From contig CAMDTO010000009.1 of assembly GCA_945907765.1 (NCBI GenBank), positions 1 to 41,708 on the forward strand: a stretch of 41,708 nt of DNA. The letters run 5' to 3'. Origin of the DNA: Thermoflexus hugenholtzii JAD2. GTDB lineage: Bacteria > Chloroflexota > UBA11872 > UBA12225. Shown here piece after piece: positions 1 through 41,708 of this stretch. The translations under genes and the position numbers were made by a program. Under the pieces are notes generated by a model, which saw only the letters and a list, made by a program, of their open reading frames with translations, was not told the origin of the DNA and ran no database searches. Within the stretch, counting starts at the first letter, position 1. Each line of letters begins with the position of its first letter.

Positions 1-519
1 GGAACTTCGAGGGTCTCGTCACCCGTGGTGGCGACGGCACCCACATCGGGGGTGTGGGCCCGGAGCCTCTACCGCTCCCTCTTCGCCGACCGGTCCGCCT
101 TCGTGGAGGACCGGATGTCCCTGCGGACCTACCAGCGCCGGACACGCCAGATGCAGTCCGGGTTCGGCGAGCTCCTGACCCAAGGCACCCTATCGGCTGA
201 CCTCAGGGTACGACGGATGTGCGACGGCATCGACCACCTGTGGCCGGCCCTCTGGACGTATCTGGATGTCCCCGGGGTCGAGCCCACCAACAACGTGGCC
301 GAACGCGCCATCCGGCCTGCCGTCCTGTGGCGCAAGGGGAGTTTCGGCAAGCAGCCCGGGAGTGGCGCACGGTTTGCCGGTGCCATGCTGACGGTAGGGG
401 CGACCTGCCGGATGGACGGCCTGGGCAGATCAACGAAGGTGGCGGTGGCAGGTCCGGGCTGGTCGGTGGCGAGCGTACCCGGTCCCCGTGCGGGTACCGG
501 AACGGGAACAATGCGTTGA
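1..519 (+). pseudogene. IS66-family transposase remnant (C-terminal part)
   Basis: The reading frame is open from the first base, so the gene continues to the left of the window. Residues encoded around 190-413 match the C-terminal catalytic part of IS66 (DDE) transposases: an ALWTYL stretch, then VEPTNNVAERAIRP, which holds the family's conserved Asn pair and the catalytic Glu, then LWRKGSFG and a MLTV-ATCR segment. After ATCR (about base 413) the usual family tail is absent in all three frames and the frame runs on into low-complexity sequence until the stop at 519. No companion IS66 orfA or orfB and no right-hand terminal repeat was found. I read it as a decayed insertion-sequence fragment rather than an active transposase. 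A 7-bp inverted repeat (475-481 with 491-497) lies in the degenerate tail. Confidence 0.7.
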
Positions 520-741
520 CGGGCCATGATGTCTCCTTTGGCTCGCCAGTGTGGCCGGTGCGCTGGCGACTGTCCACTCTTTGGGTGCAAGTCCACCCCG
601 GGCTACCCCGGACGTGGCAGGACCAGTCACCAGGTGCGCGTTCCCAACTGATCACCGTGAACGGTTACGCTCATTGCGATCACCCCGACCCGCCGGGGCG
701 ACGACGACGCTGGTGAGACTTGGATCACCACGAGGTCGCCC

Positions 742-1602
742 CTACACTGGGCACGTGTTCCGGCCAATTGCGGAATGCAGGACGCACCATCGTGCGATCC
801 CTTCATAGAAGCAGAACCCGGACATCAAGAGGGTGACTGGGTCCCACGTGGTGGTAATCGCCCAGGCAAACAAGGCGACCCCCATACCCAATCGAGCCAA
901 TCTGTCAGGCAAACCAATGTTCCGGGCCGGACGCCGAGAACCACCCCAACGCACTCGGCGCAGCAGATTGCGGAGGACTGCACCCACACCGAATGCCGAG
1001 GCAAAGACCACCACGACATACGCGAACCCCATGGGGGAGAAAAGGAACGTGGCGGGGGTTTCCCCGAAGAACTCCCGCTTGATCAGCGGCACAAGGTCGA
1101 GCGCATTCACCGTCTCCTTAAAATCGAAGGCCTCAATCTCGCCGACAACCAATACATATTTCCGGTCATTGCGCGGGCTTGTCACCCGGATCTCGTACTC
1201 ACCGGGTTCGGCGCGCCCACGATACTCCGGTCCCTGGAGGTAGTCGCTGAAGCCGAACGGCTCAAAGAATTTCGTCCACTGTTGGGCAACTCCATCGAGC
1301 GTCGCAAGATTTCCGCCGTTTCCATCCGCTCGCACAATGACCGCCGATATGTCAGTGCCTTGCCCACTGATGGCGGGCACGGTGATGGAGACGTAAAAGT
1401 CAAACGGGGCCTTCGCCCGAATACGGTATGTGTGCCCACGACCATCGAGAGTGGTGTAATAGGCCTTCGAGACCTCCGGATCAAAGATGGTCACGTCGGC
1501 ACCAACTGGCATCCGCGGTTGGTGGGCCGATGCTTCCCCGGGCATTGCAACCACTGAAGCGATGAGCACCGCGGTGACGAATACGACCCGTAGCGCGTTC
1601 AT
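742..1602 (-). CDS. Exported protein with mature N-terminal His-Gln-Pro, fused to a DUF2892/YgaP-like membrane module
   Basis: The product has 286 residues. An N-terminal signal peptide (1-26) ends in ASA, and cleavage there would leave His27-Gln-Pro as the mature N-terminus. Residues 27-165 look like an all-beta extracellular domain. A membrane span (about 189-212) follows, then a basic loop, then residues 228-286, which resemble the small DUF2892/YgaP membrane domain (NIG-DR-R-G start, two hydrophobic segments, WC-LHS-IG-NTCP ending). The ATG at 1602 is chosen because it begins the signal peptide and follows a GGAAGGCGGG stretch. An upstream in-frame GTG-type start would add a non-hydrophobic leader. 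The gene diverges from the HIT gene at 1860. The first 50 mature residues resemble those of the gene at 4251-4907. Function is unknown; an N-terminal His could bind metal, which is inference. Confidence 0.7.
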   Translation of the reverse strand: MNALRVVFVTAVLIASVVAMPGEASAHQPRMPVGADVTIFDPEVSKAYYTTLDGRGHTYRIRAKAPFDFYVSITVPAISGQGTDISAVIVRADGNGGNLATLDGVAQQWTKFFEPFGFSDYLQGPEYRGRAEPGEYEIRVTSPRNDRKYVLVVGEIEAFDFKETVNALDLVPLIKREFFGETPATFLFSPMGFAYVVVVFASAFGVGAVLRNLLRRVRWGGSRRPARNIGLPDRLARLGMGVALFAWAITTTWDPVTLLMSGFCFYEGIARWCVLHSAIGRNTCPV

Positions 1603-1859
1603 AATCCCGCCTTCCCTACTTACCAAGCGCGGTTACGCTACCCAACCGACTCGAGAAGCGACCACCTGTTACAAGACAATCGTGCGACATTGCAACACTG
1701 GACCGGGCCAGCGATCTCGACGGAAGCGGTCACTGGCACTAGGGCGACCAAGTCTTGAGACACCGCCGCGCCCGCCCAACCTCGCTGCCGTGTACTGTGT
1801 CATGCACGCGCGAACAGGGAGTGTCAAGTGGTCGCGTACGCGCGGAAGGATAGTGAGAG

Positions 1860-2342
1860 ATGAAACACCCAAGCCAAATTGAGGGCTGCGGCGTCTGCAA
1901 GATTGCCTCGGACGAAGCCGAGATCCAGACAGGCGCCGTCTACGAGGACGACTTGTGGCTAATCCGGCATGCACCCGCTCCCTACGGAGTTGCCGGATGG
2001 ATGACCATTTACAGCCATCGGCACACACCAGGTATCGCGCACTTCGACGACCACGAGGCGGCCCGGTTCGGCCCGGACCTGCGCCACTTCGAGAAGATCC
2101 TGGAAGAAGTCACTGGTGCATTGCGGATTTATACCGCTTCAATGAACGAGAGTTCGCCTCACTTCCACCTGCACATGGTGCCGAAGTACGAGACCATGGC
2201 TCAGGATGCCCGGTTCTACGCGGTCTTCGGACTTCAAGGGGCAGCGCAACGCGGCGAAATCGAGGTCGACGCGTCCGAGGTTTCTCGCATTACCGAGGCG
2301 TATCGCAAGGCCCTCGCAGACAATCCACCACCGCGCCACTGA
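1860..2342 (+). CDS. HIT (histidine triad) family hydrolase
   Basis: This 160-residue protein carries the histidine-triad active-site motif HFHLHMVP at residues 101-108, with His105 expected to be the nucleophile. Family members hydrolyse or transfer nucleotidyl groups from substrates such as AppA, AMP-NH2 or diadenosine polyphosphates; the actual substrate cannot be told from sequence. A CxxC pair (Cys10, Cys13) near the N-terminus recalls the zinc-binding element of Hint and GalT-like members. The protein has no signal peptide and should be cytoplasmic. The ATG at 1860 follows a purine-rich GTGAGAG stretch. The next gene, a DoxX-type membrane protein, starts 132 bp downstream on the same strand and may be co-transcribed. 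Confidence 0.85.
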   Translation: MKHPSQIEGCGVCKIASDEAEIQTGAVYEDDLWLIRHAPAPYGVAGWMTIYSHRHTPGIAHFDDHEAARFGPDLRHFEKILEEVTGALRIYTASMNESSPHFHLHMVPKYETMAQDARFYAVFGLQGAAQRGEIEVDASEVSRITEAYRKALADNPPPRH

Positions 2343-2474
2343 TGTGGGTGTGCTCCGGGGTCCGGACTGAAACAGGTCCGGATCCCGATTGCAGACGCCT
2401 GGCGGGCAATCAGGGGAATCCCTGAACCGCCCGCCTTGTGCACCGGCCACAATCTGGTCAGGAGGTGCAAGGCA

Positions 2475-3083
2475 ATGGCCCGCATCAGTACTCGGCAAGT
2501 TCGGAAGTACGTGATGGTGGAGGATCCACCGATCGCCCAATGGCTTTTCAGCAACACGATCGCTGCTTGGGGTTGGTTCGCCATCCGCTTGTATGTTGGC
2601 TACGAGTGGCTCACCGCTGGCTACCCCAAGGTGATTGACCAGGGTTGGACGACTAGTGGTGAGGCGCTGAAGGGTTTCTGGGTGCGCGCAGTTGCAATCC
2701 CGCCCGCACCTGCCAAGCCAGTGATCACGTACGACTGGTATCGGGACTTCCTCAATTTCCTAATTTCCAGCGAGAGTTTCACCTGGTTCGCGAAACTGAT
2801 CGCGGTTGGTGAAGTCCTGATCGGCATCGGACTGATCCTCGGCTTGTTCACCGGCATCTCGGCCTTCTTCGGGGCATTCATGAACTGGAACTTCATGATG
2901 GCCGGTTCGGCAAGCACGAACCCGCTGCTCATGGTCCTGGCAGTCGGCCTCATGATGGCTTGGAAGGTGGCAGGTTACTACGGGGCCGACCGGTGGGTGC
3001 TGCCGATGCTTGGAACACCGTGGCACGGGGGCACACTGATACACCCCGATGAAGTGCAAGAGGCACGCATCCGGACCGCCTGA
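2475..3083 (+). CDS. DoxX/TQO-like membrane protein
   Basis: This 202-residue integral membrane protein has about four hydrophobic spans (roughly residues 24-45, 103-125, 127-142 and 148-165). The Arg-Leu-Tyr-Val-Gly-Tyr-Glu-Trp-Leu stretch in the first span, followed by an extracytoplasmic loop, and the later GEVLIGIGLILG span are typical of the DoxX family, which includes the small subunit of thiosulfate:quinone oxidoreductase and many uncharacterised membrane proteins. No DoxA partner is nearby, so a thiosulfate role is not supported. The ATG at 2475 is preferred because AGGAGGT lies nine bases upstream; an ORF start 39 bases earlier lacks such a site. A strong hairpin terminator follows at 3141. 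Confidence 0.8.
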   Translation: MARISTRQVRKYVMVEDPPIAQWLFSNTIAAWGWFAIRLYVGYEWLTAGYPKVIDQGWTTSGEALKGFWVRAVAIPPAPAKPVITYDWYRDFLNFLISSESFTWFAKLIAVGEVLIGIGLILGLFTGISAFFGAFMNWNFMMAGSASTNPLLMVLAVGLMMAWKVAGYYGADRWVLPMLGTPWHGGTLIHPDEVQEARIRTA

Positions 3084-3140
3084 CCACGCGGGGCGAGTCC
3101 GAGGCAACGACGCCGACGGGTCCGCCCCTCACGGTGAATA

Positions 3141-3181
3141 GCGAGACCCCCCATCTCCGGTTGCGAAGCTGGGGGTCTCGC
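3141..3181. terminator. Hairpin terminator between convergent genes
   Basis: A perfect 11-bp stem (GCGAGACCCCC with GGGGGTCTCGC) encloses a 19-nt loop. It lies 57 bp after the DoxX-like stop and 49 bp before the end of the convergent amidohydrolase. It can act in both directions, although the T-tract (ATTTCT) is short. Confidence 0.75.
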
Positions 3182-3230
3182 ATTTCTGGATCGCCGGAAC
3201 CGCACGGTGGGCCCGATCATTCTCGTGGCC

Positions 3231-4163
3231 CTAGTCAAGTCCGAGAATGTCAAGCGAATCCCGGTGCACCACCTGCATCAATTCATCGACCGGCACACGG
3301 GGCAACGCGGTCCCCTCGAGTAGGTCATTGATGCGCGGGATCGCATCGATTGTCTCCTGTGGGGTAGCAACCGGAAAGTCGCTGCCAAAGAGGAGCTTAT
3401 GCAGGACGGCCCATTCGGTCGCCAAGCGCAATGAGGTCCAATATGACCACGGTCGATAGTGCAGGGCAGAGATGTCCGCCCAGACGTTGGGATGCTTGCG
3501 GATGACCGCGAGAGCGTCGACCTGCCATGGATGTGCGAAATGCGCGAGGATCAGTCGCAGTTTCGGGAATCGCGTGGCGACCCGGTCAAGATGCCTCGGG
3601 TGAGCCCAGTCGAGGTCCGCGAACTGCACCGGACTTGTCCCCTGGTGCAAGAGGATTGGCAATCCCAGTTCCTGCGCGCGGGCAAAGAGCACGGAAGCCT
3701 CGTCACCAAGCGGGTCAAAGTTCTGGTAGTTCGGCCCAAGCTTGATGCCCCGCAAACCGAGGTCGCCAACCGCACGGTCCATCTCTTCCAACAGATGCGG
3801 ATCTCGGGGATGGACGCTCATGAATCCGATCAACTTCTCGGGGTAGGCATGGACAATCGCGGCCGTGGCATCGTTGACCGCCCGAGCTTGTTCGCGCTTC
3901 ACAATCCCATCCTCGGGAAGTCCCGGCGGAAATGGATCTCCATCGGGAGGACCAGCAATATTGAAGACAATCGCGCGGTCCACTGCCTTCATCGCCTCCA
4001 TGTATTCGTCCCAGGTTATTCGAGACGGGTCCGGACGATCAGGGCGCATCGGGGCGTTGGCCATCACTGATGGCGGCGCTGCGTCGGCATCAGCCTTCGT
4101 GCGGTACCGGGGCGTATGCGTGTGCACGTCGATGATCACGGGCAGTCCTCCGTACAACTGCAT
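3231..4163 (-). CDS. Amidohydrolase_2 family metal-dependent hydrolase (ACMSD-like)
   Basis: This 310-residue TIM-barrel hydrolase belongs to the amidohydrolase_2 group, which contains aminocarboxymuconate-semialdehyde decarboxylase and related decarboxylases and hydrolases. Likely metal ligands are His14 and His16 (DVHTHTP), His173 (LLHQGTS), His208 (LAHFAHPW) and Asp262 (FGSDFP). The substrate cannot be predicted. No signal peptide is present, so it should be cytoplasmic. The start at 4163 leaves only a short lead before the first metal motif, as is normal for the family. The gene sits downstream of the exported protein gene at 4251-4907 on the same strand with an 87-bp gap. It converges on the DoxX-like gene across the shared hairpin at 3141-3181. 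Confidence 0.85.
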   Translation of the reverse strand: MQLYGGLPVIIDVHTHTPRYRTKADADAAPPSVMANAPMRPDRPDPSRITWDEYMEAMKAVDRAIVFNIAGPPDGDPFPPGLPEDGIVKREQARAVNDATAAIVHAYPEKLIGFMSVHPRDPHLLEEMDRAVGDLGLRGIKLGPNYQNFDPLGDEASVLFARAQELGLPILLHQGTSPVQFADLDWAHPRHLDRVATRFPKLRLILAHFAHPWQVDALAVIRKHPNVWADISALHYRPWSYWTSLRLATEWAVLHKLLFGSDFPVATPQETIDAIPRINDLLEGTALPRVPVDELMQVVHRDSLDILGLD

Positions 4164-4250
4164 AGGATGCAGGCATTATCCAACAATCAGCCCATCCTAT
4201 CCGCACGGTCAGTGAAAATCATTGGAGGTGCCCGAAGAAGTGCCCAGGCG

Positions 4251-4907
4251 TCAATCAGTGGCGGGTTTGTCCCACTCGTCCGGACATGCGCGCCAAAGTG
4301 CCTGCAGTTCCGGGTCAACGTAACCGCCGGGAATTTCCAGATCGCCTGGAGCGAAGGTGTACGCACCTCCGCGGTCCAACGGCGCCTCGATGCTTACAAC
4401 CATCGCTCCAGGTCCCAGGACAGGCTTCAGATATGGCCCAGAGTTCGACCGTTCACCGCCATGTTCGAACCTTCCCCACGGTGATGCCTTCGCAACAAGA
4501 CCACGCGCACTGTCCTCGTCCAACCCGACTGACGTGACCGCCCGGAACCAAAGGTTTCCGTCCCATCGGTCAGCGATCGAGCGATGAGCCCCCTCATGCC
4601 AGATGCGCATGACTGGTTCGAAACCGTTGCATGCATCCACCATCGGGGTGAGAAGCCATAAAGTGATCGCGGTCGACCGGGCAAGCTCCAACGCGTAGAA
4701 ATCGCGCCCCCCCGGGGGAAGGACACCCCGGATGGCACGGGAGACCGTGGGGGCGGGGATGAGGAAAGGCGCCGTCTGGTCAGGCGACCCGGGGTTATGC
4801 ATCGGTTGATGCGCTTCAGCAAACGGCACGTAGATAACGGTCAGCATCACCAGAACGCCCAAGCTCGCGGCCATGGCTAGGCGGGTGTGTCGCTGGATGG
4901 CCCTCAT
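4251..4907 (-). CDS. Exported protein with mature N-terminal His-Gln-Pro
   Basis: This 218-residue secreted protein has a signal peptide (basic N-terminus, hydrophobic 12-30) ending in AEA; cleavage there leaves His33-Gln-Pro-Met-His as the mature N-terminus. The mature part is probably beta-rich, with several Trp residues and two Cys (one near residue 107, one in the ACPDEWD tail), and has no later membrane span. Its first 60 mature residues align loosely with the gene at 742-1602: HQP, a P-x-VS(R/K)A segment, a GG/GRG turn, then a hydrophobic strand ending in TP/VP. The ATG at 4907 is chosen because it opens the signal peptide; the longer frame adds about 95 residues of unlikely sequence. 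No Shine-Dalgarno is evident. Function unknown. Confidence 0.65.
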
Positions 4908-5222
4908 TTCAACAATGCCAAACCTGACCCAACAGGGATGATGAGCGTATCGGAGACCGCTCCCGCGCACGACCACTACCGCGCTCGGCGAGGTAGTCGG
5001 CTTCAATGTATCTGTGTACGAACATGGCGCATTGCGTGTGTCAGCGACAACCGCCGTTCCGACAAACGTATCGGGATTGTAACAGTGATCGTCCCGACGA
5101 GCAGCGTCCCATTGCGACACATCACGCATGAGGCGTTTCGATCCCGTTGCGCCCTGCCTCGGATCGACCAGATGCCATCGCTCACCACACACCCGTACCG
5201 ACGGGCGGTGTACCGTTTAGGC
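4908..5222. other. Divergent intergenic region without a recognisable gene
   Basis: These 315 bp separate the minus-strand exported protein from the plus-strand ABC ATPase. No ORF with protein-like character was found on either strand. The only element I can support is the -10-like TACCGT six bases before the ATPase ATG. Confidence 0.5.
5211..5216 (+). promoter_or_regulatory. Candidate -10 element for a leaderless ABC operon transcript
   Basis: TACCGT fits the TANNNT -10 core and ends six bases before the ATG at 5223, so transcription would begin at or next to the start codon. No Shine-Dalgarno sequence is present upstream of that ATG, which agrees with leaderless translation. No good -35 is visible. 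Confidence 0.4.
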
Positions 5223-6059
5223 ATGTCGATGACACCGGTCGGGGAAGCTGCGACCACCGTGAGGGCGATTACCCCCGGGTCACACCCGTCGCCAGAAACT
5301 GACCACGACTGGATCGTCGAGGCAATCGGGTTAGTAAAGACGTACGCCACCGGACAAGGCGAACCCGATGTTCCCGCTCTCCGGGGGGTTGACTTCCGCG
5401 TACGACGGGGGGAAATGGTCGCGATCATGGGCCCGAGCGGGTGCGGCAAGACGACCCTGCTGAACTGCCTGGCCGGGATCGACGCCATCGATGGTGGCGA
5501 CGTATTCATCAACGGCACGTCACTCTCCCGAATGGACGATGCGACCCTGACGCGATACCGCGCGAAGTCGATGGGCTTTGTGTTCCAGAGTTTCAATTTG
5601 TTGCCGGTGCTCACGGCGGTCGAGAACGTGGAGTTCCCTCTCCTGCTCACTGGGGCACCGCCCGTCGAGGCACGTGGCCGTGCCCGCAACGCACTGCGGG
5701 ACGTCGATCTCTCGGACCGCGAGGCCCATCGGCCTTCACGATTATCGGGTGGACAACAGCAACGGGTGGCAGTCGCACGGGCCATCGTTGCATCACCCGC
5801 GATTGTGTGGGCCGATGAACCGACCGGAAACCTCGACAGCGTGAGTGCCGGACAGCTCATGGCGCTCCTGCGAGAACTGAACCGGACCCGCGGGCAGACG
5901 TTCCTCGTGGTGACGCATGCCCGCGAAGTCGGCCTGCAGTGCGACCGGATCGTCCACATGAAGGACGGCCTGATCCTCCACGAGGAAATCACCGGTGTCC
6001 CCAGTCCGATCAGGAGCGCTCCAGCAGATCCAGGGCGCCATTCTGGATCGGGAAACTAG
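5223..6059 (+). CDS. ABC transporter ATP-binding protein, MacB/LolD type
   Basis: This 278-residue nucleotide-binding subunit powers the adjacent FtsX-type permease. It has a Walker A GPSGCGKT (70-77), a Q-loop in [10 protein letters not shown] (about 119-128), the signature LSGGQQQR (174-181), a Walker B ending in [10 protein letters not shown] (about 197-206) and the switch His in VVTHA. The [10 protein letters not shown] box and the FNLLP Q-loop are characteristic of the LolD/MacB/FtsE branch, which moves substrates at or across the membrane by mechanotransmission instead of importing them. The ATG at 5223 leaves a 30-residue tail before the domain; a longer frame from 4887 is rejected because it would read through the intergenic region. 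The permease starts three bases after the stop, so the two are co-transcribed. Confidence 0.9.
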
Positions 6060-6062
6060 GAC

Positions 6063-9000
6063 TTGGAATCGTTCTTCGGCGTCCCCACCTCCTACCTTGC
6101 CGCGGGTGCGATGGTCGTCCTCGTGGCGGTGCTCGCCGGTCTCGGAACCTTCGCCAGGCGTCGACCCATCCTGCTTTCGCTTGCACTGCGCCAGGTGCCT
6201 CGGAGGCCCGCGCAGTCGGCCCTGATCGTGGTCGGGCTGATGATCTCGACGATCCTGATCACCGCGTCGCTTGCCACTGGTGACACGCTGACCTATTCAC
6301 TCCGCTCCGCCGCGGTCGAGGAAATCGGCAGGTTGGACGTAGTGGTTACCTATAGCAATGTCGCTCGATTAGCGAACCCCGCGGCGATTGCGAACGGGGA
6401 CCCGACATCACAGACTGCGATGTTCCCACGGGCGACATACAACCTACTTCGCGAAGCGCGCACCTCTGATCCGGTCCTCTCGCGCGATGTGACCGGCATC
6501 ATGCCGGCCGTCTGGCTAACCTGCCGGGCGGTCGACCTGCGCAGCAAGCAAGGCGCTGGGGCGGCCATCAGGGGCATCCCCGCTGATTACGACCGTGCCT
6601 TTGGAGACTTGGTAGACGCCACCGGGAAGCCGATTGATCTCGGACGGTTCGCACCCGGTGATGCCGTCCTGAACCGCGCGGGTGCCACCACGCTCGGAGC
6701 CGAGGTCGGCGACGAACTCACCTGTACCGGCTCATCCGGAGCGGTCAGGTTGCGCATCGCTGCGATAGCGAGCGCGGTTGGCCTCGGCACCGGGTCGACG
6801 GTCGCGCTGACCGTCCCTTTGGAGTGGCTTCAGTCGTCCTTGCCGGCAACGCAGGTCCAAGGCGTCCAGGACCCCATCAACCAGATCTGGGTGACGCTGC
6901 GCGGGACGCTCATCACAAGCGCGGAACTCGCGCCTGACGTCGCAACCGCCTTGCGCAGTCGGCTTGTCGATGAGGCTGCGGACAGTGCACTTCGGACGAT
7001 GGTCTCCATGCCCGAGTTCCGTGTCGGCCTCGCGAACCGGCGTCCGAACCTCCAGTTGCGCGTCCAACGTGCCCTAGACGAACTCGATGTGCTTCTCACC
7101 GGCCAGGTGCCGGCCATGCGGAATGCTCCAGGCGCGGGTGAGTTCCCGCTGACGGTGCCGAAGGATTCCAAGGAAGAGCGGGAGCGTCTTGACCGTGTCT
7201 TGCGCGTCGGCGGTGTGCGCGCCGCATTGGTTCAAGCCGCCCGAGACCTCCCCGACCCAGCGCGAGGCCCCGAGATGGAGGTCTTGCTGCAACGCACCAC
7301 TGGGTACCTTGCGCTTCCCATCAAGGAGCAGATCCTCGTCGGTGCGGACCGGGCCGGAAATGTCCTGAGCACCATCTTCCTCCTTTTCTCGCTCCTCTCG
7401 ATTGCTGCCGGTCTCCTCCTCGTTTTCCTGATCTTTGCCTTGCTTGTCGCCTCGCGACGGAGCGAACTCGGCATCACGCGAGCACTCGGAGCGTCGTCAG
7501 GCGACCTCGTTGCCCTGGTCACCATCGAAGGGGTCGCCTACGCCTCACTCGCCACCATCGCTGGCGTGCCCGTAGGACTAGGCGTCAGTCGAATACTGCT
7601 CTCGATACTGGTCTGGGCAGTTGAATCGGGATGGGCCGGGTTCACCGGTTCCGGGGCGCGGGTCGCCGAACTCGCAAAATGGGATGCGGCCCCGCGTAGC
7701 ATCGTTCTCGCCGGTGCGGTGGGTCTCCTGCTCACAATCGCCACGGTCGCAATCGCCGCCTGGCGAGTGACGCGCGTCACCATCGTCACCGCAATCCGCG
7801 ACCTTCCAGACCCACCCCGCCGACGCACGCCACGCCCCATCGCCGCGCAAGCAGAGCACGGGACGGCAGTTCACCTCATGGCCCGCTTGCGTGACGTCGT
7901 TATCGTCGGTTGGCGTCGTTGGGTCGGCCCAATCGGCATCCTCTTGGCGATCTACGGCGGTTACGCCGAACGCGGTATCTGGTTCACGATCGGACTCACG
8001 TTCGTGGGCATCGCCATCGGGTTCCTGGTGCGTGATCGCGCGGCGCAACGTCTTGACCACGACGATGCCCGCCGGCTTGGCTTCTCCGTCAGTGCTACCG
8101 TCGCCGGCATTCTCTGGCTGCTCCCATTCGACTTCCAGACCCTTCTCGGCCTCGCGGCGTTCGACGGCGGGATCGAATACTTTGCCGTTGGCGGGCTCGC
8201 TTCGGTTGCCGCCGTGATGATCGTGACCAGTCTCAACGGCGACCTTGCGCACCGCGCCATTGCATCAGTGCTGACCTCCTTTGGCAGACCCGCGCCGTCG
8301 ATCAGGCTGGCCCTCGCGCACGTGGCGCGCTACCCGTACCGGACCGGAATGACCGCGACGATGTTTGCCGTGGTCGTGTTCATGCTGACCATCATGCAGG
8401 TACTGACTGCCTCGATCTCCGACGCGCAGGGTGACCGGTTGATCGCGTATGGCGGGTTCGGTGTTTCGGGTCAGACTTCGAACCAGACGGTGATCCTGGG
8501 CGCGGCCCCAGTTGATGACCTCGCCATCTCAATTGCCGGCAGTGCAGGCGCAGCCCCGACAGCAACCGCGATCGCCGGAACCAGCGATGCGCCGGCACCG
8601 ATTTCCCCCGAGGACCGGACGCGTGCCGAACGCACCGCACTACTCGGACGCGAACCAACCCGCCTCGCGACGGAAGCGGTTGAGAACCAGACGTTGCGCC
8701 CACTTCTCTCCGGCGCAGGGACACGGGTGACTTCGGCGGTCGCGCTACTGCAACTCTCTGCACCACGCCCCGCGTGGGGTGGGTATGCAGGTGCCGGCAT
8801 CGACGAGGGATTTGCCCGTACCAACGAAGTCAGGCTTGAAAACCGAACATCGTCGTATCCCACCGACAGGGATGCATGGCTTGCGGTCGTGCGCGATCCC
8901 TCGCTCGCGATCGTGGATTCCGGAGTGCTGCCGCGGCCTGAACTTCGCGGACGCACGCCAGGTCTCGGCATGATCGGCTTCGTCCTGAATGGGCTGCCTG

Positions 9001-9737
9001 GTGGGCCAGGCACCATGCTGGCCCAGGATATCTGGGTTGCGAATCCACTCGGTGTCGGCGGTGCCGTTGGTGCGAAGCGGATGACGGTCATCGGTGTGAT
9101 CGACCGCCGCGCATCCTCGAACTTCCGGGGCGTGCACATCTCGATGAATACCCTCCGTGGCCTTGGGCAACCGTTCCGACCTGCCTTGGCACGCTACTAC
9201 TTCAGACTTACGCCTGGCGCGCCTGTCGGAGACGCACGGGCAGCCCTTGGCGAGGCGTTCTTCGCCGACGGACTTCAGACAATCGATCTGGACGAAACTT
9301 TCCGCAACCAGACCGGGCCGGTACTTCTGGGCAGCGGTCTCCTGCAACTCTTCGTGGGGCTGGGACTGATCTCCGGCGTGGCCGCACTTGCGGTGGTTGC
9401 GACACGGTCCACGCTGGAGCGACGCCAACAGATCGGGATGTTGCGGGCCGTCGGCGCGACACGCCACCAGGTCACCATCAGTCTCATTCTGGAAGGGATG
9501 GTCGTCGTCGCCCTGGGCAGCGTATCGGGGACCGTTGTGGGTCTCTGGCTATGCCGGAACGTGTTTGCAGTGCAATTTTTTGATCGCTTCAGTCCCGGAA
9601 GCATCCTGATGGTGATCCCATGGTGGCAACTCCTGGGAACCCTCGCCCTCGCCTCAGGCTTTGCTCTCCTCGCCACCCTCGTGCCGGCGTGGCGTGGGGC
9701 ATCCGTGCCTCCCGTCGCTGCCATCCGGGCGGAGTAG
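6063..9737 (+). CDS. Two-domain FtsX-like ABC permease (1224 residues)
   Basis: This large membrane protein is the partner of the upstream ATPase. After an N-terminal span (about 10-30) and a conserved LRQVPRRPAQSAL-type linker comes a long extracytoplasmic region. A first FtsX permease domain (about 430-585) carries the cytoplasmic SRRSELGITRALGAS motif. Several central spans (about 615-735) follow, then a second start-like motif (RLALAHVARYPYRTGMT, about 755), a second extracytoplasmic region, and a C-terminal FtsX domain (about 1090-1224) with TLERRQQIGMLRAVGAT. The duplicated architecture places it among the 10-span LolCE/BceB-like permeases with large periplasmic modules. Family members export lipoproteins, peptides or macrolides, or control peptidases; the substrate is unknown. 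The start is a TTG at 6063, three bases after the ATPase stop; the first ATG in frame lies inside the first span. Confidence 0.85.
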   Translation: MESFFGVPTSYLAAGAMVVLVAVLAGLGTFARRRPILLSLALRQVPRRPAQSALIVVGLMISTILITASLATGDTLTYSLRSAAVEEIGRLDVVVTYSNVARLANPAAIANGDPTSQTAMFPRATYNLLREARTSDPVLSRDVTGIMPAVWLTCRAVDLRSKQGAGAAIRGIPADYDRAFGDLVDATGKPIDLGRFAPGDAVLNRAGATTLGAEVGDELTCTGSSGAVRLRIAAIASAVGLGTGSTVALTVPLEWLQSSLPATQVQGVQDPINQIWVTLRGTLITSAELAPDVATALRSRLVDEAADSALRTMVSMPEFRVGLANRRPNLQLRVQRALDELDVLLTGQVPAMRNAPGAGEFPLTVPKDSKEERERLDRVLRVGGVRAALVQAARDLPDPARGPEMEVLLQRTTGYLALPIKEQILVGADRAGNVLSTIFLLFSLLSIAAGLLLVFLIFALLVASRRSELGITRALGASSGDLVALVTIEGVAYASLATIAGVPVGLGVSRILLSILVWAVESGWAGFTGSGARVAELAKWDAAPRSIVLAGAVGLLLTIATVAIAAWRVTRVTIVTAIRDLPDPPRRRTPRPIAAQAEHGTAVHLMARLRDVVIVGWRRWVGPIGILLAIYGGYAERGIWFTIGLTFVGIAIGFLVRDRAAQRLDHDDARRLGFSVSATVAGILWLLPFDFQTLLGLAAFDGGIEYFAVGGLASVAAVMIVTSLNGDLAHRAIASVLTSFGRPAPSIRLALAHVARYPYRTGMTATMFAVVVFMLTIMQVLTASISDAQGDRLIAYGGFGVSGQTSNQTVILGAAPVDDLAISIAGSAGAAPTATAIAGTSDAPAPISPEDRTRAERTALLGREPTRLATEAVENQTLRPLLSGAGTRVTSAVALLQLSAPRPAWGGYAGAGIDEGFARTNEVRLENRTSSYPTDRDAWLAVVRDPSLAIVDSGVLPRPELRGRTPGLGMIGFVLNGLPGGPGTMLAQDIWVANPLGVGGAVGAKRMTVIGVIDRRASSNFRGVHISMNTLRGLGQPFRPALARYYFRLTPGAPVGDARAALGEAFFADGLQTIDLDETFRNQTGPVLLGSGLLQLFVGLGLISGVAALAVVATRSTLERRQQIGMLRAVGATRHQVTISLILEGMVVVALGSVSGTVVGLWLCRNVFAVQFFDRFSPGSILMVIPWWQLLGTLALASGFALLATLVPAWRGASVPPVAAIRAE

Positions 9738-9820
9738 GGCCGACCAATCCGCATCAAGATCCCACCGGATGCGTGGGCGTCCATGTCGTCCGTGTCCAGA
9801 CAGGGCGTCACGGGCAAGTT

Positions 9821-9842
9821 CTTACGCAGCGCTTACCCAGCG
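9821..9842 (+). promoter_or_regulatory. Tandem 11-bp direct repeat, candidate operator of htrA
   Basis: CTTACGCAGCG is followed directly by CTTACCCAGCG, so ten of eleven bases repeat at exactly one helical turn. It lies 125-146 bp before the htrA start. TTGAGG, a possible -35, begins one base after it. Direct repeats with an 11-bp period are the usual binding form of OmpR/PhoB-family response regulators. A 7-bp stem hairpin (9870-9889) lies further down in the leader. Confidence 0.45.
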
Positions 9843-9966
9843 TTGAGGTTCTCCTGTGGATTGCGTCCTACGCTTGGTGAAACAAGCGTGGGATCCGGGT
9901 GCTGACCATCAGTCGCTTCGCGAGGGTCGCCCGATCACTCCACGATCCACGAATCGAGGTAGTGCA

Positions 9967-11208
9967 ATGAACACCGACGAGACCCACGCATCTCCGCAGT
10001 CCTGGAGTGCCCCCAATGTTCCTCCGGAACCACCACGTGAGGGGTTCAGCCGACGGTCACTCTTCCGGGGCGGGGCGATTGCTGCCTTGGTTGCTTCGGG
10101 TGCTGTCGGAGGCATTGCCGGAAGCGCCGTCACCGCGGCCAGGCTAGCCGGTGGACCCGGCGTGGCCCACGCCGGACCAAGCCTTTCGGCTCGTCTTCCC
10201 GCACAATCCGAGACCGACATCGCTGCCCTCTACCAAGCGGTCAGCGGAGCGGTCGTTGCCGTGCAGACCGCAACCGCCGCCAGGCAGCGCACGGCACCGG
10301 GGGCGGTTCCCGGAACAGACGTCGTGCCGACGGGTGAGGGGACTGGATTCATTGTCGCCGGCGACGGCACAATCTTCACCAATTTCCACGTCGTCAGTGG
10401 CGCCGACCGGTTGACCGTGATCCTCTTTGATGGCACCCGTCTGGAGGCCAAGGTGATCGGTACGGATCCCGGGAGCGACTTGGCAGTATTGCGAGCAGAC
10501 ATCCCAACGGATCGGACGGGCATCGCCACACTTGGCGATTCGGATGCGGTGCAGCCGGGTCAGATGGCGATTGCCATCGGTACGCCATTTGGCCTCGACC
10601 ACACCGTTACCGCGGGGATCATCAGTGCCGTCGGTCGCGAATTCGGCACCACTCCGGGTGGTCGCCCAGCGCGTGGCTTGATCCAGACCGATGCACCGAT
10701 CAATCCGGGCAATTCGGGCGGGCCACTGTTCAACGCCTCCGGCGAAGTGATCGGGATCACGACCTCCATTGAAAGTCCAGTGCGGGGCAGTGTGGGCATC
10801 GGGTTTGCGGTACCGATCAACCGGGCGCGCATGGTGCTGACACAAGTGCGTGCTGGCAAACCGGTCGAACACGCCTGGCTCGGGGTCAGCATCGGCACAC
10901 TCACCCCGGATCTTGCGGCGACACTCGGCCTTCCCGAGGAGGTCCGCTCCGGCCTTGCACTCTCGCAGGTCGTGCCAAACGGCCCGGCGGCGAAGGCCGG
11001 ATTGCGCGGATCAGCGGCCCCGGATGGCACTCCCCGAGGCGATGTCATCGTGGCCATCGACGGACGTCCGGTGGTTCGCGTTGCCGAACTCTCGGCGTAC
11101 CTGGAACAGAAGAACCCGGGCGACATCGTCACCGTCGCCATCTGGCGTGGTGGCGATCGCAAGGATGTCGCGGTCACCCTTCAGGCATGGCCGACCTCGT
11201 CCTCGTAG
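9967..11208 (+). CDS. htrA: Tat-exported HtrA/DegP-like serine protease with PDZ domain
   Basis: This 413-residue envelope quality-control protease degrades misfolded exported proteins. It has a twin-arginine signal (SRRSLF, residues 28-33, then a hydrophobic stretch 38-55 and a possible AHA cleavage site near 69). The trypsin-like domain shows the complete catalytic triad: His141 (TNFHVV), Asp171 (GSDLAVL) and Ser250 (GNSGGPL). A C-terminal PDZ domain covers about 300-405 (AWLGVSIG, GPAAKAGL, GDVIVAIDG). Tat rather than Sec signals are unusual for this family outside some high-GC and Chloroflexi-like groups. The ATG at 9967 has GAGGT upstream; the longer frame from 9856 reads through the leader. 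The gene follows the FtsX permease after 229 bp and probably has its own promoter. It ends at a shared bidirectional terminator. Confidence 0.9.
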   Translation: MNTDETHASPQSWSAPNVPPEPPREGFSRRSLFRGGAIAALVASGAVGGIAGSAVTAARLAGGPGVAHAGPSLSARLPAQSETDIAALYQAVSGAVVAVQTATAARQRTAPGAVPGTDVVPTGEGTGFIVAGDGTIFTNFHVVSGADRLTVILFDGTRLEAKVIGTDPGSDLAVLRADIPTDRTGIATLGDSDAVQPGQMAIAIGTPFGLDHTVTAGIISAVGREFGTTPGGRPARGLIQTDAPINPGNSGGPLFNASGEVIGITTSIESPVRGSVGIGFAVPINRARMVLTQVRAGKPVEHAWLGVSIGTLTPDLAATLGLPEEVRSGLALSQVVPNGPAAKAGLRGSAAPDGTPRGDVIVAIDGRPVVRVAELSAYLEQKNPGDIVTVAIWRGGDRKDVAVTLQAWPTSSS

Positions 11209-11232
11209 TCGGTTGCCGGCTTCGTCTTTCGG

Positions 11233-11269
11233 CGTGATGGCCCGCTGGCAGTCGGGCCATCACGGTTTT
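11233..11269 (+). terminator. Intrinsic terminator of htrA
   Basis: A perfect 12-bp stem (CGTGATGGCCCG with CGGGCCATCACG) has an 8-nt loop and is followed by GTTTTC. It lies 24 bp after the htrA stop. The convergent RecA-like gene ends 47 bp further on. Confidence 0.85.
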
Positions 11270-11315
11270 CCCGCCCGGTGGGGCGTGGTCCGGGATGACG
11301 TTTTGAGAGCAGTGC

Positions 11316-12518
11316 CTATCCGACAGCGACTTGTCCGGGATTGGCCTTCACCGGCGGCGTGGCACGAACCCGGCCCGGCTGGTCCGTAGCGGGCATCGCC
11401 GAGTGCAGGATCCACGCTCCTGACGCAATCCCACCGGCACCACCGGTACCACCGGGAAGGGCACCATCACGCACGGGACGGTGCAGGCGGAAGGCGAGAG
11501 TGTGGACCGCCAACGGATCCTCGACTCCACCCCCACCCCGTCGCCCCTGATATGAATTCGCTTCGCTTCCACCCCCTCGCCGCTGATCCACTTGCGCCTC
11601 ACCTCCGGATGGCCGGGCAAGATCCGGTGCATTGGTCGCCGATGGGACGCCACGCGCCCGGAGGGTCTGGACACGCAGGGTCAGCCCACCAATCTCACCA
11701 TCGCGCCACTCCCAATGGTGGTCTTCGAGGACCAGCCGGTAACTCGCCGCCGGCCCCAGGACACCAGTCCGTGCCGTGAAGTCGCCAGTCTGCGATGACG
11801 CCCGTCCGCGGGCGCGTCCCGGTCCGGCAAGGACCAGGAGTGCGGTGCCCGTACGTGCCGTCAGGGAGGCGATGGTGCTGGCCGCCGCAAGACCGACCCG
11901 GGCGTCTTCAGGCAATGGGCAGACGATTGCATCGAATGCCTCGCTGCGAAGCATGATGAAGAGGGCATCAAGCACCGCCCGAGTCGTCTCGCGCGGCGTC
12001 GGTCCGGTAGGTGGTCGCACGACGATCACCTGTGTGGGCAGGGCAAGTCCGGCCATCTGCAACGATGGCGGGAAGATCCGGCCGCCGTGATCACCCGGGA
12101 TGTCGACCAGCGCCAGAAGGGTCGGTCGCAGGGCACCGGCCCACGCAAGCGCGAAGGTCAGGCGTCCGCCACCGATCTGCCCCGAAACCTCGAGGACGGG
12201 AGGCACGGTCAAGGCGCGCCCGTCACGGGCTGTCGCACCGGGCCACCACGCTGGCAGGGCGGCACGTGCATCGGCAGTGTCGCTGGTGCCGGGAGTTGGT
12301 CGCAGGAGGTTCGGTGACGCCACGGACGTACCGGCATCCGGTTTGCGGGCATCAAGGTAAACCAGACTCGATGCCCCCCAGCGTTGACGGACATCGTCGA
12401 GGACTCGTGCCAAGGCCTCGCGCGGATTGCCAGACTCCTCCACCCCGCCAGATTGCCCCTGATCCGTATCGGCTTCACTCGCACCGGTCTCCGGTCGCGA
12501 TGGTATCGGGGAGGTCAT
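11316..12518 (-). CDS. RecA/ImuA-like protein with degenerate Walker A
   Basis: This 400-residue protein resembles RecA-fold ImuA/SulA-like proteins: a variable N-terminus, then VLEVSGQIGGGRLTFALAWA (about 108-127) where RecA has its P-loop, a VDIPG strand, FPPSLQMAGL, a QVIVVRPP strand, a long helix TTRAVLDALFIMLRSEAFDAIVC, and later strands. The phosphate-binding Lys and Thr of GxxxxGKT are absent (GQIGGGRL), so ATP binding is doubtful. ImuA proteins help ImuB and DnaE2 in damage-induced mutagenesis; neither partner is in the window. The tail after about 285 is Gly/Pro-rich and not recognisable. The ATG at 12518 is six bases after TATACT, suggesting a leaderless SOS-controlled transcript; a TTG start inside the operator is rejected. 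Family assignment is from fold pattern and motif order, not from a search. Confidence 0.6.
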   Translation of the reverse strand: MTSPIPSRPETGASEADTDQGQSGGVEESGNPREALARVLDDVRQRWGASSLVYLDARKPDAGTSVASPNLLRPTPGTSDTADARAALPAWWPGATARDGRALTVPPVLEVSGQIGGGRLTFALAWAGALRPTLLALVDIPGDHGGRIFPPSLQMAGLALPTQVIVVRPPTGPTPRETTRAVLDALFIMLRSEAFDAIVCPLPEDARVGLAAASTIASLTARTGTALLVLAGPGRARGRASSQTGDFTARTGVLGPAASYRLVLEDHHWEWRDGEIGGLTLRVQTLRARGVPSATNAPDLARPSGGEAQVDQRRGGGSEANSYQGRRGGGGVEDPLAVHTLAFRLHRPVRDGALPGGTGGAGGIASGAWILHSAMPATDQPGRVRATPPVKANPGQVAVG

Positions 12519-12524
12519 GCCATG

Positions 12525-12542
12525 AGTATAGAACAAATGTTC
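12525..12542 (-). promoter_or_regulatory. SOS (LexA) box abutting the -10 of the RecA-like gene
   Basis: GAACATTTGTTC (12531-12542, minus strand) is a perfect GAAC-N4-GTTC palindrome, the core of the Gram-positive-type LexA/DinR box. It is followed without a gap by TATACT (12530-12525), an excellent -10, and the ATG begins six bases later. A bound repressor would block the promoter. Confidence 0.7.
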
Positions 12543-12572
12543 TCTGTCATGCCCAGCCGCATGCCATGGGCG

Positions 12573-13766
12573 TCACCGGAAGAAGCAGGCATCGCCGAAC
12601 GAGTAGAAGCGGTACCGCGCCGCAATCGCGGTCGCGTACGCCTCGCGAACCACGCCTGCACCAGCAAAGGCCGAGACAAGCATCAGCAACGTCGAGCGCG
12701 GGACATGAAAATTGGTCACAAGGGCATCGACAACCTGGAAGTCGACCCCGGGATACAGGAAGATCCGGGTCCATCCCTGCCATCCCGCCTCAGGCAGATT
12801 GGCCCGGGTGCCTCCGAGGGCACGAACCCACGTCTCCAGTGTGCGCACCGCCGTGGTCCCGACGGCGACCACCCGATGGCCATTCCGCCTCGCGTCGGTG
12901 ATGGCACTGGCCGTCGCGCCGGGCACGATGGCATACTCGGCGTGCATTTCGTGGTCAGTAATACGGTCGGCCCGAACCGGACGGAACGTATCGGCACCGA
13001 CGTGCAGGGTGACCGGAACGACCCTGACCCTCCGGTCACGCACCGCGTCCAGCAGGGCCACTGTGAAGTGCAGGCCCGCGGTCGGCGCCGCTGCGGACCC
13101 CGTCTCCTGGGCGTAGACGGTCTGGTACCGGGTCGCATCAGCAAGGTGGGTACCGATATACGGCGGGAGCGGCATCTCGCCGAACCGGTGCAGGACACGG
13201 TCCACCGACGAATCGAACCGGATCAGGACCCCACCGGAAGCCGTTCGTTCCCCGACCTCGACGGTGACCGGACCTTCATCCGACGGCTCCGCACCGGCAA
13301 CGACCAGTTGCATCCCGGGACGGATGCGGTTTGCCGGCCGGACCAGTGCCTCCCACCAGACCGACCACTCACGGCCACTGGTCGACCCGTCGGACACCAC
13401 GGGCGACGAACTGGCTCGTGGGCGCAACAGCAGGAACTCGACCCGGCCACCAGTCGCCCGCACAGCGTGGATGCGCCCGGCAAGAACCCGGCTGTCGTTC
13501 ACCACAAGCACATCGCCCGCTTCAAGCAAGGCGGGGATGTCACGGAACGAATGGTGAGTGACCGACCCGGAGCCCTTGTCGACGACAAGCAGCCTCGTTG
13601 CGTCGCGTGGTTCAAGCGGGGTCTGTGCGATCAGATCGGCTGGCAAATCGAAAGCGAAGTCATCGGTCTGGAGATCCGAATGTGGGCGTGAAGCGTCGAA
13701 GGCGGTTGTGGGAGGTCCAACCTGCACGGACCCAGGGGGCGACGCCGACGGACCGTCCGTCACCAT
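12573..13766 (-). CDS. queA: S-adenosylmethionine:tRNA ribosyltransferase-isomerase QueA
   Basis: QueA transfers and isomerises the ribosyl part of SAM onto preQ1 at the wobble base of GUN-anticodon tRNAs, giving epoxyqueuosine. The 397-residue protein has the usual length plus a short N-terminal extension. Hallmarks are [26 protein letters not shown] (about 35-60), [57 protein letters not shown] and the C-terminal [19 protein letters not shown]. The start overlaps the end of ruvB by seven bases (ATGGTGA), so translation is probably coupled. The ruvC-ruvA-ruvB-queA order is common in bacteria. It is one of three SAM-related genes in the window, though far from metK. Confidence 0.95.
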
Positions 13767-14806
13767 AGCCGGGGTTGGGCGGGTGGCTCGACGCCGCCAG
13801 TTGCGGCCCCGGGATACGGGATACCCAGATGCGCCGCTGCCATCTCCGTCGCAATGCGCCCGCGGGGCGTGCGCTGCAAATACCCTTGCTGGATCAGGTA
13901 CGGTTCGTACACATCCTGAAGCGTGTCCGACTCCTCGCCAACCGTCGCCGCCAAGGTCTCCAAACCGGCCGGACCACCCTTGAACCGCGTCAGGAGAAGC
14001 GTCAGCAGTTGGCGGTCGAGCTCGTCCAGCCCTACATGATCAACCCCAAGGGCATCGAGGGCGTCACGCGCGACGCTCAACGTGATCACTCCATCGGCCA
14101 TGACCTGCGCGTAGTCGCGCACCCGGCGCAGGAGGCGCAAGGCCACGCGGGGCGTGCGCCGGGACCGCCGGGCGATCTCGGATGCCCCAAGATCCTCGAT
14201 CGCAATCTTCATCACCCGGGCCGCCCTGACCAACAGTTTGCGGATCGACTCCAGATCGTAGAACTCCAGCCGGAACTGGAGGCCGAACCGGTCGCGCAAC
14301 GGCGCCGTCAAGAGGGCCGCCCGCGTCGTCGCACCAATCAGGGTGAACCGCTTGAGCGGCAGCCGCAGCACCGATGACATCGCCCCACGCCCCGACACGA
14401 TATCCAGGACGTAATCCTCCATCGCCGGATACAGGGATTCCTCGACAAGGCGGTTCAGGCGGTGAATCTCATCGACGAATACGACGTCACGCGTCCCAAG
14501 TTGGGTCAGGAGGCTTGCAAGCGCACCCTGGTGCTCGACGGCCGGACCGGAAGTCGTCTTGATCTGCACGCCAAGCTCTGCCGCAATGATCCGGGAAAGG
14601 GTCGTCTTTCCCAATCCCGGCGGCCCATGAAGCAGGACGTGATCAAGGGCATCACCGCGTGCACGCGACGCAGCGATCGCAATCGACAACTGGTCCTTGA
14701 TGTTCTCCTGGCCAACGTAGTCGGCAAGGCGTCGCGGACGTACCGAATCGTCATCATCGTCACCCGTCGCGCTGACGATCCGCAGGGGAGGGGTCTCGTC
14801 GGTCAT
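13760..14806 (-). CDS. ruvB: Holliday junction branch-migration ATPase RuvB
   Basis: RuvB is the hexameric AAA+ motor that drives branch migration with RuvA. The 348-residue protein shows [18 protein letters not shown] (about 23-40), Walker A GPPGLGKT, the Walker B FVDEIHRL, sensor 1 [20 protein letters not shown], the arginine finger in that segment, and a C-terminal winged-helix domain ending [16 protein letters not shown]. All key residues are intact. The ATG at 14806 overlaps by four bases (ATGA) with the stop of a candidate 57-codon ORF that fills the gap after ruvA. A promoter-like element containing a LexA-type box lies about 93-121 bp upstream, fitting the classical SOS control of ruvAB. 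Confidence 0.97.
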
Positions 14807-14976
14807 CGTGACACCGTGACAAAGGTCGGCGAGGGTGCGTCAATCAATCGTGCAACGGACGTGCCCGGGAATTCGGTCATGAAAACGAGCCGGCAGCAAC
14901 CATCTCGATCAAATGTTCGCATGTCAAGCGTATCGCCGTCGAATGCAGGCACTTCCGCGCTCTGCGCCCACTTCAC
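14803..14976 (-). CDS. Candidate 57-residue ORF between ruvA and ruvB
   Basis: The frame is open from just after the ruvA stop to a TGA that overlaps the ruvB ATG as ATGA. A GTG at 14976 gives 57 residues, beginning [15 protein letters not shown] and ending SPTFVTVSR. The composition is protein-like, with alternating hydrophobic and polar residues and a CC pair in the middle. No family is recognised. Arguments for it are the ATGA overlap and operon position. Against it, no clear Shine-Dalgarno was seen, and the candidate ruvB promoter and LexA-type box lie within it. A shorter form from the ATG at 14880 (25 residues) would be a leader peptide of that promoter's transcript. Confidence 0.4.
14899..14927 (-). 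promoter_or_regulatory. Candidate SOS-regulated ruvB promoter with LexA-type box
   Basis: On the minus strand, TTGACA (14927-14922) and GATGGT (14904-14899) are 17 bp apart. The spacer carries CGAACATTTGATCG (14919-14906), one mismatch from CGAAC-N4-GTTCG. The same central ATTTG occurs in the box of the RecA-like gene at 12531-12542. It lies inside a candidate small ORF. Confidence 0.5.
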
Positions 14977-14991
14977 ACGAAACTGGACAGG

Positions 14992-15567
14992 TCAAGCTGG
15001 CCGAAGGATCGACAGGGCAACCCGCACGCGGTCCTCAAGTGGCTCGCCCCGTGTCGCCGCGGGCAACCGCTTGACCGCCGTCTGCGCCTGCGCCGCCGAG
15101 AACCCCATCGCCTGAAGCCAGGTCAAAAGATCGGCATCCTCGATCGTCTCAGGATCGTCGGAGACCGGCCCGAGTTTCTCCTTGAGGTCGAGGATGATCT
15201 GGGCCGCCAAGGTCCGACCGATACCCGGTATCCGCATCAGTGCCGTCGCATTCCCACGCACGATGTCGGCACGCAGGGCGGCCGGGGTGGAACCCGAGAG
15301 AAGTGCAAGTGCCTTGGCCGGACCAAGCTTGGTGACACCAAGCAGGCGTTCAAACAGGTCAATCTCGGCCGAGGTCGCAAACCCGTAGAGGATCAATGCA
15401 TCCTCGCGGACTACGAGATGGGTGAGCAACCTTGCAGTACTGCCAACCGCGGGAAGGACAGCCGCCGTGGATGCCGGGATCAGAACCCGGAAACCGACAC
15501 CGCCGACATCGATCACGGCGACACCTGGTGCAGAGTGGTCGAGGGTTCCGCGCAGCGAGACAAGCAT
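14992..15567 (-). CDS. ruvA: Holliday junction DNA-binding protein RuvA
   Basis: RuvA tetramers bind the four-way junction and load RuvB. The 191-residue protein has the N-terminal OB-fold (MLVSLRGTLDH to VREDALILYGF, 1-62), the helix-hairpin-helix region (LLGVTKLGPAKALALLSG and LMRIPGIGRTLAAQIILDLKEKL, about 72-132) and the C-terminal RuvB-contacting domain (about 142-190). All are intact and of normal length. The ATG at 15567 lies 23 bp after the ruvC stop. TACTAT ends six bases before it, so a leaderless internal promoter is possible. No Shine-Dalgarno is visible in the gap. Confidence 0.95.
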   Translation of the reverse strand: MLVSLRGTLDHSAPGVAVIDVGGVGFRVLIPASTAAVLPAVGSTARLLTHLVVREDALILYGFATSAEIDLFERLLGVTKLGPAKALALLSGSTPAALRADIVRGNATALMRIPGIGRTLAAQIILDLKEKLGPVSDDPETIEDADLLTWLQAMGFSAAQAQTAVKRLPAATRGEPLEDRVRVALSILRPA

Positions 15568-15573
15568 GACCGG

Positions 15574-15579
15574 ATAGTA
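15574..15579 (-). promoter_or_regulatory. Candidate -10 for leaderless ruvA transcript
   Basis: TACTAT on the minus strand ends exactly six bases before the ruvA ATG, the same spacing seen at 5223 and 12518. The -35 region is not convincing. Confidence 0.35.
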
Positions 15580-15590
15580 CTGGAGATGCG

Positions 15591-16262
15591 CTACATATCC
15601 GCCGACGCACCGGCACGCGCAAGGCGACCGGCCGCGAGGCGCAGGTAGGTCAGTGCAAGGGCCAGTCCATCGGCCGCGTCGTCCGGGCGAGGAATGGCAT
15701 CGAGTTCAAGCAAGACCTGGATCATTCGTTGCATCTGGGCCTTCGGCGCGCGACCGAACCCAGCGAGTGCACTCTTGACTTCAAGCGGGGTGTATTCGAC
15801 AACTGGCACCCGCGCCTGGGCGAGGGCAAGCAGGATTACCCCGCGTGCCTGTCCGACCGCCATCGCGGTTGGCGCATTCCGCCCAAAAAACAGTTTCTCA
15901 ACCGCCGCCCCGGACGGCTTATGGTGGCGAAGAAGCAGCGACACCCTGTCGTGGATGTAGGCAAGCCGGTCAGGCGTGGGGGTCTGCGCCGTCGTCTCGA
16001 TGACGCCATGCGTGCGTGCGACATACTTCCCGTCACCACGTGACGAACCTGAGACCACTCCATAGCCCGTGGTCGCAATTCCGGGATCGAACCCGATCAC
16101 CACTGCATCACCCACCTCGGTCGGCGAGACCAGGCCTCGCGAAACAGCCACCGCCCGAACGTGGGGCTCCGGCTCAGCAACCGGAGCGACCCCACCCGTC
16201 GCGGCGATGGTCCGCCGCGCACGGGCCGTGAGTTCGTCAAGCCGCGACCCGGTCACGACCAC
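15591..16262 (-). CDS. ruvC: Holliday junction resolvase RuvC
   Basis: RuvC nicks Holliday junctions symmetrically. The core begins at VVIGFDPGIATTGYGVV (residue 54 on), where the Asp of FDPG is the first catalytic acid; AVEKLFFGRN supplies the Glu, and DDAADGLALAL supplies the C-terminal Asp pair. The 170-residue core is the family's usual length. The annotated GTG at 16262 adds about 53 residues with no resemblance to RuvC. A GTG at 16103, with GAGG eleven bases upstream, would give the standard-length protein but leave a 174-bp gap after yebC. The stop is certain and the start is not. Confidence 0.93.
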   Translation of the reverse strand: MVVTGSRLDELTARARRTIAATGGVAPVAEPEPHVRAVAVSRGLVSPTEVGDAVVIGFDPGIATTGYGVVSGSSRGDGKYVARTHGVIETTAQTPTPDRLAYIHDRVSLLLRHHKPSGAAVEKLFFGRNAPTAMAVGQARGVILLALAQARVPVVEYTPLEVKSALAGFGRAPKAQMQRMIQVLLELDAIPRPDDAADGLALALTYLRLAAGRLARAGASADM

Positions 16263-16277
16263 GACGCCCGCATGTCG

Positions 16278-17030
16278 CTAGGCCGCAAGGGTGGCGAGCA
16301 ATTCCGGCGTCAGGCAGATGTTGCTATAGACGTTCTGCACGTCGTCGAGATCCTCAAGCCGTTCGACCATCCGAAGCACCTGCGTGGTCTTCTCGACATC
16401 CAGGGTTACCTGGGTCTTGGGGACAAATACCCGGTCGGCGGTATCAATCGTCAGCCCACCGGCCTCGAGCACCTTGCGGACCGCCTCGAGTTGATCGACT
16501 TCGGTGTAGATCTCCACCGAAGTCTCATCCACATTCACATCGACCGCCCCGGCATCGATTGCCACGAGAGTGAGTTCATCGACGTCCGCACCGTTGGTCG
16601 GCACCACCAGAAGGCCCCGTGGTTCGAAAATCCATCCGACTGAACCGGTCTCACCAAGATTGCCACCGCCTCGCGTGAACACGTTCCGAAGTTCCGCAAC
16701 GGTGCGATTACGGTTATCGGTCAGCACTTCCACGAAAATCGCCACGCCACCGGCACCATATCCCTCGTAGATGACCTCATCGAGCGAGCTGCCGTCATCA
16801 CCCGTACCTGTCGCACGGGCAATCGCCCGGTTGATGTTGTCGGCCGGCATGTTCATGCCACGGGCACGCTGTACCGCTAGCCGGAGCCGGAAGTTCGTGT
16901 CCGGATCGGCGCCACCCTGTCGGGCGGCGATGGTGATCTCACGGGCAAGCTTGGTAAAGATCTGCCCGCGCTTGGTGTCGTTCGCGCCCTTCTGGCGCTT
17001 GATCTGAGACCATTTGCTGTGGCCGGACAT
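16278..17030 (-). CDS. yebC: YebC/TACO1 family protein
   Basis: This 250-residue protein matches YebC over its full length: MSGHSKWSQIKRQKGANDTKRGQIFTKLAREI at the N-terminus, RARGMNMPADNINRAI, YEGYGAGGVAIFVEVLTDNRNRT and GGNLGETGSVGWIF. The family was long called a transcriptional regulator. More recent work links it to translation of proline-rich stretches, like mitochondrial TACO1. It commonly precedes ruvC, as here with 15 bp between the genes. It is the first gene of the minus-strand repair cluster, and its promoter is probably the symmetric TATAAT palindrome at 17089-17104, giving a leader of about 60 nt. Confidence 0.95.
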   Translation of the reverse strand: MSGHSKWSQIKRQKGANDTKRGQIFTKLAREITIAARQGGADPDTNFRLRLAVQRARGMNMPADNINRAIARATGTGDDGSSLDEVIYEGYGAGGVAIFVEVLTDNRNRTVAELRNVFTRGGGNLGETGSVGWIFEPRGLLVVPTNGADVDELTLVAIDAGAVDVNVDETSVEIYTEVDQLEAVRKVLEAGGLTIDTADRVFVPKTQVTLDVEKTTQVLRMVERLEDLDDVQNVYSNICLTPELLATLAA

Positions 17031-17088
17031 AGTTGTGGTTCCCCATGTGCCCGGCCGGGCGCAAGATCGGCGGAGACGGCCGGCTACT

Positions 17089-17104
17089 CCCGATTATAAT
17101 CGGG
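17089..17104. promoter_or_regulatory. Symmetric bidirectional promoter element (yebC / 17114 gene)
   Basis: CCCGATTATAATCGGG is a perfect 16-bp palindrome. It presents a consensus TATAAT on the plus strand (17095-17100) and the same hexamer on the minus strand (17098-17093), the two overlapping by four bases. Divergent genes start at 17114 (plus) and 17030 (minus). Convincing -35 hexamers are lacking. Confidence 0.6.
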
Positions 17105-17113
17105 TGACATCGA

Positions 17114-17647
17114 ATGCAGACAGACTGGCAACCCCTGATAGGCAGCAGCTTCGTCAGTTTCCTGTTGTCATTCATGCTCATGAAGGCCTGGCTGCCTTTT
17201 GCCCCCAAGCGTCCGGGCGAACTGCTGCTTGAGATACGCCTCACCTGGATGCAGCGCCTGATGATCCATCGCACGCAGGGCACCATCCTGCTGCTCTACA
17301 TCGTTCTCGGCAGCCTGCCGGGCACGGAAGACCAGTGGTTCCTGCCGGGTACCCAGCCGGCCGGCGTGGCGGCCTTGGTCGCAATCCTCATGCTTCCCCT
17401 CCGCTATGTCTTCACGACCAACGGCGTGGCAATAAACAACGGCACGACGTGGGGATGGAAGAGTTTCCGGCGCTACGACATCCGCCAAGGCAGGGCGCCG
17501 CTTGGCCGAACGGAGTTGGGGTCGACGTCAACGATCAATCTCGTCGGTCGGCCGCTGGCCAAGGGTACCGCGCCCGGGCGCACCCTGTATGTACCCGGCA
17601 CGTCGACGACGGAAGTCGCGCGCATCCTCCGAAAGTGCGTCCGGTAG
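17114..17647 (+). CDS. Small membrane protein with PH-like C-terminal domain
   Basis: This 177-residue protein is of unknown function. The N-terminal half has hydrophobic segments at about 10-28, 56-70 and 80-98. The C-terminal half (about 98-177: YVFTTNGVAINNG, WKSFRRYDI and a final TTEVARILRKCV helix) resembles the bacterial PH-like domains found after membrane spans (strand pairs around a TNxGI turn and a final helix). That resemblance is by eye. It has no partner gene on its strand. The ATG at 17114 lies 14 bases after the TATAAT, so the mRNA leader would be only a few bases and no Shine-Dalgarno is present. It converges with the PhnP-like gene. Confidence 0.6.
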   Translation: MQTDWQPLIGSSFVSFLLSFMLMKAWLPFAPKRPGELLLEIRLTWMQRLMIHRTQGTILLLYIVLGSLPGTEDQWFLPGTQPAGVAALVAILMLPLRYVFTTNGVAINNGTTWGWKSFRRYDIRQGRAPLGRTELGSTSTINLVGRPLAKGTAPGRTLYVPGTSTTEVARILRKCVR

Positions 17648-17704
17648 CGCCAGCCAACACCTTCGATTGCAGGTGTGCGACGCGCCCTTGACCGCACTGG
17701 TCAC

Positions 17705-18490
17705 TCAGCCGAATTCAATGACTTGCGTGTCGTACGCAAGCGCAAATGTCGCGGGCAGTGACGCATTGGTGCGCTCGTGCTCGAGTGCGTGCGACATGTG
17801 CGTGAACAGGGTGCGGGTTGGGCCAAGTTCCTGGGCGACCGAAACCGCCTCAGACAATGAAAAATGGGTGGGAGACTGGTTTGGGCTGAGGGCGTCAAGG
17901 ATCAGCAGGTCAAGGCCCCGTAATCCGTCCATCGTCTTTTGCGGAATGCCATTCGTGTCGGTCACATAGGCAAATGAAGGACCGCCGTCGAGCGCCGTGA
18001 CCCGGAAAGCCGTGACGATGTCTATCTCCCGTCCATGCCTGACGTCAAATGGCGTGATCCGCAGCGAACCATGGGTGAACGGACGATCAACCGGGCACAG
18101 TTCGATTTTCGGCTTGCCTCCACCCTCCGGGCCATCAGTGAAAGCGTAACTGAAACGGTGCCGTACTTCTCCAAGCGTAGCGTCGGACCCGTAGACCGGC
18201 ATCGATGTTCCTTGGCGCATGGTGAATGCGCGGACGTCATCGAGACCCATGATGTGATCGCTATGCGCGTGGGTCAGCATCACGGCATCCAGTCGGTCAA
18301 GGCGCGCGCGCAGGGCCTGCAAACGAAACTCCGGCCCCGTGTCGATTACCACGTTGGTGCCATCATGCTGGATCAGCAGGCAGGTGCGAAGCCGGTGGTT
18401 CTTCGGATCGGGCGAGGTGCAGACATCGCACTGGCACCCGATCATCGGAACACCGTGGCTGGTCCCGGTCCCGAGGAATGTCAGGCGCAT
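17705..18490 (-). CDS. PhnP-like metallo-beta-lactamase-fold hydrolase
   Basis: This 261-residue hydrolase has the metallo-beta-lactamase metal motif THAHSDH (His74, His76, Asp78, His79) and further ligands in VTDTNG and the FTHMSH segment. Near the N-terminus, GCQCDVC (Cys19, Cys21, Cys24) is the structural zinc site found in PhnP, which opens phosphoribosyl cyclic phosphates in phosphonate use, and in related phosphodiesterases. No C-P lyase genes are present, so the PhnP reaction itself is not supported. A general phosphodiesterase role is likely. The gene starts 19 bp after the beta-propeller gene and looks like the last gene of the transport operon. Confidence 0.85.
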   Translation of the reverse strand: MRLTFLGTGTSHGVPMIGCQCDVCTSPDPKNHRLRTCLLIQHDGTNVVIDTGPEFRLQALRARLDRLDAVMLTHAHSDHIMGLDDVRAFTMRQGTSMPVYGSDATLGEVRHRFSYAFTDGPEGGGKPKIELCPVDRPFTHGSLRITPFDVRHGREIDIVTAFRVTALDGGPSFAYVTDTNGIPQKTMDGLRGLDLLILDALSPNQSPTHFSLSEAVSVAQELGPTRTLFTHMSHALEHERTNASLPATFALAYDTQVIEFG

Positions 18491-18509
18491 CGCAGGTGGG
18501 GCCTTGCCA

Positions 18510-19559
18510 TCAGGCAGCGATCATCCTGAGGATTGTGGGAATCCCCTCAACCAGGAGTTCCCACGTCGCGCCGTCGTCGGTCGAGACATACAGCTCACCG
18601 GAAAAGAGCGGAAGGAAGAACCGTCCGGGCACCAACGGATCCGCAACGAGGGCCGGAGTCGGTTGGAAGTGTTCCGGAAGGCCGTGGACTGGCATCCAGT
18701 TGATACCACGGTCAACGGTGCGCATCACCTTCGCGCCGGTCCGATGCGCCTCACGTCCAAAGAAACCACTCGCCCCCCACGTTGCCACGGTGATTGCGAT
18801 GTCCGGGTCAGACTGGTGAGCGGCGATCGGACGGCAATAAAGTGGGTCCAGAGTGTTCGACCGTGCCACCCATGTTGCCCCCGCGGTCTCGGAGAGATAG
18901 ACCCCATCGGGCGTGGCTGCGTAGACGACGTGCGGCGCACCCGGACAGATCGCCAGGCCATGGATGTCAGGGTGGACGGATGCGGTGGGATCCGTCGCGC
19001 CAATCTCGTGCCAGTGGCAGCCGCCATCAGACGACATCACCACGCCACCAACCTCAATCCCGGCGTACAGGATCATCGAATGGGTCGGGTGAGGCAGGAT
19101 CGTCATGACGTGCGCGCTGTGGGGAGGAAGCGGATAGTCCCACCGTGACGCCCCGGGCAACCCGGCCAGTGGCGTCCCTTCGGCCCACGTTGCGCCAAGG
19201 TCGTAGCTGTGCAAGATCGATGCCGGGTCAGTGCCAGCGATGAAGCTCCCCGCACCCCAAGCGAGTGCGGTGACCTGTGCATCCTCCAAAATGCCACCGC
19301 ACGGTGCCCAGTGACGGCCGGCATCGGTCGAGCGCATGACCCCGCGCCCGTGGGAAGGATGCAACGGCGCCCGCATCGGCAAGCCGTAATCGGGCGTGAT
19401 CGCCGCGAGTATCGTGTCACCTTGAACCGCCACGGCCTCCACGCTGGTGTCGAGAGGGCCCAGCCTGGTCACGATGCCGTTGTCGGCATTGATCTTGAAC
19501 ACCCCTTGTGTCGTGCCGGCGTACAGTCGCATGTCGTCGCGAAACTGTACAAGGTTCAA
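18510..19559 (-). CDS. Asp-box (BNR) beta-propeller protein
   Basis: This 349-residue protein carries six Asp-box motifs (S/T-x-D-x-G-x-x-W pattern): STDAGRHW (77-84), SYDLGATW (118-125), SSDGGCHW (176-183), a variant SETAGATW (223-230), TVDRGINW (281-288) and STDDGATW (326-333). Such motifs cap blades of sialidase, Vps10 and YCF48-type propellers. There is no signal peptide and no sialidase Arg triad is obvious, so enzymatic activity is not implied. It lies 24 bp downstream of a Dpp-type permease and 19 bp upstream of the PhnP-like gene, so it is probably co-transcribed. A role in binding or scaffolding is a guess. A start at Met10 is also possible. Confidence 0.8.
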   Translation of the reverse strand: MNLVQFRDDMRLYAGTTQGVFKINADNGIVTRLGPLDTSVEAVAVQGDTILAAITPDYGLPMRAPLHPSHGRGVMRSTDAGRHWAPCGGILEDAQVTALAWGAGSFIAGTDPASILHSYDLGATWAEGTPLAGLPGASRWDYPLPPHSAHVMTILPHPTHSMILYAGIEVGGVVMSSDGGCHWHEIGATDPTASVHPDIHGLAICPGAPHVVYAATPDGVYLSETAGATWVARSNTLDPLYCRPIAAHQSDPDIAITVATWGASGFFGREAHRTGAKVMRTVDRGINWMPVHGLPEHFQPTPALVADPLVPGRFFLPLFSGELYVSTDDGATWELLVEGIPTILRMIAA

Positions 19560-19583
19560 CAGCCGTTGCCCGCACGCCCGAAA

Positions 19584-20543
19584 CTACTGCTTCATGCGGG
19601 GGTCAAGGGCGTCGCGGAGGCCGTCGCCCAGAAACGTGAACGCCAGCAACAGGAGCGCGACACAGAGTGCGGGGGCAATGATCAAGGTGGTCTGGCTGTA
19701 GATTGAAGAGAGCCCGTCCTGCAGCATGTTTCCCCAGGATGCCGTCGGCGGACGTACGCCCAGTCCGATGAAGGACAACCCCGCTTCCCCAATGATTGCC
19801 GAGGGAACCCCAAAGGCGAGCGAGACGATCACCGGGGCAAGCGTGTTCGGGACGATGTGTTTCCACATGATCCGAGCATCGTTGGCACCCAGTGTCCTGG
19901 CCGCCTCGATGAACTCCTTCTGCTTGAGCGAGAGCACCTGTCCGCGAATGAGACGGGCGAGACCCTCCCATCCAAAGATCGCAAGTGCGCTGAAAAGCAG
20001 TAGCAGGCCACCCATCTGCTGACCAAACCATGTGTCCCGGTACGCAGCAGCCATGATGATCGCGAAGAGGATGTCTGGAATGGCGTAGAAGACGTCCGCG
20101 ATCCGCATCAGGAGGTTGTCGACCCGGCCACCGATGAACCCGGAGACGATGCCGATCACGCCACCGAGCACAAGGCGGATTGCGACCGGAACAAACCCGA
20201 CGATCAGCGAGATGCGCGAACCCCAGATAAGCCGGCTGAGTTCATCGCGGCCAACGGCGTCCGTACCGAGAATGAACGACCAATCCCCGGTCTGCCAGAC
20301 CGGCCCGACATAGACCTTTTCGTGATACTGGTCATTCATCGAGTATGGCGCGACCAATGGGGCAAAGATCGCGACCAGTGCGAAGAAACAGATCGTTCCA
20401 AGCCCGGCAACCGCCATCCGGTTTTTCTTCAACCGTACCCACGCATCCGACCAAAGCCCACGAGGCTTGGTCACCCTCATGCCAAGCGCCGCTGCCGACG
20501 CACGCGGAGATACCGCTTGCCTGCCTGCGATCGACTGCGTCAT
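19584..20543 (-). CDS. Dpp/Opp-type ABC transporter permease (DppC-like)
   Basis: This is a 319-residue inner-membrane permease of the peptide/nickel family. The N-terminal cytoplasmic tail leads into WVRLKKNRMAVAGLG, typical of DppC/OppC, followed by about six spans. The conserved ILGTDAVGRDELSRLIWGSR segment occurs at about 92-111 and the EAA loop (EAARTLGANDARIMWKHIVPN) at about 215-235. The substrate is unknown; dipeptides, oligopeptides or glycosides are all possible. The DppB-like partner lies 76 bp upstream and the propeller gene follows 24 bp downstream. The start at 20543 has GAGGAG directly against the ATG, which is unusually close; an internal ATG at 20480 is the alternative. No ATPase subunits occur in this window. 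Confidence 0.9.
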   Translation of the reverse strand: MTQSIAGRQAVSPRASAAALGMRVTKPRGLWSDAWVRLKKNRMAVAGLGTICFFALVAIFAPLVAPYSMNDQYHEKVYVGPVWQTGDWSFILGTDAVGRDELSRLIWGSRISLIVGFVPVAIRLVLGGVIGIVSGFIGGRVDNLLMRIADVFYAIPDILFAIIMAAAYRDTWFGQQMGGLLLLFSALAIFGWEGLARLIRGQVLSLKQKEFIEAARTLGANDARIMWKHIVPNTLAPVIVSLAFGVPSAIIGEAGLSFIGLGVRPPTASWGNMLQDGLSSIYSQTTLIIAPALCVALLLLAFTFLGDGLRDALDPRMKQ

Positions 20544-20619
20544 CTCCTCATGGTTCCCATCTGAAAAATCATGTGCACGCCGGCAGGATCAAAGTGGTTG
20601 CGTGGAGACGCACTGGTGC

Positions 20620-21630
20620 CTACTTGTAGGAGATACGCGGGTCAAGCCAGGCGTACACGATGTCCACAGTCAGGTTTGCGACCGCGATCAATGCGGCATA
20701 CAAAAGGGTCGTTCCCAGGATGACCGAGTAGTCGCGCTGCCCGATTGCCTGGACGAACATGCGTCCCATCCCGGGAAAGCTGAACATCGACTCGATGAAG
20801 AAACTCCCGGTCACCAGACCAGCCAGGGCGGGTCCGAGTACGGTGGCGACCGGGATCATCGAGTTGCGAAGGGCATGGCGAACAAGGATGAGGTTCTGGG
20901 ACAAGCCCTTCGCCCGCGCCGTGCGGATGTAGTCCTGACGCAACACCTCAAGCATCGTCGCGCGCGTCAGGCGCGCGATGAACGCCGACAGCCCGACCCC
21001 GAGGCAGAACGACGGGAGCAGCCACGGTTGCCACGTGTTCCACGTGCGCGCCGCGATCGGCAGCCACTTCAGCCATAGACCGAAGATGATCATCAGGAAG
21101 ATTGCGAGGACAAATCCCGGGGTCGAAACGAAAAGTGTTGAGACGAACAGGCTGACGTAATCGAGCCACGTGTTGTGACGCACGGCCGCAAGAATGCCCA
21201 GGGGAAGTCCCAAGGCCACACCGAAGATGAAGCCGAACATCCCGAGGGTCGCAGTACGGCCGAAACGACTTTCCCAGAACGATCCGCCAACTGAAGGCGG
21301 GGCGAAGATGATGTCCGTCACCCCACGTCCCTTGTACTGGTAGGAAGGTCCAAGGTCTCCCTGAAGGACGCCCTTGAAGATCGGTGCCCCCGCGGCGTCA
21401 TTGCCGGTTGGCCACGCGCCGATGTAGATCAGGTACTGCTTCCAGTCCGGTTCGTCCAGGTGGTAGCGCCGCATCAGGAGTTCCTGCGTCTCCTTGGGCA
21501 TTTCCCGGCCACTTGACGTCACGTCGAACGGCCCTCCCGGTGTGGACTTCATCATCACGAATGTGATCAGTGAGATCGTGATCAGGACGGGAATGATCCA
21601 GAGGGTCCGCTGGAAGACAAACTGCAGCAT
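20620..21630 (-). CDS. Dpp/Opp-type ABC transporter permease (DppB-like)
   Basis: This 336-residue permease pairs with the DppC-like protein. It has the family's N-terminal FVFQRTLWIIPVLITISLITFVMM span, a long external loop (about 40-110), then five more spans. The EAA-type loop TARAKGLSQNLILVRHALRNSMIPVAT is at about 240-266, and FIESMFSFPGMGRMFVQAI and the C-terminal DPRISYK are present. The ATG at 21630 is chosen over one at 21660 because the longer frame adds ten residues that spoil the start-of-span pattern, and GGAGTG lies just upstream. The gene follows the polytopic membrane protein by 63 bp, so the operon may begin there. Confidence 0.9.
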   Translation of the reverse strand: MLQFVFQRTLWIIPVLITISLITFVMMKSTPGGPFDVTSSGREMPKETQELLMRRYHLDEPDWKQYLIYIGAWPTGNDAAGAPIFKGVLQGDLGPSYQYKGRGVTDIIFAPPSVGGSFWESRFGRTATLGMFGFIFGVALGLPLGILAAVRHNTWLDYVSLFVSTLFVSTPGFVLAIFLMIIFGLWLKWLPIAARTWNTWQPWLLPSFCLGVGLSAFIARLTRATMLEVLRQDYIRTARAKGLSQNLILVRHALRNSMIPVATVLGPALAGLVTGSFFIESMFSFPGMGRMFVQAIGQRDYSVILGTTLLYAALIAVANLTVDIVYAWLDPRISYK

Positions 21631-21693
21631 GGAAGCACACTCCGCGGAATTGCAAGGCACGCCTTGCTCAGAAACAGTACAGGGTCGAAGGCG

Positions 21694-22782
21694 TCAGGCC
21701 GTTCCGGTGGTTCCCGATGCCGTGTCCAACGCGTCCGACTGGGTCCGGGTCGCAACCTTCATCACGACCCAGAGGATGCCAGCCAGGAGCGCCACACCGA
21801 GGTAGTCAATCATCGGGATCCGTACAACCTCGTTCAACTGGGCGAGCCCCCGGTCGGCGTAGACGAGTGCGATCGTAGCGATATAGAAGCCGCCGATGAC
21901 ACCCCTTGCACTGCGAGACAAGCCAAGCCCATGCATCTGGGTCACGATGAACATCGTGGCAAACCCGAACGCAAACATCGGCCAGATCCCCGTCTCCTGC
22001 CAGTAGGCGACGATGGCACCGTGGATGAGTACGGTCACTTCGAGGAACACCATCCACCACCGGTTCACATGCATCCGGGTCAGGAACAGGCTCCCCTGCA
22101 CCATCAGCAGGAACATGTAGAAGAACCCGATCAGGTGCCCGCTGGTCGCCTCCATCGGGTGGTACCAGAAGGTGTACACGATGGCCCAGGAAAAGTAATA
22201 ACCGTGGTACTTGCGGGCAAACTGGATGAGCCGACGGGAGAAGGGCAACGGCTTGGCGAAGAAGAGGCCCCGACGATTGTTCTCCATGAGCAGGACCCAG
22301 ATCAGGAGGATGGCCACAGAACCCAATGCACTCCAGATGGAGACGTCCTGCGCCAGACCGTCGTACCAAATATGGGTCTGTACGAAATGCAGGGCGATGA
22401 ACAAGGCATTGATCCCAAGCGCCGCAACGTTGACCAGATGCAGTCCGCGAGTGTATCTCCGGATGCGAACCTGCGCGTGGTAGATCAATGCCCACTGGGC
22501 GATCTGGTGCGCGGCGTAGAACCCCCAGGCGGTGGTACGCGACCAGAAGGTCGGTTCTGGGAGGATCCAGAAGTACCACGACGCCCCTTGGTCTGGCAGG
22601 TGGGTGATTGCCTGCAAGCGGTCACTCGCAAGCCAGATCAGGCCGGTGAAGGAGGCACTGATCAGGATGCCGGCAACGATCACCAGGTTGCCGAATGTGT
22701 CAGACCCGTGCCCGGGACCCCGTGAGACACCGGCAACTCCCCTGGACCCCTCGTCAGAACCGGATCCCCGCAATACGACCAT
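21694..22782 (-). CDS. Polytopic membrane protein with intramembrane histidines, family unknown
   Basis: I do not recognise this family. The 362-residue product has about nine to ten hydrophobic spans beginning near residue 28. Several spans or their edges carry histidine: FYAAHQIAQWALIYHAQVRI, LHFVQTHIWYD, KYHGYYFSW, YHPMEATSGHLIG and QMHGLGLSR. That density recalls heme-b or metal-binding membrane proteins, but no known motif is matched. The ATG at 22782 is preferred because GAGAAGGGG lies six bases upstream; the longer frame to 22809 has no ribosome-binding site. It heads the minus-strand set followed by two Dpp-type permeases, a propeller and a PhnP-like hydrolase. Confidence 0.65.
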   Translation of the reverse strand: MVVLRGSGSDEGSRGVAGVSRGPGHGSDTFGNLVIVAGILISASFTGLIWLASDRLQAITHLPDQGASWYFWILPEPTFWSRTTAWGFYAAHQIAQWALIYHAQVRIRRYTRGLHLVNVAALGINALFIALHFVQTHIWYDGLAQDVSIWSALGSVAILLIWVLLMENNRRGLFFAKPLPFSRRLIQFARKYHGYYFSWAIVYTFWYHPMEATSGHLIGFFYMFLLMVQGSLFLTRMHVNRWWMVFLEVTVLIHGAIVAYWQETGIWPMFAFGFATMFIVTQMHGLGLSRSARGVIGGFYIATIALVYADRGLAQLNEVVRIPMIDYLGVALLAGILWVVMKVATRTQSDALDTASGTTGTA

Positions 22783-22962
22783 TCGCGGCCCCTTCTCGAC
22801 CATTCGCACTGGCGGGACCGCAAATCAGTCAGGGCCACACCGCGCGTCAGGCGCCCCAAGCGTACCGGGAGACCGTCATTGGCTCCAACATGAAGACAAC
22901 TTATGGACGGGGCGTGCCACTGGATACCATTTGGCCATCTGGTTCCAACAGGGGGCATCGCA

Positions 22963-23886
22963 ATGACGGATCGTGGGGTCGCGCCAGGCACAGGGGGGGT
23001 CCGAGCGAAGGGCGTTCTTTCCGGTCAGGTCGCCGTGGTCACTGGCGCGACCAAGGGACTGGGTTTGGCCATTGCACGCGAATTCCTGAGTTCAGGCGCT
23101 TCGGTGATGATTGCGTCCCGGCGCGAGGCGGCGGTGAATGAGACCGTTGCGTCCCTCGGCGTCGCCTGCGGGGACCCGACGCGTGTTCGAGGCATGGCCG
23201 TCGACGTCGCTGACCTCGCCCAAGTCGAAGCACTTGGCAAGGCTGCCAAAGACTGGCAGGGCCACCTGGACATTTGGGTCAACAACGCGGGGATCACCGC
23301 GCCCTACGGCCCGTCGATGGCGCTGGATCCACGCTCATTCACCAGCGTGATCCACACGAATATCCTCGGCACCTACCACGGAAGCCTCGTTGCACTCAGA
23401 TACCTGGTACCAAGCGGACAGGGGAGGTTGATCAACATCCTCGGGCGTGGAGACCGGCAAGTCGTCCCGTATCTGGCAACGTATGGAGCGAGCAAGGCGT
23501 GGGTCCGCGCCTTCACCCTCGCACTTGCGTCCGAGTATCGCGCCACGGGTGTTGGCATCCATGCATTCAACCCGGGCCTCATGCGGACCGACCTCATGAC
23601 CGAGACCGAGGCAATCGCCGGGTTTGGCGCCAAACTCCGGGCGCTTCGCGTGGTGCTGCGCTTGATCGGGACCGACCCGGACGTGCCGGCCCGGACGGTT
23701 GTCTGGCTGGCATCACGGGCGACCGACGGCAAGACCGGTCTCGACAAGGCGGTTTTCGGAAGGTTTGGCCTTGCGGGTCACGCCGCCCGGGAGGGCATCG
23801 CGTGGCTCCGCGGGAAGGTCGGACCGGTGGAACTGCAGATCCGTGAGTTTCCCGCCACCGGACCTTCAGCGCCGGTTCCTGCCTGA
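22963..23886 (+). CDS. Short-chain dehydrogenase/reductase lacking the usual catalytic Ser
   Basis: This 307-residue Rossmann-fold protein has the cofactor motif TGATKGLG (27-34), an Arg pair after strand 2 (ASRRE) that suggests NADP(H), DVAD, the NNAG motif (107-110), and the YxxxK pair Tyr174/Lys178 (TYGASK). The Ser normally 13 residues before the Tyr is replaced: that region reads NILGRGD with Gly161 at the expected place. Either a neighbouring residue stands in or catalysis is impaired. The substrate is unknown. The gene lies in inverted orientation between the solute-binding protein gene and the permease operon. The ATG at 22963 has GGGGG upstream; an earlier ATG at 22903 is less likely. 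Confidence 0.85.
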   Translation: MTDRGVAPGTGGVRAKGVLSGQVAVVTGATKGLGLAIAREFLSSGASVMIASRREAAVNETVASLGVACGDPTRVRGMAVDVADLAQVEALGKAAKDWQGHLDIWVNNAGITAPYGPSMALDPRSFTSVIHTNILGTYHGSLVALRYLVPSGQGRLINILGRGDRQVVPYLATYGASKAWVRAFTLALASEYRATGVGIHAFNPGLMRTDLMTETEAIAGFGAKLRALRVVLRLIGTDPDVPARTVVWLASRATDGKTGLDKAVFGRFGLAGHAAREGIAWLRGKVGPVELQIREFPATGPSAPVPA

Positions 23887-23906
23887 CTCGGGACTATGAA
23901 ACGGAA

Positions 23907-23931
23907 CGGCCGGACCACGAAGGTCCGGCCG
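23907..23931. terminator. Bidirectional terminator hairpin
   Basis: A perfect 10-bp stem (CGGCCGGACC with GGTCCGGCCG) has a 5-nt loop. It sits 20 bp after the SDR stop and 50 bp before the end of the convergent solute-binding protein gene. No strong T-tract follows. Confidence 0.7.
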
Positions 23932-23981
23932 AGTGAAAGTAGATGGTCGCGATGGGGCCATCCTCCATAGGGCTGGGATGA

Positions 23982-25691
23982 CTAGCTGCCGAGTTTGAGG
24001 TTGTAAAGATCGTGTTCGCCGAGGAAGTACTCGAGCGGATCCTCACGGTAGCCTTGGATTCGCGACTTGATGAGGCTCCACGCAACACTGTGGTAAAAGA
24101 ACGCCACGGGTGCCTCAGAGAGAAGCAACTGGGCCGCCTGACGGTAGTAGTCGGTCCGCTTCTTGACGTCGAGTTCCTTGTCACCAAGGTCGCAGAGGCG
24201 ATCGTATTCCTTGTTCTTCCACGACGTATGGTCGATCGAGGAGTTTGACGTAAATACGAGGCTATACCAGTTCTGCGGATCCGGGTAGTCCTGGCACCAA
24301 CCGGCGACGAACATCGGTGGCGTCGTCTCTTGCTTCTTCAGCAGGGCGGTGTAGGCGCGAGACTCGATCGGATCAAGCACGATGTCGATCCAAAGGACCT
24401 TGCGCAGGCTGTCGGCCAAGGCTTCCATCCGCGCCTTGTTTCGCGCGTTGGAGCTGTACGAAAGTTTTACCTGCGGGAACCCCTTCGCGAATGGGTATCC
24501 AGCGTCCGCGAGCAATTTCTGCGCGAGTGCGGGATTGTAGACCTGTTCCTCGAGTTCGTACTCGAAGTAGCCAGGAAATCCCGGAGGGAGGAACTGGCGT
24601 GCCGGAATGCCCTGCCCACCAAGGATGTTCTTGACGAACCCGCCACGGTCAACGGCCGCCGAAAGCGCTTGCCGCACCTTGATATCGTTGAATGGCTTGA
24701 TGATGTTGTTGAAGCCAACGTAAAAGGTGCAACTGCCGGCAAACTGGTGGAATTCCTTGGAAAGCACCGGATCGCCGTCGACACGGGCCTTGTCCTCACG
24801 CTGCACGCCTGTCGCGTCGAGTTCATTGTTCAGGTACGCTGCAAACGCCACCGCGGGCTCGTTGATCATCGCGTAGTCGACGGTCTCAATCGGAGGCGCA
24901 CCGGTGTGGAACTTGGCATTTGCCTTGAACTGCATGCGGTTCTGATGTTCCCACTGGGTGAGGATGTACGGGCCGTTCCCAACGAAGGTTGCCGGTTCCG
25001 TCCAGGTCTCGCCACCCTTGGTGACCAGATCTTCACGCGACGGCAATCCGCACCAGGTCGCGAGTACCGACATGAACCATGGCGCCGGGTCGGTCAGGTT
25101 GAACTCGATGGTGGTGTCGTTGAGGGCCTTCACACCAACCGCGTCACGCAGCTTCTTGAGGTCGTCCGCAGACGTCTTCTTGAGGTCGGCACTGTTGTAT
25201 GCCTCGGCACCCTTGATGATGTACCCGAGGGAGGCGTAGTCACCAGCAACCGCCGGGTCGAGGTGACGCTTCCAACCGTACTCGTAGTCCTTTGCGGTAA
25301 GCGGCTTGCCGTCGGAATACGTCAGGCCAGACTTCAGGGTGACGGTCAGCGTCTTTCCTCCATCTGAAGCTACCGGCAACGCCGCCGCCTGGTCCGGAAC
25401 CAAGGTATTCGTCTTGTCGAACTGGAGCAGGTTGCGGAACACCCGCATGATCTTTTCGATCTCACCGACATAGGACGCCTTCTGGGGATCAATGGTGTCC
25501 GGTTCGTTGCCGGCATTCAACCGAAGCGTGGTTGCGTCCATCTGGTTTGCCGGCGCCGCAAACGCCAACGAGGCGGGACTGCCTGCAATGAATGTCCCGG
25601 CGACAACCGCACCCGTCCCGGCGCGACGCCAGAGGGTCCGGCGCGAAAACCCGTCTTCACGGGCCTGCATTTCTGTTCTCTCGGCTACCAC
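23982..25691 (-). CDS. Tat-exported family 5 extracellular solute-binding protein (DppA/OppA-like)
   Basis: This 569-residue receptor captures the substrate of a Dpp/Opp-type importer outside the membrane. A twin-arginine signal (FSRRTLWRR, Arg17-Arg18, then a hydrophobic stretch ending SLAFA) precedes a family 5 domain with typical segments: LRLNAGNEPDTIDPQKA, LTYSDGKPLTAKDYEYGWKR, FVGNGPYILTQWEHQNRM, VRQALSAAVDR and a C-terminal region with WCQDYPDPQNWYSL. The GTG at 25691 is chosen because AAGGAGGA lies seven bases upstream, a perfect ribosome-binding site; an ATG at 25670 is a weaker alternative. The matching permeases probably are those at 19584-21630, separated by the inverted SDR. A near-consensus promoter lies 180 bp upstream. 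Confidence 0.9.
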   Translation of the reverse strand: MVAERTEMQAREDGFSRRTLWRRAGTGAVVAGTFIAGSPASLAFAAPANQMDATTLRLNAGNEPDTIDPQKASYVGEIEKIMRVFRNLLQFDKTNTLVPDQAAALPVASDGGKTLTVTLKSGLTYSDGKPLTAKDYEYGWKRHLDPAVAGDYASLGYIIKGAEAYNSADLKKTSADDLKKLRDAVGVKALNDTTIEFNLTDPAPWFMSVLATWCGLPSREDLVTKGGETWTEPATFVGNGPYILTQWEHQNRMQFKANAKFHTGAPPIETVDYAMINEPAVAFAAYLNNELDATGVQREDKARVDGDPVLSKEFHQFAGSCTFYVGFNNIIKPFNDIKVRQALSAAVDRGGFVKNILGGQGIPARQFLPPGFPGYFEYELEEQVYNPALAQKLLADAGYPFAKGFPQVKLSYSSNARNKARMEALADSLRKVLWIDIVLDPIESRAYTALLKKQETTPPMFVAGWCQDYPDPQNWYSLVFTSNSSIDHTSWKNKEYDRLCDLGDKELDVKKRTDYYRQAAQLLLSEAPVAFFYHSVAWSLIKSRIQGYREDPLEYFLGEHDLYNLKLGS

Positions 25692-25872
25692 CTGCAATCC
25701 TCCTTCGAAAGTGTCCGATCCCGCACGGCGCGGGTCCACGCGGATCTCAAACGGTACCGCACGAGGTGCCGTGCCGCGCCAGAATACCGTGTTGGTCCGA
25801 GGACCACATAAGATAGTTCGGGGGCAATGCGCTCCGTCAGGGACGGCACGTGGTTCGCCCGACATGACCCCG

Positions 25873-25901
25873 ATAGTAGGCTTCATCCCCGCAAACGTCA
25901 A
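25873..25901 (-). promoter_or_regulatory. Promoter of the solute-binding protein gene
   Basis: On the minus strand, TTGACG (25901-25896) and TACTAT (25878-25873) are separated by 17 bp. The leader to the GTG at 25691 would be about 175 nt. Confidence 0.65.
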
Positions 25902-25919
25902 TAGCTGACAGTCCCGGTG

Positions 25920-27365
25920 TCAGGTCGCGTCGGAAGAAGCGGGCGCACGCAGACCATCCAGACGCGCGCGCAACCGTGCCTCCACGCCCCGGTCGCTCGG
26001 CTCGTAGAAGCCGCCGCCGACCCCGTCAGGCAGGTATTGCTGTCGGACGAACGCGCCGTCATGGTCATGTGGGTACACGTATGGACCCCGGTTCCCGGCC
26101 GAAACCCGGGGCGGCCCATGACCATCCCTGAGGTGTGGAGGCACCTCCAGGTTCGCTCCCTGGTCGATAGCCGCCTGCGCGGCCCAAAGGCTTGCGGCCG
26201 AGCGGTTGCTCTTGGGCACGGACGCGAGATAGGTCGTCGCCTGCGCGAGTGCGTAGCCACCCTCGGGCATGCCGATGCGTTCGACGGCCAGTGCGGCCGA
26301 GGTCGCGACGACCAGCGCCTGTGGTTCGGCGTTGCCGATGTCTTCGCTGGCGAGGATCATCAGGCGCCGGGCGATGAACCTCGGATCTTCACCGGCCCGG
26401 ATCATCTTCGCGAGGTAGAAGACGGCCGCATCGGGATCGGACCCGCGAACACTCTTGATGAACGCGGAACTGGTGTCGTAGTGGTCGTCGCCGTCGCGGT
26501 CATACCGCACCTGACGTCGTGTCGTCGCCTCGCCTACGTGGTCGGGAGTAATGGCGTCCGGGAGTTGCCCATTTGCATCCCTGACCATCTCGACCGTGGA
26601 TTCCAGTGACGTGAGGGCCAGGCGGGCATCGCCGGACGCAAGGGCGACAAACGCGCGCATCGCGCCATCGGACACCCAAGCCCGGTCAAGTCCAAACCCG
26701 TCGACGGGATCGGTCACCGCGCGAACGAGGAGTGTCTCGATGTCGAGATTGGTGAGTGGCTGCAGCTCGTGCAGGCGCATCCGTGAGCGGAGCGGAGCGA
26801 TCACATCGAATGATGGGTTCTCGGTCGTCGCGCCAACCAAAATGATTGAGCCATCCTCCACGTGAGGCAGCAACGCGTCCTGTTGCGACTTCGACCAACG
26901 GTGGATCTCATCGATCAGCAGAATGGTGCGCTGTCCGGCCCGGCGACGTTCGGACGCCGTCGCAACAATGTGTCGCAGCTGTGCCACCCCGTCGCTCACG
27001 CCAGAAAGGACGGCAACGTGGGCATTCGTCGACGCACCGATGACGTACGCCAGAGAGGTCTTCCCGGTCCCCGGCGGCCCCCACAGCAACATGGACCGGA
27101 CTTGGTCCCGTTCCACCGCGATACGAACCGGGCGACCCGGCCCTACGAGATGCGTCTGTCCGATCACTTGGTCCAAGGTCCGGGGACGCATCCGCGCCGC
27201 CAGAGGCAAGTCACTCCGGTCAGCCAAACGCGCGACTGACGAGGTGACTGGAGTGGCGCCAGATACTGGATAAGTCGGCTCGTCCGTACCGAAAAGCCCT
27301 GCCTGACGGTGGACAATCCCAGATTCTGTCCGGGGAGACGGCGCGCGCGGCGAACCGGCACTCAT
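25920..27365 (-). CDS. rarA: Replication-associated recombination protein RarA (MgsA)
   Basis: RarA is a AAA+ ATPase of the clamp-loader/RuvB class that acts at stalled forks. The 481-residue protein shows RPRTLDQVIGQTHLVG (60-75), Walker A GPPGTGKT (96-103), Walker B ILLIDEIHRW (148-157), VGATTENPSFDVIAPLRSR (sensor 1 and arginine finger), and a C-terminal helical domain with HYDTSSAFIKSVRGSDPDAAVFYLAKMIRAGEDPRFIARRL and SEDIGNA. The protein is full length, with a roughly 57-residue N-terminal extension before the conserved start. The ATG at 27365 lacks a clear Shine-Dalgarno, and a later start could be used. The gene lies 90 bp downstream of the sigma factor gene on the same strand. Confidence 0.93.
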   Translation of the reverse strand: MSAGSPRAPSPRTESGIVHRQAGLFGTDEPTYPVSGATPVTSSVARLADRSDLPLAARMRPRTLDQVIGQTHLVGPGRPVRIAVERDQVRSMLLWGPPGTGKTSLAYVIGASTNAHVAVLSGVSDGVAQLRHIVATASERRRAGQRTILLIDEIHRWSKSQQDALLPHVEDGSIILVGATTENPSFDVIAPLRSRMRLHELQPLTNLDIETLLVRAVTDPVDGFGLDRAWVSDGAMRAFVALASGDARLALTSLESTVEMVRDANGQLPDAITPDHVGEATTRRQVRYDRDGDDHYDTSSAFIKSVRGSDPDAAVFYLAKMIRAGEDPRFIARRLMILASEDIGNAEPQALVVATSAALAVERIGMPEGGYALAQATTYLASVPKSNRSAASLWAAQAAIDQGANLEVPPHLRDGHGPPRVSAGNRGPYVYPHDHDGAFVRQQYLPDGVGGGFYEPSDRGVEARLRARLDGLRAPASSDAT

Positions 27366-27454
27366 CGCAAGGGACTCATCGCGGAAACATCAGGCCAAGC
27401 GATCTCTTCGGAACCAATCTACGCCAACCACCGGCGTACCGGGTGTATTGCCGT

Positions 27455-28663
27455 TCAGACAAGAAGCTCGCGAAGGTTCTGGCTTCGCACGGCCACACGC
27501 AGCTTGTCAAGGGCTTCACCTTCGATCTGCCGGACACGTTCGCGTGTGAGACCTACTTCGACCCCAATCTCCTGCAACGTGAGGGGATCGCGCCGGCCAA
27601 GACCGTACCGCAGTTCAAGGATGCGTCTCTCTCGGTCACTTAATTCGGAGAGGATGCCGTGCACTTCTTTCTGAAGAATGTGCCGAGCCGCGGTGTCCGC
27701 GGGATCCTCGAGTTCGCGGTCGGCCACGAAATCTCCCAGGGAAGCATCCCCGTCCTCCCCGATGGGCGTCTCCAATGAGAGTGTCCCCCGGCAGGCAATC
27801 ATGATCTCGTGAACCCGTTCGGACGACATGCCCGCAGCCTCGGCAATTTCGTCGAGGTTCGGTGCCCGCCCAAGTTGCTGCTCCAAGCGGGGCATCACGT
27901 TCCGGAGCTTGGTGAGCTTTTCAACGATATGCACTGGCAACCGAATTGTCCGGGACTGGTCGGCGATTGCCCGGCTGATTGCCTGGCGGATCCACCAGGT
28001 CGCGTAGGTCGAGAACTTGAATCCACGCTCGTGGTCAAACTTCTCGACTGCTTTCATCAGCCCAAGGTTTCCCTCTTCGATGAGGTCGAGAAGCGACATC
28101 CCGCGGCCGGCGTACTTCTTGGCAATGCTCACGACCAAGCGCAGGTTCGCTTCGATCATGTAATCCCGTGCCCGCTCCCCCGCGACCGCATCCTCACGCA
28201 AGGCACGCCGGTGCTCACGGGCTCCGGTGGGGTCCGCGAGCGCCTCGACGGCAAGACGGCCTCGCGCGATCGCCTTGGCAAGTTTGACTTCCGTCTGCGC
28301 ATTCAGAAGCGGAACGCGTCCGATTTCACGCAAGTAGAGCCTGACGGCATCGTCACTCTCGGTTTCGTCACCAGGAATGAGGACAGGAGGGGTGAGCGGA
28401 GCCTGCTCGGACTGGGCGAGTGAAGCGGCCAAGTCCATTTCGGTTGGCCCGAGTTGATCCACGTCCGGGTCAAAGGCGGACAGACGAGATGGCCGGATGT
28501 CGAATGACATGCTCCGGCCACTCGACTCCCGAAACACCGGGGGTCTCATCGATGTCTCAAGGTTCCGGGCAACCGCAACTGGTGGGTCGACGTCGGTCAG
28601 GTGGTCGTGACTCGGTGCCACTGGGCCGAGTACGCTGGCGCGGTCAATGACTGCGTCCGACAT
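27455..28663 (-). CDS. sigA: RpoD/SigA-family RNA polymerase sigma factor
   Basis: This 402-residue sigma-70 factor has an acidic, poorly conserved N-terminal tail (1-100), region 1.2 ([17 protein letters not shown], about 104-120), region 2 ([20 protein letters not shown] through [19 protein letters not shown]), region 3 ([25 protein letters not shown]) and region 4 ([40 protein letters not shown]). The -10 and -35 recognition segments match primary sigma factors, so it should read TTGACA/TATAAT promoters. It could be the housekeeping factor or a close group 2 paralogue. The ATG at 28663 has a GGGGGG tract three bases upstream; the longer frame reads through the leader. A strong promoter lies about 200 nt upstream. 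Confidence 0.93.
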
Positions 28664-28872
28664 AGTCCCCCCTATCGCCGACGCCCGACAGGCGCCGGTG
28701 CATGACGCACACGAAGCCGAGCCGTCGAAGATGGGACGATTGACAACGCGCTCAGGCGTCAGCGCAAATCCCATCGACGCGCACCCCGGAAATGGCCACC
28801 CGAGCCACCCGTCACCCACCGACCCCCCGGTGTGTAACGCTGCGAGTATCGGATAACGTGTCCGACGCGGTG

Positions 28873-28901
28873 ACCGTAGCAACCGTACTTCAAAGTGTCA
28901 A
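28873..28901 (-). promoter_or_regulatory. Promoter of the sigma factor gene
   Basis: TTGACA (28901-28896) is followed after 17 bp by TACGGT (28878-28873) on the minus strand. The predicted leader is about 200 nt. An 8-bp inverted repeat (TCGGATAA at 28849-28856, TTATCCGA at 28925-28932) brackets the promoter symmetrically. Confidence 0.7.
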
Positions 28902-29008
28902 ACAATCGGCACGCACTGTGTCGATTATCCGAAAGTGGCGGCCGCGATGCCGGGCCCGCAATGCCATGTGAGGAAGAATGGCGAAGGTCTTCCGGCGGCG
29001 ACCGGTCG

Positions 29009-29014
29009 TATACT
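29009..29014 (+). promoter_or_regulatory. Candidate -10 of the acyl carrier protein gene
   Basis: TATACT lies 67 bp upstream of the ATG at 29082. The -35 region is weak. Confidence 0.4.
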
Positions 29015-29081
29015 TGTGGGTGGCGACCGGTGCTCCGACGCCATATCCTGCCGTACGGCACCGAATGCCATGAGGAACCCT

Positions 29082-29327
29082 ATGAGCGACGACATTACGT
29101 TCGAACGGTTGCGCGACATCATCGCCGATACCCTCAAGGTCGATAAGGAAAAGGTTGTCCTGGAGGCGTCTTTTACCGACGACCTCAAGGCAGACTCGCT
29201 TGACCTTGTCGAACTGATCATGGCGTTCGAGGACAACTACGGGGTTGAGATCCCGGATGAAGCTGCCCAGCAGATCAGGACGGTTGCCTTGGCACTGGAA
29301 TACGTGAAGTCTCACGGAACGCACTGA
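29082..29327 (+). CDS. acpP: Acyl carrier protein
   Basis: This 81-residue acidic protein carries growing acyl chains on a phosphopantetheine arm during fatty acid synthesis. The attachment motif ADSLDLVEL places the modified Ser at residue 39. The flanking helices [19 protein letters not shown] and [17 protein letters not shown] fit the family over its whole length. The ATG at 29082 has AGGAA six bases upstream; the longer frame from 28935 is rejected. No other fatty acid synthesis genes (fabD, fabG, fabF) are adjacent, which is less usual. The gene stands alone between the divergent sigma factor promoter and a strong terminator. Confidence 0.95.
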
Positions 29328-29359
29328 GGGCGGAACCGACCCCTGGGATCCTTAGCACC

Positions 29360-29389
29360 AAATGGCCTAGCCCCCGGGGTAGGCCATTT
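29360..29389. terminator. Bidirectional terminator after the acyl carrier protein gene
   Basis: A perfect 10-bp stem (AAATGGCCTA with TAGGCCATTT) has a GC-rich 10-nt centre. The A- and T-ended arms provide short T-tracts in both directions. It also serves the convergent epimerase gene ending at 29430. Confidence 0.85.
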
Positions 29390-29429
29390 CGATTGGCGTG
29401 TCACATCGCCGTCTTGAGCTGGAAAATTC

Positions 29430-30497
29430 CTACCCGACACCCTGCCTCACCATGCCGACATCGGCTGGCGACGGCTGGGCGGTGACCACCTCGGAGAACG
29501 GGTTTTCACCCACTCCAAGTGCGAGGTTTTCTATCTGCACCCCAGAAATCTCTGCCCGCCAATGATTGAGCAGGTCATGCATGGTCCGTTCGAACGGGAT
29601 CAAGGGTTCCCAGCCGGTCTGGGCCCGGAACTTGGCCGGATTGCAGACCAGGGACGGCACGTCCGGAGGACGAAGGCGTGTCGGATCCTCGCGGATCGTG
29701 AAATAGACCTGGCTGAACGCCGCGAGGGTGCGCAAGACCTCATCGACGCGCCGACCGGCGCCCGAACCGATGTTGTAGACCTCTCCGGGCACGCCACGGG
29801 TTGCAGCGAGGAAGTACGCACGGGCCATGTCCCGCACGTCCGTGAAGTCACGGACCGCGGACAAGTTGCCAACCTGAAGTTCCGGGATTCGCTGGTTTGC
29901 CTCGATTTCGGCAATTTGCCGCGCAAAGCGGCTTGCCACGAAATCCTCGCGCTGGCGTGGACCGGTGTGATTGAACGGTCGGACCCGGATTGCCTGCAGT
30001 TCGTTGGACGCGAAGTACTGGTACCCCATCATGTCCTGGGTCACCTTGCTGACCGCATACGGATCTGCCGGGCGCAGCATGACCTTCTCGTCCACCGGGT
30101 TTTCATCCGGCCGGACCATTCCATATTCGAGGCACGACCCGACGACCAGCAGACGGGCTGTCGGGGCATGGCGCAAGATTGCCCGGATGACGTTCAGCTG
30201 ACCGACCGCATTGTCGAGCAACGTCCCCGTAGGATCATCGAACGACGCCGGGACAAACGCCTGCCCGGCCAAGTGGAAGACCACCTCAGGCTTGGCTTCC
30301 TGGATTGCCCGGTCGATGGCACCGGCGTTTCGAACATCTGCCTCGATCAACCGGAAACGGTCGGATGTGCGCGGGGCGTTTCCCGAACGGGCGGAGGAGC
30401 GCACGAGACCGAAAACCTCGGTTTCGGAACGTGCCAGGCAGTGGTCGGCAAGGTGGCTTCCGGCAAACCCGCCCGCGCCGGTAATCAGGATCCGCAT
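29430..30497 (-). CDS. NAD-dependent epimerase/dehydratase, GDP-6-deoxymannose reductase-like
   Basis: This 355-residue extended SDR acts on a nucleotide sugar. It has TGAGGFAGSHLADH (6-19) for the cofactor, catalytic Ser121 (VVGSCLEYG) and the Tyr147/Lys151 pair (DPYAVSK). The stretches RVRPFNHTGPRQREDFVASRFARQIAEIE, VGNLSAVRDFTDVRD and VYNIGSG are typical of the GDP-mannose 4,6-dehydratase and GDP-4-keto-6-deoxymannose reductase (Rmd) group. Rmd is favoured by length and the PRQREDFV segment, but a dehydratase is possible. The ATG at 30497 has GAGGAGG six bases upstream. No other sugar-nucleotide genes are adjacent. It lies 151 bp downstream of metK on the same strand. Confidence 0.87.
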   Translation of the reverse strand: MRILITGAGGFAGSHLADHCLARSETEVFGLVRSSARSGNAPRTSDRFRLIEADVRNAGAIDRAIQEAKPEVVFHLAGQAFVPASFDDPTGTLLDNAVGQLNVIRAILRHAPTARLLVVGSCLEYGMVRPDENPVDEKVMLRPADPYAVSKVTQDMMGYQYFASNELQAIRVRPFNHTGPRQREDFVASRFARQIAEIEANQRIPELQVGNLSAVRDFTDVRDMARAYFLAATRGVPGEVYNIGSGAGRRVDEVLRTLAAFSQVYFTIREDPTRLRPPDVPSLVCNPAKFRAQTGWEPLIPFERTMHDLLNHWRAEISGVQIENLALGVGENPFSEVVTAQPSPADVGMVRQGVG

Positions 30498-30648
30498 CGC
30501 AGCCTCCTCGGCACTCCCGTAGTCGGGATACACCAATCGGTACATCCCGCCACCCGCCGCCACGTGGTGATCGTGTCAAACCGACCGATGCGCAAATCCC
30601 TCCGCCACTCGCCGCACTGCAAATGGCGGGGACACGTTCCGGTCGGTA

Positions 30649-31884
30649 TCAGTGCGATGGTACGGCCGCTGGCGCGGGGAGACCGGCACCGGCTGCCAAG
30701 GTCGCGGCAAGGTCGGTCCGCTCCCATGGGAAGTCGTCACCGCCTCGCCTTCCAAAATGGCCGTACGCAGCGGTCTTGCGATAGATCGGTCGGCGGAGGT
30801 CAAGCGTTTGGATGATCCCGGCCGGCGTCAAGTTGAAGTGGCGCCGGATGAGCCCTTCGATCACCTCTTCGTCAACATGCTCGGTTCCGAAGGTCTCGAA
30901 ACTGATCGAAACCGGATCGGCCACACCGATCGCGTAGGCCAGTTGCACCTCGAACCGATCTGCGAGACCGGCCGCCACGACATTCTTGGCGACATACCGG
31001 GCGGCGTAGGCACCAGAGCGGTCGACCTTCGTCGGATCCTTGCCCGAGAAGGCACCACCGCCATGGCGGGCAACACCGCCGTAGGAGTCGACGATGATCT
31101 TTCGTCCGGTGAGGCCAGAGTCTCCAAGCGGTCCGCCGATGACGAAGTTCCCGGTCGGATTGATGTGGTATTTCGTGCCCTCGTCAAGGTGCTTGGGGTC
31201 GATGATGACATCGACGACGTGGGCGCGGATATCCGCGCTGATCTGCGCCTGGCTGATCCCTTCGTCATGCTGCGTGGACACCACGACCGTATCAACCCTG
31301 ACTGGCTTACCTTCGCAGTACTCGACGGTTACCTGCGACTTGCCGTCCGGACGCAGGTAGGGGAGTGCTCCGGACTTGCGGACTTCGGCAAGACGCCGGC
31401 AAAGGTCGTGCGCGTAGGCAATCGAAAGCGGCATGAGCTCCGGGGTTTCGTTGCACGCGAACCCAATCATCATGCCCTGGTCGCCAGCACCGACCTTGCG
31501 CTCCTTGGCCTGGACAACGCGTTGGCTGACACCGAGATCGATGTCGGCGGATTGCCCGGTGAGGCGCACCTCAATCTGCGCTTCGGGTGCCGAAGCGCCA
31601 AGTTCATGTCGCGTGTACCCGATGTCGGACAGGACCTGTCGCACCACTGCGCGGATCTCGCGTTCCGCCGGCAGAGGCGTGATCTCGCCATAGACAGCGA
31701 CCCAGTCCCAATCAGGACTGGATTTCACCGACGACTCGCACGCGACGCGCGACATTCGATCACGCGATAGGCAGAGGTCCAGAATGGCGTCGCTGATCTG
31801 GTCGCAAACCTTGTCAGGATGCCCTTCGGTGACAGATTCCGATGTGAAGAGCAGCCGGGGGCTGCGCATGAAGGTCGTGCTCAC
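30649..31884 (-). CDS. metK: S-adenosylmethionine synthetase
   Basis: MetK makes SAM from methionine and ATP. The 411-residue protein shows [24 protein letters not shown] with catalytic His22, [22 protein letters not shown], and the metal/phosphate segment [27 protein letters not shown], all intact. The GTG at 31884 is chosen because AAAGGAAAG lies just upstream; an ATG at 31869 would also work. The gene is the last of a minus-strand series apt-mtnA-mtnP-pfkB-ahcY-metK that handles SAM and its by-products. The 130-bp gap after ahcY contains a strong 16-bp hairpin, so metK may be expressed at a different level. No SAM-I, SAM-II or SAM-IV riboswitch signature was seen in the leader. Confidence 0.96.
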
Positions 31885-31962
31885 CGTGCGTCTTTCCTTT
31901 GTCGCATCGCTTGGGTGTGGAACCGCAACCACTGCCCAGCATCTCCCGACTACCCAGAGAAG

Positions 31963-31996
31963 CACCCCTCATCACGCAGGTGCGTGATGAGGGGTG
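31963..31996 (-). terminator. Strong hairpin between ahcY and metK, without a U-tract
   Basis: CACCCCTCATCACGCA and its exact complement TGCGTGATGAGGGGTG face each other across two bases, giving a 16-bp inverted repeat with a minimal loop. On the minus strand it is followed by CTTCTCTGGG, so termination may be partial. It could instead stabilise the upstream mRNA end or act as an attenuator. Confidence 0.55.
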
Positions 31997-32014
31997 GTGC
32001 GCCGTGCGTTCGGA

Positions 32015-33304
<1,290 letters not shown>

Positions 33305-33378
33305 TCAACGATGGCAATCGCCTCGCCGCGATGTGTCGGTGAGCAACCCCGCCACCGCGGCGCGCGCCAATCGGTTGG

Positions 33379-34353
33379 TCAGTGCGGTGCGCCCTGCGCA
33401 TGGTGGACAGAACCGACGGGCGGATGAGCCGGGGTCACGTCATCGAACTGGGTCAGGTCGCGCAGAGCGCGATACCGGTCCACCAGTGCCTCGGGAGTGA
33501 CCGAAACCAGTCGGTTCGTACTGAACTCCTCAACGGTGAATGACGCCACCACGCACCCATGAGCGATTGCACGCCGGAAGTTTGCCAGAGAATGGTCGCG
33601 CGTCTGGGCCAGGTGGCCGACGAACCCCCCGGCGAAACTGTCGCCCGCACCGGTCGGGTCCACGACATGGTCGACGGGAAAGGCCGGACACGTGAACATC
33701 CCCTCACGATGCACCAGGACGGCACCGTATTCGCCACGCTTGACGATCACCGCCTGCGGACCACTGCCGAGGATCTGCCTGGCGCCGACGAGGACGTTCG
33801 TCGCGCCGGTGTACTGCCGGATCTCCTCGTCGTTCATGAGTAGCACGTCAACGCGTGAGATCGCGTCATGCAGGACCGGCCGTGCGATGTTGATCCAGAG
33901 GTTCATCGAGTCGAGCACGACCAGGTCGGGCGCACGCACTTGGTCAAGCGCCTTGATCTGGAGCGCCGGATCCGTGTTGGCGAGGAACACATACCGCGCA
34001 TCCCGGAAGTGGTCGGGAAGGTGCGGGTCGAACTGCGACAGGACGTTGAGGTCGGTGTAGAGCGTCTCCCGCTGGTTCATGTCTTCGTGGTACCGCCCGC
34101 CCCACCGGAAGCACTTGCCCGGAAGCGTCACCAATCCCGCGAGGTCGGCACCTCGTGCGGCGAGCATGTGGCGGTGGTCGTCTGGAAAGTCGTCACCGAC
34201 GACGCTCACCAACTGTGCCTGCGATCCGACCACGCTGGCTGCCACTGCAAAATACGACGCGGAACCTCCAAGCACGTTTTCGACGCGGGCGGCGGGAGTC
34301 TCGACCTCATCAATCCCGACCGTTCCAATGCAAAGGATCGTCGCGGCGCTCAT
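33379..34353 (-). CDS. PfkB-family carbohydrate/nucleoside kinase, probably adenosine kinase
   Basis: This 324-residue ribokinase-fold enzyme has the N-terminal substrate motif NVLGGSASYFAVAAS (26-40) and the C-terminal ATP/anion-hole motif VDPTGAGDSFAGGFVGHL, whose Asp in GAGD is the catalytic base. Sequence alone does not fix the substrate. Its place directly upstream of ahcY, which releases adenosine, suggests an adenosine kinase that removes adenosine as AMP and pulls the reversible AhcY reaction forward; that is inference from context. Other PfkB substrates such as ribose, inosine or fructose 1-phosphate remain possible. The start is ATG at 34353, with AAAGGA about 12 bases upstream. Confidence 0.85.
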   Translation of the reverse strand: MSAATILCIGTVGIDEVETPAARVENVLGGSASYFAVAASVVGSQAQLVSVVGDDFPDDHRHMLAARGADLAGLVTLPGKCFRWGGRYHEDMNQRETLYTDLNVLSQFDPHLPDHFRDARYVFLANTDPALQIKALDQVRAPDLVVLDSMNLWINIARPVLHDAISRVDVLLMNDEEIRQYTGATNVLVGARQILGSGPQAVIVKRGEYGAVLVHREGMFTCPAFPVDHVVDPTGAGDSFAGGFVGHLAQTRDHSLANFRRAIAHGCVVASFTVEEFSTNRLVSVTPEALVDRYRALRDLTQFDDVTPAHPPVGSVHHAQGAPH

Positions 34354-34608
34354 GGGTGCTCAAGGATCCTTTCAGTTGTGGGTCAGTCCACGTGGTCCGG
34401 CAAGGTTGCAAGGTGTCCCATGTCACTCACGGGTGGCTGGGCCCGACCCGCATTCTGCAACGAGTATCAAGATACTACAGTTCGTTTAGCGACTTTATTA
34501 CGTTTCCAGCAGTTTCTTGCAAGGTTTTTGCCCCGCGATGCGTCCCGTCCAGCCACCTCACAGTTGATGGGAAGATCCCGGAGCTAGACGCGCGTGGGAA
34601 GGCACTGC
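34354..34608 (-). promoter_or_regulatory. AT-richer leader of pfkB-ahcY-metK with an operator-like palindrome
   Basis: This 255-bp gap has no ORF. At 34463-34476, AGTATC and GATACT form a palindrome around two bases, overlapping TAGTAT, a possible minus-strand -10. TTGCAA and TAATAA, 16 bp apart on the minus strand, lie just upstream as an alternative promoter. It probably starts a separate transcript for the three genes downstream. Confidence 0.4.
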
Positions 34609-35517
34609 CTACTGCAGGTACCGGCTCACGATCGGGCCGAGGCGCCGGCGAGTCGCTTCGGGAATGCGGTCCGGTGCGGTCATGATCGCCCCGTGCAGGG
34701 CTGATGCGCACGGGCACGTCCGGTCATGGCGCACGTGCGACACCGCCTCCGTGACGATCCTCTGCCCGGCGGCGACATTCGCCTGCAGGTTGCGGATAAC
34801 CATTTCCACGGTCACCGCCTCCTCATTCTCGCGCCAGACGTCGTAGTCGGTCACGAACGCGAGCATCCCATAACAGATCTCGGCCTCGCGCGCGAGGCGT
34901 GCTTCGGGAATGGCGGTCATGCCGATGATGTCGATGCCCCATTGACGGAAGACGTGCGATTCAGCCCGCGACGAGAACTGCGGACCCTCGATGCACACAT
35001 ACGTTCCGCCGCGGTGGGCGGTGATCCCCGACCGACTGGCGACGTCGCCGAGCGACGCGGACAGGTGCGGACAGAACGGGTCTGCGAAACCGACATGCGC
35101 CACGATCCCATCGCCGAAGAATGTTCCGGGCCGGTGCATCGTCCGGTCGAATACCTGGTCCGGAATGACGACATCGCGCGGGGCGAGTTCCTCCCGCATG
35201 CTGCCGACTGCACTGACCGCGATGATCCATTGCACCCCAATGGACTTCAGGGCGTAGATGTTGGCGCGAACCGGGACCTCGGTTGGCAGGTACCGGTGAC
35301 CTCGACCATGCCTGGCCAGGAAGGCCACCGGCATCCCGTTGAGGCGCCCGGTCACAATCGGATCGCTGGTGGGACCGAATGGTGTCTCCACTACGACCTC
35401 GGCGCGGTCCTCAAGGCCCGGCATGTCGTAGAAGCCGCTGCCGCCGATCACGGCCAGGCGCGCCGCGCCCCCGGATCCAAGCGCCACAGCGTGTGCGGAG
35501 TGGTCAGTCTGGGTCAT
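34609..35517 (-). CDS. mtnP: S-methyl-5'-thioadenosine phosphorylase
   Basis: MtnP cleaves MTA, the by-product of polyamine and related syntheses, with phosphate to adenine and 5-methylthioribose-1-phosphate. The 302-residue protein shows AVIGGSGFYDMPGL (23-36), the phosphate motif ARHGRGHRYLP, NIYALKSIGV, VCIEGPQFSSRAES, and MTAIPEARLAREAEICYGMLAFVTDYD, which carries the base-binding Asp pair typical of MTA-type phosphorylases. It is full length. The ATG at 35517 has AAGGGG seven bases upstream, but that site is part of a 9-bp inverted repeat in the leader. Its products feed MtnA and Apt, both encoded upstream on the same strand. Confidence 0.93.
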   Translation of the reverse strand: MTQTDHSAHAVALGSGGAARLAVIGGSGFYDMPGLEDRAEVVVETPFGPTSDPIVTGRLNGMPVAFLARHGRGHRYLPTEVPVRANIYALKSIGVQWIIAVSAVGSMREELAPRDVVIPDQVFDRTMHRPGTFFGDGIVAHVGFADPFCPHLSASLGDVASRSGITAHRGGTYVCIEGPQFSSRAESHVFRQWGIDIIGMTAIPEARLAREAEICYGMLAFVTDYDVWRENEEAVTVEMVIRNLQANVAAGQRIVTEAVSHVRHDRTCPCASALHGAIMTAPDRIPEATRRRLGPIVSRYLQ

Positions 35518-35519
35518 CA

Positions 35520-35577
35520 GCGGTCCCCTTCAGGCATCGGCAGGAAGTACCCACAAGTATCGCCAACCGGGGACCGC
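35520..35577 (-). promoter_or_regulatory. Inverted repeat covering the mtnP ribosome-binding site
   Basis: GCGGTCCCC (35577-35569 on the minus strand) pairs exactly with GGGGACCGC (35528-35520), which contains most of the AAGGGG Shine-Dalgarno of mtnP. The loop is 40 nt. It includes GATACT, which could instead be a -10; in that case the stem would not form in that transcript. Confidence 0.35.
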
Positions 35578-35673
35578 CCGTCGCCATTCCCGATGCATGT
35601 CGTGCCCGATTGTTCGGGCCAGCAAGGTACCGTATTTGGGCCCGAGATACAGTGACTGGGGCCAAACGCCGGC

Positions 35674-36789
35674 CTACCTGGCTTGTGTGGAAGCCACCGC
35701 GCTGGCGAGAGCGGGTCCGAACGGCGGGTAGTGGACGCCGACCTCGGTGATGATGGCGGTCACGTACTTCGCCGGGGTCACATCGAACGCCGGGTGCAAC
35801 GCATGCATTCCCGTCGGCGCGACCGGGTGGCCACGGAACGAGGTGACCTCGGCCGGGTCCCTCATCTCGATCGGGATCTCACGTCCTGACGCCAAGGACA
35901 AGTCAACTGTCGACGTTGGGGCGGCCACGTAGACCGGGATGCCATGTTCCCGGGCAATGATGGCCACTCCGTAGGTGCCTATCTTGTTCGCGACGTCACC
36001 GTTGGCTGCAATCCGGTCAGCACCCACGATGACCTTCTGGATCGCACCCTGCCCCATGAAGTGAGCCGCCATGCTGTCGGTTATCAGGGTGCTGTCGATG
36101 CCGGCTTCCATCAGTTCCCATGCAGTCAAGCGGGCTCCTTGCAGGAACGGTCGTGTCTCATCGACGAACACATGGAGCCGGACCCCCGCGCGGTGAGAAA
36201 GGAAGATGGGTGCCAAGGCAGTTCCCCACGCCCCAGTCGCCAACGCACCGGCATTGCAGTGGGTAAGCACCCCATCACCGGCGGAAAAGAGCGACATCCC
36301 GTGGGTTCCGATGGCGTGGCAAGAGGCTGCATCCTCACGCGAAATGGACAGTGCCTCGGCCTCCACCACGCGCCGGCATTCATCTGCGCCGGCACTGCGT
36401 GCCCTCAATGCCGATAGGCAACGGCGCATCCGGCCGATTGCCCAGAAAAGATTGACGGCCGTCGGCCGGGTGGTGGCAAGGTCAGCGCACGCATCCTCCA
36501 CGAAAGCATGGAACCGGGACGAGTCATCAGGTGCCTCGTGTGCCGCGAGTGCCACCCCCATCGCAGCCGCGATACCGATCGCCGGCGCACCGCGGACCTG
36601 CATCGTCCGGATTGCCGAGGCGACCGTCTTCCAACTCCGGGCGACGACGACGTCAACAACATGCGGGAGTCGGGTCTGGTCAAGGATTGCCACGTTCGGG
36701 AGATCAGCTGGACCAGCCGGCGAGTTCCAGACAACGGCGGCATATCCGGCCGTCAGTCCATCACTCGGAACGGAGGTGTCTTCGGCCAT
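35674..36789 (-). CDS. mtnA: S-methyl-5-thioribose-1-phosphate isomerase
   Basis: MtnA converts 5-methylthioribose-1-phosphate from MtnP into 5-methylthioribulose-1-phosphate. The 371-residue protein of the eIF2B-alpha-like fold has IRTMQVRGAPAIGIAAAMG (phosphate binding), LTHCNAGALATGAWGTAL with the catalytic Cys, and KVIVGADRIAANGDVANKIGTYG with the catalytic Asp. The C-terminal KYVTAIITEVGV is also typical. The ATG at 36789 is chosen because GGAAGG lies nine bases upstream; an ATG at 36798 abuts that site. No mtnB, mtnC or mtnD, and no aldolase of a DHAP or isoprenoid shunt, is present in the window, so the fate of the product is open. Confidence 0.95.
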   Translation of the reverse strand: MAEDTSVPSDGLTAGYAAVVWNSPAGPADLPNVAILDQTRLPHVVDVVVARSWKTVASAIRTMQVRGAPAIGIAAAMGVALAAHEAPDDSSRFHAFVEDACADLATTRPTAVNLFWAIGRMRRCLSALRARSAGADECRRVVEAEALSISREDAASCHAIGTHGMSLFSAGDGVLTHCNAGALATGAWGTALAPIFLSHRAGVRLHVFVDETRPFLQGARLTAWELMEAGIDSTLITDSMAAHFMGQGAIQKVIVGADRIAANGDVANKIGTYGVAIIAREHGIPVYVAAPTSTVDLSLASGREIPIEMRDPAEVTSFRGHPVAPTGMHALHPAFDVTPAKYVTAIITEVGVHYPPFGPALASAVASTQAR

Positions 36790-36864
36790 CGGCAGCATCC
36801 TTCCAGGTGGACATCGCTTTGAGAGAGGTCGTTTCGACCGGAGGAAGCCCGGTGTGCGTGCCGG

Positions 36865-37398
36865 TCAGTACGTAATCAGGGAATGGATCGAATGGCCGGC
36901 AAGCCGTCCTCGCCCACCTAGGAACCCCAGTTCGATGACAACCGACACCCCGACGACAATCCCGCCGAGACGCTCAACCAGCGCAATCGTCGCTTCCAGG
37001 GAACCGCCAGTCGCAAGCACATCGTCAACGATCAGGATCCGTTGGCCCGGAACGATCGCGTCGTCATGCAGTTCAAGCGTGTTCCGGCCGTACTCGAGTT
37101 CATAGGACTGAGAGATCACGTGGGCGGGCAACTTGCCGGGCTTGCGAACGGGTACGAAACCGGCATGCAGGTCCAGGGCGACCGGGGCGGCGAAGATGAA
37201 CCCGCGGGATTCGACCCCTACGACCAAGTCGACCAGCAAACCGCGATAGGCACGGGCGATGCCGTCAATCACGTCGCGGAATGCCTCCCTATCCCGGATC
37301 AAGGTGGTGATGTCCTTGAACAGGATGCCGGGCTGAGGAAAGTCCGGCACGTCTCGGATCAGGGAACGCAGACGGGTCTCGCGGGCATCTGTTGTCAT
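36865..37398 (-). CDS. apt: Adenine phosphoribosyltransferase
   Basis: Apt converts adenine and PRPP to AMP, here probably the adenine released by MtnP. The 177-residue protein has RDVPDFPQPGILFKDIT near the N-terminus, VGVESRGFIFAAPVAL, and the PRPP loop ILIVDDVLATGGSLEA. It is full length. The ATG at 37398 is chosen because the upstream 16 codons do not resemble Apt and the family usually begins shortly before this point; no clear Shine-Dalgarno is visible. It is the first gene of the minus-strand SAM-cycle set and diverges from the lipoprotein gene at 37552. mtnA follows after 75 bp. Confidence 0.95.
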   Translation of the reverse strand: MTTDARETRLRSLIRDVPDFPQPGILFKDITTLIRDREAFRDVIDGIARAYRGLLVDLVVGVESRGFIFAAPVALDLHAGFVPVRKPGKLPAHVISQSYELEYGRNTLELHDDAIVPGQRILIVDDVLATGGSLEATIALVERLGGIVVGVSVVIELGFLGGRGRLAGHSIHSLITY

Positions 37399-37551
37399 GG
37401 CGGGCAGATTGTTGCATGCCAGTCCGTCATTCACATGGCGATCCATCGGCCTTTTTGATCGTGACAGTCGGGAGACCGTCCGCGTCGACGGCTGTCACAA
37501 TGGATGGAAGGGATTGCCAGTCCCCGCGCGAACGATCCCGAGGTGATGCTG

Positions 37552-38511
37552 ATGACCAAAAAGACTGCCCTTCGCTTCCGCAATCAGACCCGCCGAAGCA
37601 TGATCCAGTTCGCAGGGTGGACCGCCGCCGCTGGAACCCTTGCCGCATGCGGGATATCGCTTCGCGACGGAGCATCGGGAAGTGACGGCAGTCGCCCCCC
37701 GGAAGACGCCTGGAGTGGCTTGACGAAACCGGGTCCGAACCGCATGCAGGCAGTCGTGCCCGCCACTGACCTGGCTGTCGGTCCGAACCGGTTCACCCTT
37801 GGGATCCTGCACTTTCCGGATGGTGCGACCGAGCCCCAACGATTGGACGATGCCGACCTGCGCCTGCAGTTCTTCTTCCCGATAGAACCACAAGCCACAA
37901 AGGTCGGTCAGGTCATCACCCCGACCTACCGATGGGTGGATACGAAGGGCAAGGGTCTCTACGTTGCGTCAGTCGACTTCGACCGCAGCGGGATGTGGGG
38001 TGTGCAGGTCACCGGGACCGTTGGCGGCACGGAACTGGATCCGGCGCGGACGCGGTTCCCGGTCAAGGTCAAGCCTGATACTCCCGGCATCGGGTCGCCG
38101 GCCCCGCGCAGCAAGAACCTGACCGCACGCGACGTGACCGACATCAAGCACATCGACAGCGGGGTCACACCCAATGACATGCACGATCTGACGGTCGCGG
38201 ATGCGATTGCCCTAGGGAAGCCAACCGTGGTGATCTTCGCAACGCCCGGATTCTGCGTCACCCAGACGTGTGCCCCAATGGTGAACGAGATGCAGGCCTT
38301 GAAGAAATCGCTTTCCGGCAGCGCGTCATTCATTCACGTGGAAATCTTCAAGGACCCTCCTACCCGGACGCCATTCGAGACGGTGACGGAATGGGGGCTC
38401 ACGAGCGAACCGTGGGTCTTCCTTATCGACAAGTCAGGGAACATCGCCGCGAAGTTCGAAGGCCCAGCCCCGAAGGACGAGGTAGAAGCAGCGATCAAGC
38501 GCCTCCTATGA
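37552..38511 (+). CDS. Thioredoxin-fold lipoprotein with a CX4C pair
   Basis: This 319-residue exported protein has a twin-arginine-like signal (TRRSMIQFAGW, Arg14-Arg15) ending in a lipobox LAAC, so Cys33 should be lipidated. Residues about 60-195 look like an immunoglobulin-type or other beta domain. Residues about 210-319 resemble a thioredoxin-like fold: KPTVVIFATPGFCVTQTCAPMVNEM with Cys235 and Cys240, then a strand HVEIFKD and a WGLTSEPWVFLIDKSGNIAAKFEGP segment with the cis-Pro position. The active-site spacing is CX4C instead of the usual CX2C, or the CX3C of Sco proteins, so it may be a metal or disulfide handler of unusual type. The ATG at 37552 has GAGGTGAT upstream. Confidence 0.75.
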   Translation: MTKKTALRFRNQTRRSMIQFAGWTAAAGTLAACGISLRDGASGSDGSRPPEDAWSGLTKPGPNRMQAVVPATDLAVGPNRFTLGILHFPDGATEPQRLDDADLRLQFFFPIEPQATKVGQVITPTYRWVDTKGKGLYVASVDFDRSGMWGVQVTGTVGGTELDPARTRFPVKVKPDTPGIGSPAPRSKNLTARDVTDIKHIDSGVTPNDMHDLTVADAIALGKPTVVIFATPGFCVTQTCAPMVNEMQALKKSLSGSASFIHVEIFKDPPTRTPFETVTEWGLTSEPWVFLIDKSGNIAAKFEGPAPKDEVEAAIKRLL

Positions 38512-38560
38512 CCTCCAAGGTCGCCCAAACGAACCGCCTCTAACTTCCGCGATTGCCCTC

Positions 38561-38599
38561 GCAAAACTCGCGTGTGTAGGCGCTAACGTCTGTTAACAC
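38561..38599 (+). repeat. 39-nt imperfect repeat, copy 1
   Basis: This copy matches 38691-38729 at 30 of 39 positions, with no gaps. The right half is nearly identical and ends in GTCTGTTAACAC, which contains the 8-bp palindrome TGTTAACA. The copies start exactly 130 bp apart. Confidence 0.55.
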
Positions 38600-38690
38600 C
38601 CCAGCGAACGAGGATTCAGCAGTCCCCGGCTGATTCAGTGAGACCGCCGAGGAGACTGCCTCGACCTGCCGCGCAAGACGTCGACGAGTT

Positions 38691-38729
38691 TCCAAACTCG
38701 CCTCTTCAAGCCCTAAAGTCTGTTAACAC
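38691..38729 (+). repeat. 39-nt imperfect repeat, copy 2
   Basis: This is the second copy of the element at 38561-38599. Its left edge lies in a short hairpin (CGAGTTT with AAACTCG, 38685-38700). It is 19 bp from the end of the convergent GNAT gene. Confidence 0.55.
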
Positions 38730-38747
38730 GCATGAGCGGTCCAGTCG

Positions 38748-39248
38748 TTACTCGGGATCGGCACCAGAAAGCGCGTCACCGTCGAGACGGAAGGTATGCC
38801 ACTCCTCAAGGTTCTGGGCACCCCGCCGAAGGTAGAACGCTATCGCCGGTTCGTTCCAGGTGAGCACCCTCCACTCCATGCGCCCACATCCGCGCGCCCG
38901 TGCCTCCATAACGCATGCATCGAACAGGGCCTTGCCGGCTCCCACGCCTCGGTGTTCGGTGAGGACGAAGATGTCCTCGAGATAGAGCAAGGGCTTCGCC
39001 AGAAAACTCGAATACGTCATGAAGAAAAATGCGTATCCGGCAACAACACCGTCTACTTCAGCGAGGCGAACTTCGAACCGGGGACGCTCGGAGAACGCGT
39101 CCACCACGAGGCGTGCCTTTGCGTCGGGATCAGGACGGTCAAGGTTCTCATAGTCGGCAAGCGCATCGATCAGTCCGACGAATGCAAGGCCGTCTTCGGG
39201 AAGCATCTGCCGGACGATGACGGTAGGCGACGTTGGCGTGATGTTCAT
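38748..39248 (-). CDS. GNAT-family N-acetyltransferase, SSAT-like
   Basis: This 166-residue acetyltransferase has the acetyl-CoA motif VLTEHRGVGAGKALF and the pattern KPLLYLEDIFV before it. The final WNEPAIAFYLRRGAQNLEEWHTFRL segment closely follows diamine/spermidine N1-acetyltransferases. A polyamine or thialysine substrate is therefore plausible, which would fit the MTA-salvage genes nearby since polyamine synthesis makes MTA, but this is inference. The ATG at 39248 matches the family's usual N-terminus; the longer frame to 39290 adds 14 unrelated residues. It may end an operon with the zinc-ribbon and hydrolase genes upstream (105-bp gap). Confidence 0.85.
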   Translation of the reverse strand: MNITPTSPTVIVRQMLPEDGLAFVGLIDALADYENLDRPDPDAKARLVVDAFSERPRFEVRLAEVDGVVAGYAFFFMTYSSFLAKPLLYLEDIFVLTEHRGVGAGKALFDACVMEARARGCGRMEWRVLTWNEPAIAFYLRRGAQNLEEWHTFRLDGDALSGADPE

Positions 39249-39352
39249 GGGGGATGATCGTAAAGGTTTGCACGACTCGCGATCAGCCACAGTGGGTGCT
39301 CAGACGGTCGCGAAGGCCCATCAAGGCAGGAGCGGCACTCCCTGAGGAACGC

Positions 39353-39790
39353 TCACCACACCCCGAGGACACGCAGCGTCGGACCGAACAGCGCCATCCC
39401 AATGAACGCGAGGATTGCAAGCATCAACAGCTGGAAAGCAAGGCGGGCGGCGATCCACCCAAGGCCGAACCCGAACCCCGTTGCGAACGGTCCGGGTTCG
39501 CGCCGATCAGAAGAAATCGATCCGGACCGCGAATACCACTGCGGGCTTGCCACGTACACGGGCCGTGATGGCGAACTCCCGGGCAACGGCAAGACCCCGT
39601 CCCGCTCCCGCGCACTGGCCGCGGATGGTGCCTGCATGAGTTCGAAACGAGGCGCTCCAAGCGCCGTGCCGCAACGGTCGCAGAACGATGCCCCCGGTCG
39701 GGGAAGGGTCAGGCACTTGACACATGGCGCACCGGGACGCATCGGCGGAGGTGCGCGTCGCGGTGCCCCCATCCGAATGCCGTCAGGCAC
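39353..39790 (-). CDS. Zinc-ribbon protein with C-terminal membrane span
   Basis: This 145-residue protein of unknown function has two CxxC pairs (Cys23/Cys26 and Cys37/Cys40), spaced like a zinc ribbon, near the N-terminus. A Pro/Ser/Arg-rich linker follows, then a Gly-rich hydrophobic region (about 103-140) likely to form one or two membrane spans. The start is a GTG at 39790 with GGAG six bases upstream, 20 bp after the end of the hydrolase gene, so the two are probably co-transcribed. Small zinc-ribbon membrane proteins of this kind are common and uncharacterised. Confidence 0.6.
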   Translation of the reverse strand: MPDGIRMGAPRRAPPPMRPGAPCVKCLTLPRPGASFCDRCGTALGAPRFELMQAPSAASARERDGVLPLPGSSPSRPVYVASPQWYSRSGSISSDRREPGPFATGFGFGLGWIAARLAFQLLMLAILAFIGMALFGPTLRVLGVW

Positions 39791-39810
39791 CTTCGTCTCC
39801 CGGATGCCCG

Positions 39811-40731
39811 CTATCCATGCCCATGTCCACCCATCCCGAACGAGTGCTCGTACGCGAGTGCAAAGAGATAGCTCAAGGGTGTTGGGGAGGTTGACGACGC
39901 TGCCCAGTCAGGATCCGGTGCAGATGCACGTGTCCCCTGCAAGGTGTCCTTGAGGAAATCGGTCATCTGCGCCCAAGCCTTGCCTTGCGCACCACCGGCA
40001 GCAATGCCGGCGGCGTCATGGACGAATGCATGGGGCTCACCGTCGTACACCGAGACCGTGTTGCGGACCCCCGCCTCCGTCAAGCCCTTCCGGAACGCTT
40101 CAACCTGATCAAGTGGGATAGTGGTGTCGGCACCTCCGAAAATCCCAAGTGTGGGTCCGCGCAACACCTTCAGTTTGGCAGGGTCGGTTTCTGGTGACCC
40201 ATAGAAGACGACCGTCGCGGCCATCACCGGGTTGTGCAAACTGTAGAAAAGTGACGCTCTGCCTCCGAAGCAAAAGCCAGCGGTTGCGACGCGAGCGCTA
40301 TCGGCGTCCGGTTGCGCCTTGATCCAGGCGACCACCGAGTCAAGGTCGGCGTTGATGTCCTCCGGACGTGTGGTGATGGTCTGGTAGATCGCACGAGGAA
40401 TCCATTCGGTCGTCTGACCCCGCATCGTGTCGGGTGCGACCACGATATACCCCTCTTTTGCAAGGAGGTCTGCCTTGCCCACTATGCTCGCGTTCAGGCC
40501 GTAGAACTCATGGATCATGATCACGACTGGACGGGGACCGGCGCCCGTGGGTCGGGCGACATATGCTCGCACTGGAGGCGAACCCCCGGCACCCGCTATT
40601 GTCACGTTGGTCACCGCCGAAAGCCGGTCACCACCTACTGCGTAGTCGAAGGCTACCGATCCCACAAGACCAATGACGACGGCAGCCAGAACGGCAATTC
40701 CCCATGTCAAAATGCGTCGAGCCACTCTCAC
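39811..40731 (-). CDS. Membrane-anchored dienelactone hydrolase-family protein
   Basis: This 306-residue alpha/beta hydrolase has an N-terminal membrane anchor (about 7-32) followed by a secreted-side domain. It shows the dienelactone hydrolase hallmarks: VVIMIHEFYGLN, the Cys nucleophile in AGFCFGGRAS, the Asp in FGGADTTIP and the His in EPHAFVHD. The triad Cys-Asp-His is complete. The N-terminal anchor and the His-rich C-terminal tail (GMGGHGHG) are unusual for a family that is mostly cytoplasmic. The start is ambiguous among TTG 40734, GTG 40731 and GTG 40725; the GTG at 40731 has GGAGG five bases upstream and is preferred. Confidence 0.87.
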   Translation of the reverse strand: MRVARRILTWGIAVLAAVVIGLVGSVAFDYAVGGDRLSAVTNVTIAGAGGSPPVRAYVARPTGAGPRPVVIMIHEFYGLNASIVGKADLLAKEGYIVVAPDTMRGQTTEWIPRAIYQTITTRPEDINADLDSVVAWIKAQPDADSARVATAGFCFGGRASLFYSLHNPVMAATVVFYGSPETDPAKLKVLRGPTLGIFGGADTTIPLDQVEAFRKGLTEAGVRNTVSVYDGEPHAFVHDAAGIAAGGAQGKAWAQMTDFLKDTLQGTRASAPDPDWAASSTSPTPLSYLFALAYEHSFGMGGHGHG

Positions 40732-40834
40732 CAAATCCTCCGTGTGCCACGTTGACGCTGCACGCTCATTGTTGCAAAGCGTACCGGCACAGTGGCGGGA
40801 CTAAACGTGTCGGACGAACGGCGTGCGGCCCTGT

Positions 40835-40840
40835 TATGGT
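40835..40840 (+). promoter_or_regulatory. Candidate -10 for the tRNA gene
   Basis: TATGGT lies 75 bp before the tRNA. The leader between them contains GGAGT-TACGG-ACTCC and other small hairpins. No strong -35 is visible. Confidence 0.35.
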
Positions 40841-40915
40841 AGGGGGTTGCTAGGTCCCAGGGAGTTACGGACTCCAGTCGGGTGGCGACCGTGCCTCCCC
40901 GCAAGCAGCAAACCC

Positions 40916-40988
40916 GGGCCCATAGCTCAGCGGTTAGAGCGACTCCCTCATAAGGAGCAGGTCGCAGGTTCAAATCCTGCTGGGCCTA
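40916..40988 (+). tRNA. tRNA with CAU anticodon, probably tRNA-Ile2 (lysidine type)
   Basis: The sequence folds as a full cloverleaf: acceptor GGGCCCA/TGGGCCT (one G-U at 1-72), D arm GCTC/GAGC, anticodon loop CTCATAA with CAT at 34-36, five-base variable loop AGGTC, and T arm GCAGG-TTCAAAT-CCTGC. No CCA is encoded. CAU can mean initiator Met, elongator Met or Ile2. The acceptor pairs C4-G69 and C5-G68, known identity elements for the lysidine synthetase TilS, and overall likeness to known tRNA-Ile2 favour Ile2. Initiator features (three G-C pairs in the anticodon stem, unpaired position 1) are absent. Confidence 0.92.
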
Positions 40989-41090
40989 CCCGGACCCCCT
41001 CCCCGCAACGTGCACGCTACGATTGAAACCGAGGGAACCTGCTCGTAGCAGCGCAGCCCTTACGACGCGTTAGCGCGAGGTGAAGCCGAA

Positions 41091-41369
41091 GTGCAAAGTC
41101 TGGCAAGAACGACTATCACGGTCATCGTCACGGGACTTAGCCTGGCGATACTCATCATGGCAATCGTGGGTGTCGCAACTGCCGGACTGCTTATCTTGGG
41201 TATCGCGTTGATCGGGACGAGCGCATTGATGCTTTTCCGCCACACGCGCGACCTGTCTGGCAAGACGCCATCATGGCAACCAATCACTGTCGAACCCCGT
41301 CAGCGTCGCCAGCGTCCATCGTCTAAGCAACCCCAAGTCATCGAGGGCGTAACCAAGGAAGCCGAGTAG
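41091..41369 (+). CDS. Small membrane protein, unknown function
   Basis: This 92-residue protein has two closely spaced hydrophobic segments (about 8-28 and 30-48) rich in Gly, Ala, Ile and Leu, followed by a basic, Gln/Pro-rich cytoplasmic tail. No family is recognised. The GTG at 41091 has GCGAGGTGA about eight bases upstream, a good ribosome-binding site. It starts about 100 bp after the tRNA and precedes the SDR at the window edge by 28 bp. Confidence 0.55.
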   Translation: MQSLARTTITVIVTGLSLAILIMAIVGVATAGLLILGIALIGTSALMLFRHTRDLSGKTPSWQPITVEPRQRRQRPSSKQPQVIEGVTKEAE

Positions 41370-41397
41370 CGCAGGACCGGTCCGAATGGGAAATGGC

Positions 41398-41708
41398 ATG
41401 AGACTGTTGGTCGTAGGCGGAACCGGGACTATCGGGGTGGAAGTCGTGAAACTGCTCGAGACTCGTCACGACGTTGTTGTGGCAAGCCGTACCTCGGCAC
41501 TGCGTGTCGATATCAGGGACAGCGCCTCGATTGACCAACTCATCTCAACGGTCGGACCGATAGACGGGGTGGTTTCGTGCGCTGGAAGCACGAAATTCGG
41601 CATGTTGGATGAGCTTTCCACGGAGGACATTGCCGAAAGTCTCGCGAACAAGCTCATGGGTCAGATTGCCTTGGCAAGGGCGTCAGTACCCGCCATCCGT
41701 GACCGCGG
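41398..41708 (+). CDS. Short-chain dehydrogenase, N-terminal part (cut by window edge)
   Basis: The frame stays open to the last base and encodes 103 complete codons. It starts MRLLVVGGTGTIGVEVV, a Rossmann motif GGTGTIG, followed by VVVASRTS, a short VDIRDSASIDQL segment and VVSCAG, the equivalent of the NNAG motif. This is typical of compact SDRs of the YbjT or short-chain reductase type with a trimmed strand 3. The catalytic Tyr/Lys would lie beyond the window. The ATG at 41398 has no clear Shine-Dalgarno; an in-frame ATG four codons earlier (41386) is possible. Confidence 0.8.
   Translation, partial: MRLLVVGGTGTIGVEVVKLLETRHDVVVASRTSALRVDIRDSASIDQLISTVGPIDGVVSCAGSTKFGMLDELSTEDIAESLANKLMGQIALARASVPAIRDR

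Follow-up and report, generated by a model that had tools for sequence, protein, structure and literature searches.

The imuA-imuB-dnaE2 (ImuA'-ImuB-DnaE2) mutasome has been described in Caulobacter, Pseudomonas, and Mycobacterium. LexA controls its three components, an ATPase-dead RecA homologue, the Y-family-like ImuB, and DnaE2, and a system with these same components, predicted to be controlled in the same way, is found here in the Chloroflexota family of Thermoflexus hugenholtzii JAD2. Split cassettes are known, with imuA'-imuB in one place and dnaE2 in another in M. tuberculosis (PMC6511836). Here the split is different, falling between imuA and imuB-dnaE2, and imuA is behind queA. The ImuA is also unlike that of the known mutasomes: at 400 aa it is long, its sequence has diverged strongly, and a RecA-like N-terminal helix-strand is retained in its relatives. 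Chloroflexi are not mentioned in the main text of PMC12926913, in which groups of ImuA are distinguished.

The sequence GAAC-N4-GTTC is the Gram-positive LexA motif (PMC3323433). The boxes described here share their half-sites and spacing with the LexA box of Bacillus and Mycobacterium, but are from a Chloroflexota family, where the commonest form is GNACAWWTGTTC, often fused to TATACT. In the literature examined, no experimental SOS data were found for this family. In leaderless bacterial genes, a TANNNT sequence is found approximately 12 bp before the start (PMC3160421).

The imuA promoter

The window analysed is a stretch of 41,708 nucleotides, contig CAMDTO010000009.1 of the T. hugenholtzii genome, referred to here as G000. 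Seven family genomes carry imuA and were compared; the relatives are Chloroflexi MAG records. The features of interest are:

11316 to 12518, minus strand: imuA, encoding a 400 aa RecA-fold protein, a predicted ATPase-dead mutasome subunit
12516 to 12518, minus strand: ATG start codon of imuA, 12 nt past the first T of TATACT and predicted to be a leaderless start
12525 to 12530, minus strand: -10 element TATACT, abutting the operator
12531 to 12542, minus strand: predicted LexA operator GAACATTTGTTC, with the best matrix score in the window and conserved in 7 genomes
12573 to 13766, minus strand: queA, directly upstream of imuA
13760 to 14806, minus strand: ruvB
14907 to 14918, minus strand: LexA-like site GAACATTTGATC between ruvA and ruvB, with one mismatch to the LexA box, in a conserved block found in 3 genomes of the genus

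Read on the minus strand, the order is GACAGA, GAACATTTGTTC, TATACT, CATGGC, and then ATG ACC TCC CCG. A sequence-only reading of this DNA had described a LexA-type box abutting TATACT, with the ATG six bases further on and no Shine-Dalgarno sequence, and each of these elements is confirmed. The GAAC and GTTC half-sites are perfect and the N4 between them (ATTT) is not self-complementary. The gap between TATACT and the ATG is the 6 nt CATGGC, into which no Shine-Dalgarno sequence fits. No good -35 is visible for this promoter. A second ATG, out of frame (12523-12521, minus strand), opens only ATG GCA TGA; this two-codon frame (12523-12515) overlaps the imuA start codon. Three genomes of the genus have it; G004 and G008 do not.

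In five genomes (G000, G002, G003, G004, and G008) the imuA ATG is exactly 6 nt past TATACT. The imuB and recX promoters are built in the same way, with start codons 6 or 7 nt past TATACT. This fixed spacing, together with the similar promoters of the other two genes, suggests that the imuA mRNA is very probably leaderless, in agreement with the earlier proposal. The 6 nt spacing is absent from imuA of G005 and G007, which may start differently. When compared with the leaderless genes of PMC3160421, the 12 nt distance is identical and the -10 sequence is of the same type; what differs is that the operator abuts the -10 element, which would make this a repressible leaderless promoter. By contrast, lexA and recA of this genome carry a Shine-Dalgarno-like sequence, CAGGAG, suggesting that only some genes follow the leaderless design.

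LexA boxes at other genes

The case for damage-inducible expression of imuA had been tied to the presence of matching boxes before lexA and recA in the same genome. Boxes were sought before lexA, recA, and imuB-dnaE2, and were found at all three. The lexA gene (G000:C27:3082-3768; TIGR00498, 172 bits against a cut-off of 111) has two, GAACACCTGTTC and GAACATGTGTCC, which are 85 bp and 127 bp ahead of the start of the lexA match, respectively, and both are also kept in G002, G003, G004, and G008. The intact recA (G000:C135) has the box GAACAAATGTAC, also given as ACTTGCGTTCTAGAACAAATGTAC. The recA site, ACTTGCGTTCTAGAACAAATGT(A/C)C, was compared in six genomes belonging to two genera, and its 12 bp box varies at a single base. 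Ahead of imuB-dnaE2 (C187) the box is GTACAAATGTTC, fused to TATACT, and the arrangement GTACAAATGTTC-TATACT-N7-ATG is present in G000, G002, G003, and G004; the corresponding boxes in G005 and G007 are GTACATTTGTTC and GAACTTTTGTTC, each again fused to TATACT. The recA and imuB boxes have one half-site mismatch each. A box is also present at recX in G004 and G008. Having the same site before lexA, recA, and imuB-dnaE2 points to an SOS switch of the usual type, in a lineage that has received little study.

Some other genes have boxes as well. A conserved orphan gene (MQREFIITRQGRDFVLYAGLL...) has the box AAACATATGTTCTATTCT in the T. hugenholtzii genome; in relatives the box is GAACATGTGTTC or GAACATTCGTTC and adjoins TATACT as a fused unit. 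No such site is present in the promoters of yebC, ruvC, ruvA, queA, and uvrA, and for uvrA there is no box near the predicted start.

Shortly before the start of gyrB there is a LexA-type box in both G000 and G005 (L163 1793-1810 and L165 1048-1065); gyrase under SOS control would be unusual. A family-wide protein with no Pfam match (MQREFIITRQGRDFVLYAGLLDAAHRDGL...) has a LexA box before its gene in several genomes, and in many cases the box is fused to TATACT (L191 at G000:C2:39270, L131 with its box at 3393, L189, L190, and L197), with several paralogues in G005. It is a candidate new SOS gene. The sequence GAACTT(G/A)TGTTCTATACT is kept in G000 and G003 (L162 1668 and L168 2335), where it adjoins a divergent MatE-type efflux gene and points away from it, into a stretch without a clear gene. 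Boxes at C3:37088, C108, and C126 were discarded as chance occurrences, their positions being inside coding frames.

Specificity of the imuA box

It might be supposed that the imuA box is a chance GAAC-N4-GTTC palindrome within a promoter and that imuA is outside SOS control. The 3.3 Mb genome shows no enrichment of the bare core, with 116 copies against 117 for the reversed pattern, therefore the 8-base core by itself proves nothing. The window has three copies of GAACN4GTTC where 0.78 are expected, a count reached by 5 of 100 shuffles, and the two copies other than that of imuA are at different places, unconnected with repair genes. However, a LexA matrix trained on the lexA, recA, imuB, recX, and gyrB sites, all of which have the same box, and with imuA excluded, gives the imuA site a score of 21.1, the highest in the window. 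The runner-up, before ruvB, scores 15.2, and no score as high as 21.1 was found in 2.5 Mb of simulated second-order random sequence. Fused to TATACT, the box has 53 matches in nine genomes, against 3 for the reversed control. In an alignment of the promoters, GAA(C/T)-N4-GTTC-TATA(C/G)T is the sole block kept upstream of imuA in 7 of 7 family genomes, though the flanks vary. Against this evidence a chance palindrome is extremely improbable, and the regulon, the matrix, and the conservation support the prediction that the imuA promoter box is a LexA site.

A true LexA site could still contribute little if imuA were transcribed mostly by read-through from the yebC/ruvCAB-queA operon, its own promoter being minor. 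The gene begins 54 nt past queA on the same strand, and ruvB has a LexA-like site of its own, by which ruvB, and perhaps queA too, may be SOS-regulated. On the other hand, the imuA -10 element and operator are kept even in G005, where the gene upstream is not queA, and the spacing of the imuA start fits a leaderless start. Control from imuA's own LexA-repressed promoter is preferred, and read-through as the main source of transcripts is considered unlikely.

Identity of the imuA product

The window ImuA (P0001) has no Pfam or NCBIfam match, even at E 1. When a profile made from it and its orthologues was compared with the PDB sequences, RecA chains were the best matches, the low E-values being those of fused multi-copy RecA constructs and single RecA chains having E-values of 0.04 to 1.4. 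A Foldseek search with the ImuA model likewise returned RecA in all of the best 50 matches listed (E 1e-9 to 2e-6), with TM-scores of 0.3-0.4 and a model that is partly disordered and modest in confidence (pLDDT 55 on average and 70-90 in the core). The Walker A sequence is GxxGxG[RQ]LT in 7 of 7 ImuA, as against GPESSGKTT in RecA, such that the lysine has become R or Q. The intact Walker A motif GPESSGKT of a RecA recombinase is lacking in the imuA product. ImuA of groups 1 and 2 lack Walker motifs and those of group 3 have them (PMC12926913), thus replacement of the lysine in all seven is as expected for ImuA1 or ImuA2.

The absence of a curated family match for the window protein itself leaves room for some other degenerate member of the RecA superfamily, such as a decayed RecA paralogue or a SulA- or RadA-like protein, SOS-induced by coincidence. 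Retention of a RecA-like N-terminal helix-strand, which is reported to be typical of RecA and not of its homologues (PMC6511836), could be read in the same way. However, the profile matches annotated ImuA (P 7.5e-5) better than RecA (P 0.0012), where the comparison set is the ImuA-position proteins of plasmid imuA-imuB-dnaE2 cassettes. The G005 orthologue matches the NCBIfam ImuA model NF033429 at E 3.8e-5, short of the curated cut-off, and RecA at 4.9e-7. In addition, the G005 and G007 orthologues share one stretch with imuB and dnaE2, and an intact recA is present elsewhere in the genome. A different RecA-superfamily protein is therefore quite improbable. The suggestion of a RecA/ImuA-like gene can be narrowed to ImuA, an identification supported by the predicted RecA fold, the loss of the Walker A lysine and with it the ATPase motif, and the synteny with imuB-dnaE2 in relatives.

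The N-terminal match to RecA is not significant for the window ImuA alone, being reached by 253 of 1000 shuffles (319 of 1000 for its own ImuB). It is significant for the orthologues in G007 (1 of 1000) and G005 (0 of 1000). Mimicry of this helix, sought by comparing ImuB with ImuA, was not significant (114 of 2000). The ImuB N-termini read RI(A/G)CVW(L/W)PR(F/L)GL where active Y-family polymerases have the catalytic aspartate. It is conceivable, if rather doubtful, that the ImuA found here forms a separate branch that has lost the ATPase and kept a RecA-type N-terminal oligomerisation helix, that it could therefore join itself or RecA filaments besides docking onto ImuB, and that within the genus the twin LexA-fused leaderless promoters are all that coordinates it with the distant imuB-dnaE2.

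Organisation of the cassette

The imuA gene had been noted to lie apart from imuB and dnaE2. This is true of its own genome, where imuA is behind ruvB-queA; imuB-dnaE2 is on another contig there, as it is in G002, G003, and G004. G007 has the arrangement queA-imuA-(membrane-type protein)-imuB-dnaE2, spanning approximately 11 kb, and in G005 imuA, imuB, and dnaE2 are likewise in one stretch. The protein encoded between imuA and imuB in G007 is an unrelated membrane-type protein of 554 aa with no Pfam match (L122 7326-8987). Two large neighbouring open reading frames in the window, 4887-6059 and 6063-9737, were considered as imuB and dnaE2, but encode an ABC ATPase and a permease of the FtsX type.

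As imuA is encoded apart from imuB-dnaE2, their near-identical promoters, each with LexA box, -10 element, and predicted leaderless start, would keep them co-induced.

Proposed regulation and implications

It is very likely that the operator abutting the imuA -10 element is blocked by LexA and opened by DNA damage, giving a leaderless mRNA and an ImuA that aids the mutasome. From what is known of LexA, the repressor bound to its operator would cover approximately -24 to -13 and exclude RNA polymerase. Following damage, RecA filaments would form and bring about self-cleavage of LexA, opening the imuA promoter. Judging by the spacing, transcription would begin at or beside the start codon, this being the 5' end of the mRNA. 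The ImuA produced, RecA-like and with no working ATPase, would dock onto ImuB and in so doing help the error-prone polymerase DnaE2. By analogy with known mutasome biology, ImuA, ImuB, and DnaE2 made together would carry out error-prone bypass.

The system is known in kind. Added here are the evidence for the regulon, the finding that the cassette is split in this genome and contiguous in relatives, the conserved arrangement of LexA box, -10 element, and predicted leaderless start, and the conserved LexA-like site of ruvB. For this Chloroflexota family, comparison of the genomes defines the SOS box and some of the genes of the SOS regulon, and reveals a set of predicted inducible-mutagenesis genes. 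It also provides a clear case in which probable leaderless promoters incorporate a predicted repressor site. The ImuA sequence is between RecA and the known ImuA groups, and could help to reconstruct the origin of this mutasome subunit.
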